Shown here piece by piece: positions 1 through 64,000 of a stretch of 64,000 bases of DNA; position 1 is the first letter of the stretch; each line of letters opens with the position of its first letter. Both the position numbers and the translations under genes were made by a program. Source of the stretch: Haloferax mucosum ATCC BAA-1512 (GTDB lineage: Archaea > Halobacteriota > Halobacteria > Halobacteriales > Haloferacaceae); contig NZ_AOLN01000018.1 in NCBI RefSeq assembly GCF_000337815.1, positions 62,001 through 126,000 on the forward strand. The letters are read 5' to 3'. The notes below the pieces were generated by a model. It did not search any database and was not told where the DNA came from. It worked only from the letters and a program-made list of their open reading frames with translations.

Positions 1-617
1 ACGATGACTCCGTACAGCGAGCCATCGACGAGACGGTTGACACCTTCGGCGGCATCGACTTCGTCGTCAACAACGCCGGCGCGATTCACATTGCGAACTT
101 CGAGAACACGCCGCCGAAGCGCTTCGACCTGCTCATGGACGTGAACGCTCGTGGCTCGTACGCGACCACCCACGCCGCGCTTCCGCACCTCCGCGAGAGC
201 GACCACGCACACGTCGTGACGTTCTCGCCGCCGCTTCCGGCCGAACCCGCCCCCGGCAAAGTCGCCTACGCGCTGTCGAAATACGGCATGACGTTCATCG
301 CCCAGTCGCTCGCACAAGAACTCGCCGCCGACGATATCGCCGTGAACTCTCTGTGGCCCGTCGCGGCCATCGAGTCCGAGGCGACTCGTCACTTCGGGAT
401 GGGCACGCCCGAAGACTGGCGAACGCCGCAGGTCATGTGCGACGCGCTCGTCGAACTGTTCTCGCGCGACCCGACGTCGTGTACGGGCAACACCTTCTAC
501 GACGAGGAAATCCTGTCCGAGGCGGGCATCGACGACCTCTCGCAGTACGCGGTCGTCGAGGGTGGCGACCCCGGTCCGATGTCGGCCCAACTGTTCGATG
601 CCGACTACGAACGGTAA
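1..617 (+). CDS. Short-chain dehydrogenase/reductase, 3' part
   Basis: The start lies before the window; the reading frame is open from base 3. The visible part carries the SDR signature NNAGA near base 70 and the active-site YxxxK as YALSK near base 270, so this is the C-terminal two thirds of a Rossmann-fold NAD(P)-dependent oxidoreductase. The cofactor-binding TGxxxGIG motif must lie upstream. The C-terminal region after the active site (NSLWPVAAIES) resembles the HSDL2-like SDR group, which is a family impression only. The substrate cannot be told from sequence. The next gene on the same strand starts 169 bases later and looks separately transcribed. Confidence 0.9.
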   Translation, partial: DDSVQRAIDETVDTFGGIDFVVNNAGAIHIANFENTPPKRFDLLMDVNARGSYATTHAALPHLRESDHAHVVTFSPPLPAEPAPGKVAYALSKYGMTFIAQSLAQELAADDIAVNSLWPVAAIESEATRHFGMGTPEDWRTPQVMCDALVELFSRDPTSCTGNTFYDEEILSEAGIDDLSQYAVVEGGDPGPMSAQLFDADYER

Positions 618-786
618 CAGCTAATTATCGGGGCTGAGACTCAGTCCCGGACGTTTATGCGGTATGAACTCCAATTTACGGAAAATGTGTTCCCGTGTCG
701 CCGGTGCTGTGGAAACATTCCGCATGCGGCGATATTTTTGTGAATCGGCAATTAGACTTAACTGTCGGTGGGGGTTCGCCTAATCC

Positions 787-1305
787 ATGGAGTTTCCCCG
801 CCTCCCGTCACGAGATACGAGCGGCCAGAAGGTCGTCCTTCCGGACGACCTCGACGGTGAGCAAACGCTCGTACTCATCAGTTTCGACCGCCGCCAGCAG
901 TCGCTGGTCGGGTCGTGGCGAGGATTCGCAAAGGAGCTATGCGAAACCTACGGCCACTTCGAATACTACGAAGTTCTCGTCCTCGGGAGTCGAAGCGGCA
1001 TGATGCCGTCGCTCGGCGGCGGCATGTCCCCGAGTACCGCGCGGAGTCGCCCGCACGAAAACGCGCTCATCGCTCGGGTCAACAAGACCGCCCTCCAGCG
1101 CCGTCTCGGTCTCCTCGGCGAGGGGAACATCTACGCCCTCCTCATCGAAGATGGAACGGTCGTCCGGAAGGCGGCCGGCGTCCTCACGCCCGAAACCGGC
1201 GACGCGCTGGAGGACCTCCTCCAACAGTGGCGCGAAGCGAACTCCGGCTGGACCGACGCCTCCGGAATGCCCGGCTCAACCGGCGATAACGCTCTCGACA
1301 GTTAA
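787..1305 (+). CDS. Thioredoxin-fold-like hypothetical protein
   Basis: 172 residues. The N-terminus (a beta strand then LVLISFDRRQQ, near residues 25-40) looks like the first strand and helix of a redoxin or AhpC/TSA fold, and the C-terminal part (LLIEDGTVVRKAAG, near residue 120) resembles the final strands of that fold. No CxxC or peroxidatic cysteine is present at the expected place; the only cysteine is near residue 54, so it may not be redox-active. An AT-rich stretch precedes the ATG, consistent with its own promoter. It is convergent with the peptidase gene downstream. I do not recognise a specific function. Confidence 0.72.
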   Translation: MEFPRLPSRDTSGQKVVLPDDLDGEQTLVLISFDRRQQSLVGSWRGFAKELCETYGHFEYYEVLVLGSRSGMMPSLGGGMSPSTARSRPHENALIARVNKTALQRRLGLLGEGNIYALLIEDGTVVRKAAGVLTPETGDALEDLLQQWREANSGWTDASGMPGSTGDNALDS

Positions 1306-1481
1306 TTTTCCACCCTGCGGTCGCACCGGCACTTCCCTCCCGTGTCGGGCTTCGTTCCGAGTCCGCCGCCGTTCTACGTCGGCAATACGTCTGAGTGGCC
1401 TTCGTCCCGAGTTGACAGTACTTCCGCGTCGTCTCCGTTCGGAGTCCGCGACGAAAACAGTCGAGTTGGGTCGATACCGTT

Positions 1482-2657
1482 CTATTCGAGGACGAGTTCG
1501 ACCGGGTAGTCCGTCAGGTTCTCGTAGCCGTCTTCGGTGACGACGACGAGGTCTTCGATTCTGACGCCGCCGATGTCGGGGTCGTACAGCCCCGGTTCGA
1601 TGGTGATGACGTGACCGGCTTCGAGTTCCTCATCGGCTTGACTCACAGACGGGAGTTCGTGCACGTCGAGACCGACGCCGTGGCCTGTACTGTGGATGAA
1701 GCCGGTCTCGGCGGTGGGGTCGGCGCGGAGCGTGTTCTCGCCAGCGTCTTCGTACACGTCACAGACAGCGGCGTGAACGTCCGCTCCGGTTGCGCCGGCT
1801 TCGATAGCGTCGAGCGCGGCGTCGAACGCCGCTTCGGTCAGGTCGTACCACTCGCGGATTTCGGGTGTCGGCGTCCCCTTGACGAAGGTCCGGGTCATGT
1901 CACCGTTGTACTTCGTCTCCTTGTCTCGCGGGAAGATATCGACGATGATGGCTTCGTCGGCGCGAAGCGGGCCGCTTCCGCGGTCGTGCGGGTCGGCGGC
2001 GTCGGCACCGCAGGCGACGATTGTTTCGTCGAGCGCACAGCCGTTTCGGAGCAACGTAATCTCGATTTCCTCTCTGACGCGCTCGCTCGTCAGCGTCTCG
2101 CCCTCGTAGCTGAGGGTGCCGTCGTCGGCCACGGCGGCGGCGCGGATGAGGTCCTCTGCGGCCCGCATCGCGGCCTCGTTCGATTCCTGTGCGTCGCGGA
2201 TGTGCTCGATCTCCTCGTCGGTCTTCACCGCACGGATTTTCGTCAGTACGTCTTCGGTTTCGGCTTCGACCGAGAGACCGTCCTCGCGGAGGGCGTCGCC
2301 GATTGCAAGCGGGAAGTCCGCGGGAGTTGCGACCGACGTGACGTCGTGGTCGGCGAGGAACTCGGCAATCGTCTCCGCCTTGCCGGCGATTGGACCGTAC
2401 TCGGTGTACTTGTCGCGGAAGTCGTAGTCGGCGAGCCGGGAGATGGTGTCGGCGCGGCTTTCCTTCTTCGCGCGGCCGTACTCCAGCGTCGAGACGAGGA
2501 GGTGGATGCCGTCGGGCGTGTAGAGCGTCGTGTACGGGTCGGGGGCATCGAACCCGGAGAGGTACAGCTGGTTCGAGTCGCTTCCGTCGGCAGAGATGAG
2601 ATAGCCGTCGAAGTCGTCGCCGAGGAACTCGTCCAGCGGTGAGAAATCAGGTTCCAT
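1482..2657 (-). CDS. M24 family aminopeptidase / Xaa-Pro dipeptidase
   Basis: 391 residues with the creatinase N-domain followed by the pita-bread M24 metallopeptidase domain. The metal ligands are recognisable: Asp in VDIFPR, Asp in NGDMTRTF, His in STGHGVGLDVHE, Glu in ITIEPGL and Glu in VRIEDLV. The family cleaves an N-terminal residue next to proline, or acts as a general aminopeptidase, using two Mn/Co ions in the cytoplasm. I start at the ATG at 2657 because the encoded protein begins with the conserved acidic segment there; an upstream extension in frame is Arg-rich and not haloarchaeal in composition. It faces aroA across a 325-base gap. Confidence 0.9.
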   Translation of the reverse strand: MEPDFSPLDEFLGDDFDGYLISADGSDSNQLYLSGFDAPDPYTTLYTPDGIHLLVSTLEYGRAKKESRADTISRLADYDFRDKYTEYGPIAGKAETIAEFLADHDVTSVATPADFPLAIGDALREDGLSVEAETEDVLTKIRAVKTDEEIEHIRDAQESNEAAMRAAEDLIRAAAVADDGTLSYEGETLTSERVREEIEITLLRNGCALDETIVACGADAADPHDRGSGPLRADEAIIVDIFPRDKETKYNGDMTRTFVKGTPTPEIREWYDLTEAAFDAALDAIEAGATGADVHAAVCDVYEDAGENTLRADPTAETGFIHSTGHGVGLDVHELPSVSQADEELEAGHVITIEPGLYDPDIGGVRIEDLVVVTEDGYENLTDYPVELVLE

Positions 2658-2982
2658 AATCCCGGGTTCGGCGGGTTGGTAGTAAAGCCCTTGCGTCGCG
2701 GGTGACGGTTTCCGGTATCGGCTCCACAACGCGACACCTCGGGCGGGATGACACGCCGTGGATGTGCCGCCGGAGCGCCTCAAAAGACGGGCAAGAGCGA
2801 CTGTTACGACGTCTCCCAGTCGGCTGTCCGAACGACCACACCCGACGTATTGGGGGTCCTATCTAAAGGAGATATTTACGATTCTAACATGTCGGGAACC
2901 GAAGTCGAATCCGACAGCGGTCTTCGCGGGTGAACGTCGCCGCGTCCGGTACCCTGATACCGTCCCCTGACAACCCCCGGAT
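2658..2982. other. Intergenic gap between divergent peptidase and aroA
   Basis: No convincing gene is seen on either strand; the open frames here are Arg-rich shadow frames. The gap must hold the promoters of both flanking genes. An AT-richer stretch (around 2860-2890) precedes aroA by about 100 bases, and a weaker one lies just upstream of the peptidase start near 2680-2695. Confidence 0.5.
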
Positions 2983-4275
2983 ATGGACGCCCACGTCTCT
3001 CCCGCTCGTGTTGGCGGGCGAACCCGAGCGCCGCCATCCAAGAGTTACACACACAGAGCGATTCTCGCGGCCGGTTACAGCGACGAAGCCGTCGTCCGAG
3101 ACGCGCTCGTCAGCGCCGACACCAAAGCCACCATGCGCGCGGTGCGGGCGTTCGGCGGGACGGTCGAACGTGACGGCCAGACAGTCGATGTCGTCGGCTT
3201 CGACGGCCGACCCGGGACCCCCGACGACGTGGTTGACTGCGGCAACTCGGGGACCACGATGCGCCTCGTCACGGGGTGTGCCGCCCTCGGCGACGACCTG
3301 ACGGTCCTCACCGGCGACGAGTCGCTCCGGTCGCGTCCCCACGGCCCGCTTCTCGACGCGGTGTTCGCTCTCGACGGCCGCGCCGAGAGCACGCGCCGAA
3401 ACGGGCAGGCACCGCTCGTCGTCGGCGATGGCATGTCCGGCGGCACCGTCGAAATCGCTGGCGACGTGTCGTCGCAGTTTATCACGGCCCTCCTGATGGC
3501 GGGCGCGGTGACCGACGAAGGTATCGACATCGACCTGACTACGGAACTCAAATCGTCGCCGTACGTCGATATCACGCTCGAACTGCTCGCCGACTTCGGC
3601 GTCGAAGCGACCCGGACCGACGCCGGGTTTTCGGTTCCCGGCGGACAGTCGTACGCCCCCGAAAGCGGCGCGTACAGCGTCCCCGGCGACTTCTCGTCTA
3701 TCTCGTATCTCCTCGCCGCGGGCGCGGTCGCGGGCGACCCGGACGACCCGGTCGTCGTCGAGGGCGCGCGCCCGTCCGCACAGGGCGACACCGCCATCGT
3801 GGACATCGTCCGCGACATGGGTGCCGAAGTCGAGTGGGACGAAGACGGCGGCGAACTCACCGTCCATCCCGCGGCGCTTTCCGGAACGACCGTTGACGTG
3901 GGGGACACGCCCGACCTGCTTCCGACAATCGCGGTGCTCGGCGCCATCGCCGACGGCGACACGGTCATCGAGAACTGCGAGCACGTCCGCTACAAGGAGA
4001 CCGACCGTGTGACCGCGATGGCCGATGAACTCGCCAAGATGGGCGCGAACGTCACCGAACAGCAGGACCGCCTCACGATTCACGGCGGACAGACCGACCT
4101 CGTCGGCGCGGCGGTTGACGGCCGCGGCGACCACCGAATCGTGATGTCGCTCGCCGTCGCCGGTCTCGTCGCGGAGGGCGAGACGACCATCGCCGGGTCG
4201 GAACACGTCGATGTGTCGTTCCCGAACTTCTTCGAGACGATGGCAGACCTCGGCGCGAACGTCACCGAGAACTAA
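2983..4275 (+). CDS. aroA: 3-phosphoshikimate 1-carboxyvinyltransferase (EPSP synthase)
   Basis: 430 residues, the usual length. The enzyme condenses shikimate-3-phosphate with phosphoenolpyruvate in the sixth step of the shikimate pathway. Diagnostic motifs are the N-terminal [10 protein letters not shown] (near residue 17), GNSGTTMRL (near residue 86) and RYKETDR near residue 340, which supplies substrate-binding Lys/Arg and the catalytic Glu/Asp region. The two-domain inside-out alpha/beta barrel spans the whole protein. aroC lies about 2 kb downstream on the same strand, so two shikimate enzymes are close but separated by two other genes. Confidence 0.97.
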
Positions 4276-4344
4276 CGCGCGATTTACCTGACAGACGTAC
4301 AACCTAACAGAATCTTTTTCACCACGCCGTCCGGCGACTGTGCC

Positions 4345-5583
4345 ATGCAGTTATCCGACCTGTCGGCACTGCGGAAGCGCCAGCAAGACGGGGACTACCT
4401 CCTTCCTGCCTACGAGGACTGGTGCTTCTCCCGTATTCCGGGTACAATCGCCGACTTGCTTGGAGCCGACATCGGGCCGCGACTTCCCGACGCGGCCACG
4501 GACGGATACGACGACATCTCTCGGGTCGTCGTCTTTCTCGTCGATGGATTCGGCCTCGCTCAGTGGGACGGCGAGCGCGAGCGAATTCCGTTCTTGCGTC
4601 GGTTCGAGCGTGCCGGAACGGTGACACCGCTCACGACTGTCTTTCCCTCGGAGACGGCCGCCGCGTTGAACACGTTTCACTCCGCGACCCTCCCATCTGA
4701 ACACGGCGTCATCGGGTGGAACGTCTACGACTCCGACGCCGACGAGATGTTCGAGGCGCTTCCGTTCTTGCGAAAAGACGGGTCGGAACCAGAACGAATC
4801 GACTTCGAGGACGTGGCCGACGCAGAGTCCATCTATCCGGAACTCTCGACGGCAGGCATCGAGACCCACCACGTGACGCCCTTTCCCTCGGCATCCGCGA
4901 TTCCGCACACGTACGACCCGGAAGACCTCTCGACGTTTCCCGACGCCTTCGCGGAGGCCGTCGAGGGTACGACGGACCCGTCGTACATCTTCGCGTACCT
5001 CCCGCAGACCGACGCCATCGGGCACGCCGAGGGCGTCGATTCCGCCGCCTACCGCGAGACGGCTGACGAGACGTTCGCTCGTATCTCTGACGCTATCGAC
5101 ACGCTCGCGGAGGCACCCGACGACGATGCCGGGGGGACCCTCGTCTGTATCACCGCCGACCACGGCCTCATCGACACCGACCCGGAGCGAAACGTCGATC
5201 TCTCGGCACCCCGGTTCGACCTCGTTTCGAAGCTCCGAACGCTGACAGATGGGACGCCGATTCGCTTCGCTGGTAGTCCGCGGAACGTCCACCTCCACCT
5301 CGAACCGGGCCACATCGACGCGGTGTACGACATGCTCACAACGGAACTCGATGCGAGGGTCTTCCGGAAACAGGAAATTCTGGACACGGACCTCTTCGGA
5401 CCGAATCCGTCGGAGGCCTTCGAGCGCCGACTCGGCGACCTCGTCGTCGTCCACCGCGACCTCGGCGTCTGGTTCGGCGACGAAGAGCCGTCGAGTCTTC
5501 GATTTATCAGCATGCACGGTGGACTCCACCCCGACGAGATGCTAGTTCCCTTTGCGACGGCGACGCTGGAGTCACTCCGCTGA
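4345..5583 (+). CDS. Alkaline-phosphatase-superfamily hydrolase (nucleotide pyrophosphatase/phosphodiesterase-like)
   Basis: 412 residues. The metal-binding pattern of the alkaline phosphatase superfamily is clear: Asp in VFLVDGFG near residue 60, a Ser/Thr nucleophile region in FPSETAAAL near residue 100, Asp/His in QTDAIGHAEG near residue 225, and Asp-His in TADHGLID near residue 270. This arrangement is closest to type I phosphodiesterase / nucleotide pyrophosphatases, with two zinc-like metal sites. No signal peptide is visible, so it is probably cytoplasmic. The natural substrate is unknown. Its last 12 bases overlap the 3' end of the convergent membrane-protein gene. Confidence 0.85.
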   Translation: MQLSDLSALRKRQQDGDYLLPAYEDWCFSRIPGTIADLLGADIGPRLPDAATDGYDDISRVVVFLVDGFGLAQWDGERERIPFLRRFERAGTVTPLTTVFPSETAAALNTFHSATLPSEHGVIGWNVYDSDADEMFEALPFLRKDGSEPERIDFEDVADAESIYPELSTAGIETHHVTPFPSASAIPHTYDPEDLSTFPDAFAEAVEGTTDPSYIFAYLPQTDAIGHAEGVDSAAYRETADETFARISDAIDTLAEAPDDDAGGTLVCITADHGLIDTDPERNVDLSAPRFDLVSKLRTLTDGTPIRFAGSPRNVHLHLEPGHIDAVYDMLTTELDARVFRKQEILDTDLFGPNPSEAFERRLGDLVVVHRDLGVWFGDEEPSSLRFISMHGGLHPDEMLVPFATATLESLR

Positions 5584-6069
5584 GACTGAGTTCTCGCCGG
5601 GGGCGCGTCCGGTCACGCTCGTCTCCTTCACGATTGCGTCGGTCCACCAGAGTTTGAGCACCATCACGCCGAGCGTTCCAAGCACAGTTCCGACTGGTTT
5701 ACGGCGAATCGCGGCGGCAAAGGCGTAGACCGTCACCGGGACGTTGAGAGTGTTGAGGACGTTCGGGTAGTCGAGACCCATCGTTTCGTTTCCGTCGTCG
5801 AGCCACTCGCGCTCCGCGAGGACGATTCTGCTCAGGTAGTTGTCCGTGCGCTCGGGTCGCGGAAACAACACGGGATTGACGGCCATGAACGCGACGGTCG
5901 CCGCAATCAGTCGTCGATTCCGCGTGTAGATGGCGTACATCAACACCGGATAGACGAGGATTCGCGTCCCGGCGCTCCACGGGTTGGCGTGTCGTTCCCA
6001 GAAGGTGGCTTCGAGGCGGTCGCGGAGACCGATGTGTCCCGCTTTCTCGTCGTGGGTCGTGGGTTCCAT
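5572..6069 (-). CDS. Small membrane protein, DUF6653-like
   Basis: 165 residues. The N-terminus has a WERHANPWSAGTR segment, then two or three hydrophobic segments (about residues 35-70 and 120-145). I recognise the pattern as the haloarchaeal family I know as DUF6653, for which no function is assigned. I start at the ATG at 6069; the upstream in-frame extension is Arg-rich and overlaps the aroC promoter region. It converges on the phosphatase-like gene with a 12-base 3' overlap and is divergent from aroC. Confidence 0.75.
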   Translation of the reverse strand: MEPTTHDEKAGHIGLRDRLEATFWERHANPWSAGTRILVYPVLMYAIYTRNRRLIAATVAFMAVNPVLFPRPERTDNYLSRIVLAEREWLDDGNETMGLDYPNVLNTLNVPVTVYAFAAAIRRKPVGTVLGTLGVMVLKLWWTDAIVKETSVTGRAPGENSVSAE

Positions 6070-6193
6070 ACCGGGCGTTCGTCGCCGTCGAGTATGAATG
6101 CCGGTTCGCCGAGTCGGATTTTCGACGCGGGGATAGTGCCCACGATTGCACCTTTCTACAAACACTAAATGGGCGGCCACCCGAGGTCGGGTA

Positions 6194-7351
6194 ATGAATG
6201 GGAACGAATTCGGTCGCCTCTTTCGGGTGACCACCTACGGCGAGAGTCACGGCGACGCGATGGGGGTCACCATCTCGGGGTGCCCCGCGGGCGTGGAACT
6301 CTCGGTCGAAGACGTGCAGGCGGAACTGGACCGACGAAAACCGGGCCAGTCGATGATTACGACGAGTCGCGGCGAACCCGACGCCGTCGTCGTCAACTCC
6401 GGCGTCCAAGACGGCTACACGACGGGCACGCCCATCGGGATGGTCGTCCAGAACAAGGACGCCCGGTCCGGCAAGTACGAACCGTACGTGACGGCTCCGC
6501 GGCCGTCGCACGGCGATTTTACCTACTCGGCGAAGTTCGGGACACGTAACTGGGGCGGTGGCGGACGCTCGTCCGCGCGCGAAACGGTAAATTGGGTCGC
6601 CGCCGGTGCCGTCGCCAAGCAAGTTCTCGAACAGAGCGACTACGACATCGAGGTCAAAGCGCACGTGAACCAGATCGGCGACGTGGAAGCGCCGCCGGTC
6701 ACCTTCGAGGAAATACTCGAACATTCGGAGGAAAACGACGTTCGCTGTGGACACCCCGAGACGGCCGAAAAGATGCTGGAACGAATCGAACAGTATCAGG
6801 AGGAAGGCGACTCTATCGGCGGGGCTATCTACTTCGAAGCGCAGGGTCTCCCCCGCGGACTCGGCGCGCCGCGCTTCGATTCATTTTCGGCACGGCTCGG
6901 ACAGGCGATGATGGCGGTCCCGGCGGCGACGGCCTTCGAGTTCGGACTCGGCCGCGAGGCCCGCGAGTGGACCGGCCACGACCGAAACGAAAACTGGGAG
7001 TTCGACGACGAGGATGACCCGCGACCCGTCGGCAACAAACACGGCGGCGTTCAGGGCGGCATCACCACCGGCGAACCGGTCTACGGCGAAGTAACGCTCC
7101 ACGCGCCGACGTCGATTCCGAAGAAACAGCGGACCGTAGATTGGGAGACTGGCGAGGAAAAAGAGATTCAGGTCGTCGGCCGTCACGACCCCGTACTGCC
7201 GCCGCGCGGCGTGCCAGTCGTCGAGTCGATGCTGTACGTGACCATCCTCGACTTCATGCTCCTCGCCGGCCGTATCAACCCCGACCGTCTCGACGGGCGG
7301 GTCGGTGCGTACGACACCCCATACCATCCGTCCAGTCCCGGAAACGAGTAG
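6194..7351 (+). CDS. aroC: Chorismate synthase
   Basis: 385 residues. This FMN-dependent enzyme makes chorismate from EPSP, the last step of the shikimate pathway. The family signature TTYGESHGDAMG is at residues 13-24, RNWGGGGRSSARET is near residue 120, and the C-terminal GRHDPVLPPRGVPV near residue 333 binds substrate. I chose the ATG at 6194 because the protein then starts with MNGNEFGRLF, the conserved N-terminus; an upstream in-frame ATG would add 16 unconserved residues. The final segment is rich in Pro and Tyr. Confidence 0.97.
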   Translation: MNGNEFGRLFRVTTYGESHGDAMGVTISGCPAGVELSVEDVQAELDRRKPGQSMITTSRGEPDAVVVNSGVQDGYTTGTPIGMVVQNKDARSGKYEPYVTAPRPSHGDFTYSAKFGTRNWGGGGRSSARETVNWVAAGAVAKQVLEQSDYDIEVKAHVNQIGDVEAPPVTFEEILEHSEENDVRCGHPETAEKMLERIEQYQEEGDSIGGAIYFEAQGLPRGLGAPRFDSFSARLGQAMMAVPAATAFEFGLGREAREWTGHDRNENWEFDDEDDPRPVGNKHGGVQGGITTGEPVYGEVTLHAPTSIPKKQRTVDWETGEEKEIQVVGRHDPVLPPRGVPVVESMLYVTILDFMLLAGRINPDRLDGRVGAYDTPYHPSSPGNE

Positions 7352-7556
7352 GCAGTCGTCACTCGAACCCGAGTTATCGTTTACCGCATACATCGTTTCA
7401 AGCTATCCGTTCGTCCAATTTCGATTGTGGGTGTCCTGCCCAATTTAACAATATTAAGTCCTTCATTATCTTTTCTTGTTAATCCATAGCAAAGTCTTTA
7501 ATCGGACCCTCCCCAACTTTTCAGATAGCGCCCCAGCGGGGCCGTGAGCTCAAAAT
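7352..7556. promoter_or_regulatory. AT-rich promoter region of porAB
   Basis: About 205 bases without a gene. The run from 7440 to 7505 is distinctly AT-rich and contains several TTTAA / TATT stretches that could serve as TATA/BRE elements. A short perfect stem (GCCCC-AGC-GGGGC, 7530-7542) sits 14 bases before the porA ATG and could lie in a short 5' leader. No regulator site can be assigned from sequence alone. Confidence 0.45.
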
Positions 7557-9452
7557 ATGACTGACCACGAACTTATCTGGCGCATCGCAGGGGGTTCCGG
7601 GGACGGCATCGCCTCGACCAGCCAGAACTTCGCTAAAGCCCTGATGCGAGCGGGGCTACACGTTTTCACGCATCGCCACTACCCGTCGCGCATCCGCGGC
7701 GGTCACACGTACACGGAAGTACGCGTGAGTGCTGATCCCGTCAAATCTCGCGGCGACGGGTACAACTTCCTTCTCGCCCTCGGTGACTCCTTCGCTCGCA
7801 ACCCGAGCGAGGGTGCCTACTACGGTAACGAGGAAATCAAGCCGCTTTCGGAGAACCTCGACGAACTCGTCGAGGGTGGTGTCATCGTCTACGACTCTGG
7901 TCTTCTCGACCCCTCCGAAATCGAGGACTTCGACGAGCGCGTCGAAGAGAACAACTGGCACGTCTACGATATCGACCTGCGCACGATTGCCCGCGAACAC
8001 GGCCGCGAGGTCATGCGCAACACCGCCGGTGTCGCCGTCACGTGCGCTATCGCGGACATCGAACCCGACGTCATCAAGAGTCTGATGTCTGACGCGATGC
8101 CGGACAAGATTCTCGAACCCAATCTCACCGTCTTCGACGACGCGTACGAGATGGTCCAAGAGGAGTTCGACGTCGAAGCGCCGGACATTCAGGCGCCGAC
8201 GGGCGAACACGACGAAGAGCAGGTTCTCATCTCCGGGTCCGACGCCATCGCCTACGGTGCCATCGACGAAGGGTGCCGTTTCATCGCGGGCTACCCGATG
8301 ACCCCGTGGACGGAAGTCTTCACCATCATGACCCAGAACCTCCCCGAACTCGGCGGTATCTCCGAGCAGGTGGAGGACGAAATCGCCGCCGCCGCGCTGG
8401 CAATCGGTGCCTCGCACGCCGGCGCAAAGGCCATGTCCGGCTCGTCCGGCGGTGGCTTCTCGCTTATGTCCGAGCCACTCGGTCTCGCGGAGATCACCGA
8501 GACGCCGCTCGTTCTCGTCGAAGCCATGCGCGCCGGTCCTTCGACGGGTATGCCGACCAAGCCCGAGCAGTCCGACCTCGAACACGTCCTGTACACGTCG
8601 CAGGGCGACTCCCACCGCGTCGTCTTCGCCCCCGGCACCGCCGCCGAGGCGTACTACCAGACGCGCAAGGCGTTCAAGCTCGCCTACGAGTACCAGATTC
8701 CGTCTATCGTCCTCTACGACCAGAAGCTCGGCGGCGAACTGTCCAACGTCCCGGCGTCGGTCTTCGACGAGGAACCGAACGCCGACCTCGGCTCGGTCCT
8801 GACGGAAGCGGAACTCGAAGAGGCACCGCACGACGACTCCGGGAAGTACCAGCGCTTCCAACACGACACCGAACACGGTGTCTCGCCGCGCTCGCTTCCC
8901 GGCCAGAAGGGCGGTCGTTACCTCGCTACGGGTAACGAACACATGCCCGCCGGCCACATCTCGGAATCGCCCGAGAACCGCGTCGCCCAGATGAACCGTC
9001 GGATGCAGAAGGTCGATACCATCCGCGCCGAACTCAACGACGACGACGAGTTCAACACGGTCCACGGCGACGAAGACGCCGACCTCGGTCTCATCACCTT
9101 CGGTAGCCAGCAGGGCACCGTCGAAGAGGCCGCGGACGTTCTCAACGAGAAGGGCCACTCGGTGAAGGTCCTCGGCGTCTCCGAGATGATGCCCTTCCCG
9201 AAACAGCAGGTCACGGACTTCCTCGACAGCGTCGATGAAGCGCTCGTCGTCGAGATGACGGCGTCCGCGCAGTTCCGCGGCCTCATCCAGAAGGAACTCG
9301 GCGGCTACGGCGACAAGATGTCGAGTCTCCTCAAGTACAACGGCAACCCGTTCGAACCGCTCGACATCGTCGAAGGGTTCGAGACGGCGCTCCTCGAAGG
9401 CGAGGAGCTCCCAGACAACCGCACGAAGTTCGTCCCCAAGGTGGGTGAATAA
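7557..9452 (+). CDS. porA: Pyruvate:ferredoxin oxidoreductase, fused gamma-alpha subunit
   Basis: 631 residues. The N-terminal gamma domain (about 1-190) begins with RIAGGSGDGIAS, and the alpha pyrimidine-binding domain follows with GYPMTPWTEV near residue 245. The C-terminal transketolase-like domain contains the LGVSEMMPFP region. With PorB this forms the haloarchaeal CoA-acylating 2-oxoacid:ferredoxin oxidoreductase, which replaces the pyruvate dehydrogenase complex and passes electrons to ferredoxin. The 631/312 residue subunit sizes fit the PorAB pair; the 2-oxoglutarate enzyme KorAB has the same architecture but, as I recall, smaller subunits. Symbol confidence is therefore moderate. 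porB follows after 3 bases. Confidence 0.9.
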   Translation: MTDHELIWRIAGGSGDGIASTSQNFAKALMRAGLHVFTHRHYPSRIRGGHTYTEVRVSADPVKSRGDGYNFLLALGDSFARNPSEGAYYGNEEIKPLSENLDELVEGGVIVYDSGLLDPSEIEDFDERVEENNWHVYDIDLRTIAREHGREVMRNTAGVAVTCAIADIEPDVIKSLMSDAMPDKILEPNLTVFDDAYEMVQEEFDVEAPDIQAPTGEHDEEQVLISGSDAIAYGAIDEGCRFIAGYPMTPWTEVFTIMTQNLPELGGISEQVEDEIAAAALAIGASHAGAKAMSGSSGGGFSLMSEPLGLAEITETPLVLVEAMRAGPSTGMPTKPEQSDLEHVLYTSQGDSHRVVFAPGTAAEAYYQTRKAFKLAYEYQIPSIVLYDQKLGGELSNVPASVFDEEPNADLGSVLTEAELEEAPHDDSGKYQRFQHDTEHGVSPRSLPGQKGGRYLATGNEHMPAGHISESPENRVAQMNRRMQKVDTIRAELNDDDEFNTVHGDEDADLGLITFGSQQGTVEEAADVLNEKGHSVKVLGVSEMMPFPKQQVTDFLDSVDEALVVEMTASAQFRGLIQKELGGYGDKMSSLLKYNGNPFEPLDIVEGFETALLEGEELPDNRTKFVPKVGE

Positions 9453-9455
9453 ATC

Positions 9456-10394
9456 ATGAGTGCATTCAGCGCAATCGGAGAAGAAACGGAAGAGGACCAA
9501 AACGAGTTCACGCCCGGACTCGAACCCCAGCCGACGTGGTGTCCGGGCTGTGGTGACTTCGGTGTCCTCAAGGCATTGAAGGGTGCGGCGGCCGAACTCG
9601 GCCTCTCGCCCGAAGAGATGATGGTGACGACCGGTATCGGCTGTTCCGGCAAGCTCAACAGCTACTTCAACAGCTACGGCTTCCACACCATCCACGGCCG
9701 TTCGCTCCCCATCGCTCGCGCCGCAAAGCTGGCGAACCCCGGGCTGACCGTGGTCGCCGCTGGCGGTGACGGCGACGGCTACGGTATCGGTGGCAACCAC
9801 TTCATGCACACCGCCCGTGAGAACCACGATATTACGTACATCGTGTTCAACAACGAAATTTTCGGCCTCACGAAGGGACAGACGTCCCCGACGTCGCCGA
9901 TGGGTCACAAGTCGAAGACCCAGCCCCACGGGTCGGCCAAGACGCCGCTCCGTCCGCTCTCGATGTCCCTGAACGCGGGTGCGTCGTACGTCGCGCGGAC
10001 GGCCGCCGTCAACCCGAACCAGGCGAAAGACATCATCGTCGAAGCCATCCAGCACGACGGCTTCTCCCACGTTGACTTCCTGACGCAGTGTCCGACGTGG
10101 AACAAAGACGCACGACAGTACGTCCCGTACATCGACATCAACGAGTCCGAGGACTATGAGTTCGACAAGACGAACCGCTCGGAAGCCTCCGAGATGATGT
10201 TCGAGACGGAGAACGCACTGCACGAAGGTACCGTCCTCACCGGCCGGTACTACGTCGATTCGGACCGTCCGTCCTACCAACAGGAGAAAAAGCGCATCGG
10301 CGAGATGCCCGAGGAACCGCTCGCAGAGCGGTACTTCGACGACTCCTACGAGTGGGAGCGTTCCTTCGACAACTTCCTCGACAAACACAAATAA
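9456..10394 (+). CDS. porB: Pyruvate:ferredoxin oxidoreductase, beta subunit
   Basis: 312 residues. This is the thiamine diphosphate-binding beta subunit, with WCPGCGDFGVL at residues 27-37, TGIGCSGKL near residue 55 and the TPP/Mg motif GGDGDGYGIGGNHF near residue 100. No extra ferredoxin-like [4Fe-4S] domain is present, so the enzyme is of the short haloarchaeal type in which the cluster is bound by the beta subunit cysteines. It is co-transcribed with porA (3-base gap) and followed by a strong hairpin terminator. The C-terminal tail after about residue 270 is acidic. Confidence 0.92.
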   Translation: MSAFSAIGEETEEDQNEFTPGLEPQPTWCPGCGDFGVLKALKGAAAELGLSPEEMMVTTGIGCSGKLNSYFNSYGFHTIHGRSLPIARAAKLANPGLTVVAAGGDGDGYGIGGNHFMHTARENHDITYIVFNNEIFGLTKGQTSPTSPMGHKSKTQPHGSAKTPLRPLSMSLNAGASYVARTAAVNPNQAKDIIVEAIQHDGFSHVDFLTQCPTWNKDARQYVPYIDINESEDYEFDKTNRSEASEMMFETENALHEGTVLTGRYYVDSDRPSYQQEKKRIGEMPEEPLAERYFDDSYEWERSFDNFLDKHK

Positions 10395-10400
10395 CGCCAG

Positions 10401-10427
10401 CCGCCGGTTCGCCGGTGGCCGTTTTTT
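10401..10427 (+). terminator. Hairpin plus T-run after porB
   Basis: A 7-bp stem (10401-10407 with 10412-10418, one G-U pair) closes a TTCG loop and is followed by a run of six T at 10422-10427. It starts 7 bases after the porB stop codon. This is the clearest terminator-like structure in the window; archaeal termination mainly needs the T-run. Confidence 0.75.
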
Positions 10428-10506
10428 GACTGCTCTACCGTTGGGTTCAGCGTGACGGAGAACCGTTTTCTGATTCGCAAGATATTTTTCTCCCGTAGTA
10501 AAATCA

Positions 10507-10941
10507 ATGGGCATGGAATCTACGTCCACGGAGGGACGAATCCTCTCGGTCCTGGAGGAAGACGCGAAAGCGTCGTACGCCGAGATTGCCGACCGGGCGG
10601 GTGTGTCGAAGCCGACGGTCCGAAAGTATATCCGAAAGCTCGAAGAAGACGGCGTCATCATCGGTTATTCGGCCGATATCGACCCGAAGAAACTCGCCGG
10701 GCAATCGATTGCGATGGTCGGCATCGACGTTGCGAGCGAGCGCTACGTCGAAGCGACGCGGACGTTGAAGGAACTCGACGCTGTCGAGGCGCTGTACACG
10801 TCCTCCGGAGACCACATGCTCATGGCCGAGGTTCGCGCCATGGACGGCGACTCACTCGGCGACGTCATCTCCGACGATATTCTCTCTATCAACGGCGTCG
10901 AAGCCGCACACCCGTCGTTCTTACAAGAGCGACTCAAGTGA
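10507..10941 (+). CDS. Lrp/AsnC family transcriptional regulator
   Basis: 144 residues. The N-terminal winged helix-turn-helix (about residues 8-55, with ASYAEIADRAGVSKPTVRKY as the HTH core) is followed by a RAM/ligand-binding domain from about residue 65. Such proteins are octameric or dimeric regulators that often sense amino acids. It lies 112 bases after porB, beyond the terminator, so it has its own promoter, but the proximity suggests that central carbon or amino acid metabolism could be its target. A second possible start is the ATG at 10513. Confidence 0.92.
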   Translation: MGMESTSTEGRILSVLEEDAKASYAEIADRAGVSKPTVRKYIRKLEEDGVIIGYSADIDPKKLAGQSIAMVGIDVASERYVEATRTLKELDAVEALYTSSGDHMLMAEVRAMDGDSLGDVISDDILSINGVEAAHPSFLQERLK

Positions 10942-11050
10942 CTGCCAGCGAGCGTCGATACTCGCATCGTTCCTCCTCTCCGATTCGATTTGGGTCCGCA
11001 ATATTCGCCGACGTTTGTCCGCACCTGCCGCGTGTCCACTTTCACGACGC

Positions 11051-11068
11051 TACCTGAACGTTCAGGTA
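11051..11068. promoter_or_regulatory. 18-bp perfect palindrome upstream of dinB
   Basis: TACCTGAACGTTCAGGTA reads identically on both strands and ends 22 bases before the dinB start codon. A symmetric site of this length at that position is what a dimeric repressor operator would look like. It is near the place where transcription would begin for a short-leader mRNA. No factor can be named: LexA is a bacterial regulator. Confidence 0.6.
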
Positions 11069-11090
11069 TGTCGCCCACGTCCCTCCGATA

Positions 11091-12458
11091 ATGGCGGAAG
11101 AGACACTGCCGGGAACGACGAGCGACGACCGTCCCGACAGAATCGTCCTCCACGTCGATATGGACTGTTTTTACGCCGCTTGCGAACGCCTCCGAGAACC
11201 GTCACTCGCCGACGAACCCCTCGTCGTCGGGATGGGGTACGAATCGGGCGAAACCCACGGTGCCGTCGCCACGGCGAGTTACGAAGCCCGGGCGTTTGGC
11301 GTCGAGAGCGCCCAGCCAATCTCCACCGCACTCGACCGACTCCCCCGACGCGCCGACGTCGGTCCCGGCGACGACCCGGCCGAGACGGGCTACTACCGCA
11401 CCGTCGACCTCGAATTCTACAAGTCCATCGCCGCCGAGGTCAAATCGATTCTCCACGACTGCGCCGACGTCGTCCGCGAGGTGAGTATCGACGAGGCGTA
11501 TCTCGATGTCACGGACCGAACCGCGTGGGACCTCGCGCCCGCTGGCGACCGGACGCTCGCGGAGGGTTACGCCCGCTACGTGAAACAGCGAATCGACCGC
11601 GAAGTCGGTGTGGCGGCTTCGATTGGCGTCGCGCCGAACATGTCCACCGCGAAAATCGCCTCCGATTTCGACAAACCCGACGGACTCGTCGTCGTCCGCC
11701 CCGGCGAGGTCCGGTCGTTTCTCGAACCGCTCCCAGTCGAGGAGGTCCACGGCGTCGGTCCGGTGACGGCCCGCGAACTCGGCTCGCTCGGTATCGAGAC
11801 GGCGGGTGACCTCGCGGCGGCCGACTCGTCGGTGCTCGAATCCAACTTCGGGTCTCGCGGCCGCGAACTTCACGAACGAGCGCGCGGTTACGACAAACGA
11901 GAAGTCACCCCGACGGGACGACCGAAGAGCCTCTCGCGTGAATCGGCGTTCACCGAGCCAACGACCGAGGCGGAAGCGAAACGCGAGGTCGTGCGCGCCC
12001 TCGCGGCCGACGTAGCGGACCGCGCTCAGTCGCGCGGCGCGATGTACCGAACCATCGGCATCAAGGTGGTCGTCCCGCCGTTCGACATCAGCACCCGCGC
12101 GCGTTCGCTCTCTGGTCCCGTGGACGACCCGGACCTCGTCGAGTCGGTCGCACTCGACCTGCTGGACGCCGAGTTCGGCGACGCCCGCGTCCGAAAGCTC
12201 GGCGTTCGCGTCTCGAACCTCTCGTTTTCGGACGCCGACCAGTCGAGTCTCGACGGATGGGAGACGAGCGATTCCGACACACCTTCGCCTTCGGGTGCGG
12301 AGTCGGAAGCGAAAACAGAACACGAGCGGGAAACACCGGATGCGAGAGCAACCCGAGACGGGGTGAAACAGGACACAGAGGCGTCGAACCCGGGTGATTC
12401 GCGGTCCGACGGGTCGAAAACGCGGCGCGGTCAGTCCTCGCTGGTCGAATTCGACTGA
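11091..12458 (+). CDS. dinB: DNA polymerase IV (Y family)
   Basis: 455 residues. Catalytic motifs of Y-family translesion polymerases are present: VDMDCFYAACE near residue 22 and SIDEAYLD near residue 132 with the Asp-Glu pair. The helix-hairpin-helix region (VHGVGPVTAREL) is near residue 222 and the little-finger domain follows. The last 80 residues are a hydrophilic tail that ends in QSSLVEFD, a good PCNA-interacting peptide; a second similar motif, QSSLDGW, lies near residue 385. The enzyme copies damaged templates in the cytoplasm. The 3' end overlaps the convergent histidine kinase gene by 28 bases. Confidence 0.95.
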   Translation: MAEETLPGTTSDDRPDRIVLHVDMDCFYAACERLREPSLADEPLVVGMGYESGETHGAVATASYEARAFGVESAQPISTALDRLPRRADVGPGDDPAETGYYRTVDLEFYKSIAAEVKSILHDCADVVREVSIDEAYLDVTDRTAWDLAPAGDRTLAEGYARYVKQRIDREVGVAASIGVAPNMSTAKIASDFDKPDGLVVVRPGEVRSFLEPLPVEEVHGVGPVTARELGSLGIETAGDLAAADSSVLESNFGSRGRELHERARGYDKREVTPTGRPKSLSRESAFTEPTTEAEAKREVVRALAADVADRAQSRGAMYRTIGIKVVVPPFDISTRARSLSGPVDDPDLVESVALDLLDAEFGDARVRKLGVRVSNLSFSDADQSSLDGWETSDSDTPSPSGAESEAKTEHERETPDARATRDGVKQDTEASNPGDSRSDGSKTRRGQSSLVEFD

Positions 12459-14272
12459 GCCTCGCCTTCGGCGGCACCGCCGCCGCCGGTGAGGATTTCG
12501 ATTCGCACCCCGTCGCCGTCGGCATCTCGAATCCGCGGCGTCCACCCGTGTGCGTCAGCGATGTCGGCGACGATAGACAGCCCGTAACCGGTTCCGTTTT
12601 TGCCGGTACTGAATCCTTGTTCGAACACCAGTTCGCGCGCCTCGTCGGGGATTCCCGGTCCGTCGTCGATGACGACGAATCCGACTTCGTCTTCGAGTCG
12701 TCGGACGGTGACTATCGGGGCGGTGGACCCGTGTTCGACGGCGTTTCGAAACAGGTTCTCCAGTAGCCTGACGAGGCGGACGCGGTCGCAGTGGACGGTG
12801 CCGAGTCCGTCCGGCATCTCAAGCGTCGCGCCGGGGTCGCCGATGGTCTGCCACGCCTCGGTAACCGCGTCGTGGAGACCGACGTACTCTCTGTCGAGAA
12901 CAGCGGGGCCGTCACGGGCCATCGAAAGCACGTCGTCTACGATATCGTTGATGCGTTCTAACGCGTCGGCGACCGTGTCGAGTCGGTCGGCATCCTGCGT
13001 TTCGCGGGCGAGTTCGAGATTCCCGGTTGCCACGTTCAACGGTCCTTTGAGGTCGTGCGAGACGATATTTGCGAATTCGCTGAGCCGCTCGTTCTGCCGA
13101 ACGATCTCCCGTTTCTGGTGTTTTCGCTCGGTGATATCCTGCGTGATTCCGATGATGCCGACCACGGTTCCGTCGTCGTCGGTCCACGGGACTTTCGACG
13201 TGAGATTCCATCGGTCGAGAGTCGGGAGATACTCCTGTTTGTCGAGAATCGGCTCGTTGGATTCGAGCACTCGGCGGTCGTCTTCGAACGACGCGCGACA
13301 GTGTTCGAACGCCGGTCTCGATTGCAGTTCGAGGTCCGTCTTTCCCACGACTGCGTCGGGGTCGTCGATATGCGCCGAACTCACGCGAACGTGCCGGGCT
13401 TCCTCGTCTTTTACGAACAGGTGGATGGGTATGCTCTCGAACAGCGAATCGAGAAGCGACTCTTTTTCGCGGAGTTCGCGCCGACGCTCACGTCGCTTCG
13501 TCACGTCGATGACGTAGCCTTCGACTGCGGCGACGTCTCCGCGCTCTGTCACGCCGAGTCCGTGTTCGCTGACCCACTTCGTCTCGCCCGCTCGGGTTTG
13601 GATTCGGTAGGTTCGTTTGTACCGTTCACCCGCCTCCACGGCCGCGACGATTTCGTCCCACCCGTCACCACGATGGGCCGGATGGACGATATCGCCGCCC
13701 CACGAAACCTCGCCGGATTCGAGTTCGTGGCGGGCGTAGCCCGTGAGTTCGCGGCATCCCTTGGAAACGAACGAAATCGGCCACCTAGGGTCGAGCGGCG
13801 AGCGGTACGCGACGCCCGGCATCGCTTCGATGAGCGTCGAAAAACGCCGGTCGGCCTCTTCGCGGGCGGCGAGCGCCCGGTGTTCGCGGACCGCGCGCTC
13901 GACGCGATTCGCAAGCAAGAGCCACTGGTCGTCGCCCGTGTGTTTCTGTACGTAGTCCGTGACGCCGGCGGAAATCGCGTCGCTTGCGACGTCTTCTGAG
14001 CCGTGGCCGGTAAACAGAACGAACGGAACCGCAGAGCGTTCGCGGACCGACTCCAGCAGTTCGACGCCGGTCAGCCCCGGCATTTGATAGTCCGAGACGA
14101 TGCAATCGACGCCGCCAGCTTCGAGGCGTTCGAGCACCGCGGAGCCTCGCTCGTACGTCTCAACCTGTGCCCCCTCGACCCGACGTTCGAGATTGATAGC
14201 GACAAGTTGGGCGAACGCCGGGTCGTCATCCACGTGCAAGATAGTAACGTGGTCGGTTCCCCCGTGCGTCAT
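12431..14272 (-). CDS. Response regulator-PAS-PAS-histidine kinase hybrid
   Basis: 613 residues. An N-terminal receiver domain (about 8-125; acidic pocket HVDDD, phosphoacceptor Asp in CIVSDYQMPG, Lys in YVQKH) is followed by two PAS domains (about 140-265 and 275-390). A HisKA dimerisation domain has the H-box SHDLKGPL near residue 410, and the HATPase_c domain shows NAVEHGS, DDGPGIP and GTGYGLSIV. There are no membrane segments, so it is a cytosolic sensor. This receiver-first order is common in haloarchaea and puts the kinase downstream of another phosphodonor. No dedicated response regulator lies next to it. Confidence 0.93.
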   Translation of the reverse strand: MTHGGTDHVTILHVDDDPAFAQLVAINLERRVEGAQVETYERGSAVLERLEAGGVDCIVSDYQMPGLTGVELLESVRERSAVPFVLFTGHGSEDVASDAISAGVTDYVQKHTGDDQWLLLANRVERAVREHRALAAREEADRRFSTLIEAMPGVAYRSPLDPRWPISFVSKGCRELTGYARHELESGEVSWGGDIVHPAHRGDGWDEIVAAVEAGERYKRTYRIQTRAGETKWVSEHGLGVTERGDVAAVEGYVIDVTKRRERRRELREKESLLDSLFESIPIHLFVKDEEARHVRVSSAHIDDPDAVVGKTDLELQSRPAFEHCRASFEDDRRVLESNEPILDKQEYLPTLDRWNLTSKVPWTDDDGTVVGIIGITQDITERKHQKREIVRQNERLSEFANIVSHDLKGPLNVATGNLELARETQDADRLDTVADALERINDIVDDVLSMARDGPAVLDREYVGLHDAVTEAWQTIGDPGATLEMPDGLGTVHCDRVRLVRLLENLFRNAVEHGSTAPIVTVRRLEDEVGFVVIDDGPGIPDEARELVFEQGFSTGKNGTGYGLSIVADIADAHGWTPRIRDADGDGVRIEILTGGGGAAEGEAQSNSTSED

Positions 14273-14420
14273 CGACCGGAACTAACCTTTAGACAGGATA
14301 AATCTTCGGCGTGAGACGGCGACGAACCGCGCGAATCGTGTTTCTCGACGAACGTGTTAGCGCCCTTGTCGGTCGAAGAGGGGGAGGAACTATGACCCCC
14401 GAGGCAGTCCACCAAACCGG

Positions 14421-16271
14421 ATGACGGATTCGGACACGGAAACCATCTCGGTTGCCGAGATCAGCGACGGTCCAGGGGGAGAGGGCACGGAAGACCCGGG
14501 AACGACTGTTGACCTGCCGGTGGTCGATATTCTCACGGGACGAGGGTTCGTCACGGGAAAGTCCGGGTCGGGCAAGTCGAACACGGCGTCGGTCATCATC
14601 GAGAACCTGCTGTCGTCGAACTTTCCAGTACTCATCGTCGATACCGACGGGGAATACTACGGTCTCAAACAGGAGTTCGAACTCCTTCACGCGGGGGCGG
14701 ACGACGAGTGCGACATTCAGGTAAGTCCCGAGCACGCAGAACGCCTCGCCACGCTCGCGCTCGAACAGAACGTCCCCATCATCCTCGACGTGTCCGGCTA
14801 CCTCGACGACGCCGCGGCCGACGAGTTGGTGACGGAGGTCGCAAAGCACCTCTTCGCCAAAGAAAAGAAGCTCAAAAAGCCGTTTTTGATGCTCATCGAG
14901 GAGTGCCACGAGTACATCCCCGAAAAAGGTGGGATGGACGAAGCGGGCAAGATGCTCATCAAAATCGGCAAGCGCGGGCGGAAACACGGCCTCGGTGTCG
15001 TCGGCATCTCACAGCGCCCTGCCGACGTGAAAAAGGACTTCATCACCCAGTGTGACTGGCTCGTCTGGCACCGTCTCACCTGGCGAAACGACACGAAGGT
15101 CGTTGGCCGCATCCTCGGCTCCGAGTACGCCGACGCCATCGAGGATATGGGCAACGGCGAGGGATTTCTGGTCACCGACTGGTCCGAGTCGATTCGCCGC
15201 GTCCAGTTCCACAAAAAACAGACGTTCGACGCGGGCGCGACCCCCGGACTCGACGACTTCGAGCGCCCCGACCTGAAATCTATCGACGGCGACCTCGTCT
15301 CCGACCTCAAGGAGATTTCGGACGAGAAGGCGCGCCAAGAGAGTCGCATCGCCGACCTCAGACAGAAGTTGGACAAGAAAGACGCGAAAATTCGACAACT
15401 CGAACGCGAGTTGGAAGAGGCTCAAGACCTCTCTCGGATGGCAGACCAGTTCGCACAGGCGATGTTCCAGAAAGCCGAAGCGCCCTATCGCGGCGGAAGC
15501 GGGCGGAACCTCGACCGACCCACGGAGAAACAGGCCGCGCTCGCCGAGTACGGCGAAGCCGAGGCAGACCTCGTCGCAGACGAACGCCGAGCGGACACAC
15601 GCGCCGCGGGCGACACCGATTCTCCGGACGGCAACACCCAGACCGAAGGCGAGCAACCGAACCGCCCGCGTCCCGCGCTCGAAGCCCCAGACGGACCGCC
15701 GTGGCCGACACACGGCTACGACATTTCGGCGAGCGAATCGGCGTCGCAGGCGGCGTCCGACGACGCCGACGAGTCGTGGGCCGACCGGGCCGAGATGGGC
15801 GATTTCGAACCTGCCGAACTCCAACCGGCACCGGGTGCCGAAAGCCGCCGCGATGTCGTAGACCGGATGACCGCTATCGTCAACGCGCTCGGTGACGCCC
15901 ACCACGGAATGCTCGCACACTACCGCGAACAGGGCATCTCCGACCCGCTTGCGGCCCACGTCGCGGCGGGCGAGACCGGCGACCAACACCTCGCGTACGG
16001 ACGAAACCGCTCGCTCCGACGAGCGGGGTTCATCCGCCACGCCGGGCGCGGCAAGTACGAGTACGCGCTTCCGGACCTCGTGAGCGACGAGTACGCGGAC
16101 CTCTTGGACGCGGCCGAACTCGCGGAGACGGTCGCGGCTATCGAAGCCGCGTTCATCGACGACGCTGGCGACGACACCAGCGGTGACACGAACGCCGGGT
16201 CCGAGACCGATACCGACGCGAAAGCCGACACGTCGGGTACGGAGACGACCGACGTCGGCGACGAAGCATAG
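14421..16271 (+). CDS. HerA-like (DUF87) ATPase with long acidic C-terminal region
   Basis: 616 residues. The P-loop GKSGSGKSNT is near residue 46 and the Walker B LIEECHEYIP near residue 156; the intervening sequence VDTDGEYYGL and a conserved Gln-Arg-Pro (SQRPADV) near residue 200 fit the HerA/VirB4-like FtsK-superfamily of DNA-motor ATPases. A coiled coil (about 290-345) follows, then a low-complexity acidic linker and a C-terminal segment (about 475-560) that may be a small winged domain. No nuclease NurA is adjacent. It is divergent from the histidine kinase across 148 bases. Its substrate, perhaps DNA, is inferred from the family only. Confidence 0.85.
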   Translation: MTDSDTETISVAEISDGPGGEGTEDPGTTVDLPVVDILTGRGFVTGKSGSGKSNTASVIIENLLSSNFPVLIVDTDGEYYGLKQEFELLHAGADDECDIQVSPEHAERLATLALEQNVPIILDVSGYLDDAAADELVTEVAKHLFAKEKKLKKPFLMLIEECHEYIPEKGGMDEAGKMLIKIGKRGRKHGLGVVGISQRPADVKKDFITQCDWLVWHRLTWRNDTKVVGRILGSEYADAIEDMGNGEGFLVTDWSESIRRVQFHKKQTFDAGATPGLDDFERPDLKSIDGDLVSDLKEISDEKARQESRIADLRQKLDKKDAKIRQLERELEEAQDLSRMADQFAQAMFQKAEAPYRGGSGRNLDRPTEKQAALAEYGEAEADLVADERRADTRAAGDTDSPDGNTQTEGEQPNRPRPALEAPDGPPWPTHGYDISASESASQAASDDADESWADRAEMGDFEPAELQPAPGAESRRDVVDRMTAIVNALGDAHHGMLAHYREQGISDPLAAHVAAGETGDQHLAYGRNRSLRRAGFIRHAGRGKYEYALPDLVSDEYADLLDAAELAETVAAIEAAFIDDAGDDTSGDTNAGSETDTDAKADTSGTETTDVGDEA

Positions 16272-16310
16272 CCCGCGGAGACGCGGAAAACGAGTTTTGA
16301 TCGCGGTCGC

Positions 16311-16955
16311 TTATAGTCCGGAGACGAGGTCTTCGAGCGCCGCCCGCGGGTCGTCGGCTTTGGCGACGCCGGAAGCGAGAAGGATGCCGGACGCGCCGAG
16401 TTCCTCGGCGGTCACGACATCGTCGCCGGTCGAGATGCCGGCACCGCAGTACACGTCAACGTCGTCGTCAACGTTGGCCGCGGCATCGACGGCGTCGGTG
16501 ACGATTCCGGGGTCGGCGGTTGCGACGGAGACGTCGCCGCCGATGAGTTCCGGCGGTTCGACGGCGACCGAGTCGGGACCGAGCGCGGAGACCGCGCCGA
16601 TTTGTGCAGGGTTGTTCGCACAGACGCAGGTTTCGAGACCAGCTCGCTCGGCGGCCTGTACGGAGCCGTCGATGTCGGCGAGTTTCAGGCGCTTTTCGGA
16701 GTGGTTGATGAGCGTTCCGACGGCACCGGCCTCGGCGACTGCCTCGGCGAGGGTGCTCCCGGTGTGACTTCCGTGACCGTTCGGGTCAACGTGCTGTGCC
16801 CACGTCTCGACGCCGGTGTCGGCGACGCGGGAGATGTCGGCGGCCTGCGGCGAGACCGCGATGCGGACGCCGGACTCCTCGGCGACATCGCGCGCGGCGG
16901 TGGCGACTTCGATTGGGTCACACGGGTACGCCTTGAGGTTGACTAGGATGAACAC
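16311..16955 (-). CDS. tpiA: Triosephosphate isomerase
   Basis: 214 residues, the short archaeal form. It interconverts dihydroxyacetone phosphate and glyceraldehyde-3-phosphate. The start is a GTG at 16955, which gives the conserved N-terminus FILVNLKAY with the catalytic Lys; the in-frame upstream extension of 19 residues is not family-like. The catalytic His is in LINHSEKR near residue 80, the catalytic Glu in [10 protein letters not shown] near residue 130, and the phosphate-binding GAGIST near residue 175. It is convergent with the HerA-like ATPase gene, with a 39-base gap. Confidence 0.95.
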
Positions 16956-17086
16956 AATCGAAGTCGCACCTGCCGAGACTAATAAATTGGTTTTCCGGGC
17001 CGAGGTTGCCACGAGACGGCTTTTTCGGGCAGAAAATCGTGATAAACACGGAGCGTGTCGAACGACGAGTGGTCGTCCGTTCGGTC

Positions 17087-17614
17087 TCAGTCTTTTCGCT
17101 TGACGACGTCGCCGAGGGTCGTCGTGGTGTTACCGCCGCTGGACCACTCGGAGTCGTCGTCGCTCGCGCCCTCGACGAGCGTGATGTCGAGTTTGCGTTC
17201 GAGCTTTTTCCGGACGGTGTCCGGCGGGAGGATGTCGCCGCGTTCGAGTTTTCGAATGAGGCTCGCTTTCTCGTTGAGCGACTGTGCAAGTTCCTCTTGG
17301 CTCTGGCCGCGGGCTTCGCGCGCCTCGCGGATTCGGCTGTCGTAGTCGCTCGCAATCTCGTCCATGTCGTCGAACATGTCGCGGCGTCGGCGCGTTGACG
17401 ACGAGGACGAAGACGACGAAGACGACCCCGACGAGCGAGACGCCTTCGAACTCGACGACGACGTGGAGTATTTCGTGCTCGCGCTGGAAGTCGATTCGGT
17501 GCGGACCTCCGTGCCGAACTCGGCGCAGTCGTCACAAAGCTGCAGTTCTGCGCCTTCGACCTTCACCGTCTTCAACGAGGCTCGGTCGGAGCCGCACATC
17601 TCGCACTGAGGCAT
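17087..17614 (-). CDS. MBF1-like transcription factor (zinc ribbon + HTH)
   Basis: 175 residues. The N-terminus has a zinc ribbon (CEMC near residue 4 and CDDC near residue 28), then a striking serine-rich linker (about 40-75), and a Cro/C1-type helix-turn-helix (about 95-150; [20 protein letters not shown]). This is the archaeal multiprotein bridging factor 1 arrangement, a coactivator-like protein associated with ribosomes or basal transcription. The ATG at 17614 gives the MPQCEMCG start. The serine run is likely a flexible tether and makes the gene locally repetitive (TCG/TCC codons). Confidence 0.93.
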
Positions 17615-17697
17615 ACCCTCACGTACCGGCCCACCGCGTATAAAAGGCACGCCACCGGCCACCACCCGTGCGCCAGACCGGCACGCAGTCGTTCGGT

Positions 17698-18135
17698 TTA
17701 CTCGCGGCCGAACTGCGCCCGCACGCGACGAACGACCGGGCGTGTCACGACTCGATAGCCGCGCCGATAGACGACGAGATACGAGACGGGGAGGAGTCCG
17801 GCAAACGCGACGATGAGCCAGCGGCCCTGTGAGTACGGGTCCGGCGGGAGCGTAATCGCGCCGACGGAATACGACGCGGTACCCGCACAGAGGACGGTGA
17901 GTGCGCCTCGTTCGGCTCTCGTCGGTGGCTGTTGCCTCGGATTGCGACCGACAAATACGAGCAGATAGGCGACGAGTCCGATGGGAACGAACGCGGTAAT
18001 CGCGCCGAGGGCGTTCGGGAACCCGTGTCCGCGAGCGGCGGCGTTCTGTGACACCCAAAGCGACGTTGCGACGAGGACGACGAACGGGACGAACATGAAC
18101 ACCGCTTCGGACGGTGATGGGAGCGGGGAGGGCAC
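17698..18135 (-). CDS. Hypothetical membrane protein
   Basis: 145 residues with four predicted hydrophobic segments (about 10-28, 42-62, 77-93 and 103-122) and a basic C-terminal tail (RRGYRVVTRPVVRRVRAQFGRE). No catalytic motif is visible. The gene lies between an MBF1 homologue and a lipid head-group transferase on the same strand, with short gaps (83 and 35 bases). I do not recognise the family. Confidence 0.7.
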   Translation of the reverse strand: MPSPLPSPSEAVFMFVPFVVLVATSLWVSQNAAARGHGFPNALGAITAFVPIGLVAYLLVFVGRNPRQQPPTRAERGALTVLCAGTASYSVGAITLPPDPYSQGRWLIVAFAGLLPVSYLVVYRRGYRVVTRPVVRRVRAQFGRE

Positions 18136-18170
18136 ACATCGACGCCCGTCGCGTCAAAAATTAGTCTTTT

Positions 18171-18773
18171 CTATGCCAGGTCGCCCCACGCACCCCAAAA
18201 CCGCTGGACTGCGGTGAGGTGGCCGACGACAGCGAAGAATACCAACAGCCAGCCGACGAGCGTGAATCCGCCGAGCGGATCGGTGTACGCGGCCGACGCA
18301 ACCCCGGCGATACCGATAAGCGCCAGTCTGTCGGCGCGGCCGACGAGTCCGCCGTAGGCGCGTCCGAGACCGACCGCCTGAATCTGCGTTCCGAGGTAGG
18401 AAGTCATCAGAACGCCGGTGACCGCCGCGAGGCCGAGTGCGAACGAATCGACGCCGGCGGCGAGACCGACGAGGATGACGATGTCGGCGTAGCGGTCCAG
18501 CACGTGGTCGAGCAGGTCGCCGGCCTTCGAGGAGACGCCCTGTTCGCGTGCGAGTGCGCCGTCAACGAGGTCGAGCCAACCGTTGCAGAAGACGAACACC
18601 GCGCCGAGACCGTACCAAAGCGGGTCGGCGAGTCCGAAGGCGACCCCGGCGGCGACGGCGAAGCCGAAGGCGATGACGCTCACACCGTTCGGCGAGAGAC
18701 CGACGGTGTCGGCCGCCGAGACGAACGGTGCCAGAAGCTTGTCTGCCGTGTCGCGGTATTGGTCGAGCGTCAT
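18171..18773 (-). CDS. CDP-alcohol phosphatidyltransferase family membrane enzyme
   Basis: 200 residues with about five or six membrane segments. The family signature D-x2-DG-x2-AR-x8-G-x3-D-x3-D is complete as DLVDGALAR...GDLLDHVLD near residues 68-90; its four Asp bind two metal ions. The family transfers an alcohol phosphate from or to a CDP-archaeol type donor, making phospholipid head groups at the inner membrane face. Archaetidylinositol-, -glycerol- or -serine-phosphate synthase are all possible. The start codon overlaps the upstream AK6 stop by 4 bases (ATGA), so translation is coupled. Confidence 0.88.
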   Translation of the reverse strand: MTLDQYRDTADKLLAPFVSAADTVGLSPNGVSVIAFGFAVAAGVAFGLADPLWYGLGAVFVFCNGWLDLVDGALAREQGVSSKAGDLLDHVLDRYADIVILVGLAAGVDSFALGLAAVTGVLMTSYLGTQIQAVGLGRAYGGLVGRADRLALIGIAGVASAAYTDPLGGFTLVGWLLVFFAVVGHLTAVQRFWGAWGDLA

Positions 18774-19279
18774 AGATACTCGATGAAATCAACGGTCCCC
18801 GCGGACGGTTCGCGCTCGCCCGCGACGACTGCCGCAATCTCGTCGGCGACGGCGTCGGGGTCGCGGTCGGTCGTGTCGATTTCGTACACGGCGTCCTCGC
18901 CGTGGAACTCGACTGCCTCGCCGAGAACAACGTCTAAAGCCTCGGACTCTCGATTCTCTCGGGCTTTGGCTTCGGGTTCGCCCCGGTCGAGTAGTCGCTG
19001 TTCGAGGATGTCCGGGCGGCAACGAAGGACGACGACGCGGTCGGCGTCGAGGTGGTGTGCGAGGTGGCTCTCGACGAGACCGTCCCAGTCGCCGAGACGG
19101 TCGCGGACGGCGTCGAGGTCAACGACGAGCGTGTCCCGGTCCTCGTCGCGTTCGGACCAGAGACCGTCTTCTTTGACGAGTTGGTTGAGGTGAATCACGT
19201 CGCAGTCGAGGTCGTCGGCGACGCGGTCTGTCGCCGTGGTCTTCCCGGTTCCGGGCGTTCCGGTGACGACGACTCTCAC
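18770..19279 (-). CDS. AK6-type adenylate kinase / nucleotide kinase
   Basis: 169 residues. The Walker A motif GTPGTGKTT is at residues 6-14 and the rest matches the short archaeal/eukaryotic AK6 (Fap7-like) family, which phosphorylates AMP and also acts in small-subunit ribosome maturation. I start at the GTG at 19279, which overlaps the hisC stop in a GTGA arrangement and places the P-loop directly at the N-terminus; a longer in-frame start would add 29 Arg/His-rich residues. It is the middle gene of a coupled hisC / AK6 / CDP-alcohol transferase operon. Confidence 0.88.
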   Translation of the reverse strand: MRVVVTGTPGTGKTTATDRVADDLDCDVIHLNQLVKEDGLWSERDEDRDTLVVDLDAVRDRLGDWDGLVESHLAHHLDADRVVVLRCRPDILEQRLLDRGEPEAKARENRESEALDVVLGEAVEFHGEDAVYEIDTTDRDPDAVADEIAAVVAGEREPSAGTVDFIEYL

Positions 19280-20361
19280 GCCGTCGGCACCTCCGAGATG
19301 ACGCGATTGAGGACTTCGACGGCGTGCTCGGTTTGGGCTTCGGTGCCGCAGGAGATGCGAATGCACTCGGGCAGGCCGAAACTGCCGCAGTCGCGGACGA
19401 TGACGCCCTCACGTTGGGCGGCCTGCGAGACAGCGGTTGCGTCGCCGACCTCTGCGAGAACGAAGTTACCGGCGCTCTCCCACGTCGGTACGTCGAGTTC
19501 TTCGCGGAGGTAATCGCGGGCCCACCGCGCGGTCTCGACCGTCTTTTCGACGTGTTGTTCGTCGTCGAGCGCGGCGAGTGCGGCGCGGCAGGCCAACTCG
19601 CTGGCCGCAAACGGCGTGTTCACGCGAGCGTAGGCGTCCGCCCACGACTCGGGAACGCAGGCGTAGCCGACTCGGAGGCCCGCGAGTCCGTAGGCCTTCG
19701 AGAAGGTGCGCATGACCGCGATGTTGTCGTACTCGGCGAGCAGGTCGATTGCGGACGGTTCGTCGGCAAACTCGGCATACGCCTCGTCTACGACCAGAAG
19801 CGTGTGGTCTGCGACCGATTCGGCGAGTTCGACGAGTTCGTCGCGCGGGACGACAGAGCCGGTCGGATTGTGCGGCGTCGTGAGGTAGACCATTCGCCCA
19901 CCGTCGTAGGCGTCGAGCACGCGGTCGGCAGACTGCTCGAAACCGTCGGCCTTCGACACCTCGTACTGGGCGGCGTCGCCGTGATGGTACCGGGCGCTCA
20001 TCGAGTAGTACGAAAAGCCGGGCGTCGGTTCGAGGATTTCGTCGCCGGGGTTGAGCATCGCGCGGGTCAGGTAGTCGATAGAGCCGTCGGCACCGGGCGA
20101 AACCCACACCTGCTCGGATTCGAGACCCCACTTGTCGGCGAGGGCGTCGGTCAGGTCGGTGTGTGCGGTCTTCGGGTAGACGCTCACGGTCGGCGCGGCG
20201 TCTTCGATGGCCGCGACGGCCTTCGGACTCGGGCCGTGAGGGTTCTCGTTCGAGGAGAGTTTCGTCAGGTCCTCGGGGTCCATCCCGAGTTCGCGGGCGA
20301 CCTCCTCTGTCCCGCGACCGGGTACGTAGGGAGCGTGCGCGGAGAGGTCCCGTGGTTGCAT
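19276..20361 (-). CDS. hisC: Histidinol-phosphate aminotransferase
   Basis: 361 residues, fold-type I PLP aminotransferase. It converts imidazole-acetol phosphate to histidinol phosphate. The N-terminal YVPGRG and KLSSNENP motifs, TPHNPTG near residue 165, DEAYAEF near residue 192 and the PLP-lysine region RTFSKAYGLAGLR near residue 218 are all characteristic of HisC. It is the first gene of a coupled operon; its TGA overlaps the GTG of the AK6 gene. Other his genes are not in the window, as is usual for haloarchaea where they are dispersed. Confidence 0.94.
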   Translation of the reverse strand: MQPRDLSAHAPYVPGRGTEEVARELGMDPEDLTKLSSNENPHGPSPKAVAAIEDAAPTVSVYPKTAHTDLTDALADKWGLESEQVWVSPGADGSIDYLTRAMLNPGDEILEPTPGFSYYSMSARYHHGDAAQYEVSKADGFEQSADRVLDAYDGGRMVYLTTPHNPTGSVVPRDELVELAESVADHTLLVVDEAYAEFADEPSAIDLLAEYDNIAVMRTFSKAYGLAGLRVGYACVPESWADAYARVNTPFAASELACRAALAALDDEQHVEKTVETARWARDYLREELDVPTWESAGNFVLAEVGDATAVSQAAQREGVIVRDCGSFGLPECIRISCGTEAQTEHAVEVLNRVISEVPTA

Positions 20362-20406
20362 GGTCGGAAGATGCGGGTCGCGGTTCTTAAGGATGCGTAC
20401 TCTGGC

Positions 20407-21375
20407 TTAGGCCGCCCCGTCAGTCGGCCCGTACTCGTCGAACGACGGGGATTCGTCGAGCGCGTCGGGGACGAAAAGCGTCGTCTCGCCGAACTCGCGG
20501 ATTATCGACTGTCCTTCGCGCCCGGTGAGGTAGCCGACGTACGCCATCGCTAGCGAGTAGTTCACGTCGTGTCGCGCGGGGTTCGTCGGGATGACCGCGT
20601 AGTCGTTTCGCAACACGTCGGGACCGCCACCGAGCGGTCCCTCGACGAACGCCGAAAGCGAGGTCGAATCCGCCATCACGTGGTTGGTTCCCCTATCGAC
20701 GAGCGTGTACGCGCCGCGCCGACTCGCCTGTCTGAGCGTGTCGCCCATCCCGTCACCGGTTGCCTGATACCACCGGCCACCGCGGTCGGCGTCGGCGCGG
20801 TCCCACAGCGACTGCTCTTTGAGATGGGTTCCGGAGTCGTCGCCACGGGAGAGAAACAGCACGTTCGCGTCGGCGATGCGTTGGAATGCCGCAACCGGGT
20901 CGTTTCCGACCGCGTCGATGCCCGCCGGGTCGTCGTCGGGACCGACGACGAGGAAATCGTTGTGCATCAGGTCGCGTCGGTTGATGCCGTGGCCGGCGCG
21001 GAGAAACTCGTCTTCGGCGCTTCTGGCGTGGGTGAGAACCACGTCGGCGTCGCCGTCGGCCGCGGTTCGAAGTGCCGCGCCGGTCCCTTGGACCAGCGTC
21101 TTGACCCGCACGCCGAACGCGTCGTCGAATCCATCGTGGAGCGCGTCGAGAAGCCCCGTGTCGTAGGCGGTCGTCGCCGTGGCGAGGACGAGGTCGCCGC
21201 GGCCGGAGTCTACGGACGCATCCGCCGCGTCGGTCCCGCCGGTCCTACCGGTCGCTGAGCCACCCGAACCGGCGTGTGTTGTGGATTCCTGTCTCCCCGA
21301 ACCGTCGCCGAGACACCCCGCGACGCCGAGCGCGCCCACCGCCCCGAGTGCCCGTACGTATCGTCGCCGACGCAT
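20407..21375 (-). CDS. Substrate-binding lipoprotein, tungstate/molybdate-type (TupA-like)
   Basis: 322 residues. The N-terminus RRRRYVRALGAVGALGVAGC is a Tat-type signal with a lipobox (GVAGC), so the protein is anchored outside the membrane. The mature part opens with LVLATATTAYDTGLLDAL and contains GDADVVLTHARSAED, SRGDDSGTHLKEQSLW and LVDRGT, the pattern of periplasmic TupA-like anion-binding proteins. The start at 21375 puts the Tat motif at the N-terminus. No ABC permease or ATPase gene lies beside it, so its transporter partners must be elsewhere. Confidence 0.88.
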   Translation of the reverse strand: MRRRRYVRALGAVGALGVAGCLGDGSGRQESTTHAGSGGSATGRTGGTDAADASVDSGRGDLVLATATTAYDTGLLDALHDGFDDAFGVRVKTLVQGTGAALRTAADGDADVVLTHARSAEDEFLRAGHGINRRDLMHNDFLVVGPDDDPAGIDAVGNDPVAAFQRIADANVLFLSRGDDSGTHLKEQSLWDRADADRGGRWYQATGDGMGDTLRQASRRGAYTLVDRGTNHVMADSTSLSAFVEGPLGGGPDVLRNDYAVIPTNPARHDVNYSLAMAYVGYLTGREGQSIIREFGETTLFVPDALDESPSFDEYGPTDGAA

Positions 21376-21445
21376 TGGCTCTCCTTTCGCGTCAGCGACG
21401 TAAACCTCTCCGGTGTCGCGCTCGACGACTCGCAACCGGGGTCGA

Positions 21446-23038
21446 TTACGAGAGGCGGGCGCGGAGCGACGACGCGAGTCGGACGGCGAGCGCGGCGATG
21501 GTCAGCGTCGGATTCATCGCCCCGCCGGTCGGGAAGACGCTCGACCCGGCAATCCAGAGGTTTCGTACGTCGTGGGTTCGGCACTCCGCGTCAACGACGC
21601 TCGAATCGGGGTCGTCGCCCATCCGCGCCGTTCCCATGTGATGGAACGCCGGGCCGGTATTGTCGGGACCGACGGTCCACTCGACATCGACGCCGAGTTC
21701 GTCCAGTACCGACGCCTGCACCTCGTTCGCCCGCGAGAGCGCGGTTTTCGTCTGGTCGTCGATGGACCAATGAACCTCCGGTACCGGGTCACCCAAGTCG
21801 TCCGTCGTCTCCCGGTCGAGTCCGACGTAGTTGTCCGCGCGGGGGAGCTGCTCGACGAGCGCGCCCATCGAGATGTGCGTCCCGTAGCTCTCGTCTAACT
21901 GTTCGAGCAACTCGTCGCCCCACGTGTCCGCGTGGAGTGCGTCGATGACCGGTGACGGGCCGGCGTAGTTGAGAAACTCCAGTTTGACGCCGTTGACCGG
22001 CTCTGTGTCGTCGTAGAACTGGTGACACTCGCTGGTGTTGAAGCCGACGTGGTTCTGTCTGGTCGGGCGGTCCAAGCGGCCGCCCATCCCAGCGAAGAGG
22101 TGGTCCATGAAGTACCGGCCGAGGACTCCGGAGGAGTTTGCGAGACCGTTGGGGTGGCGGTCGGATTCGGAGAGCAAGAGCAGTCTGACGGTCTCGACGC
22201 CGCCGCAGGCGACGACGAACTGGTCGGCCGCCTGCCGGTGGGTTTCCCCGTCAGGTGTCGTGTACGCGGCGGCGACGACTCGCTCGCCCGACTCGTCGTG
22301 TTCGAGTCTGCGAACGCGTGCCCTGTCGATAACGCGTGCGCCCGCCGCTTCGGCCTTCTCGACGTGCGATTCGGCGGTGTACTTCGCGCCCGACGGACAG
22401 ACCGGTTTACATGTTCCGTAGCCGACACACGGTGAGCGACCGTCGTACGGTTCGGCGTTGCGGGCGCTCGGAACCGAGTGCATGTCGAGTCCGAGTCGTT
22501 CACAGGCTTCCGCGAAGATGGAATCGGAGTGCGACGGCGGGAACGCGGTCATCGGAAACGGGTCGTCGCGCGGCGGCGCGTACGGGTTGTCCATCGCGCC
22601 CGCGACGCCGAGTTCGCGCTCTGCCTCGGCGTAGTAGGGTTTGAGGTCGTCGTAGTCAAGCGGCCAGTCGGCACCGACGCCGTGACGCGAATCGAGTTCG
22701 AAATCGCGCTCGTGGAGGCGCATTACCATGCCCTGCCAGTGGAGCGTGGTTCCGCCGACACCTTTCACGCGGGCCGCGTTCAGCGGGTAGAACGACTCGC
22801 CGGACGACGAAAACGCGTCGCGCGGGCCACCCATCTCCCACGGGCCGTCGAGACCGGGGCGGACGTGTGCTTCCAGTTGTTCCCGACGGTCGCCGTCGAA
22901 TCGCGGTCCCGCTTCGAGAACGACGACGTTCTGCCCCGACTCCGCGAGCCGATGGGCGACGATGCCGCCGGCAGGCCCGGCACCGACGATACACACGTCG
23001 GCGTCGGCGACCGGCGCTCTCGCTCGTTCGTCAGCCAT
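21446..23038 (-). CDS. GMC-family oxidoreductase, gluconate/sugar dehydrogenase large-subunit-like
   Basis: 530 residues. The FAD-binding Rossmann motif VGAGPAGGIVAHRLAE is at residues 18-33, followed by ADWPLDYDDL near residue 125, a cysteine cluster CVGYGTCKPVCPSG near residue 205 and the C-terminal HHMGTARMG and NPTLTIAALA typical of GMC enzymes. Together with the adjacent small subunit this resembles membrane-linked gluconate 2-dehydrogenases that oxidise a sugar or sugar acid. The gene overlaps the preceding subunit gene by 8 bases. No cytochrome c subunit is next to it; the electron acceptor is unknown. Confidence 0.9.
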   Translation of the reverse strand: MADERARAPVADADVCIVGAGPAGGIVAHRLAESGQNVVVLEAGPRFDGDRREQLEAHVRPGLDGPWEMGGPRDAFSSSGESFYPLNAARVKGVGGTTLHWQGMVMRLHERDFELDSRHGVGADWPLDYDDLKPYYAEAERELGVAGAMDNPYAPPRDDPFPMTAFPPSHSDSIFAEACERLGLDMHSVPSARNAEPYDGRSPCVGYGTCKPVCPSGAKYTAESHVEKAEAAGARVIDRARVRRLEHDESGERVVAAAYTTPDGETHRQAADQFVVACGGVETVRLLLLSESDRHPNGLANSSGVLGRYFMDHLFAGMGGRLDRPTRQNHVGFNTSECHQFYDDTEPVNGVKLEFLNYAGPSPVIDALHADTWGDELLEQLDESYGTHISMGALVEQLPRADNYVGLDRETTDDLGDPVPEVHWSIDDQTKTALSRANEVQASVLDELGVDVEWTVGPDNTGPAFHHMGTARMGDDPDSSVVDAECRTHDVRNLWIAGSSVFPTGGAMNPTLTIAALAVRLASSLRARLS

Positions 23039-23618
23039 CGTTCTCCCCGGCGTTCACGTCGCTCTGACCGCCGTCCATCGCCGCCCGCTGGTAACTGTCA
23101 GTTCCACCGGCGTGTCCGATTGGGTTCTCGATACCGACGAGGCGGCCGCCGGTGGGCGAGGCGTAAAACGCATAGAGGAGTTCGTTCACGACGTAGAACC
23201 TGACTCGCTCGGAGACGTTGCCTTCGGGGACGGGTTCGGAGTCGGCCACGCCGAGTTCGCGCAGGAGGTCGTCCCGGTCGTCCGCGGCGAGGTCGGCAAA
23301 CGGTGCGCCGTGCCAGTCACGGGCGATTTCGTCCAGTTCAGAGACGACGGTTTCCATGGCGGCTTGCCGCGATGCATCGCGTGAACGGCCCGTAACGTAC
23401 GTTTCGACGAACTCACCGACGCCAGTCACTTGGCTCGGATAGACGACTTCCGCCGCGGCGGTCATCGTCGCCAGCAGGTCCGTCTCGGCGGGGTCTCTGT
23501 CGCCGGACGAACCATCTCCGTCGGCGGCCGTCGGGTCGAGCGTGCTGAGACCGAGCGCACCGCCGGTGATGCCGAGTCCGGCGAGCACCGCGAGAGCGTC
23601 TCGTCGCGTCAGTCGCAT
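23031..23618 (-). CDS. Gluconate 2-dehydrogenase subunit 3-like protein with Tat signal
   Basis: 195 residues. A Tat signal (MRLTRRDALAVLAGLGITGG) is at the N-terminus, so this subunit is exported folded and may carry the GMC partner, which has no signal of its own. The remainder has the helical pattern of subunit 3 (AAAEVVYPSQVTGVGEFVETYV near residue 60; RVRFYVVNELLYAFYASPTGG near residue 140). I start at 23618 because that ATG places the twin-arginine at residues 5-6. It is the first gene of the pair and overlaps the GMC start by 8 bases. Confidence 0.87.
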   Translation of the reverse strand: MRLTRRDALAVLAGLGITGGALGLSTLDPTAADGDGSSGDRDPAETDLLATMTAAAEVVYPSQVTGVGEFVETYVTGRSRDASRQAAMETVVSELDEIARDWHGAPFADLAADDRDDLLRELGVADSEPVPEGNVSERVRFYVVNELLYAFYASPTGGRLVGIENPIGHAGGTDSYQRAAMDGGQSDVNAGENDG

Positions 23619-23797
23619 TCGGCGGGAGTTAGGCGAGCCTAAACATATGGCTTGTCCTCCGCAGGCATTATCGTTGGACGACGAACACGACGACGAGGTG
23701 GTATTTCTCTGGGGTCGAAGAAGAAACATCGGCGGCGCGACCGAATACCTTGCTTCGGTCGAACTGCTAGGGTCGGTCATCTCGGGAGTGTGTTCGG

Positions 23798-23974
23798 TTA
23801 TCCCGTGTCAACACCAGCTTCGATTCTCTCCAGAAAGAGCATCGATAGCCAGTCGGCCACGACGATGACCGCCGAAAAGCCGATGACGACCCAGATGAGG
23901 TTGTCCGTTGACAGTCACCGTAGTGCTCCGAAGCTGAACATTCCAACGACTGCAAGGAGACCCCCGAGTATCGC
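23798..23974 (-). pseudogene. Decayed small membrane-protein gene
   Basis: Directly after the FAA-hydrolase stop, and in the same frame, the minus strand reads AILGGLLAVVGMFSFGALR, then a TGA, then STDNLIWVVIGFSAVIVVADWL and an acidic tail ending at a TAA (23798-23800). Two membrane-like segments with good hydrophobic runs are split by one stop and no start codon is usable. The simplest reading is a gene of about 60 codons that has lost its start and gained a stop. A sequencing error is possible. Confidence 0.4.
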
Positions 23975-24706
23975 TCAGACCTGCTGAACGTCGTGTTCGA
24001 GGACGCCAACGCCTTCGACTTCGACTTCGACGCGGTCGCCGTCTTCGAGCGACCCGACGCCCTCTGGCGTCCCCGTCGAAATCACGTCGCCGGGTTCGAG
24101 CGTCATGTAGGCCGTGATTTCGGCGACGAGTTCCGGAACCGAGAAAATGAGATGGTCGATGCTGGAGTCCTGTCGTACCTCGCCGTTTACGCGGAGCGAG
24201 ATACTGGCGTCGTTAGCGAGGTGCTCGGGGTCGGCGAGCACCGGACCGAGCGGGGCCGCGCCGTCGAACGCCTTACCGCGAACCCAGTTGGTCTCGATAT
24301 CTTGGTCGTCGCGGTTGGAAACGTCGTTCATGACGGTGTAACCTGCGACGACTGTCTCGGCGTCTTCGGGCGCGACGTTCCGGCACTGCTCGCCGATGAC
24401 GACGGCGAGTTCGGCCTCGTGTTCGATATTCTCCTTTCCAGCCGGTAGGGACACGGTGTCGCAGTGGCTGGCGACCGCGTTCGGCGGCTTGAGGAACAAA
24501 AGCGGGCGGTCGGGAACCGACTCGTCTCGCTCTTCGGCGTGCTTGGCGTAGTTCCGACCGATACAGACGATTTTCGTCGGTTCGCACGGCGGGAGCACGT
24601 CCACCTCTTCGAGGTCGTACGTCTCACCGCCGAAGGAAACCGACTCCCCGTGCCACTCGCCCCGTCGGACCGCCCCGGCCGGGTCGCGGAATCGAACGTG
24701 GTGCAT
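23975..24706 (-). CDS. Fumarylacetoacetate hydrolase family protein
   Basis: 243 residues. The FAA-hydrolase domain is nearly complete: VCIGRNYAKHAEE near residue 45, FLKPPNAV near residue 67, IEHEAELAVVIG near residue 87 with metal-binding Glu, the GYTVMNDVSNRD segment near residue 120, and GDVISTGTPEGVG near residue 215. The family hydrolyses or decarboxylates acylpyruvates and related 2-oxo acids with a divalent metal; the substrate here is unknown. The ATG at 24706 gives the MHHVRF start; the upstream extension is Pro/His-rich. No aromatic-degradation cluster is adjacent. Confidence 0.9.
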   Translation of the reverse strand: MHHVRFRDPAGAVRRGEWHGESVSFGGETYDLEEVDVLPPCEPTKIVCIGRNYAKHAEERDESVPDRPLLFLKPPNAVASHCDTVSLPAGKENIEHEAELAVVIGEQCRNVAPEDAETVVAGYTVMNDVSNRDDQDIETNWVRGKAFDGAAPLGPVLADPEHLANDASISLRVNGEVRQDSSIDHLIFSVPELVAEITAYMTLEPGDVISTGTPEGVGSLEDGDRVEVEVEGVGVLEHDVQQV

Positions 24707-25014
24707 AGCCGACGGGTTGGGATGGGTCGTGATAGGTTTTTGCATCCCACTCCGTCTGGCCGGTGTATCAGGGTGCGCGGAGAACTGTCTCACTTCGTGT
24801 CTCTACGCCCCATGTTGTGTGCGATTATATTGCACGATTCGCATCGTTTTTCTAGCCACGTACTAACCGAGCAGTATCGGTCGTCCCGGCAGGTTCGTTC
24901 GAGTGGACTCAGGGGCGACCGATTTTGTGGTCTCACTCACCGAGAGAGTGGTGTGTTCGCGCCTCAAACACATCGGACAGAAGACATATACTAGGTCACT
25001 GTTGACCGGCTTCC
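24707..25014. other. Intergenic gap between FAA hydrolase and lipoprotein remnant
   Basis: 308 bases with no supported gene. The part from about 24805 to 24860 is AT-richer and could hold promoters. I see no repeats or RNA genes here. Confidence 0.45.
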
Positions 25015-25236
25015 ATGCACGTAACGCGACGTTCAGCACTTCGTCTCTGCTCGGCGACGGTACTGTCGAGCATCGCCGGCTGTCTTTCTGCGGGGAACGG
25101 CCTGGGAGAGCAGTGTACGGCGGCAAAACACGAGTCCGACGTCGAACTCTCCGAGGACTTTTCGTGGCCGACGACTGGATACGACCTCGGAAGCACAGCT
25201 ACGGACGTGTCGGCGTCGCTGTCGGTTCTCGTCTGA
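25015..25236 (+). pseudogene. Truncated lipoprotein, possible start of a PQQ-propeller protein
   Basis: 73 residues. The N-terminus has a twin-arginine (TRRSALRL) and a lipobox (IAGC), so it encodes a complete export signal. The mature part runs to [14 protein letters not shown], which looks like the opening of a haloarchaeal PQQ-binding-like beta-propeller (W-P-x-x-G-x-D), and then stops after only about 15 more residues. I read it as the 5' stub of a longer gene. It could instead be a genuine small lipoprotein. The stop lies inside an inverted repeat. Confidence 0.5.
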
Positions 25237-25258
25237 CCCCGCCCGTTCTCGGTCAGAC
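25231..25258 (+). terminator. Inverted repeat at the end of the lipoprotein stub
   Basis: GTCTGACC at 25231-25238 pairs perfectly with GGTCAGAC at 25251-25258 across a 12-base loop. It overlaps the stop codon of the stub and is followed after 15 bases by a T-run (25275-25280). It could terminate transcription before the next gene. Confidence 0.4.
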
Positions 25259-25309
25259 CACCCGACGCGAATAGGTTTTTGTGTATTTCGCTACTATCGT
25301 CTGGGTGCG

Positions 25310-26026
25310 ATGGAACTCATCTGGCACGGTCATTCGACGTGGCGCGTAACGGTCGGCGAGACATCGATTCTCATCGACCCGTTTTTCGACAACCCGGAGA
25401 CGGCGCTTGACCCGACGGACGTGGAGACGCCGGACTACGTCCTCTTGACGCACGGGCACGCGGACCACATCGCCCACGCGGGCGAATTCGACGGCGCGAC
25501 GGTCGTCGCCACGCCCGAACTCACCGGCTACGTCGAAGCCGAGATGGGCGTCGAAGAGACGATTGGAATGAACATCGGCGGGACCGTCGAACTCGGTGAC
25601 GCGTTCGTCTCGATGGTTCGCGCGGACCACACGAACGGCATCAACACGGGCTACGAACACGACGCGGGCGTGCCCGGCGGCTACATGATTAGCGATTCGA
25701 AGCCGACCCAGCAGTCCGACGACGAGGCGACGACGTTCTATCACGCCGGCGACACGGGACTCATGACCGACATGCGCGAGATTTTCGGACCCTACTACGA
25801 GCCGGACGCCGCCGCGCTCCCGGTCGGCGACCACTTCACGATGGGTCCGTGGCAGGCCGCAATCGCGGCGGACTGGCTGGACGTAGGCCGCGTCTTCCCG
25901 ATGCACTACAACACGTTCCCGCCGATAGAAATCGACGTGCGGGACTTCGAACGCGAGGTCAAAGCCGCGGGCGCTCGCGCCGAGGTCACCGTCCTCGACG
26001 GCGACGAAGCGGTCACGCTCGACTAA
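25310..26026 (+). CDS. Metallo-beta-lactamase-fold metal-dependent hydrolase (UPF0173-like)
   Basis: 238 residues. The metal-binding motif THGHADH is near residue 45, preceded by the family-typical WHGHSTW start and ILIDPFF near residue 20; further ligands are His in YHAGDTG near residue 144 and the PMHYNTFPP segment near residue 198. This is the UPF0173 branch of the beta-lactamase superfamily, with no established substrate. It is a single cytoplasmic domain with its own promoter. Confidence 0.92.
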
Positions 26027-26126
26027 TCGCACGTCTGCGTCGCGCACTCGTATTTTTCCGTCGCTTGTGCACACAATCATCCGATTGAGGAACTTTTAGG
26101 GTCGGGTGCACCTTCCAGTCCGATGG

Positions 26127-26525
26127 ATGTCCGATATTCAAACTTCGACAGTCAGTGAGGAAGGTTTCGCAACCACGAGTCAGGTCGGCGACTTCGACCT
26201 CCAGATCGACGCGCTCGACGAGACTGGCCCGAACCCGAATGCGACGCTCGTCGCAACGTACGCCTCCTGTTTCCTCCCCGCGTTCCGCGTCGGCGGACAG
26301 AAGACCGGCAACGACGGTCTCGGCAAGATTCAGATCGACGCCGACGCCGACCTCAACGACGACGACGACCTCGAACGCATCGGATTCGACGTCTACGTCG
26401 AAGCCGACCTCTCGGACGAGGAGTTCGCCGAGATTACGGACCTCGCCGAAGACATCTGCCACGTCCACGACGCGCTCCGTTCGGAACTCCACGCTGACGT
26501 GAACGTCGTCGGCGACGCGTTCTAA
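26127..26525 (+). CDS. OsmC-like protein
   Basis: 132 residues. The first family cysteine is in ATYASCFLPAFR near residue 48 and the second in AEDICHVHDAL near residue 112, both at the positions that reduce organic hydroperoxides in OsmC/Ohr proteins. It is acidic throughout, with an Asp run (LNDDDDLE) near residue 78. I start at 26127, which removes seven unlikely residues from a longer frame. A peroxide-defence role follows from the family; the substrate is not known. Confidence 0.87.
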   Translation: MSDIQTSTVSEEGFATTSQVGDFDLQIDALDETGPNPNATLVATYASCFLPAFRVGGQKTGNDGLGKIQIDADADLNDDDDLERIGFDVYVEADLSDEEFAEITDLAEDICHVHDALRSELHADVNVVGDAF

Positions 26526-26649
26526 CCGCCGCGCTCTCTACGCTCGTTCTTTTTTCAAAAAACACCGTCTGACCGCGCGCGTGAGCGTCGCAGACGGCGG
26601 TGAAACCGCGGTGAACCCGTAGACAACAACCCGTACAGACGCCCCGTGG

Positions 26650-26784
26650 CTAGTCGCGGCGCTTTCTGTAGCTTCGAAGGCTCATTGCTGTTCCCTCCAC
26701 GATGATGACTTCCCCGTCTTGGGGGGACGATTCGACGCCGCTGTCGATCTGCTCGCGGAAGTATGGGCTGTTCGGCTCTTCCAT
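26650..26784 (-). CDS. Small hypothetical protein (44 residues)
   Basis: An ATG at 26784 opens a 44-codon frame ending at TAG. The product begins MEEPNSPYFREQ, has a central EVIIVEGTAM strand and ends with a basic RSYRKRRD tail. The GC bias at third positions and acidic N-terminus fit a haloarchaeal gene. It lies on its own between the OsmC gene and a DJ-1-like gene and is close to an AT-rich upstream stretch (26805-26850). I do not know its function. Confidence 0.6.
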   Translation of the reverse strand: MEEPNSPYFREQIDSGVESSPQDGEVIIVEGTAMSLRSYRKRRD

Positions 26785-26859
26785 ACCAGTCCCTTCGTCT
26801 CCCCTGATAAAAACCTTTGTCAGACATTCTCATGCTTGATAGCATGAGAAAAACGCGGT

Positions 26860-27456
26860 TTAGTCGTCTGCGGCGGCCGCAGTCGGTCCGTGGCTGATTT
26901 CGGTTCCGAGCACGTCGAGGAACGCCGCGAGCCACTCTGGGTGGTCCGGCCACGCCTGTCCGGTGACGAGGTTGCCATCGACGGTCACCTCATCGACCCA
27001 CGAACAACCGGCACCTTCGACCTCCGCGCGAACCGCCGGGTACGAGGTCATTTCGTAGCCGTCGAGGACGCCCGCGGCGGCGAGAATTTGCGGCCCGTGG
27101 CAGATTGCGGCGACGGGCTTGTTCTCGTCGAAGAAGTGTCGGACTGTGTCGAGTACCTCGTCGTAGCCGCGGAGATACTCCGGCGCGCGCCCGCCGGGAA
27201 CGACGAGCGCGTCGTAGTCGGCGGGGTCAACGTCTTCGAACGTCGCGTTCAACACGAAGTCGTGGCCGCGCGTCTCCAGGTACGTCTGGTCGCCGCGGAA
27301 GTCGTGAATCGCGGTCTTACACCGGTCGCCGTCCGCTCTTTCGGGGCAGACCGCGTGTACCTCGTGTCCCACCATTTCGAGCGCCTGAAACGGTACCATC
27401 ACCTCGTAGTCCTCGACGAAATCGCCGGCGAGGAGCAGAATCTTCTTTGCGGACAT
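26860..27456 (-). CDS. DJ-1/PfpI family protein
   Basis: 198 residues from the ATG at 27456 (a second ATG three codons upstream is possible). The class I glutamine amidotransferase-like fold shows [13 protein letters not shown] at the N-terminus, [12 protein letters not shown] near residue 87 and the nucleophile elbow [10 protein letters not shown] near residue 118 with the conserved Cys followed by His. Family members are proteases, chaperone/deglycases or glyoxalases; I cannot choose among these. It is a single gene divergent from a small 5' region before the HAD phosphatase. Confidence 0.92.
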
Positions 27457-27583
27457 GGAGTTCACCCACGGCCTAGTTGTCGCGTGAGAACGATAACGAT
27501 TGTGCAGGTACCGATACGCCCCATTCGAATTTCGTTTGGGTGGTTTCTGCGGAGGCGTTCGGGTGCTCTCCGGTCCGTCTCGT

Positions 27584-28363
27584 CTACGAGATGAGTCGGT
27601 AGACGTCGCCGAGTCCGTCGAGCACGTGGTCCGGTTCGTACTCGCTTCGGGCCAGCGCCGCGTCGTCGGTCACGCCGGTTCGAACCACCGCGGTCTCCAT
27701 GCCGGCGGCGAGACCGAATGCGATGTCCGTATCGAGCCTGTCGCCGACGATGAGCACGTCTTCCGGTGGGAGTCCGAGACGGTCGAGCACGTACTCGCGG
27801 GCGACCGACGACGGCTTCCCGAGAATCGCATCCGGGTCGCGCTCGGCGACGCCCGCGACGGCGTTGATAATCGCGCCGGAGCCGGGAATGTCGCCGTCGG
27901 CGGCGGGGATGAGAATGTCCGGGTCGGTCCCGTAGAAGGCGGCACCGTCTCGGAGCGCGACACCGGCGTCCCGAAGGTCGTCGTAGTCGAACTCCCTGTC
28001 GATGGCGACGACGACGACTTCGGGGTCGTCGTGCGCGCCGACGAGTTCGAGACCCGCCGCACTGAGCTGGTCGCACAGGCCGGATTCGCCGATACAAAAG
28101 GTTCGCGCTCCGGGGTGGCGGTCGGCGAGATACGCCGTCGTCGTCGTGCCGGACGTGACGATTTCGTCGGCAGACGCGTCGATGCCAGCACGGCCGAGGC
28201 GCGCTTCGTACCGTTTGGGCGCTTTCGTTGGGTTGTTCGAAACGAACAGGCGGTCAAGCCCGGCGGCGTCGATAGCCGCGAGACCGTCGAGCGCGCCGGG
28301 AATCGCTTCGTCACCACGAACGACCGTTCCGTCCACGTCGAGGACGACTCCTCGGTATTCCAT
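27584..28363 (-). CDS. HAD-IIA family sugar phosphatase (NagD-like)
   Basis: 259 residues. Motif I is [10 protein letters not shown] at residues 8-17, motif II is [10 protein letters not shown] near residue 44, and motif III/IV is GKPSS followed by [15 protein letters not shown] near residue 205. The C2B cap between motifs II and III is of the NagD type, so it dephosphorylates small sugar or glycol phosphates. The start at 28363 gives [12 protein letters not shown]. It is divergent from the small membrane protein next to it. Confidence 0.93.
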
Positions 28364-28441
28364 CGTCTTCGGTAGGGAGCCGCCCCTGTTGAACGTTCGC
28401 CCGAGAGAACAATTATGGTATTTCATATCATATGTCACGGC

Positions 28442-28699
28442 ATGGGTGTCTCTGCAAAACAGCTGGTTGGGTGGCTTCGCGGTCCCGCGACCGGAAACAG
28501 CGCGATGGGAGTCTACGGGTTGCTGATGGCGATTGTCGCGCTGTTACTGACGTACACCATCGTCGCCACGCTCTCGGTCGTCGTGCCGCTACTTTCGACG
28601 ACGGTTATCGTTCTCACGATGATCACCGTCTGGGTCGTCACGTGGGCGCTTCTCGATATTATTGCGAGTCGTACGCTCCGCGAGTCGGAATCGTCGTAA
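28442..28699 (+). CDS. Small two-helix membrane protein
   Basis: 85 residues with two long hydrophobic segments (about 23-45 and 49-72) and a charged C-terminus (SRTLRESESS). I see no enzyme motif. It starts 78 bases from the divergent HAD gene, and an AT-rich run (28405-28438) sits in between as a likely shared promoter region. The family is unknown to me. Confidence 0.7.
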   Translation: MGVSAKQLVGWLRGPATGNSAMGVYGLLMAIVALLLTYTIVATLSVVVPLLSTTVIVLTMITVWVVTWALLDIIASRTLRESESS

Positions 28700-28820
28700 C
28701 GCGGATTCGACCGGTACTGACGGCGCTCCCAAGAGCCGTGCTACCGGGGGGTACGTTCGGGTATCGGCGGTGGCGTCTGAGAACCAAAGAACGATATGCG
28801 CGTCACCCTACTCGTCTACC

Positions 28821-29606
28821 GTGACGAATACGCAGCTGACACTCGTCCAAATCGACAACTACGGGCCGTGGACGGTCACTCCGGACCCGCGACGGGAGAT
28901 GGACCTTCAGACGCTCCAATCGCGGCTCTTCGCCGACTTGGCCCAGTTCGTCGGGTCTCGTGACGGGTACGTCTTTTTCACCCGCTTCGACAACATGGTC
29001 GCGGTCACGAATGGACTCGACCGCGAAGACCACGAACTACTGCAGGAATCCATCGCCAACCGATACCCGGTGACGCTCAGCCTCGGTATCGGGACCGACC
29101 GCTCGCCCGCGGTCGCGCTCGAACGCGCGACCAACGGCGTCCAACGCGCCGGGAGCGCACAGGACGGGGACCGCCGAGAAGTCCTCTCGGGAGAGACGCT
29201 CGACGAAGCCGACCGGTCCGACAGCGACCTCCAAATCGCACACTTCGACGTGAACGACGCCACCGGCAAGTACACAGACCGCCTCAACGAGTTCGACACG
29301 TTCATCCAAATCGAACAGGGCTACGCGTCGCTCATGCAGTATCTCCGCGAGGAACACGGCGCACTGTCGTTTTTCGTCGGCGGCGACAACATCATCTCCG
29401 TCATGCCCGAGCTCTCGGAGACGCAGTACCGCGCCGCCATCGACCACGTCGAAACCGACGCGGACGTCGAGCTCAAAGTCGGCGTCGGCACGGCCTCGAA
29501 CGCGCACGAAGCCGGCTTCGCCGCCAAACACGCGCTCGAAGACTGCCGCCACCGCGGGACGACAGTCGAATTTGCGGACGCATCCGTCGAGACCGCAGAC
29601 GACTGA
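28821..29606 (+). CDS. arfA: GTP cyclohydrolase IIa (archaeal, formylaminopyrimidine-forming)
   Basis: 261 residues. This archaeal enzyme opens GTP to a formamidopyrimidine nucleotide, the first step toward riboflavin and F420. The sequence has the family start LVQIDNYGPWT near residue 6, FFTRFDNM near residue 52, a duplicated GGDEF-like fold, and FVGGDNIISVMP near residue 188. The start is a GTG at 28821, which gives the conserved N-terminus; no ATG is near. The next three genes follow with gaps of 3, 6 and 1 bases, so it heads a tight operon. Confidence 0.93.
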   Translation: MTNTQLTLVQIDNYGPWTVTPDPRREMDLQTLQSRLFADLAQFVGSRDGYVFFTRFDNMVAVTNGLDREDHELLQESIANRYPVTLSLGIGTDRSPAVALERATNGVQRAGSAQDGDRREVLSGETLDEADRSDSDLQIAHFDVNDATGKYTDRLNEFDTFIQIEQGYASLMQYLREEHGALSFFVGGDNIISVMPELSETQYRAAIDHVETDADVELKVGVGTASNAHEAGFAAKHALEDCRHRGTTVEFADASVETADD

Positions 29607-29609
29607 ACG

Positions 29610-30608
29610 ATGAAGGGACGTGCGGTCTACTTCGTCGCCCCAGAACGCATCGACGTACGCGACCGCGATGTTCCGACTCCCGGACCCGACGAGGTCCGCG
29701 TCCGAACGCAGACCTCCGCCGTAAGTTCCGGGACCGAACGACTCGTCTACCGTGGCGAGGCTCCCACCGACCTCCCCGCAGACGAATCTATCGCCGCGCT
29801 CGAAGGCGACCTGTCGTTTCCGCTTCGATACGGCTACGCCGCCGTCGGTACGGTCGAAGCCGTCGGCGACGACGTCTCGTCGTCACTTCTCGGCCGACGC
29901 GTCTTCTCGTTCAACCCTCACGAGAGCCACTTTCTCGCCTCGCCGGGCGAACTCATTCAGATTCCGGACGACGTGAGCGATGAACAGGCCGCGCTCTTGC
30001 CGACGATGGAGACGGCGCTCAACTTCGTGATGGACGGTCGCCCGCTCATCGGCGAGCACGTCGTCGTCTTCGGGCAGGGTGTCGTTGGTCTCGTGACGAC
30101 CGCGCTCCTCAGCCAGTTTCCACTCGGAAGCCTCACGGCCGTCGATTGCATTCCCGAGCGGCGCGAACTCGCGTTGCGTCTCGGTGCCGACGCGGTCAGC
30201 CATCCGTCGTCGCTCGACGCGCCCGCCGACGGCGCTGACCTCACCTTCGAACTCTCGGGCGACCCGTCCGCGCTCGACGATGCGCTAGCGGTGACGCGAT
30301 ACGACGGCCGCGTTATCGTCGGGTCGTGGTACGGCACGAAGTCCGCGACGTTGGACCTCGGCGGGCGATTCCACCGCTCTCGGATTCGCGTCGAAAGTAG
30401 TCAAGTGAGCACTATCGACCCCGAACTCCGTGGACGGTGGGACACAGAGCGGCGCTTTTCACTCGCGTGGACGCATCTCCGTGACCACTCGTTCGACTCG
30501 CTCATCACACACCGCATCGACGTCGAAGACGCGGCCCGCGCGTACCGACTCCTCGAAGACGACCCTGACGACGCCGTCCAAATCCTCTTTACCTACGCGG
30601 ACGGTTGA
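29610..30608 (+). CDS. Medium-chain dehydrogenase/reductase, apparently without zinc site
   Basis: 332 residues. The GroES-like N-domain contains SSGTERLVYRGEAP near residue 40, and the Rossmann domain the cofactor loop GQGVVGLVTTALL near residue 155. The catalytic zinc ligands of alcohol dehydrogenases (Cys/His-Glu) are not at their usual places, and the only cysteine is near residue 178. The N-terminal motif resembles the BchC-like branch of the family. It lies between arfA and a pterin-synthase-like gene, which suggests a redox step on a GTP-derived metabolite. Confidence 0.87.
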   Translation: MKGRAVYFVAPERIDVRDRDVPTPGPDEVRVRTQTSAVSSGTERLVYRGEAPTDLPADESIAALEGDLSFPLRYGYAAVGTVEAVGDDVSSSLLGRRVFSFNPHESHFLASPGELIQIPDDVSDEQAALLPTMETALNFVMDGRPLIGEHVVVFGQGVVGLVTTALLSQFPLGSLTAVDCIPERRELALRLGADAVSHPSSLDAPADGADLTFELSGDPSALDDALAVTRYDGRVIVGSWYGTKSATLDLGGRFHRSRIRVESSQVSTIDPELRGRWDTERRFSLAWTHLRDHSFDSLITHRIDVEDAARAYRLLEDDPDDAVQILFTYADG

Positions 30609-30614
30609 CAGGTT

Positions 30615-30992
30615 ATGTACCGCGTTTCGGTCAAGCGGGAGCTTATCGCACAACACTATCTCACGGTCCCCAATCCCGGACCTGAAGGTGAACTGCACTC
30701 TCACGCGTTCACCGTCGAAGTCGAACTCGCCGGCCCCGAACTCGACGAACACGGCTATCTCGTCGATATCGACGACGTGAAAGCCGCGTTGGACGCGACG
30801 CTCTCTCGGTACCGCGACGAGACGATGAACGACCTCGTGGAGTTCGCCGGACAGAATCCGAGCGTCGAGCGATTCGCCCGCGAAGTCTGCTCGCAGTTCG
30901 TCGAGGCGGCGAATCTCACGACTCCGACGCGTCTGTCGGTCCGCATTTGGGAAGACGACGTGGCGAGTGCGACCTACGAGACCCCGATTTAA
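30615..30992 (+). CDS. 6-pyruvoyltetrahydropterin synthase/QueD-like enzyme lacking catalytic Cys
   Basis: 125 residues. The T-fold enzyme has its zinc histidines in AQHYL near residue 13 and in LHSHAF near residues 28-31. The normal CxxxHGH motif is changed: the residue four before the first His of HSH is Glu (PEGELHSH), and no cysteine occurs there. Loss of this Cys with an acidic replacement is known in the PTPS-III variants that cleave dihydroneopterin triphosphate-type substrates differently. The glycosyltransferase start follows the stop after one base. Confidence 0.85.
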   Translation: MYRVSVKRELIAQHYLTVPNPGPEGELHSHAFTVEVELAGPELDEHGYLVDIDDVKAALDATLSRYRDETMNDLVEFAGQNPSVERFAREVCSQFVEAANLTTPTRLSVRIWEDDVASATYETPI

Positions 30993-30993
30993 C

Positions 30994-32058
30994 GTGCAGG
31001 TCGGTCTCGTCGTCTACGGCCCGCTCGATGACCGGTCCGGTGGTTACCGGTACGACCTCGAACTCGTTCGCGGTCTGCGCGCCGCCGGTGACGACGTAAC
31101 CGTCATCTCGCTCCCGGAGCGGCCGTACCGACACAGACTCCGCGACAACGTCACCGCACACGCTCGCCTGCGCTCGCTCGACGTGGACGTACTTCTCCAA
31201 GACGAACTGTGTCATCCGTCACTCGTCGCCGTGAATCCACGACTCGACGACGACACGCCGGTCGTCTCGATTGTGCACCACCTCAACTCTCTCGAAAACC
31301 ACAACGCGTGGCGACGGTCGTTCCGGCGAGCGGTCGAAACGCGGTATCTCCGTTCTGTCGATGGGTTCGTGTACAACAGCGAGACCACCAAAGAGACCGT
31401 CGCGGCCGTCACGGACCCCGAACCCAGCGTCGTCGCACACCCAGCGGGCGACCGGTTTTCGGACCATGGGACGCCCGTCGATGACGAGGAAATCCGCGCC
31501 CGCGTCGCTGGCGAGGGACCGTTTCGCGTCGTCGCCGTCGGGAATATCGAACCGCGGAAGAACATCGACGGCTTGCTCCGCGGGCTTTCGCGCGTCAGAG
31601 GCAACTGGCAGTTGACCGTCGTCGGCGCGGTAGTCGATGCCGCGTACGCCGAATCGCTCCGGCAACTCGCCGCCGAACTTGGGGTTACCAGTCGCGTGAC
31701 GTTCACCGGCCGACGCTCCGATGCCGAGTTGGCCGCGTCGCTCCGCGAGTCGCACCTGTTCGCACTCCCGTCGCACTACGAGGGGTTCGGTATCGCCGCC
31801 GTGGAGGCGATGGGGTTCGGTCTGCCGGCGCTCGTCTCGTCGGCAGGCGGCGCGAGCGAACTCGTCACGCACCGCGAGAACGGCTTTGTCGTGGACCCGG
31901 ACGACCCGTCAGCGATTACCGACGCCGTGTCGCCGCTCTGCCGAGACCGGCAGTTGCTCGTGCCGCTTTCGCTCGCGGCCCGCGACCGGTTCGTTGGTCA
32001 CACGACGTGGGACGAGACAACAGAGGCAGTACGCGAGTTCCTGCTCGGACTCGTCTGA
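30994..32058 (+). CDS. GT4 family glycosyltransferase
   Basis: 354 residues from a GTG start that lies one base after the preceding stop. The GT-B fold has YNSETTKETV near residue 125, VGNIEPRKNIDGLLRG near residue 185 and the donor-binding ALPSHYEGFGIAAVEAMGFGLP near residue 255 with the EX7E motif. Such retaining enzymes use NDP-sugars. It is the last gene of the arfA operon, so its acceptor may be the product of the pterin-related steps upstream rather than a cell-surface polymer. No membrane segment is present. Confidence 0.88.
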   Translation: MQVGLVVYGPLDDRSGGYRYDLELVRGLRAAGDDVTVISLPERPYRHRLRDNVTAHARLRSLDVDVLLQDELCHPSLVAVNPRLDDDTPVVSIVHHLNSLENHNAWRRSFRRAVETRYLRSVDGFVYNSETTKETVAAVTDPEPSVVAHPAGDRFSDHGTPVDDEEIRARVAGEGPFRVVAVGNIEPRKNIDGLLRGLSRVRGNWQLTVVGAVVDAAYAESLRQLAAELGVTSRVTFTGRRSDAELAASLRESHLFALPSHYEGFGIAAVEAMGFGLPALVSSAGGASELVTHRENGFVVDPDDPSAITDAVSPLCRDRQLLVPLSLAARDRFVGHTTWDETTEAVREFLLGLV

Positions 32059-32117
32059 GTGCGTCCCGCTTCGGCTCGCACGCCACGCGGTTCGTATTCA
32101 ATCACTCAGTCAATCAC

Positions 32118-33398
32118 TCAGTCGCCGCTGACGGGCATCGGCGTCACCGTCTCGACGACCTGTGTGACCACCAAGTACAGTCCAATCGAACCAAGCACCG
32201 TGGCGGCGACGAACGGGACGGCGAAACCGAAGCCGACGAGAATCCCCGAGAACAGCGTCCCGAAGGCGATTCCGAGACCGAACCCCATCGTCAATACCGA
32301 GAGGGTCGACCCCGACTGCCCCTCTTTTGCGAGGTCACCGGCGAGTGCGAGCGACGGCGCGAAGACGGCGGCGACGGCGACGCCCTGCAGGAAGCGCGCG
32401 AGTATCATCAGCTCTGACGACAGGATGTACCCCTGTGCGAGCGTCGTCGGCAACAACAAAAGAAAGCCGCCGATCAAGAACGGTTGTCTCCCGTACCGGT
32501 CGCTCAAACGGCCAATCGGATATTGGAAGACGACGTTGGCGAGGACCGTCGCGCCGAACTGGACCGAAAACAGGAACGTCCCCTGGTCGAGTCGCTCGTT
32601 GATGACGTTAGCGAGCGGCGCGTACATGGCGATGCTCAGCGCCATCACGATGGTAGCGAGACCGAGCGCGAACACCGGGTCTAAGCCCGGTCCATCGGCG
32701 TTCCGAATCGTTATCGAGATGTCGTCCGCCGCTTCGCTTTCGGTTCGCTCCGGGTCCTCGATGAGCAGGGCGACGAGTACGAAACTGATAACCGCGCCAG
32801 CGACCGCGACGAGGAAGGCGGCGTCGAATCCGGTGATGTCGATGCCGCCGAGCGTGTACGGTCCAGCGGTGACGACGACGCCCGCAACGAGCGGGCCGGT
32901 TCCAAATCCGAGCAGTCGAAACGTGTTGTACAACCCGAAGTTCCCGCCGCGTTCGTTCTCCGGCGAGAGTTCGTTGACGAGCGCCACCGTCACGGGAATC
33001 GTAAACGCCGCGCCGATTCCCTGGAGCGCGCGCATGACGAGAATCGAGAGGTAGTCGGTGAAAAAGAGGTAGCCGGCGCTTCCGACGGCGACGAGAGCGA
33101 GTCCGAACAGTAAAAACGCGGTTCTGCGGCCGGTTCGGTCCGACAGCGACCCCGTAAAGGGTTGGCTGAAACTATTGAGAAATCCGAACAGCGACAGCAC
33201 GATGCCGATGAGCAGTTCCGGCGTGAGGGCGAACTCGGTCACGCCGAGCGGAATCGTCGTCCCGACGAACGCCGGAAGCGACACCAGTTGGCTCCCGATG
33301 TACAGCGGCAACACGACGACGAGAAACGAGTTGGCGAGCGCATCGACCATCCGCGCCAACGCGAGCGTCAGAATCCGTGTGTCGAGGGTGAAGCCCAT
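32118..33398 (-). CDS. MFS transporter
   Basis: 426 residues with about 12 hydrophobic segments. The cytoplasmic loop between segments 2 and 3 has the MFS motif GSLSDRTGRR (near residue 70), repeated in the second half as GRLSDRYGRQ (near residue 280). It resembles drug/proton antiporters, but the substrate is unknown. The ATG at 33398 is preferred over two GTG codons just before it. The gene converges on the arfA operon; the 59 bases between carry a short tandem CAATCACTCAGT (two copies). Confidence 0.92.
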   Translation of the reverse strand: MGFTLDTRILTLALARMVDALANSFLVVVLPLYIGSQLVSLPAFVGTTIPLGVTEFALTPELLIGIVLSLFGFLNSFSQPFTGSLSDRTGRRTAFLLFGLALVAVGSAGYLFFTDYLSILVMRALQGIGAAFTIPVTVALVNELSPENERGGNFGLYNTFRLLGFGTGPLVAGVVVTAGPYTLGGIDITGFDAAFLVAVAGAVISFVLVALLIEDPERTESEAADDISITIRNADGPGLDPVFALGLATIVMALSIAMYAPLANVINERLDQGTFLFSVQFGATVLANVVFQYPIGRLSDRYGRQPFLIGGFLLLLPTTLAQGYILSSELMILARFLQGVAVAAVFAPSLALAGDLAKEGQSGSTLSVLTMGFGLGIAFGTLFSGILVGFGFAVPFVAATVLGSIGLYLVVTQVVETVTPMPVSGD

Positions 33399-33479
33399 CA
33401 CCACCCGGTACGGACCTCCGTTCCATCAATCTACCCGACGGCAGACCCGAGTGACCCGGCAGACCCGAGAGACTCACCG

Positions 33480-33965
33480 TCAGTCGCGGTCTGTTCGTAC
33501 CCACTCTTGGAGCGTGAACCGCTCGTAGGGCGTCTCAGATTCGAGTTGCCAGTCGGCCGTGCTCCACGCCGGATAGTACGTGTCGCCATCGTACTCGCCG
33601 GGAACGCGGCTCAGGACCATCCGGTCGAGATGCGGTTGGAAGAGTTCGTAAATCGCCGCGCCGCCGATGACGTAGGCCGTCTCGGCACCCAGCGATTCCG
33701 CGAGTTCGATTGCCTCTTCGACGTTTCTCGCGTGGTGAGCAGTGACGACGTCGAACTCCTGTTCGCTCCGACTCAGGACGATTTGGTCGCTCCCGGGCAG
33801 GTCGTCGAGCATCGACTCGAACGTCCGACGGCCGAGGATGACTGGGTCGTCTGCGATTCGCGCGCGGTACTGTTTTTTGTCCTCGGGGATGCTCGGCCAC
33901 GGCAGTTCGCCATCGCGTCCGATGGTGTGGTTCTCGGCGAGCGCGGCGACTGAGACGAGTTCCAT
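33480..33965 (-). CDS. folA: Dihydrofolate reductase
   Basis: 161 residues. The enzyme reduces dihydrofolate to tetrahydrofolate with NADPH. The N-terminus [21 protein letters not shown] contains the substrate-loop motif, [10 protein letters not shown] near residue 43 binds cofactor, and [12 protein letters not shown] near residue 100 is the conserved Gly-Gly motif. Haloarchaea often carry two DHFRs; I believe this corresponds to the hdrA-type gene in Haloferax. It is transcribed in the same direction as the MFS gene (81-base gap). Confidence 0.94.
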
Positions 33966-34161
33966 GACGATTTCACTCGGGCCGTCCGACAAAAACCGTT
34001 GTGCTGTCGTTGTCGCGGGTAACGACCTTCGGTGTCTCCGCGTCAGGGACCAAGTCGGGACTGAGCTTGAAACGGTTTTCAGTCACACATCTGTCTTTTA
34101 TTAATTATTTAAACAGTAGTTATATGTAGTCCGTAGCTAGTCAGAAGTCAATAGCGACAAC

Positions 34162-34635
34162 ATGTCTACTCTCGTTCTCGATTATCCCCCGGACAGTGCC
34201 CGGATTCTCGTGAAAACAGCCTTCGAACTGACAGACGGTATCCAGACGTATCACGACGCTGGAGTACAAATAACCGGTAAAACCGGCGGTGGTCTTTCCA
34301 GTTACGGTGAGGTACTCACCGTCGAGATTCCGGAGCAACAGCCGAGCGCCGAACAGACGACTCTCAGCGTCCGCGCACGCCGCGAAGTGTCTGTCAACGT
34401 CACCGCACAGCCGGAACGGTACAAAGAGCGGTATCTCGAAACCCTCAACGACTTTCGGGGCCAGTCCATAGAGCGCATCTTCGAGTCGGCGGGCCGACAT
34501 CTCGCCGCGAACGGAAGCAAAGAGGTGATTTCGGAACGTGCGCAAGCCGACGGGACCAGCAAACTCACGCTGGTCGTCCTCGCAATGGTGGTTCTCTCCC
34601 TGTTTACGGTCTTCTTGCCGTTGGTACTGCTATGA
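34162..34635 (+). CDS. Hypothetical tail-anchored protein
   Basis: 157 residues. The soluble part (about 1-130) looks like one small alpha/beta domain with several beta strands (AGVQITGKTGGGLSSYGEVLTVEI; TTLSVRARRE) followed by a helix, and the last 20 residues (LTLVVLAMVVLSLFTVFLPLVLL) form a C-terminal membrane anchor with a very short tail. I do not recognise the domain. It is the first of three genes with 4-base overlaps, so all three are probably translated together. Its upstream region has an AT-rich stretch (34098-34130) with a good TATA-like run. Confidence 0.7.
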   Translation: MSTLVLDYPPDSARILVKTAFELTDGIQTYHDAGVQITGKTGGGLSSYGEVLTVEIPEQQPSAEQTTLSVRARREVSVNVTAQPERYKERYLETLNDFRGQSIERIFESAGRHLAANGSKEVISERAQADGTSKLTLVVLAMVVLSLFTVFLPLVLL

Positions 34636-35474
34636 GTGCCGGACGAACAGTCAGCATCGTGGTACTCGCTATCGGCGGCTTGCTGTTGCTCGCGGGACTC
34701 AGCATGCCGGCGACGCAGACCCAGACCGCACAGACCTGCGTGGATTCGGCACTCGGCTACGGGCAGAGTTGCGTCGAGTCGAGCTATCGAGCGCCGACCG
34801 CGAAAGGACCGGTTCTCGGCGGAGCTGTCACTCTCATGTTTGTCGGAGGGATTCTCTGGGTGGCGAGCAGTCGCGGTGGCTCGCAGACTACGCAATCGCA
34901 ACCGTCACAACCCACTCAATCATCCCAGCCAGCACGACAACCCCAACCGTCGCAAGCCGCCCAACTGTCGCAGTCATCCCAACCCGGCAGTACGACGGCC
35001 AACACGAACGAGCGCAAACAATCAGACGAACTGACACAGCACGTCGAGATGGATACTCGAACGGATTCGACGGGTGACCACGGTCCCAACACGTTGCTCG
35101 GTCAGGTCGAAGCACACCGCCGCCACAACCGCGACTCGGATGCGACTTCTGATTCGACGGGAACGGATACCGAGTCGTCGAAGGCGACGTCCGACTCTCT
35201 CCCGAACGGATTCCAACAAGCCTCCTCGAAAGTGGACACCGCCACGACGGAGACGACGAACGTGACTGTATCCGGTGTCGGGACGGCCGCCGGAATCAGT
35301 GCCGTCGGCGGGCTCGTCATCTCGAGCGTGCTCGCCGCCTTCGTCGGGAGCCTTTCGGGAGCGGCCGCGTGGCTCACCTACCTACTGGGTGGGCTTGCCT
35401 CCGTGGCCGTCTGGCACCGGTACAGTAGCGATTCCGAATTAGACTCAGTCTCACCCAGCGAGGAAGACCGATGA
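34632..35474 (+). CDS. Hypothetical membrane protein with Ser/Gln/Pro-rich linker
   Basis: 280 residues. Two hydrophobic segments (about 7-25 and 60-78) flank a short loop with two cysteines (CVDSALGYGQSC) that could form a disulfide outside the cell. A long linker of Ser/Gln/Pro/Thr repeats (SQPSQPTQSSQP and similar) follows at about 85-125, then two more hydrophobic stretches at about 215-255. It overlaps the previous gene by 4 bases and the next by 4, so it is the middle member of an operon. Function unknown. Confidence 0.68.
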   Translation: MSAGRTVSIVVLAIGGLLLLAGLSMPATQTQTAQTCVDSALGYGQSCVESSYRAPTAKGPVLGGAVTLMFVGGILWVASSRGGSQTTQSQPSQPTQSSQPARQPQPSQAAQLSQSSQPGSTTANTNERKQSDELTQHVEMDTRTDSTGDHGPNTLLGQVEAHRRHNRDSDATSDSTGTDTESSKATSDSLPNGFQQASSKVDTATTETTNVTVSGVGTAAGISAVGGLVISSVLAAFVGSLSGAAAWLTYLLGGLASVAVWHRYSSDSELDSVSPSEEDR

Positions 35475-36739
35475 CACGACGACGAACATTCATTCACTAC
35501 GGCGCGGCCGCGCTCGCAAGCTCGATTGCTGGTGTTTCACCACTGAACCCACTTCGCCGTTCACGACAACGCAGTTCAGCGGATTCCACCGATGTGACTC
35601 CCGAGCCGACACCGACGCCGGAACCAACACCGGAGCCGACTCCGGAGCGGTGGCACACCCGTGTCGGCGAACCCAGGTGGTACCCAGTAGGGACTGACGA
35701 GGGCGTTCTCGTCGGCCGTCGAAGAGAGTTCTTCGTTCTCGATTCGAAAGACGGTGCTGTCGTGTGGCGCTACGAGGCCGACGACGAAGTCGCCGACGTC
35801 ACCGTCGAAGATGGGTCCCTGTTCGGTGTCACCGAGGTTGGTGACGTGTTCCGAGTCGCGCTGGATTCCGGCGACGAACTGTGGGAACGCGAGGTTGATG
35901 TCCTTCACTCGCCCGAAATCGCCGTTCACGACGGTTCCGTCTTCGTCGGTGAGTACTCGCTGTACCAACTTCGCGCGGACGACGGCGGCGTAGAACACAC
36001 GTTTGATATCGACGGCGACAGAATCCGGGGAATCACTATCGACGCACAGCACATCTACCTCCCCCGGCACAACGCGCCACTACTGGCGATTTCACGAACG
36101 TCGGGAGAGACGAGGTGGAAGTATCTGGGCGAGCGTCGATATACCAGTCCGGAGATGACGGACGTCTTCACGGCGGGCGACCAAGTCTTCGCAACCAACG
36201 GCCGCAGAAACGTGTACGCGCTGACGGCCGGAAGCGGCGAAAAGCAGTGGGCTATCGAGACCGATGTCGCAGTCTCGGTCGAGACGGTTACCGAAGACAA
36301 CGTTCTCGTGGAAGCGTACGACGACCAGCGCGAGGAAAGCACGTTGTTCGCGTTGGACCGCTCGTCCGGCGAAGAGAACTGGCGGTTCGAGCGTGACGAA
36401 CACACCTTAGGACCGGTCGTGCTCGCCGGTGGACACGCGCTCGTTGAAGCCGCCGACCGAACGGGTACAGTGTTCGCGCTGGACCCCGCGACAGGAGAGA
36501 TACACTGGCAGTTCGAATGTGACGCTTCTCTGTCCGACGCGCCGTTGGTCTTCGACGGAAAGGTGTACCTCGCATCGCAGTCCGGGACGATTCACCGCTT
36601 GGAGCTTTCATCTGGAACCGAGACGCGAAGCTATCAAACGGAGTCGTCAGACAACAACCTCACACACAACTCGGCCGGACTCTACTATTTCGACGGTGCT
36701 GTCGTCTACGGGATTACGAGGTCTCTGAAGCCCGCCTGA
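35471..36739 (+). CDS. Exported PQQ-binding-like beta-propeller protein
   Basis: 422 residues. A Tat-like signal (TRRRTFIHYGAAALASSIAG) is followed by a low-complexity PEPTPTPEPT linker near residue 40, then about seven PQQ-propeller blades (for example VVWRYEAD, GDELWERE, GETRWKYL, GEKQWAIE, GEENWRFE, GEIHWQFE) each ending in a Trp docking motif. It is thus a cell-surface or extracellular propeller rather than an enzyme with a bound PQQ, as no catalytic Asp/Glu is seen. It is the last gene of the three-gene operon, so it may bind or present the membrane protein upstream. Confidence 0.85.
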   Translation: MTRRRTFIHYGAAALASSIAGVSPLNPLRRSRQRSSADSTDVTPEPTPTPEPTPEPTPERWHTRVGEPRWYPVGTDEGVLVGRRREFFVLDSKDGAVVWRYEADDEVADVTVEDGSLFGVTEVGDVFRVALDSGDELWEREVDVLHSPEIAVHDGSVFVGEYSLYQLRADDGGVEHTFDIDGDRIRGITIDAQHIYLPRHNAPLLAISRTSGETRWKYLGERRYTSPEMTDVFTAGDQVFATNGRRNVYALTAGSGEKQWAIETDVAVSVETVTEDNVLVEAYDDQREESTLFALDRSSGEENWRFERDEHTLGPVVLAGGHALVEAADRTGTVFALDPATGEIHWQFECDASLSDAPLVFDGKVYLASQSGTIHRLELSSGTETRSYQTESSDNNLTHNSAGLYYFDGAVVYGITRSLKPA

Positions 36740-36997
36740 CGACGGTATACGTATCCAGAAAACTAGCGTAATCGAGCGTGCCTCTGACGACCGCAAAATG
36801 TAATTCGTTAACGAGTATATTATGTTTTACGTGAGATGAGTTCACTCAGTTCGTGACGCGTAACCTCGGTTCTCGGGAGTAGAACGCTATCAAAGGAGTT
36901 GTCTCCATGTCACGTGGAACACCACGCCCGAAAATACGGAGATAGGGCGACTACCCACACCCTACCGGGTCGAATACAGTCTGCGTGTCGATTTCGT

Positions 36998-37267
36998 TCA
37001 GGTCGAGATGGTGTCGCAGTTCCATCCGGGGTCGTGTCCGGTGCGCTCGATGAGGTCCGAACGACACGCAGGGCAGTAGTCCGGGACGGTCGAAAAGCCC
37101 CGTGGAACGTACACACCGCCGCCGCACTCCACGCACGCGTCCGAAACAACCGTCGTGCACTCCGCACAGACGTTGAAGTTGTCTACTGTGAGGTCCCGTA
37201 GGGGTTCGAGTTGTTTGTCTAAGGTGTACTCGTCGATAACCGCCTGACAACTGTTACATGGCTTCAT
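36998..37267 (-). CDS. Small zinc-ribbon protein with four CxxC motifs
   Basis: 89 residues. Four CxxC motifs (CNSC near residue 4, CAEC near residue 36, CVEC near residue 46 and CPAC near residue 65) can bind two zinc ions. The protein starts with MKPCNSCQAVIDEY at the ATG at 37267. It is likely an RNA/DNA- or protein-binding zinc protein; I do not recognise the family. It lies at the edge of the AT-rich gene-poor stretch. Confidence 0.65.
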   Translation of the reverse strand: MKPCNSCQAVIDEYTLDKQLEPLRDLTVDNFNVCAECTTVVSDACVECGGGVYVPRGFSTVPDYCPACRSDLIERTGHDPGWNCDTIST

Positions 37268-37522
37268 AGCGATACACCACGACACATGGTGGCACCCTAC
37301 ATATATCTATTCCCTCAGCGCTTCTCAGCGTGTCACTCAGATATTATGTCACTCACGGGCGGTCAGTTGGCGGCCATCATGCAGTCGAACAACCGCTCTC
37401 AACTCGGAGTAGCCACCTGTCAGGGGGTTCAACCCAATTGGGGTTCGTCTGTAACAAGTAGGTGTCAAACGGACTCTAGTGCGTTCCAGATGGTTTATGT
37501 GAGAATAAATTGACTATATTGT

Positions 37523-37747
37523 ATGGTTCCCCTCCAATTCGGATTTCCAGGATTTGGCGTTCTGCTCGTGTCGGTCGCCGTCCCAGTGTTACTTGGGTTC
37601 GCTTTAGCCTACTTGGTGTACAACGATGCAGAGAAACGCGGTGATGAGAACGCCGTACTCTGGGCGCTCGGTGTCGGTGTCCTCACGCTCACGACGTTCT
37701 TTGGCGGGTTACTCGTGGTCGGAGTTTACGTCTGGCAACGTGAGTGA
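37523..37747 (+). CDS. Small membrane protein
   Basis: 74 residues with two hydrophobic segments (about 7-30 and 45-68), separated by a charged hairpin (YNDAEKRGDENA). The ATG is preceded by an AT-rich run ending at 37520. The pattern resembles a haloarchaeal two-helix membrane protein, of which I know many without function. It is one of the few intact-looking genes in this AT-rich interval. Confidence 0.7.
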   Translation: MVPLQFGFPGFGVLLVSVAVPVLLGFALAYLVYNDAEKRGDENAVLWALGVGVLTLTTFFGGLLVVGVYVWQRE

Positions 37748-38038
37748 TACGAGACGGGGTGACCCGAGCGACCTATTTTCTGTCACACCGACTGAGAGTT
37801 GGCCACCAAGGTGCGTCCTGTGTGTGCCAGCACACAGCAACCACGTATCGACAGCCCCCAACAGCGTTTGGTGACTGGAATAGTATCACGTCTCGAATAT
37901 CTATGGGCGTGGTTGCCGGGAATGGAACGCTATCGAGCTGTTAAAAAGGAGAGTATATCGAAAGGGACCTGTCCCGGTTTGTCGAGTCGGAAAGGACAAA
38001 TCTGTTAATACCATTATCTCTGTACATTCTTACAACAG

Positions 38039-38233
38039 ATGGCCGCAGACAAACAAATCTCTGTGACAAAAGAGACTCAAGAAGAACTGCACGAACTCAA
38101 AAAACCGGGACAGACCTACGACGACCCGCTCAAGGAACTCGTCCACAGTCGCCGTCGTGAAGTCCTTAAAAAGCGATTCCAAGAATTGGAAGGCGCAGAT
38201 GGTGACAAATTGACGTCTCTTGAGGTTCTTTGA
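38039..38233 (+). CDS. VapB-like antitoxin (DUF7557-like)
   Basis: 64 residues: an N-terminal beta strand (KQISVTKETQEELHEL), a central YDDPLKELV helix and a basic C-terminus. This is the shape of small haloarchaeal antitoxins of the VapB type, in which a ribbon-helix-helix-like N-terminus binds the operator. The usual partner toxin is not intact here: the following 300 bases hold only broken reading frames (see the next feature). It has an AT-rich upstream region with a TTAATACC run near 38005. Confidence 0.65.
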   Translation: MAADKQISVTKETQEELHELKKPGQTYDDPLKELVHSRRREVLKKRFQELEGADGDKLTSLEVL

Positions 38234-38533
38234 GGATGACCACACTGTTCTCCTTGCTGACTAATCACGCAAGTTCTTGAGGTTGCCGATGAGAAGGTAA
38301 CGCACATTGCAAGGGGAAACTGGGGTACTTGGTGAGAATCCGTATCCGAGGAGGGTCGTGGTGGTAAAGAGGAACTACCCTACGAGAGATTCCAGATGGA
38401 TGTTTCACGGAGTGGCACTGAGATTTACGCCGTCTTGGAAGACACAACAGAAGTTCAGGTGCTCGAGATACCGCTAACCGACGACGCTCACACGGTTTTT
38501 GATACGATGTGGTGTTTCACGTCAAAATTATAA
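38229..38533 (+). pseudogene. Broken reading frames after the antitoxin
   Basis: Just after the antitoxin, one frame reads FEDDHTVLLAD before a stop, and the +1-shifted frame continues with QVLEVADEKVTHIARGNWGTW, a TGA, then ELPYERFQMDVSRSGTEIYAVLEDTTEVQVLEIPLT in the same frame to a TAA at 38531-38533. The last part has an amphipathic beta pattern such as a small toxin or RNA-binding protein might have. No single start-to-stop frame exists, so this is read as a decayed gene, perhaps the toxin partner; that link is inference. Confidence 0.5.
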
Positions 38534-38547
38534 GTGGTTGAATACAA

Positions 38548-38910
38548 ATGACTGTGTTAGTTCAAATGAAAGGGGAAGTGATTTGTTTTTATCAATAGAT
38601 TGACAAGGGCTTCAACTACCCTCTCCCAAGCAGTCTGTTTGTCGGATTGGCTTCTGGTGCTGGTGTATTTGTCGCCAGCGAAGTAGCTACATCGCTCTTT
38701 GAGAGCACTATTGCTATCTTCTTACTTGTTATTCTCGGCTCAGTGACCTATGCTGTAGCGGCGTATTATGTATTGATCAAGCTAGGAATGTGACTTGGTT
38801 GGGCGGTCGTTACAATCGGGTCTCACCAGTCGTTTCGAGAACGCTTAGCCGATTCGCCCCCAGTTGGAGACGAACGTGAGGTTATTGGAGCACTGTTCCT
38901 CCTTGATTAA
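38548..38910 (+). pseudogene. Membrane-protein pseudogene with two in-frame stops
   Basis: An ATG at 38548 opens a frame of 121 codons that reaches TAA at 38908-38910, interrupted by TAG at 38596-38598 and TGA at 38791-38793. Between the stops the frame encodes a good membrane segment pair (FVGLASGAGVFVASEVATSLF and AIFLLVILGSVTYAVAAYYVL), and after the TGA it encodes a hydrophilic region (SFRERLADSPPVGDE) and then LFLLD. All three segments share one frame, as expected of a gene inactivated by point mutations. Confidence 0.6.
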
Positions 38911-38936
38911 CCCACACGAAAATGATATGTTAGGAA

Positions 38937-39113
38937 TGGGGCCGGAGGGATTTGAACCCCCGATCGACTGATATCTCCGGTGTGCGCCTCGGAACTCCAG
39001 AGGGTCGTCAACACGACCGATGATCAGTCGGTCGCTCAGTATATCAGCTGGAGTGTCGTCCCGGGCGCCAAGCCTCTGGAGTCAGTCGCCATGCCGGGCT
39101 TGGCCACAGCCCC
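38937..39113 (-). tRNA. tRNA-Trp (CCA anticodon) with a 103-base intron
   Basis: The minus strand reads GGGGCTG at the 5' end and pairs with CGGCCCC plus discriminator A at 38937. The anticodon arm is ACTGA-CTCCAGA-TCAGT with anticodon CCA. Exon 1 is 39076-39113, the intron 38973-39075 (after the base following the anticodon, the canonical position) and exon 2 38937-38972. CTCC and GGAG at the splice sites pair to form a bulge-helix-bulge. No CCA end is encoded. The intron appears to carry box C/D-like elements, as known for haloarchaeal pre-tRNA-Trp. Confidence 0.93.
38973..39075 (-). ncRNA. tRNA-Trp intron, possible box C/D guide RNA
   Basis: The 103-base intron holds CTGA and TGACGA-like elements and a segment CTCTGGAGT that is complementary to ACTCCAGAG around the anticodon and the 5' splice site, placed next to a CCGA box. 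In H. volcanii the pre-tRNA-Trp intron is established as a box C/D RNA that guides 2'-O-methylation of the same tRNA. The motif positions here fit that, but the box C and D sequences are not perfect by eye. Confidence 0.6.
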
Positions 39114-39169
39114 GATTCGATCTATCTGCACTCTCTCGTATGGCGATTTTTCTTAAAGGAGTTTCGATT

Positions 39170-39397
39170 CTATTCGTCTCGGTCGTCGTCGGCCCAGTCG
39201 CACTCTTGGCACTTGTAGGCGGTCACGAACTCCGTCACGCTCGGCATGTAGCCGACCTGAATCACGTTTTCGCCGCAGTCGGGGCACTCGAAGTCGGCGT
39301 CTTGAATCGGCTCGGCGTCCATCGGGCGCTCGCCTTCGACGAGTTCGGCGAGCGTCTCGGGCGTGACCATCCGTCCTTGTACGACACGGTTGCTCAT
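39170..39397 (-). CDS. Zinc-ribbon protein, DUF5795-like
   Basis: 75 residues. The ATG at 39397 gives SNRVVQGRMVTPETL, and two CxxC motifs (CPDC near residue 39 and CQEC near residue 65) can hold one zinc. The central GYMPSVTEFVTAYKC pattern matches the haloarchaeal family I know as DUF5795. The stop lies 57 bases from the 5' end of the tRNA-Trp gene. Function unknown. Confidence 0.8.
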   Translation of the reverse strand: MSNRVVQGRMVTPETLAELVEGERPMDAEPIQDADFECPDCGENVIQVGYMPSVTEFVTAYKCQECDWADDDRDE

Positions 39398-39500
39398 ATT
39401 CGTGGAATCGTCCCGAGGTAAGTAAGCCCTCCGCCAGCGCCGTGCCATCTTCTCTTTTTTTGCCTTTATCTCACTTTTTTCGCTGTCGTCCTCTGCGACC

Positions 39501-39887
39501 TCACGGTGTCGCTACGGTCACGGTTCGCGTCCGCGGGCCGTCACACTCGACGAGGAGCACCGACTGCCACCGCCCGAGGTCGAGCTCGCCGCCGAGAACC
39601 GGAACCGAGACACCGTTACCGACGAGCAGTGCGCGGAGGTGCGCATCCGCGTTGCCGTCGAGTTCGTCGTGGGTCCAGCCGTCGTCTGGAACCGCCGAAT
39701 CGAGCATCGTTTCGATATCTTCGAGCAGTCGTGTTTCAGCCTCGTTGACGCAGATTCCCGCGGTGGTGTGTTTAGAAAAGACCGTACAAACGCCATCGTA
39801 GCCGGCAGGGAGTGCGTCGGCAACGTGGCCGGTCACGTCGAGGGCTTGGAGACGCGTGTCTGTTCGAACGTCGAACGAGTGGCGCAT
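39501..39887 (-). CDS. YjbQ / UPF0047 family protein
   Basis: 128 residues. The family core is clear: FSKHTTAGICVNEAE near residue 37 (His-Thr-Thr motif), then the acidic region DIETML, HLRALLVGNGVSVPV near residue 86 and GRWQSVLLVECDGPR near residue 105. Members have been linked to a secondary thiamine phosphate synthase activity, but this is not settled. I chose the ATG at 39887, which gives MRHSFDVRT. The gene ends upstream of a DUF5795 gene on the same strand; the membrane protein next to it starts at 40935. Confidence 0.9.
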   Translation of the reverse strand: MRHSFDVRTDTRLQALDVTGHVADALPAGYDGVCTVFSKHTTAGICVNEAETRLLEDIETMLDSAVPDDGWTHDELDGNADAHLRALLVGNGVSVPVLGGELDLGRWQSVLLVECDGPRTRTVTVATP

Positions 39888-39927
39888 ACGAGTGATTGAA
39901 TCGCGGCAGGAAAAAGTCGTCCGGCGG

Positions 39928-40935
39928 TTACAGCCAGGGCGCGCGGGAGTCTTCTTCACCGGGATAACCGTAGCCCGGCTTCGATGCGCTCTCCTCGTCG
40001 TCTTGTGCGAGACCGGCGTCGGGGAGGTCGTTCGAATCGGCGTCTGCGTCTTCGTACGCCTCTATTTCGGTCGCGTCGTAGGCGGCTGACTGTGCGATGT
40101 CGTCCCCACCGTCGGCAACAGCACCGTTTGCCGCGGGGCCCTCTGGGGCCGCAACGTCGCCACCGTCGGGGACGTCTACGTCCTCGTCCGAGTCGGGGTC
40201 GAAGGCGAACAGCGCGGTGACGCCGAGGACACCCAGTGCAACGGGTGCCTTAGTCGGCATCAGACCGAGCACGTCGAGTGCCAGCATACCGAGTGCGACC
40301 GAACTCCCGAACCGGAAGAGATTGATATCGACGTTTCCGCGGAGGCGGGGAGCGAACAGCGCGATAGCGCCCGCAAAGCCGACGCCGACCCCAGCGGCGG
40401 AACCGGCGCTCACGAGGCGCGTCATGCTTGGGTTGACGACGAAGTCGAATCCGGACGGGTTGAGACTCGCCACGAGTCCGAACCCGATGATGATGCTCGG
40501 AGAGGGGAGATACTCGCCGACCTTCGAAGAGGCCGTCTTCGCGGCGACCGCCAGAATGACGAGGCCAGCGAAGCGGTGGAAGGTCTCGAACTTCAGCACC
40601 GTCTCGATAGTCTCGGCGACGGCGGCCTCGGCGACCGCAATCGGGATGAGAATCGCACCGAGTATGAGGATGGACGTGAGCTGTTCGCGGCGCGTGCCGT
40701 CCATCTCGGCGAGGATGACCGCGACGGTAGCCGATCCACCGAAGATGAGCAGGCCGGTCTCGAGAATGCCCGTGACCGACAGGCCGCCTGCTTTAGTCGT
40801 CAACGCCCCCGCCATAATGAGTGCGGGGAAGATACCATCGACGAGCGGCAGTGCCATAACCGTTGCCAGCAGGCGGGTTGCGCCACCGACCTGCTGCTCA
40901 AGGCGAAGGGCGACTGGGTGGCGTGAGACACTCAT
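39928..40935 (-). CDS. Multi-pass membrane protein, DUF5794-like
   Basis: 335 residues. About seven or eight hydrophobic segments cover residues 20-245 (LLATVMALPLVDGIFPALIM; GLVILAVAAKTASS; AGVGVGFAGAIALFAP), followed by an acidic cytoplasmic tail (DPDSDEDVDVPDGG and on to residue 335). I associate it with the haloarchaeal DUF5794 family, which is uncharacterised. Its start is close to an AT-rich region. Nothing in the neighbours (YjbQ, DUF5795) explains its role. Confidence 0.82.
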   Translation of the reverse strand: MSVSRHPVALRLEQQVGGATRLLATVMALPLVDGIFPALIMAGALTTKAGGLSVTGILETGLLIFGGSATVAVILAEMDGTRREQLTSILILGAILIPIAVAEAAVAETIETVLKFETFHRFAGLVILAVAAKTASSKVGEYLPSPSIIIGFGLVASLNPSGFDFVVNPSMTRLVSAGSAAGVGVGFAGAIALFAPRLRGNVDINLFRFGSSVALGMLALDVLGLMPTKAPVALGVLGVTALFAFDPDSDEDVDVPDGGDVAAPEGPAANGAVADGGDDIAQSAAYDATEIEAYEDADADSNDLPDAGLAQDDEESASKPGYGYPGEEDSRAPWL

Positions 40936-41304
40936 TCGATATTACTGGCCTTCACCATGGCCCAAACGGCGATAAGGACGCAATTCGGACGACAACCGAG
41001 TACGAAGATGTCGTACTCCTAGTCCCGGCCCATTGTGTCCATTATTGAACTCCCGTTTAAATGTCTGCCACATAGGTGCAAAGAGAATGCCGGAGTCGGA
41101 GGTCATTTGACCGGCAATGCGCGATGCGGCGGGACACGTGGAGTCCATACACGATAGAATTGGTACGGGAGTATTAAACGTTGTGTGGGATACGACCGCA
41201 TACAACATGTGTATCTTCGCCACCAATATAAAAAGGGCCTATGGATTCTTGGTTTCCTCGATAATTCCTGACGATATTGTGATGCACGTTCGTGAATATG
41301 GCGA
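40936..41304. other. AT-rich gap between membrane protein and small gene
   Basis: 369 bases without a clear gene. On the plus strand a strong TATA-like run (AATATAAAAAGG, 41225-41236) lies here and no coding gene begins close behind it, so a small RNA or an unrecognised short gene is possible. The other open frames are poor matches to haloarchaeal codon use. Confidence 0.45.
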
Positions 41305-41490
41305 TTATTCACAATGGAACAATAAGGGATATTCGCCGGTGGTGGCGATGGTGACGTGGTGCGCGCGGGTGCCCAGCGTCAGATTCGTAGTCCGTATCGC
41401 CTCGCGCGGTGCCCCGCACGTCGTGTAGACTTGGAGTCGGTCTGCGCGTTCGCGCTTGAGTTCGTACCTGTAAGCTGGTGTACTCGTCAT
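41305..41490 (-). CDS. Hypothetical protein (61 residues)
   Basis: An ATG at 41490 opens a 61-codon frame ending in TAA. The product (MTSTPAYRYELKRERADR at the start; ATTGEYPLLFHCE at the end) has haloarchaeal third-position GC bias through most of its length and a single Cys in each half. It is divergent from guaB and shares the 118-base region 41491-41608 with it. I do not recognise the family. Confidence 0.5.
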   Translation of the reverse strand: MTSTPAYRYELKRERADRLQVYTTCGAPREAIRTTNLTLGTRAHHVTIATTGEYPLLFHCE

Positions 41491-41608
41491 AGTCGTATGC
41501 CGGCGAACATAACCACGCCCGTGTATATCTCGTTGCGAGTCTTTGCCATACATCGACACGCCCGTGCTATCTCGCAACCCTTTTGTTGCCGCCGAAACCA
41601 CGCTTGAT

Positions 41609-43105
41609 ATGGCGAACGACGTTCCTGACGAAGACCCCTTCTCCGAGAAGCTACGGGTACCCGAATCCCTCACGTTCGACGATGTACTGCTCCGTCCGAT
41701 GGAAAGTCGCGTCGAGCCGGACGACGCCGATGTCTCCACGCGTGTCTCGAAGAACGTCGAACTCAACATCCCGATCCTCTCTGCGGCGATGGACACCGTC
41801 ACCGAGAGCGGGATGGCAATCGGCATGGCCCGCGAAGGCGGCCTCGGCGTCCTCCACCGAAACATGGACGCAGAACAGATGGTCCACGAAATCGAGCGCG
41901 TCAAGCGAGCCGACGAACTCGTCATCCGACGCGAAGACGTGGTCACCGCGCAACCCGGCCAGACGATAAGCGAGGTTGACGAGATGATGGAGCGCGCTGG
42001 CGTCTCCGGCGCACCCGTCGTTGACACCGAAGACAGCGTTCTCGGAATTATCTCCGGCACCGACATCCGCCCGTACCTCGAAGTCGGCGAGTCCGACGAA
42101 GTCCACGAGGCGATGACGGACGAGGTCATCACAGCCACCCGCGACGTGACTGCCCGCGAGGCGCTCGAACTGATGTACGACCACAAAATCGAGCGCGTCC
42201 CCATCATCGACGACGAGAGCCACCTCGTCGGTCTCGTGACGATGCAGGGAATTCTACAGCGCCGCGAGTACGAGAACGCCGCCCGCGACGACGACGGCCG
42301 TCTCGTCTGCGGTGTCGCAGTCGGTCCCTTCGACCGCGACCGTGCCCAGATGGCGGACGACGCTGGCGTCGATGTCATCTTCATCGACTGCGCCCACGCG
42401 CACAACCTCAACGTCATCGACACCGCCCGTGAAATCAAGGAGTCCGTCGATGCCGACGTCGTCGTCGGCAACGTCGGCACCCGCGAGGCCGCCGAGGAAC
42501 TCGTCGATTTCGCCGACGGCATCAAGGTCGGCATCGGTCCCGGGTCTATCTGTACGACCCGCGTCGTCTCCGGGTCCGGCATGCCGCAGATTTCCGCCGT
42601 CGCGGAGGTCGCCGACGTCGCCTCGCAGTACGACATCCCCGTCATCGCCGACGGTGGCATCCGTTACTCCGGCGACGCCATCAAGGCCGTCGCCGCCGGC
42701 GCAGACGCCGTGATGCTCGGTTCGTACTTCGCCGGCACCGACGAGGCACCCGGCCGCGTCATCACGATGAACGGCAAGAAGTACAAACAGTACCGCGGTA
42801 TGGGTTCTGTCGGTGCAATGCGCTCCGGCGGTGCCGACCGCTACCTCAAAGAAGACAACGAAGATGAAGAGTACGTCCCCGAGGGTGTAGAGGCCGCGAC
42901 GCCGTACAAAGGCTCGCTCGCGTCTGAACTCCACCAACTCGTCGGCGGCATGCAGTCTGGAATGGGCTACGTCGGCGCGGAGACGATTCCCGAGGTCAAA
43001 GAACGCGCCCGCTTCGTTCGCGTCTCCGCCGCTGGCCAGACCGAAGGCCACCCCCACGACGTGATGATTACCGACGAAGCGCCGAACTACAGTCCGAGCG
43101 AATAA
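41609..43105 (+). CDS. guaB: IMP dehydrogenase
   Basis: 498 residues. The enzyme oxidises IMP to XMP with NAD, the committed step of GTP synthesis. The N-terminal TFDDVLLRP is near residue 21, a CBS domain pair spans about 105-215 (ISGTDIRPY; MYDHKIERVPIIDDE), and the catalytic loop GPGSICTTR with the nucleophilic Cys is near residue 312; the flap region YRGMGSVGAM is near residue 397. The ATG at 41609 gives MANDVPDEDPF, the conserved start. It supplies the GTP used by the cyclohydrolase elsewhere in the window, but they are not linked. Confidence 0.97.
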   Translation: MANDVPDEDPFSEKLRVPESLTFDDVLLRPMESRVEPDDADVSTRVSKNVELNIPILSAAMDTVTESGMAIGMAREGGLGVLHRNMDAEQMVHEIERVKRADELVIRREDVVTAQPGQTISEVDEMMERAGVSGAPVVDTEDSVLGIISGTDIRPYLEVGESDEVHEAMTDEVITATRDVTAREALELMYDHKIERVPIIDDESHLVGLVTMQGILQRREYENAARDDDGRLVCGVAVGPFDRDRAQMADDAGVDVIFIDCAHAHNLNVIDTAREIKESVDADVVVGNVGTREAAEELVDFADGIKVGIGPGSICTTRVVSGSGMPQISAVAEVADVASQYDIPVIADGGIRYSGDAIKAVAAGADAVMLGSYFAGTDEAPGRVITMNGKKYKQYRGMGSVGAMRSGGADRYLKEDNEDEEYVPEGVEAATPYKGSLASELHQLVGGMQSGMGYVGAETIPEVKERARFVRVSAAGQTEGHPHDVMITDEAPNYSPSE

Positions 43106-43160
43106 CCCCCGGGTTCCGTCCGTGGCTCGGCTGTTTGGGTTGTAATCGTCCGGCGTCGAA

Positions 43161-43248
43161 CTTCCGGTGTTCGGTTCCGGGATTCGGTTTTCAACGTTTG
43201 ATTCTCAGCGTTTGATTCCTGCATTTGGCTCCCGGCGTTTGGTCCCGC
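43161..43248 (+). repeat. Degenerate 13-16 base repeats after guaB
   Basis: About six imperfect units follow each other: GGTGTTCGGTTCC, GGGATTCGGTTTTC, AACGTTTGATTCTC, AGCGTTTGATTCCTG, CATTTGGCTCCCG and GCGTTTGGTCCCG. The common element is (G)CGTTTG(G/A)TTCC with changing spacing. It is not in a gene and begins 56 bases after the guaB stop. Confidence 0.45.
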
Positions 43249-43367
43249 TTGTGTAGACGGCGAAACTGTTGTCAGTGTGTAAAGAAACGTATGAGCGCGT
43301 GGAGAGCTTGCGTCTCGCCGAAGACATGGGATAATTAATAGGGATGTATATCGTGCATCCACAAGCG

Positions 43368-44441
43368 ATGGATACCGCGGAGCTACGCACCGCCCTTCGA
43401 AACGCTGGGTTATCACAGTACCAAGCCGAGGCGTACGTGGCCCTCCTCCAGCTCGGAGCGGCGAGCGCAACCGAATTAGCCGACGCCTGTGCTGTCCCGA
43501 CAGCACGCATCTACGACGTTCTCAGAGACCTCGAAGCGAAAGGCTACATCGAGACGTACGAGCAAGATAGCCTGCACGCACGAGCGTGCGACCCGCAGTC
43601 GGTGATGGAGGACCTCCAGAACCGAGCTGTACAGCTCGACGAGGCGGCGACGGAAATAGAGACGCGCTGGCAACAGCCAGCGGTCGATAAACACATGCTG
43701 AGTATCGTCAAGCGGTTCGAGACCGTGTTCAACCGCGCAGAAGAGATGATTCGGGACGCGGACGGCGAGGTCCAACTGTCGGTGACGCCCGAGCAGTTCG
43801 AGGAACTCAAACCGGCGCTCACGACGGCGTACGAAAACGGCGCGCTGGTGAAGGTCTCAGTTCACTGCGAGCAGGCGACGAAACTCGATACGATTGCCGA
43901 CGACGAATATCACGGCGTGGCGACCGAAGTCCGACACCGCGACCTGCCGACGCCGTTCGTCGCTATCGTCGATCGAACCGGTGCGTGTTTCGCTCCGCAC
44001 GAGAACTCGGTGAACCAGTACGGCGTTCTCGTGGACGACTACACCTTGGCCTACGTCTTCCACTGGTACTTCCAGACTGCGCTCTGGGAGGTCTGGGACG
44101 TCGTCTACACCGCACAGACGGCCGAACCGCCGATCGTTTACTCCGACATTCGGCACTTCGTGCAGGACGCGGAGCCGCTTCTCCACGACGGAAAGCGAAT
44201 CGTCGCCCACGTCAACGGATACGAGACCGGCGACCGCGAACCGACCGAGTTCACCGGGGAAGTAACAGATGTGTATCACACGTCGGTCTCGTCACCCGAC
44301 GACACGCTTTCGTTTTCCGAACTCGCCGGACAAGTGTGTATCACCGTCGAGACTGATGAGGAGACGTACTCTGTCGGCGGTTGGGGTGCGATGTTGGAGG
44401 ACGTCGAGGCAAATCGAATCACTGTCGAAGCAATTTCTTGA
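43368..44441 (+). CDS. TrmB-family transcriptional regulator
   Basis: 357 residues. The N-terminal winged helix (about 5-75; LSQYQAEAYVALLQLGAASATEL and VPTARIYDVLRDL) is the TrmB type, followed by a coiled linker and a C-terminal domain (about 105-245, including FVAIVDRTGACFAPHE) of the TrmB effector-binding kind, usually sugar-responsive. The ATG at 43368 avoids eight extra residues. It lies immediately upstream of a HalX response regulator and the CHAT protein on the other strand; whether it controls them is inference. Confidence 0.9.
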   Translation: MDTAELRTALRNAGLSQYQAEAYVALLQLGAASATELADACAVPTARIYDVLRDLEAKGYIETYEQDSLHARACDPQSVMEDLQNRAVQLDEAATEIETRWQQPAVDKHMLSIVKRFETVFNRAEEMIRDADGEVQLSVTPEQFEELKPALTTAYENGALVKVSVHCEQATKLDTIADDEYHGVATEVRHRDLPTPFVAIVDRTGACFAPHENSVNQYGVLVDDYTLAYVFHWYFQTALWEVWDVVYTAQTAEPPIVYSDIRHFVQDAEPLLHDGKRIVAHVNGYETGDREPTEFTGEVTDVYHTSVSSPDDTLSFSELAGQVCITVETDEETYSVGGWGAMLEDVEANRITVEAIS

Positions 44442-44628
44442 ACTGTTCACCACACGTGAACTGTTTGACGACGTGGAACTGTGCGATTCGCCGGAATGTA
44501 TAACAACTAAGGGGGGTAATTACAGGCCACAAGCGTAGTTCCGGGTCACGTTTGACAAGGGGTATTTTGATATACCACCACACGACATTGAATTTCGTGA
44601 GCGTCTCCGGAACACCACTACACTACCA

Positions 44629-45210
44629 ATGAGTGCAGAACAGCCACTGGTGCTCATCGTAGAAGATGAGCCTGACCTCGCCGATCTGTACGCAACCTGG
44701 CTTAGGAACGACTATCGCGTTCGTGTCGCCTACGGAGGTCGAGAGGCACTCGACGAGCTCGACGACGAGGTCGATGTCGTCCTCCTCGACCGTCGGATGC
44801 CCGACCTCTCCGGCGACGAAGCGCTCTCCGAGATTCGGGACCGTGGCTTCGATTGCCGCGTTGCGATGGTGACTGCGGTCGAACCGGATTTCGACATCAT
44901 CGCTATGGGCTTCGACGACTACCTCGTCAAGCCCGTCTCGCGCGAAGCGCTGACGGACACCGTCTCTAACCTTATCTTGCGAAATGCCTACGATGTGGGG
45001 ATTCAAGACCTGTTTTCCCTCGCATCGAAGAAAGCACTGCTCGAATCAGAGAAGGACGAAGCGACACTCGAAGAGAACGAAGAGTACCAGCAACTCACCG
45101 AGCGGCTCAACGCGCTCCGGCGCGAACTCGACGAGACGCTCAGTCAACTCGACGATTCAGAGGGTATTTCAGCAGTCTACCGCGACCTCGGCGACACCGA
45201 CGATTCCTAA
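44629..45210 (+). CDS. HalX-domain response regulator
   Basis: 193 residues. The receiver domain (about 7-120) has the acidic pair in IVEDEPD, phosphoacceptor Asp in VVLLDRRMPDL near residue 55 and Lys in YLVKPVS near residue 105. The C-terminal part (about 130-190) is a HalX-type helical domain (LASKKALLESEKDEATLEEN) with a predicted coiled coil. There is no DNA-binding domain. The partner kinase is not adjacent. The neighbouring small membrane peptide and CHAT protein may be its outputs, on position only. Confidence 0.9.
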   Translation: MSAEQPLVLIVEDEPDLADLYATWLRNDYRVRVAYGGREALDELDDEVDVVLLDRRMPDLSGDEALSEIRDRGFDCRVAMVTAVEPDFDIIAMGFDDYLVKPVSREALTDTVSNLILRNAYDVGIQDLFSLASKKALLESEKDEATLEENEEYQQLTERLNALRRELDETLSQLDDSEGISAVYRDLGDTDDS

Positions 45211-45342
45211 CACGGACCCGCTTTGGGAACCGCGCGTTTTCTACCCGCTTAGCCACGCGTCCAGCAGAGATTCACAGCGAGACGACTTTCCTCCAAGAAT
45301 AGTTAGATTAATTAAGTTAATTTCGTATCAAATATTCACGAA

Positions 45343-45356
45343 AAATTATATTTTGG
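45343..45356 (+). promoter_or_regulatory. TATA-like element before the 46-residue peptide gene
   Basis: AAAAATTATATTTT lies 25-38 bases before the ATG at 45381, the spacing expected of a haloarchaeal TATA box driving a leaderless or short-leader transcript. The whole stretch 45297-45356 is strongly AT-rich. Confidence 0.55.
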
Positions 45357-45380
45357 CGTCGTGCCATGGTTTAGTTGCAC

Positions 45381-45521
45381 ATGTCCGAAGCATCCAATCA
45401 GATGGTTTCGTACCTCCGACAGAACCCCCGCATGATGGGCGTCCTCTTCACGCTCATCCTCCTTCTCTCGCAAGCAGGGAGCGTTGCGGCTGGCACGGCG
45501 GGATACATCTACGGTCCGTAA
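45381..45521 (+). CDS. Small membrane peptide, DUF7503-like
   Basis: 46 residues. A short charged N-terminus (SEASNQMVSYLRQNPRMM) is followed by one hydrophobic helix (GVLFTLILLLSQAGSVAAG) and a small C-terminus (TAGYIYGP). The pattern L-x-x-NPR-x-x-GVLFTxxLLLSQAG matches the haloarchaeal family I know as DUF7503. Its stop codon is immediately followed by the stop of the CHAT gene on the opposite strand, so the two 3' ends abut with no gap. It could be a membrane anchor, signal or effector peptide. Confidence 0.75.
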   Translation: MSEASNQMVSYLRQNPRMMGVLFTLILLLSQAGSVAAGTAGYIYGP

Positions 45522-47633
45522 TCACGACAGAAACCCGTCGTCCCAGTACAACCGTTCGTCGTGAAATACCGGCAACTGTTCTAACGAGAGAAACTCGATA
45601 AGCTCGTCTTCGTTCAGTTCGATATCCGTTATTCGCTGAGAGGCGAGATAGTACTGGTCGTTGCGCGGGAATGCAGGAATTATCAGCGAGCCTGGACCGC
45701 ACCGAGATGTGGGGTACGCATGATACGAGAGGGAATACCGGTCGTCTCCGGTCTGTTCGACCTCACAGAAAACCGCAACACCACTCTCTGCTTGGACGAC
45801 CGAAAGACTGCCATCGCCGACGACGACGTATTGGTGACCGATGTCGCTATCCTTCTGGACGATATCGAGCGATGTTTGCAGTGGAAAGCCGATATTCAGT
45901 AGTCGCGCAATCGTTCGGCCGACACCGACGGCTTGGCTGTTTACGACTTCGCTGAGTGTGACGATTCCGCCGATAGCACCCGCTTCCACGAGTTCGAGAC
46001 CCTGCTCGTACGACTGACACGCGTTGAGGAGGAACGCACCAGCGTTGACCTCCGTGAGTCGTCTAGCATCGAGCTTTCCGTCACGGCATTGGAACCCACC
46101 GTCGTCGATATGGCCGATATAGTGGAGGAAATCAGTCGGCTCTGCGAGCACCGCTCGTAACTCCGAACGGGTGAGATTGTAGTGTGCATCGACGTCGAAC
46201 GTTAAGTCCTCGCGCGACCCGTACACGTCGTCTACGATGTCGCTCTCGTCGAGCATCTCTTGGTCGTTGCAGACGACCGTTATCCCGATATCACCCGTCG
46301 TCGGTTTGCGCTGGAGTCGATTGCGGTACGCGGTGGGTGTGGCCTTGCTTGCGCCGACCGGCGTCCCCTCGCCGACCCACGCCTGCTCGACCGAATCGGC
46401 CGAGTGAGGCCGAACGTACGTCTCGTCGGTCGTCGTCGGACCCGTGCTTCTGACGAACTCGTCCCGCAGGAAATCATCGACGACGGCGGCTTGCACCTCC
46501 GACTTCGGGACTTCGGTTCCGGACGGAGTTCGAACGACGGCGAGGTCGTTGGTGACGAACGGGAGCAGTTCGATGTTGTCCGGTTCCGGGGCGACGTGCG
46601 TCGTCAGTTTCCACTCGGGGACGAGGTCCGAGATGGTTTCGTAGGGCACGTCGAAGTACCGCGATAGTTGCTCACTGAGCGGTGCATCGTACAGCGCCGG
46701 AACGTCGATGTCGATGCGCGATTCGACGGTCTGTCGTTCGTGGAGGGCGACGTTGTAAATCCCCTCCGTCCGAACGACGCAATCGAGGAAGAACGTTCGT
46801 TTGAGTGCTTGTGCGACCGCTTTTTCGAATCCGTGTGGCCCGTCGAACTCGTGGACGAAGCCGCTGTCTGTGACCAATCTCGGGGACGTGCCGGGAACCA
46901 GTGGTGCGCCGAGATAGTACGCCAGCGGCGTCGCAACGAAGATGTGGCGCAACGTCGGCGGCAGTTCGATTCGAACGCCGGTCTCGGGGGTGCGGAGACC
47001 GTCGGGGATGCGGAGTTCGTCGCCGAGTTCGAGAAGTGGCGGGTGGCCGCGGAGCGTCGGGTACGACCGCTCGACGCTCGTCGTTTTGAGCGCCGAGCTG
47101 AACGCCGAGACGCCTCGCATCACGTCGTACGGGTTGCCCGTCGTCGTAATCGTCGTCGCCGGACTCTCGTGTGACGAGCGAGCGCCGACGTGGACGACCG
47201 TTTCGTCCTCGAACGAGAGGACGGTCTCCAGCGGTTTCGGGTCGATAGTGAGGGAACCTGCGACCTTGAGATACGTCTTGACCGCGCCGAAGAGTTCGAG
47301 ACAGTAGGTTCCGTCGTCGAGTCGCTCAGTTTCCTCTTGATCGACTTGTGCGAGCATCGACCCGGTTTCGTCGCGGACGCAGACGACGGTGTTCGCGGCG
47401 ACGCCAATCCGGTCCGTCTGGATGCTGACCGCGGCGTCAGTCGGGAGCGAAAACCGAGCGATGTCTGTCGGCGTCGGCGCGACCGGCGACGGCGTTTGCA
47501 ACTTGAACTGATGGCGTTCGACGTTATCTCGAACGACCAACCCCGCGCCTTCTGAAGGGACCGAAAAGCCGACCTCGAGGGTGGAGGACGCGTCGGCCCG
47601 TTCGTTCTGCCCGGACGGTTGCATTGAGTACAT
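45522..47633 (-). CDS. Protein with C-terminal CHAT (caspase-like) domain
   Basis: 703 residues. The C-terminal third (about 440-615) is a caspase-fold CHAT domain: the catalytic His is H508 in HYIGHIDDGG and the catalytic Cys is C539 in LNACQSYE, followed by GAIGGIVTLSEV. The preceding 440 residues are a beta-rich region I do not recognise, with no membrane segment or signal peptide. CHAT proteases are known in bacterial defence, gasdermin and Craspase-type systems. The upstream gene on the same strand encodes a KaiC-like protein (41-base gap), so they are probably one operon. A second possible start is the ATG at 47624. Confidence 0.85.
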   Translation of the reverse strand: MYSMQPSGQNERADASSTLEVGFSVPSEGAGLVVRDNVERHQFKLQTPSPVAPTPTDIARFSLPTDAAVSIQTDRIGVAANTVVCVRDETGSMLAQVDQEETERLDDGTYCLELFGAVKTYLKVAGSLTIDPKPLETVLSFEDETVVHVGARSSHESPATTITTTGNPYDVMRGVSAFSSALKTTSVERSYPTLRGHPPLLELGDELRIPDGLRTPETGVRIELPPTLRHIFVATPLAYYLGAPLVPGTSPRLVTDSGFVHEFDGPHGFEKAVAQALKRTFFLDCVVRTEGIYNVALHERQTVESRIDIDVPALYDAPLSEQLSRYFDVPYETISDLVPEWKLTTHVAPEPDNIELLPFVTNDLAVVRTPSGTEVPKSEVQAAVVDDFLRDEFVRSTGPTTTDETYVRPHSADSVEQAWVGEGTPVGASKATPTAYRNRLQRKPTTGDIGITVVCNDQEMLDESDIVDDVYGSREDLTFDVDAHYNLTRSELRAVLAEPTDFLHYIGHIDDGGFQCRDGKLDARRLTEVNAGAFLLNACQSYEQGLELVEAGAIGGIVTLSEVVNSQAVGVGRTIARLLNIGFPLQTSLDIVQKDSDIGHQYVVVGDGSLSVVQAESGVAVFCEVEQTGDDRYSLSYHAYPTSRCGPGSLIIPAFPRNDQYYLASQRITDIELNEDELIEFLSLEQLPVFHDERLYWDDGFLS

Positions 47634-47674
47634 GTGACACGATTAGAGTAAAAAACGTATTGGTCGGCTGAATT

Positions 47675-48382
47675 TCACGGCCTTAGTGGAAACCACCCGG
47701 ACGAGACGTCTTTCTGCTTGAGATGCCAGCGTTGTTGTGCATCGGTTCCTTCGACATCGAGTTCGACGACGGCGTCGAAAAGCGGTTCGAGAAGCCGGTT
47801 TACGTCGTCGGAGCGGTGTCCCGGTGACCACACGTGGACCATCCCGTTTTGTGCCCGGACGTGCGCCGTCATGGTGTGGAGAAACCGGAAGACGTGGTTG
47901 CGGTCGTACTGCGACAGAAGCGACGGGAGACAGTCGAACGCGACGCGCAGTTCGGCGGGTGAAAGCACACCCGCGAGGCCGCTGAACTCCGACACGTCGT
48001 CGGCAATCTCGGCACCCAATCGACCGAGTCCACCGTTCACCCGGCGCTCGTAGGCTGGTTTCGCGTGGTTCGTCGCCGACGGGGGGGCCGCCGTTGCACT
48101 GCGTTCGAGCGTCGTGTACCGAATCGCTCGCGTCCACTCCATCGACCGCTGAATCGAGGGGCGAAGCCGGTCGTCGAGCGACGTGGAGCCGTTGACGACG
48201 AGCAGGCGTCTCCGGGGTTCGCTCGGCGACCCGAGCATCTGTTTCGAGGCGCGTGCGTAGAGTTCAGTCGGAACTGACCCGACGACGAGGAGCGCGCTTC
48301 CGCGTCGCTTGAGGTCGTCCAAACCGAGTTGGAACGTAGACGGGTTCTCGGTCACGGCACCGCTGTCACCTCCCGAATCCAT
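47675..48382 (-). CDS. KaiC/RecA-like protein without P-loop, DUF7504-like
   Basis: 235 residues. The protein has the alternating strand/helix pattern of a RecA-type core (SALLVVGSVP; RRLLVVNGST; NGMVHVWSPGH) but the Walker A motif is missing: where GxxxxGKT would be expected it reads VVGSVPTELYARAS. It therefore probably does not hydrolyse ATP. I associate it with the haloarchaeal DUF7504 family, often found close to DUF7503 genes. A TATA-like run lies 22-33 bases upstream of the ATG. It is the first gene of the two-gene operon with the CHAT protein. Confidence 0.75.
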   Translation of the reverse strand: MDSGGDSGAVTENPSTFQLGLDDLKRRGSALLVVGSVPTELYARASKQMLGSPSEPRRRLLVVNGSTSLDDRLRPSIQRSMEWTRAIRYTTLERSATAAPPSATNHAKPAYERRVNGGLGRLGAEIADDVSEFSGLAGVLSPAELRVAFDCLPSLLSQYDRNHVFRFLHTMTAHVRAQNGMVHVWSPGHRSDDVNRLLEPLFDAVVELDVEGTDAQQRWHLKQKDVSSGWFPLRP

Positions 48383-48403
48383 TCACGTTGCACGACGAAA
48401 CCA

Positions 48404-48415
48404 GATTTAATAATA
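48404..48415 (-). promoter_or_regulatory. TATA-like element before the KaiC-like/CHAT operon
   Basis: On the minus strand TATTATTAAATC lies 22-33 bases before the ATG at 48382, fitting a haloarchaeal TATA box for a leaderless transcript. Confidence 0.55.
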
Positions 48416-48519
48416 CTTTGCGTGTTATTCTCTCGAAATATGCCATCGAGTGACATTATTATATGGTTGGTCACCCCAACGAGCAGATTCCGTCGTCGAG
48501 GATAGACTCCATCGACGTG

Positions 48520-48945
48520 TCACTCCGAGGCGCGAACCGTGAGCACCGGAACGGGAGACGTTCGGACGACGCGTTCGGTGACGCTCCCGAGAAGCACGCG
48601 TTCGACACCCGTCCGACCGTGGGTCGCCATCACGATGACGTCGATATCGTTGTCTTCTGCGTACTCGATAATCGCCTCGTGTGGCGACCCGCGTATCACG
48701 TCGCCGACGACTTCGATACCGCGTTCGTTCCCGCGTTCGACGACTTCGTCTACGACTTGTTGGCCCTCCTGTTCGAGGGCGTCGAGGACGGTTCCGCCGA
48801 TAACGCCGACGGTGTCTCGGTTGGTGTTGACGACGAACAACACGTGAACTGTCGCGTCGTACTGCTCCGCGAGACCGAACACGTGCGGAATGGACTCTTC
48901 GGCGGCCGGACTGCCATCGACGGGCAAGAGAATATTGTCGTACAT
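48520..48945 (-). CDS. Universal stress protein, UspA family
   Basis: 141 residues. The N-terminal strand ILLPVDGSPAAEES and the ATP-binding motif G-x2-G-x9-GS (GRTGVERVLLGSVTER near residue 110) mark an ATP-binding UspA protein. It is a small cytoplasmic stress-related protein that usually forms dimers. It lies downstream of an unrelated 3' end and upstream of the KaiC-like gene with a 137-base gap, on the same strand; I see no clear operon link to the CHAT genes. Confidence 0.92.
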   Translation of the reverse strand: MYDNILLPVDGSPAAEESIPHVFGLAEQYDATVHVLFVVNTNRDTVGVIGGTVLDALEQEGQQVVDEVVERGNERGIEVVGDVIRGSPHEAIIEYAEDNDIDVIVMATHGRTGVERVLLGSVTERVVRTSPVPVLTVRASE

Positions 48946-49075
48946 GGCTCAATATTTGTGTCTCAATCGTGTTAGTCTTTCTCACGCCCAAATAAGTAAC
49001 AAATACTATCCGGAATACCCGTTCGAATCGGACGCCCGCGCTAGCAGGCGTCGGTGAAAAATCGGCGTCGCTGAC

Positions 49076-50227
49076 TTATTCAGCGATGTACGTTTCGATC
49101 CGGTCCATCGCTTCGCGGAGTTCTCGCATGCCCGTCGCGTACGAGACGCGGAGGTGTCCCTCACCGCCCGCGCCGAAGACGCTTCCGGGGACGAGTGCGA
49201 CGTTCTGTTCTTCGAGGAGCCCTTCAGCGAAGGCCTCGTCGTCGCCATCCGGCGCTTCCGGGAAGACGTAGAACGCGCCTTTCGCTTCGAAGCAGTCTAG
49301 TCCCATCTCGTCGAAGCGGGCGAGAACGAACCGACGGCGACGGTCGTACTCGCGTCGCATCTCTTCGACGGCGTCGTCGCACGCTCGCAGGGCTTCGAGC
49401 GCCGCGTACTGCGCGGTCGTCGGAGCCGAAAGCATCGCGTACTGGTGGACTTTGTTCATCGCGTCGATTGCCTCCGGCGGTCCCATCGCGTAGCCGAGGC
49501 GCAGACCGGTCATCGCGTAGGCCTTCGAGAAGCCGTTGAACACGATTGTTCGCTCGCGCATTCCCGGATGGGTCGCAATCGAGGCGTGGTCGTCTTCGTA
49601 CCGGAGGGCGGCGTATATCTCGTCCGAGAGGACGAGCAGGTCGTGTTCCCTGACGAACGACGCCACGTCGGCGAGTTCGTCGTCGGTCATCACCGCACCG
49701 GTCGGATTGTTCGGGTAACAAAGCACCAACACGTCGGCTTCGTCGGCACCCGCGGCTTCGAGCGCTTCGGGCGTGAGTGTGAACTCGTCTTCGGCGCGGG
49801 TCGGGACGGGAAGCGGTTCGCCGCCGGCGAAGACGGCACCCGGTGTATACGAGATGTACGACGGTTGCGGAATGGCGACGACGTCGCCATCACCGACGAA
49901 AGCCCGGAACGCGAGGTCCACGGCTTCGCTGGCACCGGTCGTGACGATAATCTCGTCTTCGGGGTCGTACTCCTGTCCGTAGCAGGTGACGCGCTCCGAG
50001 ATGGCCTCGCGGAGTTCGCGCATGCCGCGGTTCGAGGTGTACGAGGTCTTCCCGCGTTCGAGCGAGTCGATAGCGGCGGTTCGGGCGGCCCACGGTGCGG
50101 AGAAGTCGGGTTCGCCGACGCCGAGAGAAATAACGTCGTCTACCTCCTCGGCGAGTTCGAAGAACCGCCGGATTCCGGAGGGTGGAACCTGCTTGACGCG
50201 GTCCGAAAGGTGGTCCCCGAACGTCAT
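49076..50227 (-). CDS. PLP-dependent aminotransferase (class I)
   Basis: 383 residues. Fold-type I aminotransferase with GVGEPDF near residue 36, YTSNRGMRELREA near residue 62, CYPNNPTGAV near residue 170 and the PLP-lysine in FNGFSKAYAMTGLR near residue 232; the substrate Arg is near residue 363 (LRVSYAT). It probably transaminates aspartate or an aromatic/branched amino acid. Its start overlaps the stop of an Lrp-type regulator gene by 4 bases, so the two are translated together. I recall a comparable Lrp-aminotransferase pairing (LrpA1/AspB3) in Halobacterium; this homology is not computed. Confidence 0.92.
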   Translation of the reverse strand: MTFGDHLSDRVKQVPPSGIRRFFELAEEVDDVISLGVGEPDFSAPWAARTAAIDSLERGKTSYTSNRGMRELREAISERVTCYGQEYDPEDEIIVTTGASEAVDLAFRAFVGDGDVVAIPQPSYISYTPGAVFAGGEPLPVPTRAEDEFTLTPEALEAAGADEADVLVLCYPNNPTGAVMTDDELADVASFVREHDLLVLSDEIYAALRYEDDHASIATHPGMRERTIVFNGFSKAYAMTGLRLGYAMGPPEAIDAMNKVHQYAMLSAPTTAQYAALEALRACDDAVEEMRREYDRRRRFVLARFDEMGLDCFEAKGAFYVFPEAPDGDDEAFAEGLLEEQNVALVPGSVFGAGGEGHLRVSYATGMRELREAMDRIETYIAE

Positions 50228-50709
50228 GGCGACACGGAGAGTCGGTCGTCGTCGTCGCCGTTGCCGAGTTCGATGCCCTCCTCTTTGTAGGAGTCCATGA
50301 CGAAGTGCGTCACCGTCTTGGTGACCTCGGGGATGGGGGCGATGCGCTCTGAGACGAAGTTCGAGACGGCGTGCATGGACTCGCCTTCGACTTCGATGAA
50401 GAAGTCGTACGTGCCGGAGACGAGCCGCAGGGACCGCACCTCGGGGAACCGCGCGATTCGACGGGCAATCTCATCGTAGCCCGTCTCGCGGTCGAGTTCG
50501 ACATCGACTTCGACCTGTGCGCGGACGTGTTCGTCGTCAACCTGCCGCCAATCGACGACGGCGTGGTAGCCGCGAACGGCCCCCTCGGATTCGAGTTCGT
50601 CGAGCGCTGCTGCCACTGCGTCGGCGTCTGCGCCCAGTTGACGGGCAATGTCATCTACACTCTGACGAGCGTCGTGACGGAGCAGGTCGAGCAGTGACTG
50701 CTTGTCCAT
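50224..50709 (-). CDS. Lrp/AsnC family transcriptional regulator
   Basis: 161 residues. The winged HTH (about 5-50; DDIARQLGADADAVAAALDELE) is followed by the RAM domain (about 70-140; RLVSGTYDFFIEVEGESMHAVSNF). The start at 50709 gives MDKQSLLDLL; a longer frame upstream would run into the divergent promoter region. It precedes and overlaps the aminotransferase gene (ATGA), which suggests it regulates that gene or senses its amino acid. Confidence 0.92.
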   Translation of the reverse strand: MDKQSLLDLLRHDARQSVDDIARQLGADADAVAAALDELESEGAVRGYHAVVDWRQVDDEHVRAQVEVDVELDRETGYDEIARRIARFPEVRSLRLVSGTYDFFIEVEGESMHAVSNFVSERIAPIPEVTKTVTHFVMDSYKEEGIELGNGDDDDRLSVSP

Positions 50710-50861
50710 GGACACTCCGTTGCGGGCATCATTAAAATGGTTTACCCATGCGGGGCCACTTGTCGTGATTCGTGTGTTCACACACCATTGTTCCACTCTC
50801 ATTCGACGACGGCGTCGTCCCGCGGTAAACTATTTCCAGTGCGCGCCGAGACGTGCCAGAT

Positions 50862-51581
50862 ATGGAAAACGAGTTCGATTGGCTCACGCTCGACGGCGAC
50901 GAGGAGGTCCTCTGGGCTGACACCCCGCACCCGTACAGTCTCGTGCCGTCGTTTGTTATCGGCATCCCGCTGTCGCTGATTATCATCGGGATTCCGCTTC
51001 TCGTCGGCACGTATCTCACGCACAAAAACACGAACTACGTCGTCACCTCGGATGCGTTGTACCGCAAAACCGGCGTCTTCTCGCGGAGCGTCCAGCGAAT
51101 CGAGTTCGATAAGGTCCAAGACACCTCTTACGGGCAGACGTTCCTCGGCGCGCAGTTCGGCTACGGCGCTGTGAGTATCAGCACCGCCGGCGGGAGCGGT
51201 ATCGAGATGAGTTTCCAGAACGTCGCTGAACCGCAGTCCCTCCAGACGCTCATCAACGAGCGACTCAAGCGCGAGCGACGCGGTGAAGGGAGCGCCGATT
51301 CGAAGGGGAAAGCCGCCGTCCTTGACGACATTCTCGTCGAGCTTCGCGCCATCCGAAACGCGGTCGAAACTGACGGTGTGAACGCGACTGACTCGACTAA
51401 GACGCCGGGCGCGACTGACTCGACTAAGACGCCGGGCGCGACTGACTCGACTAAGACGCCGGGCGCGACTGACTCGACTAAGACGCCGGGCGCGACTGAC
51501 TCGACTAAGACGCCGGATTCGACCGACTCGGTCGAACCGAGCGACTTCGAGTTCGACGCGACCACGACCGACGACCGATGA
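50862..51581 (+). CDS. Bacterial PH-domain membrane protein with nonapeptide repeats
   Basis: 239 residues. Two hydrophobic segments (about 25-50) are followed by a bPH2 domain (about 60-130; YVVTSDALYRKTGVFSRSVQRIEF and GAQFGYGAVSI). The C-terminal part carries five tandem copies of the nonapeptide ATDSTKTPG (about 175-219) and an acidic end. The gene overlaps the next one by 4 bases (ATGA). The pairing of two PH-domain proteins resembles bacterial YdbS/YdbT, whose role is not well defined. Confidence 0.85.
   Translation: MENEFDWLTLDGDEEVLWADTPHPYSLVPSFVIGIPLSLIIIGIPLLVGTYLTHKNTNYVVTSDALYRKTGVFSRSVQRIEFDKVQDTSYGQTFLGAQFGYGAVSISTAGGSGIEMSFQNVAEPQSLQTLINERLKRERRGEGSADSKGKAAVLDDILVELRAIRNAVETDGVNATDSTKTPGATDSTKTPGATDSTKTPGATDSTKTPGATDSTKTPDSTDSVEPSDFEFDATTTDDR
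51384..51518 (+). repeat. 27-bp tandem repeat, five copies
   Basis: The unit GCGACTGACTCGACTAAGAC plus GCCGGGC occurs five times head to tail with essentially no change; only the last three bases of copy five differ (GAT for GGC). The repeat is in frame and encodes ATDSTKTPG in each copy. Perfect identity suggests recent expansion. Confidence 0.92.
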
Positions 51582-52165
51582 CGTTCGACGACCCGACGAG
51601 CGCGACGGAGACCGGTCTCGGCTCCGTTGACCCCGCAGATATCGACGAGTGGATGGTCCGCGAGAGCGACGAAACCATCGTCTGGGCGGGTGGACCGCGG
51701 ATTCAGAAAGTCATCCCCGCCGCCGTGGCTAGCGTAGCTATCGTCGTCGGCGCGGCGGCCACCGCAGTCAGCGTCGGCGACTCCTTCGTCGGTCTGCTCG
51801 GTCTCACCGGATTTCTCCCCGTGCTGTGGTCGTACCTCCGCGTCACCAACACGGCGTTCGTGATCTCTGACCGAGCGCTCTACCGTAAGACCGGCATCCT
51901 CTCGCGGCGCGTCCGACGCGTCTCGCTCGAACACGTCCAAAACAGCACGTTTTCGCAAGGAATCACCGGGTCGCTGTTCGGATACGGGACCGTCTCTGTC
52001 GAAGTCGCGGGCGGCGGCGGCATCCGATTCGAGAGCGTGAACAACCCGCAGGATATCCGCGACCGAATCGACAGCCGACTCGGCGGTGACGAGATACCGG
52101 GCACCCTCGAACAGTGGACCGCCGTCCTCGACGAGGCCCGGGCGCTCCGAGCGGCGCTGGAGTAG
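51578..52165 (+). CDS. Bacterial PH-domain membrane protein
   Basis: 195 residues. Two hydrophobic segments (about 45-63 and 65-82) precede a bPH2 domain (about 88-155; FVISDRALYRKTGILSRRVRRVSLEHVQN and FGYGTVSVEVAGG). It is the second member of a pair with a 4-base overlap, and the domain is clearly related to the first gene, so the two likely arose by duplication and act as a heteromer. It ends 31 bases before the convergent NhaC gene. Confidence 0.88.
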   Translation: MTFDDPTSATETGLGSVDPADIDEWMVRESDETIVWAGGPRIQKVIPAAVASVAIVVGAAATAVSVGDSFVGLLGLTGFLPVLWSYLRVTNTAFVISDRALYRKTGILSRRVRRVSLEHVQNSTFSQGITGSLFGYGTVSVEVAGGGGIRFESVNNPQDIRDRIDSRLGGDEIPGTLEQWTAVLDEARALRAALE

Positions 52166-52195
52166 AAAAAACGTGTTCGGGTGGTGGGACCCAAC

Positions 52196-53653
52196 TCAGT
52201 CGTCGTCGGCGGTCGGGGCGGCGTGTCCGGGCGTGGTCGGCGGCGTTCCGGCAAAGCCGATTCCGGCGAGGATGAAGACGAACAGGACGAGCGGTGAGAG
52301 GTAGCCGAACAGGTAGTACGGCGCGTAGCTGAACGTCGCAACGCCGAGCACGCCGGACATGTACGCGCCGCCGGCGTGCCACGGGAGGAGCGCGCCGGTC
52401 GGCGTCCCCGCGGACTCGATGGCCTGCGAGAGGTCCGAACTGTCGAGACCGAACTCGTCGTAGGTGTTGCGGAGCGTCATGCCCGGCACGACGATGCTCA
52501 TGTACTGTTGTGCGGTGAGCGCGTTCGTCAAAATCGCCGAGAGACCAGTCGCGGCGACGAGCGACCCGGTACTGCGGACGCCGCGTTCGAGACGGTGTGC
52601 GAGTACGGCGAGTACGCCCGTCTGTTCGAGCAGTCCACCGAGCGTGAGCGCCGCGACGACGATAGCAATCGTCCACGCCGACCCGGAGACGCCGCCGGAG
52701 GCGAGCAGGCTATTGACGAGTTCCGACCCCGTTTCGGGTCCGGTGCCGCTCATGAACGTCTGCCACGCGGTGACGAAGGAAGCGCCCTGCACGAGAATGC
52801 TCGTGAACGCGCCTGCGAAGGCACCGGCGAGAAGTACCGTTAGCGCCGGGTACCCGGCCGCCGCGAGACCGAACGTGACCGCAAGCGGGAGGAACGCGAG
52901 AAGCGAGATGTCGTACGACGACGCGAGCGCACCCTGAATTTCGGCGATTTGTCCGGCCGGAATCGTACCGGAGATGCCGAGGCTAAGAACGACGAAGCCG
53001 ACGATAGAGAGTCCGAACGCGACGAGCGTGCCGGTTCGCATCGCACGGATGTGGTCGTAGAGGTCGGTGTTCGTCACGGCCGCGGCGAGGTTCGTCGTGT
53101 CCGAAAGCGGCGATTGCTTGTCGCCCGCGTACGCGCCGGTGAGAATCGCCCCGGCGGTCATCGGTTCTGGGACACCGAGTCCGGAACCGATTCCGATGAA
53201 CGCGACGCCGAGTGTCCCGACGGCGGTCCACGACGACCCGATGGCGAACGTGGCGATGCCGACGAGAATCGCCGTCGCGGGAAGGAACACCTGCGGCGTC
53301 AGTAAGTCGAGACCGTAGTACATCAGCGTTGGAATCGTCCCGGCGGCGATCCACGTCGAGACGACGCCGTAGATGGTAAACAAGATGAGAAGCGCCTGCA
53401 GGCCCATCGAGAGACTTCGTTCGATGCCGCCGTAGAGGTCTTCCCACGTGTACCCCCACACGAACCGGCCGAGGAGACCGACGAGTGCGATACTCCAGAT
53501 GAGCGGGATGTGCGGGTCGAGTTTCAACCACGCCGACCCGAGACCGAGGAAAGCAACGAGTCCGAGAACCGGGACGAGCGCCTGCGAGAAAGTGGGGCGT
53601 TGCTCCGGCGAGAGGTCGTCGAAGGACCGCGGTGTATACCTATCAGTTCCCAT
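52196..53653 (-). CDS. nhaC: Na+/H+ antiporter, NhaC family
   Basis: 485 residues with about 11-12 hydrophobic segments. The NhaC pattern includes IGSSWTAVGTLGVAFIGIG near residue 145, GAILTGAYAGDKQSPLSDTTNLAAA near residue 170 and the C-terminal NALTAQQYMSIVVPG near residue 380. The family exchanges Na+ for protons and keeps cytoplasmic Na+ low. The ATG at 53653 is preferred over a TTG three codons upstream. Its upstream region contains inverted TGCAT elements shared with the divergent vWA operon. Confidence 0.93.
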   Translation of the reverse strand: MGTDRYTPRSFDDLSPEQRPTFSQALVPVLGLVAFLGLGSAWLKLDPHIPLIWSIALVGLLGRFVWGYTWEDLYGGIERSLSMGLQALLILFTIYGVVSTWIAAGTIPTLMYYGLDLLTPQVFLPATAILVGIATFAIGSSWTAVGTLGVAFIGIGSGLGVPEPMTAGAILTGAYAGDKQSPLSDTTNLAAAVTNTDLYDHIRAMRTGTLVAFGLSIVGFVVLSLGISGTIPAGQIAEIQGALASSYDISLLAFLPLAVTFGLAAAGYPALTVLLAGAFAGAFTSILVQGASFVTAWQTFMSGTGPETGSELVNSLLASGGVSGSAWTIAIVVAALTLGGLLEQTGVLAVLAHRLERGVRSTGSLVAATGLSAILTNALTAQQYMSIVVPGMTLRNTYDEFGLDSSDLSQAIESAGTPTGALLPWHAGGAYMSGVLGVATFSYAPYYLFGYLSPLVLFVFILAGIGFAGTPPTTPGHAAPTADDD

Positions 53654-53693
53654 TGTGCCCAATGAATTACCTTAGAGCATAAAATAGTATCGT

Positions 53694-53725
53694 ATTATGC
53701 ATTTAGTGCATTGTTATGCAATGAC
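53694..53725. promoter_or_regulatory. Repeated ATGCA/TGCAT elements between nhaC and the vWA operon
   Basis: TGCAT (53698-53702), TGCAT (53707-53711) and ATGCA (53716-53720) follow each other at 9-base spacing; the last two form an inverted pair, and CATTG/CAATG arms (53709-53713, 53719-53723) overlap them. The element sits about 40 bases before nhaC and 135 bases before the first vWA gene, so it could be an operator for either. Confidence 0.4.
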
Positions 53726-53858
53726 GTAGTTATTCTTGACACTAAAATGCACAGAAGTAATTTATTCGAACGTGTTCACGCCGTTTGACACGTCTACATT
53801 CGATAACGTGTCAACAGATAGGGAAACATCCATACCCGATGCGTGCCACGAAGGGGGT

Positions 53859-55658
53859 ATGGTCCTCGACGAGTTCTTCTTGTTCCCTCTCGGGCTCGTT
53901 GCCCTGTTGGGCGCGGTCCCCCTCGTCGTCCTCTATCTATTACGCCCGGAACCGGTCCGTCGGACGCTTCCGACGTTCCGATTTCTCGCGGAATCGACGG
54001 GACGGAACGCATCGAACCCGATATTCGACCGCCTCCTTCGGAGCCTGTTGCTTCTCATCCAGCTCCTCGCAATCGTCGCGCTCGTCGGCTCGCTCGCCGC
54101 ACCGTACGTACTCGTCCCCGAGTCGGAGACGGTGTCCGAGACTGTCGTCGTCGTCGATACGAGCGCGAGCATGGCCGTTCGAGACGGCGACGCGACTCGA
54201 TTCGACAAAGCGGTCTCGGCCGCGCGCGACGAAGTGACCGGAACCACGTCGGTCGTCGCGGCCGGCGAGAGCGCCGACGTCGTTCTCCGGCGCGGAAGCG
54301 ACGCTGACAGTCGCGCCGCACTCGACGGTCTCAGCGTGACTGCCGCCCCGGGCGACCTCCGATCGGCGATTACGACGGCCGCCTCGATTGCCGGAGAAGA
54401 CGCCCGCATCGTCGTCCTCAGCGACTTCGCCGACGACTCGCCGTGGGCCGACGCGGTCCGAGAGTCCCGCGCTCGCGGTCTCGTCGTCGAACTCCAGCAG
54501 TTCGACGGCGGCGAACGGAACAACGTCGGCATCATCGACCGTCGTTTTTCGGGGACGAACGTCACGGTGACGGTGAAAAACTACGGCGACGCGTCTGTCA
54601 CCCGGTCTGTCGAACTCGGCGGCGTCTCGCGGCAAATTCAACTCGGCGCGGGCGACGTCGGCACTACGACTCTCCCCGTCCCCGCGGGCGGCGGGCGAGT
54701 CAGCCTCTCGCCGGGTGACGGGTTTCCCACCGACGACACGACGTACGTCGCCGCTCCGGAGGACCCGACGGTTGACGTGCTCGTCCTCACGAACGACGAA
54801 AACGAGTTCCTGACGACGGCGCTTTCGGTCATTCCGGAGGTATCGCTGACGGTCGATAACCCGCCGACAGCCGTCTCGTCGAACCACGACGTGATAATCT
54901 ACAGTAACATCAACCCCGAACGGTTGCTCTCTGGGAACGTCGCGGCCGGCCGCGAGACGATAGAACGCGGCGGTGGTGTGGCGATTCAGGCCCAAGCGGA
55001 GTCGCCGAACTACGGCGACCTCCTGCTCGTCTCACCGGCCCAAATCGGGACGAACCCGACTATCGGCACCGTCGAAGACCACGAACTCACCCGCGATATC
55101 ACCTTCCCGCCGCCGACCGAGTACGTCTCCGGACCGCTTCGGTCGGGCGAGTCGCTCGTGAGTACGACCAACGGCACGTCCCTCGTCGCCACCGACACCC
55201 GCGGACCGGGGCGTGTCGTCTACTACGGCTTCGTCGAAGACCAGTCGGCGTTCAAGTACAACTACCAGTACCCGGTGTTCTGGAAGCGAACCGTCTTCTA
55301 CCTCGCCGGGCGCTCGACGCTCTCCGAGTTGAACCGGGCGACCGGACAGTCGCTCTCGGCGGGCGCGAACCAGACGGTCGAGACGCCGACTGGGCAGGCG
55401 ACTGGTCCCGAAGTCCGACTCGCCGACGCCGGATTCTACCGCGTCGGCGACGAGCGATTCGCGGCGTCACTTCTCAGCGAATCCGAATCAGACGTCGTCG
55501 CGGAGTCGCTGGACAGCAATACGACGGCGTCCAGCACCGCGCCCTCACGGGTCGAAGACCAGGTCGTTCCGGACCCGCTGACAGAATGGGCGGCGCTCGT
55601 CGCGCTCGCCGTGACGCTCGTCGAACTCGCCTATCTGCGCCGACGGGGTGACCTCTGA
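53859..55658 (+). CDS. BatA-like membrane protein with vWA domain
   Basis: 599 residues. An N-terminal BatA pattern (two hydrophobic segments, about 8-30 and 55-78, with RRTLPTFRFL between) is followed by a vWA domain with the MIDAS motif DTSAS near residue 98. The middle is a beta-rich periplasmic-side region, and a C-terminal membrane segment (about 575-592) ends in RRRGDL. I start at 53859 (MVLDEFFLFPLG), the typical BatA opening. It is the first gene of a six-gene operon; the next gene starts on its last base. Confidence 0.88.
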   Translation: MVLDEFFLFPLGLVALLGAVPLVVLYLLRPEPVRRTLPTFRFLAESTGRNASNPIFDRLLRSLLLLIQLLAIVALVGSLAAPYVLVPESETVSETVVVVDTSASMAVRDGDATRFDKAVSAARDEVTGTTSVVAAGESADVVLRRGSDADSRAALDGLSVTAAPGDLRSAITTAASIAGEDARIVVLSDFADDSPWADAVRESRARGLVVELQQFDGGERNNVGIIDRRFSGTNVTVTVKNYGDASVTRSVELGGVSRQIQLGAGDVGTTTLPVPAGGGRVSLSPGDGFPTDDTTYVAAPEDPTVDVLVLTNDENEFLTTALSVIPEVSLTVDNPPTAVSSNHDVIIYSNINPERLLSGNVAAGRETIERGGGVAIQAQAESPNYGDLLLVSPAQIGTNPTIGTVEDHELTRDITFPPPTEYVSGPLRSGESLVSTTNGTSLVATDTRGPGRVVYYGFVEDQSAFKYNYQYPVFWKRTVFYLAGRSTLSELNRATGQSLSAGANQTVETPTGQATGPEVRLADAGFYRVGDERFAASLLSESESDVVAESLDSNTTASSTAPSRVEDQVVPDPLTEWAALVALAVTLVELAYLRRRGDL

Positions 55659-58060
55659 TGCTGGCCGACCTCTCGACTGCGGCGTTGACGCCCCTCGCGT
55701 GGACGGTCGATGTCGCCGGACGAACCGTCGGCTTAGAGCGGCCGCTGTTTCTCGCCGTGTTCCCCGTAGTGGCGCTTCTCGCGTGGGGACTCATCTACCG
55801 CGGCGCGTCCGGAACCGCCGGGAGTCGGTCGCGTCGCCTGCTGTTCGCGTCGCGCCTGTTCGTCGCGCTCTTGTTGGTCGTCGCCGCGGCGGGACCGTAC
55901 ACCGTCATGACGAGACAGACCGACGGCGACCCGCAGGTGACGATGCTCGTTGACGACTCCGACAGCATGGCGGTCTCCGAGAACGTCGCGTCCGACCTCG
56001 CGGAGGACATCGAAGCCGAGGGCGTCCCGGTCACGATGGCGACCGTCGCCACGGGTGACGAGTCGCCGCTCGGGGACGCGGTGGCCGCGAATCTCAGACC
56101 CGACGGCACCGTCGTCCTCGTCTCCGACGGCCGCGTCACCTCCGGGCGAAGTCTCGCGTCGGCGACGACGCTCGCCCGTGACCTAAACGCGACCGTGAGC
56201 GCCGTCGCACCGGACCCGAAAGAAGCCGAGCACTACGTCGCCGTCAGCGGTCCCTCGAAGACCAGCGTCGGCGTCGGAAATGCCTTCCTCGCGCAGGTCG
56301 GTGGGGTCGCACCCGACGAGACGGCGAGCCTCGACGTCGTGGTCGAAATCGACGGCAACGAAGTCACCCGAGAAACTGTCGATTCGCCGAGCGGCGTCGA
56401 GTTCTCGCACACGTTCGAAGACACTGGAACACACCGGATTACGGCCCGAATCGAGGGCGACGACCGCTTCAGCGACAACGACGTGTTCCGGAAGACCGTC
56501 CGCGTCGTCGAACCGCCGAAGGTGCTCTACGTCTCGCGGGGCGCGTTCCCCTTCCGGGAGTACCTCTCGCAGTTGTACGACGTCGAAACCGCCGAGTCGG
56601 TGCCATCGGACCTCTCGTCGTACCACGCCGTCGTCCTCCAGAACATGCACGTAGACGACGTGGGTAACGTCGATTCGCTTCAACGATTCACAATCGACGG
56701 TGGCGGTCTCCTCGTCGTCGGCGGCGAGAACGCGTTCGAAAACGGCGGCTACGACGAGTCCAGCCTCGCGTCGATGCTCCCCGTAACGACCGGGGAGGGT
56801 ACCTCGAAGCAGACGAACCTCGTCTTCGCAATCGACGTGTCCGGAAGCGCCGAAAAGGGCATGCGTGTCCAGAAGTCGGTCTCGCTCGACGCGCTCGACC
56901 AACTCGGCGACGAGAACAACGTCGGCATCGTCGGCTTCAACTACCGCGCCTACGAGGTGTCACCGCTCCGACCGCTCGGTCCGAACCGCGCGGAGACGGC
57001 CGACCTGATTCGCCGACTCCAACCCGGTGGCGCGACCGATATCGCCGTCGGTCTCAAGGGAGCCGAACAGCAACTCGGCGACCGTCGCGGGACGATTATC
57101 CTCATCAGCGACGGCCACGACCGGTTCGAAGACGCGGCGACCGTGGCAGACCAACTTGGGCGCAGTGGCGTCCGTGTCATCACCGTCGGGACCGGGCCGA
57201 ATCCGAACGAACGGACGCTTCGGTCGATTGCGCGAGCCTCCGGCGGAAACTACCTCCGGGCCGACGAGACCAACCGGCTCCGAATCCTCTTCGGCGGGTC
57301 GAACCGCCAGTACGCCGGTGACGGACTCACCATCGTTGACCAGAACGACTTCGTCACCTCGGGCGTGGAGTTGACCGCGAATCCCGGAAGCGCCAACGAC
57401 GTGTCGGTCAGAAACGGCGCGAACTTCCTCGTCGCGGCCGACGACGGCACGCCCGCGGTCGCCTCGTGGCGCTACGGACTCGGCCGCGTGGCGACCATCA
57501 CGGCCTACGGCAACGACGGGTCGCTCGACGGTCTCCTCAACAGTCCGGACTCGCTGTTGCTCACGAAATCGACGAACTACGTCATCGGCGACCCCGAACG
57601 GAAGGCCGCTGGCGTCACCGATGTCAGAGACACCCGCGTCGGCACGCCGACGACCGTCGTCTACCGCGGCGGCGAACGGCCGAGAGACACGGGGGACCTC
57701 ACGTTCGCCAGCGTCGGTGACGGCGTCTACGAAGCGACTATCGTGCCGCAAGAACAGGGCTACCGCGACGTACTCGACACCTCGCTCGCGGTGAACGCCC
57801 CGGCCGAATACAGCGGCTTCGGCCAGTCCGCGGCGCTCGAAGCCGCCGTCGCGGACAGCGGTGGGACGCTCTACGGACCGAACGATGTCACCGAAATAGC
57901 AAGGTCCGCCCGCGACAATGCATCCGGCGTGCAACCCGTCCGTGACGACTGGGCTATCGCCTTCGTCCTCGCCGCGTTCCTCCTGTACCTCGCTGAAGTG
58001 CTCGTCCGGCGAGTTCAAGTGTATCGGGGTCGAACCCAAAGTGAAGGTGGTCTGATATGA
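55658..58060 (+). CDS. Large membrane protein with two vWA-like domains
   Basis: 800 residues. Two N-terminal hydrophobic segments (about 28-48 and 62-82) precede a vWA-like fold with DDSDS near residue 100. A middle domain (about 290-370; VVLQNMHVDDVG, GGGLLVVGGENAF) looks like the inactive glutamine amidotransferase-like fold seen in such proteins. A second vWA domain with DVSGS near residue 393 and a C-terminal membrane segment (about 768-785) follow. The ATG uses the last base of the previous stop codon; translation is coupled. Confidence 0.87.
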   Translation: MLADLSTAALTPLAWTVDVAGRTVGLERPLFLAVFPVVALLAWGLIYRGASGTAGSRSRRLLFASRLFVALLLVVAAAGPYTVMTRQTDGDPQVTMLVDDSDSMAVSENVASDLAEDIEAEGVPVTMATVATGDESPLGDAVAANLRPDGTVVLVSDGRVTSGRSLASATTLARDLNATVSAVAPDPKEAEHYVAVSGPSKTSVGVGNAFLAQVGGVAPDETASLDVVVEIDGNEVTRETVDSPSGVEFSHTFEDTGTHRITARIEGDDRFSDNDVFRKTVRVVEPPKVLYVSRGAFPFREYLSQLYDVETAESVPSDLSSYHAVVLQNMHVDDVGNVDSLQRFTIDGGGLLVVGGENAFENGGYDESSLASMLPVTTGEGTSKQTNLVFAIDVSGSAEKGMRVQKSVSLDALDQLGDENNVGIVGFNYRAYEVSPLRPLGPNRAETADLIRRLQPGGATDIAVGLKGAEQQLGDRRGTIILISDGHDRFEDAATVADQLGRSGVRVITVGTGPNPNERTLRSIARASGGNYLRADETNRLRILFGGSNRQYAGDGLTIVDQNDFVTSGVELTANPGSANDVSVRNGANFLVAADDGTPAVASWRYGLGRVATITAYGNDGSLDGLLNSPDSLLLTKSTNYVIGDPERKAAGVTDVRDTRVGTPTTVVYRGGERPRDTGDLTFASVGDGVYEATIVPQEQGYRDVLDTSLAVNAPAEYSGFGQSAALEAAVADSGGTLYGPNDVTEIARSARDNASGVQPVRDDWAIAFVLAAFLLYLAEVLVRRVQVYRGRTQSEGGLI

Positions 58061-58656
58061 GTTTCCTCGGTCGGTCCCTGAACCTCAGCCTCGTCCTCAT
58101 CGTGGTCCTCTTAACCGCGGGAACGGTCGGCGCAACGATGTTTTATCAGTACTCGGTCGATTCGCTCGACCAACAAAACGAGCAGTTGCGCGAGCAGAAC
58201 GAGGAACTCAAGTCTGACCTTTCAGAAAAACAACAACAGTTATCGGAGACCCGGGGGAAACTGCGCGAGTTGAACAGCAGTCTCCAGCAGACGAAAGGCG
58301 ACGTTTCGCAGGTCTCGTCCGACCTCGAACAGACGGAGTCGCAACTCGAATCGACACAAGAGACACTGCACACGACCCGAAGCGACCTCGAAGAGACGAA
58401 AGACCAGCTCAGCGAGGCCCGCAACAGAGTCTCTGACCTCCAGGCGAACCTGGACAAACTCGAAGAAGAACGGAAGGAACTCGAAACCGAAAACGAGGAC
58501 CTCGAAGAGACGAACGCCGAACTCGAAACGCAGATCGAGGCGCTCAAAGACGATGTCGCGTCGCTCGAAGACCGGGTCGTGGAACTTGAAAACGACCTGC
58601 GCAACGCGTGTGCTGAGATCGACGGTGCCGAACCAGCCGCCTGCAATGACGTCTGA
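58057..58656 (+). CDS. Membrane-anchored coiled-coil protein
   Basis: 199 residues. One N-terminal hydrophobic segment (about 9-28) is followed by an almost continuous coiled coil from about 32 to 185 (heptads of Leu/Val with Glu/Gln/Lys; for example LREQNEELKSDLSEKQQQL), ending in a short tail with two cysteines (RNACAEIDGAEPAAC). It would stand out from the membrane as a rod. It overlaps the previous gene by 4 bases and the next by 11. Confidence 0.85.
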   Translation: MSFLGRSLNLSLVLIVVLLTAGTVGATMFYQYSVDSLDQQNEQLREQNEELKSDLSEKQQQLSETRGKLRELNSSLQQTKGDVSQVSSDLEQTESQLESTQETLHTTRSDLEETKDQLSEARNRVSDLQANLDKLEEERKELETENEDLEETNAELETQIEALKDDVASLEDRVVELENDLRNACAEIDGAEPAACNDV

Positions 58657-59614
58657 TACCTCATCCGACGGGTCTGATAGCCCGTCCACGACGGCCGCGA
58701 ACTACCGCGCGGAGATGGCCGGCGCAATCCGGCAAGTCCGCCGCGAGGCGAAGAAAGCCGCGGTCGTTCCGAGCGTCGTCGATGCCGCGGTCGTGACGCT
58801 CCTTACGAACCTCGTGTTGCGACTCTTCGCGTTGCCGATTCCGTCGTCGGTGTCGCTGGCTTTGCTTCCGGGTGTCACCACCGATGTGACGGTCCACGTC
58901 GCCCTTCCGATTGCGCTCGGTCTCGGCGTCGTCGTCGCGGTCGCCGAGTACGGCATCCGCATGCGAACTCCGCCGGTCGAGCAGTTCGAGACGGTCAACC
59001 CCTCGGTCTCGGAAGCCCTGCGGACCGCCCGCGACGTACTCAGAAACGACACCGACGCGGACGACGCCGGTGACGACACGAGCGTGGAACACGCCGATGC
59101 CCATGCCGACGCCGGAGCGACGAGTGACGCCGCCCGGATGACGCGTGCACTCTACGAAGACGTTCTCGAACGCCTGCGAACCACCTCGTCGGTGGAGTTG
59201 CTCCCGACGCGTCGCGTCGTCGGCGCGCTCGTCATCGCGCTTCTCCTCTCGGCGGGCAGTATTCAGGTTGCGATCACCGATATTCAGATAAACACGCTCG
59301 GCGACGACCAGGCCGTTAGCGGCGACCTTCCCGAAGGCTCCGACCGACAGACCGACCTCCAAAACGGGAGCGAAATCCTCGGCGACGCGGAAGATATCGC
59401 CGCGGGGTCGGAGGAAGTAAACGCGACGCTCTCCGGAACCAGCGGCGACGGCGACGGGCCTGATTCGTCGGCGGCCGCGTACGATTCGACCGGCTACGAG
59501 GGTGATACCGGAGTCGAGAGCCAACGCGCCGGCTACCTCGACGACGACACCCTCGAAGAAGCCGAACTAATCCGCGATTACACCTTGAAGATACGAGAGC
59601 AAGACGATGAGTGA
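58646..59614 (+). CDS. Membrane protein, DUF7502-like
   Basis: 322 residues. Three hydrophobic segments (about 45-64, 72-97 and 190-208) are separated by an acidic loop (DDAGDDTSVEHADAHADAG) and followed by an acidic low-complexity tail. The N-terminal AGAIRQVRREAKKAAVV helix is basic. I associate it with a haloarchaeal family of unknown function (DUF7502 as I recall). It overlaps its neighbours by 11 and 8 bases and is therefore a bona fide member of the MoxR/vWA operon. Confidence 0.75.
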   Translation: MTSDTSSDGSDSPSTTAANYRAEMAGAIRQVRREAKKAAVVPSVVDAAVVTLLTNLVLRLFALPIPSSVSLALLPGVTTDVTVHVALPIALGLGVVVAVAEYGIRMRTPPVEQFETVNPSVSEALRTARDVLRNDTDADDAGDDTSVEHADAHADAGATSDAARMTRALYEDVLERLRTTSSVELLPTRRVVGALVIALLLSAGSIQVAITDIQINTLGDDQAVSGDLPEGSDRQTDLQNGSEILGDAEDIAAGSEEVNATLSGTSGDGDGPDSSAAAYDSTGYEGDTGVESQRAGYLDDDTLEEAELIRDYTLKIREQDDE

Positions 59615-60629
59615 CGACAAGAATTGGAACCTCTCTGACGACGGTAGCCCTGCTAGCCAGACGACCGACGCCGACGCGCCGACGGTCGACCTCTCGGAGC
59701 TGAGTATCGAAGACCTCCAATCGAGCGTTTCGGCGGTGAAAAAAGAGGTCGGAAAACGAATCATCGGCCAGCACGACGTCGTCGAGCGACTGCTCGTCTG
59801 CGTGCTCTGTGATGGCAACGCACTCCTCGAATCGAATCCCGGTCTCGGAAAGACGACGCTCGTCCGCGCGCTCACGGAGGCGACCGACCTGCAGTTTTCG
59901 CGCATCCAGAACACGCCCGATTTGATGCCCTCTGACATCACGGGAACCGAAATCATCCGCGAGTCGTCGGAGGGACGCGAGTTCGTCTTCGAGCGCGGCC
60001 CCATCTTCGCTAACGTCGTCCTCGCAGACGAAATCAACCGCGCGACGCCGAAGACGCAGGCGGCGCTCCTCGAAGCGATGCAGGAAAAGCAGGTGACGGC
60101 GTCCGGCGAGACCTACTCGCTTCCCAAGCCGTTTTTCGTGCTGGCGACGCAGAACCCTATCGACCAAGGCGGGACGTATCCCCTTCCAGAAGCGCAGACC
60201 GACCGCTTCCTGATGAAGATACTCGTCGATTACCCCGAGTTCGACGAGGAGCGAACGATCGTCAAGCAGTACGCCGAAGGTGGCTCGCTTCCCGAGGTCG
60301 AACGCGTCCTCCCGCGTACGCACCTGCTTGCGGCCCAGCGACTCGTCCGCCGGGTCCCCATCGCCGACGATATCCGTGACCGAACCGTCGAACTCGTCCG
60401 GAAGACCCGCGACGACGACGCTATCGAGTTCGGCGCGAGTCCCCGAGCGAGCATGGCGCTCGTCCTCGCGGCGAAGGCGCGGGCGTTCATCCACGGGCGA
60501 AGCCACGTCTCGTGGGAAGACGTCGCCGAGATGGCCGCGCCCGTGATTCGCCACCGTATCATCCTCGACTTCCGCGCCGAGCGCGAGGGACTGTCGCCCG
60601 ACGACGTCGTCACCCGACTCTTGGAATGA
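59607..60629 (+). CDS. MoxR family AAA+ ATPase
   Basis: 340 residues. Walker A SNPGLGKTTLV is near residue 74, Walker B VVLADEINRA near residue 136, followed by the MoxR motif TPKTQAALLEAMQE and sensor 1 FVLATQNP near residue 176; the C-terminal lid (about 255-335) has RASMALVLAAKARAF. MoxR ATPases act as chaperones that load or activate partner proteins, often with vWA proteins encoded beside them, exactly as here. It overlaps its neighbours by 8 and 4 bases. Confidence 0.95.
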   Translation: MSDDKNWNLSDDGSPASQTTDADAPTVDLSELSIEDLQSSVSAVKKEVGKRIIGQHDVVERLLVCVLCDGNALLESNPGLGKTTLVRALTEATDLQFSRIQNTPDLMPSDITGTEIIRESSEGREFVFERGPIFANVVLADEINRATPKTQAALLEAMQEKQVTASGETYSLPKPFFVLATQNPIDQGGTYPLPEAQTDRFLMKILVDYPEFDEERTIVKQYAEGGSLPEVERVLPRTHLLAAQRLVRRVPIADDIRDRTVELVRKTRDDDAIEFGASPRASMALVLAAKARAFIHGRSHVSWEDVAEMAAPVIRHRIILDFRAEREGLSPDDVVTRLLE

Positions 60630-61516
60630 TCGACCCCGGTTTCCTCGACGAACTCGACCGGTTCGACACCTCGTTGAAGCGCGTCTCGAACGCGATGTTG
60701 CAGGGCGACCAGCGCTCGCCGGACGTCGGCGAGGGACTGACCTTCAGCGACCACCGACGGTACACTCCCGGCGACGACCCGCGACTCATCGACTGGAAGG
60801 CGTACGCCCGGTCGGAAGAACTCTTTATCAAGCGATTCGAGGCCGAGAGAAACCTGACCGTGCACGTTCTGCTCGACGCGACCGCCTCGATGGCGTTCGG
60901 CGAGGGCGACCTGAACAAGTTCGATTACGGCGCGAAACTCGGACTCGGATTCTGTCACCTCACCGCCGAGGACAACAACGACTTCCGGTTTTCGCTCCTC
61001 GGTGACATGCCCGACCGCATCGACACCGACGCATCGAGTCGCGGTGAGGTGCTCCGCCTCGTCGATCAACTCAACGAGACGACACCGAGCGGCGACGGCG
61101 ACATCACCGCCGCGCTGGAGGAGTACGCGAACTCGATTCACTCGCGGTCGCTCGTCGTCGTCGTCAGCGACCTGCTTTTCGACCCCGACGACGTCGCGGC
61201 CGGACTCACGGCGCTCGCGCGCAACGACGTGGTCGTCGCACAAGTGCTCACGCCGGAAGAAATCGGCCCAGAGACGACCGGCGACGCGATTTTCGAGGAC
61301 CCCGAATCTGACGCGGTTCGCCGGACCTATTTCGGCGGGACGGCCGCGCGGAGATACAACGACAGGCTTCAGTCGCACCTCGCAGACCTCGAAGAGCGGT
61401 GCCAAGCGCTGGCAATCGACCGGGAACTGGTCGATACTGGCGGCGACTTCTTCGACACGTTCGCCGACCTCTGGCTCGGTGCGCGACTCGGCGACGAGCG
61501 CCGCGGACGGTCGTAA
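60626..61516 (+). CDS. DUF58-domain protein with vWA-like fold
   Basis: 296 residues. The DUF58 signature is clear: GLTFSDHRRYTPGDDPRLIDWKAYAR near residues 33-58, followed by a vWA-like core with DATAS near residue 77 in place of the MIDAS DxSxS. This family regularly accompanies MoxR ATPases. It is the last gene of the six-gene operon; its ATG overlaps the MoxR stop (ATGA). No membrane segment is seen, unlike many DUF58 proteins. Confidence 0.93.
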   Translation: MIDPGFLDELDRFDTSLKRVSNAMLQGDQRSPDVGEGLTFSDHRRYTPGDDPRLIDWKAYARSEELFIKRFEAERNLTVHVLLDATASMAFGEGDLNKFDYGAKLGLGFCHLTAEDNNDFRFSLLGDMPDRIDTDASSRGEVLRLVDQLNETTPSGDGDITAALEEYANSIHSRSLVVVVSDLLFDPDDVAAGLTALARNDVVVAQVLTPEEIGPETTGDAIFEDPESDAVRRTYFGGTAARRYNDRLQSHLADLEERCQALAIDRELVDTGGDFFDTFADLWLGARLGDERRGRS

Positions 61517-61612
61517 GCCGGCGCCGGAGTGAAAGCTACTGCACGACGCGCGACCCTGATGCGGTCTGCCGCGGACGGCGCGTTTTTCACCGCCGCACGT
61601 GATTGCACGGCC

Positions 61613-62851
61613 GTGACCGAGAGACAGGAGCGCCGGGTCGTCGGTCTCGTCGCCGCGTCCCACGTCGTCAACCACGCCTATCTGGTCGCGCTCGCGCCGG
61701 TCATCGGCGTCGTCGCGGCCGACCTCGGTGTGAGTATCGCCGCCGTTGGGCTCGCTATCGGCGTACAGGGCGGGGTCGTGACGCTCTTGCAACTCCCCTT
61801 CGGCTACCTCTCGGATTCGCGGAGTCGAACGCTCGTGCTCGCGCTCTCGCTCGTCTGTGGCACCGTCGGAATCGTCATGACTGCCGTGTCACCCACGTAC
61901 CGGTGGCTCCTCGTCTCGCAGGCCGTTCTCGGCGTCGGTATCGCGGGGCACCACCCGGCGCACTACCCGCTTCTCGCAACGGCGACCGCGGAGACGAATC
62001 GAGGGCGAGCGTACTCGTTGCACGCGCTCGGCGGCGCGCTCGGATTCGCCGTGCCGTACGCAATCGCCGCCGGAATCGACACACTCGGACTCGACTGGCG
62101 CTGGACCATCGCCACCGTTTCGGTCCTCGGCGCGGCCGTTTCGCTCGTCGTGGTGCCGCTCGCAGTGGGCCTTCCAGCGACGCTTCGAAAGCCGACGGCA
62201 GACGCCCGCCCGGCGACTCGCCCGTCGCTTTCGGACGTTCGGCGCGGTGCGGCGGCCCTCCTCTCGTCGGCGGGGCTGATGGGACTCGCGTTCCTCTCGT
62301 TTCTCACGTCGGCCGCCGCGTGGTGTATCCGGACCTACTCGCCGCAACTCCTCGCCGACGGCTACAATCTCCACCCGAGCACGGCTAACCTCCTCGTCTC
62401 CGGGATGCTCGTCACGGGCGCGGGAACGATTCTCCTCGGTGGCGCGCTCACCGACCGTATCGGTCCCGGACGCGTCGCGCTCGGCGGTTACGCGGCCCTC
62501 GCGGGACTGGCCACACTGCTCGCAAGCGGGTCGCTCCCGGTCGCACTGCTCGTGGTCGTCCTCCCGTTCAGCGGGACGATTAGCGTCTCTCGCCCCGCGC
62601 GTTCGACGCTGGCGGACCGTCTCTCGACGCGGGACGACCTCGGGAAAAGCTTCGCCGTCGTCACGATTGGTATCTCACTCGGTGGGGCGGTTGCACCGCC
62701 CGCGTTCGGCGCGCTCATCGATGCCGCTGGCGTCCGCGTCGCGTTCAGCGTCGTCGCCGCTCTCGGCGTGGTCTCGTTCGGCGTCACGCGGTGGCTTCTC
62801 GGTCGGGTCGATGGCTCTGCCCGCGACCCGGTGGCGACGCCGAGCGACTGA
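61613..62851 (+). CDS. MFS transporter
   Basis: 412 residues from a GTG start that places TERQERRVVGLV before the first membrane segment; an ATG 18 codons upstream (61559) is also possible. About 12 hydrophobic segments are present, with PFGYLSDSRSR near residue 62 as the first MFS loop and GALTDRIGPGR near residue 280 as the second. It resembles the sugar- or drug-type antiporters; the substrate is unknown. A 96-base gap separates it from the DUF58 gene, so it has its own promoter. Confidence 0.9.
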   Translation: MTERQERRVVGLVAASHVVNHAYLVALAPVIGVVAADLGVSIAAVGLAIGVQGGVVTLLQLPFGYLSDSRSRTLVLALSLVCGTVGIVMTAVSPTYRWLLVSQAVLGVGIAGHHPAHYPLLATATAETNRGRAYSLHALGGALGFAVPYAIAAGIDTLGLDWRWTIATVSVLGAAVSLVVVPLAVGLPATLRKPTADARPATRPSLSDVRRGAAALLSSAGLMGLAFLSFLTSAAAWCIRTYSPQLLADGYNLHPSTANLLVSGMLVTGAGTILLGGALTDRIGPGRVALGGYAALAGLATLLASGSLPVALLVVVLPFSGTISVSRPARSTLADRLSTRDDLGKSFAVVTIGISLGGAVAPPAFGALIDAAGVRVAFSVVAALGVVSFGVTRWLLGRVDGSARDPVATPSD

Positions 62852-62878
62852 ACTCGACTCACGGTGGGCCGCCGTGAC

Positions 62879-63058
62879 TCACAGCGATTCGCCGCGACTC
62901 ACCAGCACACCGATAGCGATGCCGAAGACGACACCGAGACCCGTACTGACTGCGACCAACCCGGTTCCCGCACCCACCATCGTGAAGCAGATGAAACCGA
63001 ACCCGCCGAAAACGGCCGCGGGGGCGAACACCGCAATCGGCGAAACCGTCCCGTCCAT
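62879..63058 (-). CDS. Small membrane protein
   Basis: 59 residues with two hydrophobic segments (about 7-28 and 31-53; GGFGFICFTMVGAGTGLVAV) and a short charged C-terminus (SRGESL). The ATG at 63058 gives MDGTVSPIAVF. It is convergent with the MFS gene. Family unknown. Confidence 0.68.
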   Translation of the reverse strand: MDGTVSPIAVFAPAAVFGGFGFICFTMVGAGTGLVAVSTGLGVVFGIAIGVLVSRGESL

Positions 63059-63223
63059 GCCCAAAAGTAGTAGGTGAATTGGTATAATTGCCGTGACTCG
63101 CGGCGTCCCCCGTGGCGCGTCTCACTCGTAACGTCGGGCGTGTTTCAGTTCCCGTTCGACGTTCGTGATGGCAAGAATCCATAACTAAGCCGCTGGTTCG
63201 CGTTGGTTCGAACGGTGGTGGAG

Positions 63224-63673
63224 ATGTCAGCAACGACCGACCAAGAACAACAGAACCGGGACACGACAATTCGAATCGCAGAGGAACTGTGGAACGGGCG
63301 GAACTACGACGTCATCGACGAGGTGTACGACCCGCTCGTCGAGACACACGCGTTCTCCGAACCGGAGGACATCGTCGGGACGAAGGCGATGAAAGAGTGG
63401 GCCGAGAAGTTCCACGACGCCTTCTCGGACTTCCACGTCGAACTCCACGACGTGAAGGCGAAAGACGAGTTCGTCTACGCGCGCTACCGTCTCACCGGGA
63501 CGCACGACGGAACGCTCCGACAGGCAGTGGGCGACGATATTCCCCCGACGAACCGCGAAATCGACACGTGGGGCCTCGTAGAAGCTCGCTTCGACGGCGG
63601 ACTCTGCGTCGAAGAGTGGAACAGCACCGACGTCATGACGATGCTGTCACAACTGGGCGTCGCGCCCGAGTGA
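63224..63673 (+). CDS. SnoaL-like / NTF2-fold protein (ester cyclase family)
   Basis: 149 residues. The first helices ending in LWNGRNYDVIDEVYD near residue 24, the middle TKAMKEWAEKFHDAFSDFHVEL near residue 54 and the strand pair DEFVYARYRLTGTHDG near residue 80 are the NTF2-fold pattern of SnoaL-like proteins (polyketide cyclase/ester cyclase). The catalytic role in this family is usually unknown. The ATG at 63224 was chosen over a frame with seven further residues. Confidence 0.87.
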   Translation: MSATTDQEQQNRDTTIRIAEELWNGRNYDVIDEVYDPLVETHAFSEPEDIVGTKAMKEWAEKFHDAFSDFHVELHDVKAKDEFVYARYRLTGTHDGTLRQAVGDDIPPTNREIDTWGLVEARFDGGLCVEEWNSTDVMTMLSQLGVAPE

Positions 63674-63753
63674 ACCAACTTTTTTCGAATCGCGCCGCTG
63701 GGGTGGCGCGATAGAACCGGAGCATTTGCTCGTTCGACGGCCGATTCGACGGC

Positions 63754-63951
63754 TTACCCGGACCACTCGCCGCCGACGTCGTCGACGACTGCGTCGCGCC
63801 ACATGCCGAAGCCCTGCCGACAAATCGGGCTCTCGTCGATGTGGTCGATAAAGCCTGCACCTTCGCTTTCCAGTTCGGCGAGGCAGAACGGACAGCGGGT
63901 CGGGTCGTCCCACGTGTGCGCGGTGACCGATGGGGATACGTCCTGGGACAT
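63754..63951 (-). CDS. Small zinc-finger-like protein, DUF7501-like
   Basis: 65 residues. The N-terminal half contains DDPTRCPFCLAEL near residue 15 and a His pair DHIDESPICRQGF near residue 36, giving a CxxC-HxxC-like zinc site. The C-terminus is DVGGEWSG. I associate it with the haloarchaeal family DUF7501 of unknown function. The ATG at 63951 excludes 13 hydrophobic residues of the AT-rich upstream region, where the promoter (TATTTTCGCAT-like run at about 63960-63985) probably lies. Confidence 0.78.
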   Translation of the reverse strand: MSQDVSPSVTAHTWDDPTRCPFCLAELESEGAGFIDHIDESPICRQGFGMWRDAVVDDVGGEWSG

Positions 63952-64000
63952 GGACAGTAATATGCGAAAATAGTTGATAAAAGTTTGCACTAGAGAGATT

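Follow-up and report, generated by a model that had tools for sequence, protein, structure and literature searches.

The window, by which we mean the whole analysed stretch of 64,000 nucleotides, contains on its forward strand a dinB (polY) gene at 11091..12458 that encodes a Y-family translesion polymerase of 455 amino acids. The gene had been called dinB from the sequence, and matches to Pfam IMS and IMS_C, together with a match above cut-off to the NCBIfam DNA polymerase IV model, bear out this assignment; the corresponding polY of H. volcanii is HVO_1302. Directly 5′ of dinB and on the same strand lies lrpA1 (10507..10941), which encodes an Lrp/AsnC-type regulator recognized by NCBIfam NF041395 above cut-off and which adjoins dinB on its upstream side at each of the 15 Haloferax loci as well as at many loci of other Haloferacaceae. 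The intergenic DNA carries CACTTTCAC at 11037..11045 (forward strand, -54 to -46 from the dinB ATG), the core of a haloarchaeal UV box resembling TTTCACTTTCA, a motif taken from PMC2556686. This box ends five bases 5′ of the perfectly symmetric 18-mer TACCTGAACGTTCAGGTA at 11051..11068, to which no strand is assigned. The palindrome was found exactly as first described, with 22 bases (11069-11090) between its end and the dinB ATG.

Taken alone, the palindrome is at chance level for a 64-kb window. No other perfect palindrome of the window is as long, but 60 shuffled versions of the window contained a mean of 0.92 palindromes of at least 18 bp, at least one being present in 62% of them. When the H. 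mucosum genome, from which the window derives, was scanned with up to three mismatches, the palindrome at dinB was the single site. We consider the palindrome real because all 15 Haloferax genomes keep it at that position. Pure coincidence without function, which would fit the chance expectation for a palindrome of such length in the window, is hardly tenable given that 14 of its 18 columns are invariant across 15 species while the flanks vary.

The genus comparison comprised 15 Haloferax species genomes, every one of which has dinB; one row (L026, the second piece of the split dinB of G012) was dropped. Direct comparison places CTGAA-NN-TTCAG 22-23 bases 5′ of the dinB ATG in all 15, with the consensus TAYCTGAANNTTCAGGTR and a centre that reads CG in H. 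mucosum only and GG or GC in the other Haloferax. The palindrome is thus conserved upstream of dinB in related species, which was the check named in the first-pass annotation, in a form that is perfect in one species only. In the region from -50 to -5, the best 18-mer has nine of nine symmetric pairs in one genome, eight in nine genomes, seven in four and six in one, and among the 15 Haloferax symmetry over all nine pairs is confined to H. mucosum. None of the 15 genomes departs from T, A, C, T at the outer positions of the left arm. Those changes that do occur within the dyad break its symmetry, with pair 3/16 being T·G in 11 of 15 genomes and pair 1/18 being T·G in 4 of 15, and no compensating change accompanies any of them. 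Since the copies share one ancestor and hardly vary, the agreement among Haloferax is not independent evidence for the symmetry itself.

Beyond the genus, a dinB match was present in 91 genomes of other Haloferacaceae, and the upstream DNA was examined for 63 of them, with the dinB start placed at the nearest in-frame ATG, so that a few starts may be misplaced (L141, L144 and L147 clearly are in one alignment). CTGAA-NN-TTCAG was found in none of these 63 upstream regions, and it was found in 2 of 80 named haloarchaeal loci, both of them Haloferax. Within the Haloferacaceae the dinB match is split in two in G023, G027, G028, G048, G066, G068, G082, G096, G097 and G104, mostly near residues 90-160, a pattern that suggests an inserted or divergent stretch.

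The position of the palindrome corresponds to that expected for a leaderless haloarchaeal core promoter. The reported haloarchaeal consensus is CGAAA for the BRE and TTWT for the TATA element, and 72% of H. volcanii protein-coding transcripts are described as leaderless (PMC4983044); BRE and TATA centroids, measured for small RNAs, lie near -38 and -29 (PMC5892119). On the basis of position and family alignment, CTGAA (11054..11058, forward strand, -37 to -33) is the presumed BRE at dinB and TTCAGGTA (11061..11068, forward strand, -30 to -23) a presumed weak TATA element. Both stand within a few bases of these centroids, and their positions would match BRE/TATA spacing provided that the dinB transcript is leaderless, with TTCAGG as a weak TATA. 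Relative to the usual leaderless core promoter, the presumed dinB TATA is off consensus and the Haloferax block is nearly palindromic. Other genera have GAAGCTTAAG, GAACACTAACG, GAACGTTCAG and similar strings at the same offset, whether anchored on the box or on the ATG. These strings, of the form GAAnnnTTAAG or GAAnnCTAACG, are BRE/TATA-like without being palindromic, and they look like the BRE and TATA of a leaderless haloarchaeal promoter. The pattern AANNTTNA occurs at -45 to -20 in 15 of 15 Haloferax (shuffle mean 0.08), in 19 of the 63 other Haloferacaceae (0.66) and in 21 of the 80 named loci (0.59). As controls, the radA and lrpA1 promoters of the same 15 Haloferax carry the invariant blocks CTGTTAACGAGGGTTTATG and GATTCGCAAGATATTTTT, respectively, at the corresponding place. 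Because both do so, Haloferax core promoters, to judge from two controls, usually have a conserved block of 15-20 bases.

The box just 5′ of the palindrome links dinB to two further genes of DNA maintenance, radA and top6B. A UV-B motif, TTTCACTTTCA, has been reported at radA1, top6B, vng17 and vng280 of Halobacterium NRC-1 (Boubriak et al. 2008, PMC2556686), and the radA1 and top6B genes that bear it are UV-B-induced (PMC2556686); dinB is not mentioned in that paper. Like the Halobacterium motif, CACTTTCAC of Haloferax dinB stands about 54 bases 5′ of the start codon and directly 5′ of the presumed TATA, and the same box is present in Haloferax radA and top6B. The window’s dinB differs from the Halobacterium motif in that it keeps the 9-mer CACTTTCAC with two mismatches to TTTCACTTTCA in the 11-mer (11034-11044, GTCCACTTTCA), and the palindrome has no counterpart in the Halobacterium system described. 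Sharing of the box within the genus was observed directly: each of the 15 Haloferax has CACTTTCAC, exact or with one base changed, both at radA (-56) and at top6B (-60). At dinB, a strict regular expression finds the box in 14 of 15 Haloferax at -54/-55 (shuffle mean 0.11), the exception being G003, which has TATTTTCAC. The distance from box to ATG is nearly constant across the three genes in Haloferax. Among the other Haloferacaceae the same expression finds the box at dinB in 36 of 63 loci (shuffle mean 0.36) and misses it in 27.

We further searched the 15 Haloferax genomes with an extended box, YACTTTCRCYNYGCTR, and obtained 25 exact matches, of which 14 lie at radA, 9 at dinB and 2 at top6B, with none elsewhere; a reversed-pattern control gave 2 matches. 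As YACTTTCRCYNYGCTR was derived from radA and dinB, having been written after these two had been seen and before top6B was looked at, the radA and dinB matches are partly circular, and the independent part of the result is the matches at top6B and the absence of any other match. These 25 do not include the window’s own dinB, a weaker match with GACGC after the 9-mer. The bare 11-mer TTTCACTTTCA with up to one mismatch gave 33 matches in the H. mucosum genome compared with 26 for its reversed control, no clear enrichment, and only the extended box, rather than the bare 11-mer, is specific. A literature search found no regulator of the UV box.

Taking position, conservation and the shared box together, we favour the reading, to which we assign a probability of roughly 0.6, that the dinB promoter is damage-linked and belongs to the known UV-box class, and that the palindrome is its core-promoter element. 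The damage-linked regulation of dinB proposed in the first-pass annotation is therefore likely, because CACTTTCAC is common to radA and top6B; the palindrome, from which it had been proposed, does not evidence it. In the mechanism we envisage, the left half of the palindrome would supply the BRE (CTGAA) and the right half the weak TATA (TTCAGGTA), TBP and TFB would presumably use CTGAA...TTCAGGTA, and transcription would begin at the ATG or right beside it to give a leaderless mRNA. A putative activator at CACTTTCAC would act after DNA damage and help to recruit TFB and TBP to the weak core element, such that dinB mRNA would rise after damage, presumably including UV. The Haloferax ancestor may have gained a BRE/TATA pair that reads nearly alike on both strands, and purifying selection on the core promoter would then keep the near-palindrome. 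Certain observations count against the core-promoter reading. TTCAGG is a poor TATA box when compared with the haloarchaeal consensus TTWT, and the invariant outer bases of the left arm stand 5′ of the GAA of the BRE. Moreover, the symmetry exceeds the usual chance level once GAA/TTC is fixed, the chance that at least five of the six remaining pairs match being 0.0046. Given this value and the invariant outer left arm, the dyad may have an added role. The strict expression for the box also fails at the dinB of G003 and at 27 of 63 other Haloferacaceae, and the exact matches of the extended box leave out the dinB of the window itself.

The main rival reading, in which such a role is explicit, takes the dyad to be an operator to which a dimeric regulator binds. 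In the simplest case this would be a repressor that blocks TBP and TFB at the dinB core promoter until relieved by damage or stress, acting besides the UV box. The arrangement of CTGAA-NN-TTCAG around a variable centre (CG, GG or GC) in 15 of 15 Haloferax would befit a spaced dimer site, one outer A·T pair is also invariant, and overlap with the BRE/TATA would suit a repressor. A search of the 15 Haloferax genomes with AYCTGAANNTTCAGRT (up to one mismatch) returned dinB in 15 of 15 and five other sites in total, compared with 12 for the reversed control. Since these five come from 4 of the 15 genomes, none of them can be general, and the search revealed no second conserved dyad site in any of the 15 Haloferax genomes. 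Within 200 bases 5′ of radA and of top6B, the dyad is absent in 15 of 15 Haloferax in each case. The site thus does not recur before several repair genes: dinB alone carries it in 15 of 15 Haloferax, and it is present at 0 of 30 radA and top6B promoters. On these grounds the palindrome was rejected as the operator of a regulon. With one site per genome and no conserved second target, with the dyad missing from all 63 other Haloferacaceae examined, and with variation that breaks its symmetry and is never compensated, a dedicated dimeric repressor is without independent support, and we regard it as possible but unlikely. Of the earlier proposal that a regulator acts on the symmetric site, then, the possibility stands, whereas positive support is missing, since the dyad has no second conserved site, is absent at radA and top6B, and overlaps the BRE/TATA position. 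LrpA1 was likewise considered as a candidate binder of the palindrome and set aside: the lrpA1 promoter has no matching dyad in its consensus, though the gene is next to dinB in every one of the 15 Haloferax. G006 (L003 1501-1518), alone among the Haloferax genomes, has a close variant of the palindrome, TAACTGAACGTTCAGATA, about 14 bases 5′ of a phosphohexomutase-like ORF, named by eye; this is taken as chance. A literature search with the string CTGAACGTTCAG gave no match in papers on archaea, as judged by title.

A symmetric site 5′ of a Y-family polymerase gene resembles a bacterial LexA/SOS operator. The SOS box is CTG-N10-CAG, a spacing unlike that of the dinB dyad, and the dyad is a single-gene site. 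The LexA model TIGR00498 had no match in the H. mucosum genome, which is 97.81% complete, and the same search was positive in 9 of 14 control genomes. LexA was rejected as the regulator of the palindrome on this basis, in agreement with the first-pass annotation, which had set it aside as bacterial.

The palindrome could also act as RNA, forming a hairpin (7-bp stem, 4-nt loop) in a dinB 5′ leader that controls translation. All 105 of 105 pair cells over the 15 Haloferax remain standard pairs, the variable ones being G-U, and the window sequence folds well, with 4 of 200 shuffles equal or better (z -2.6). No change is compensatory, however, and the covariation seen was equalled in 500 of 500 shuffles. 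The stem is missing from other genera, and a search of Rfam up to E = 1 gave no match. With the UV box at -54, there is no space for a TATA that would place the palindrome inside the transcript. These points render the hairpin very improbable. Less probable again is a symmetric core promoter that works in both directions and yields an antisense transcript reaching into lrpA1 at its 3′ end. From the sequence, a perfect palindrome reads as BRE followed by TATA on either strand, but 14 of the 15 Haloferax lack full symmetry, and we give this proposal scarcely any weight.

The core-promoter and operator readings could in principle be combined. Quite tentatively, and as a rather improbable proposal, Haloferax dinB might be under two-layer damage control, with an activator at the UV box and a Haloferax-specific dimeric dinB repressor on the BRE/TATA block. 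Such control, if true, would be the archaeal counterpart, in function, of the way LexA governs a translesion polymerase, achieved by a novel protein. PMC5626843 describes halophilic archaea as having no SOS response. The core-promoter reading remains the one we prefer: the palindrome is real and conserved in Haloferax, but what it marks is most likely the core promoter. Of more use than the palindrome is the shared box, through which dinB is linked to radA and top6B. By way of this position-fixed box, three scattered genes become a small damage regulon that can be tested in Haloferax, a tractable genus, and the shared UV box provides a defined bait for an archaeal damage regulator, with the palindrome as a second, separable bait.

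Additional sites were noted in the course of these searches. In the H. mucosum genome, exact TTTCACTTTCA also occurs at L081 1501-1511, L085 1501-1511 and L084 1501-1511: one copy lies about 55 bases 5′ of a DUF5790 ORF, one about 63 bases 5′ of an 85-aa ORF that is followed by a longer ORF with the look, by eye, of an integrase, and one about 226 bases 5′ of an ORF of the uracil-DNA-glycosylase superfamily. Many dinB upstream regions of the Natrialba, Natrinema and Natronorubrum type (L197, L208, L227, L229 and similar) share CAACGTTCAC, another string around AACGTT, which lies about 38 bases 5′ of dinB, near the offset of the palindrome.
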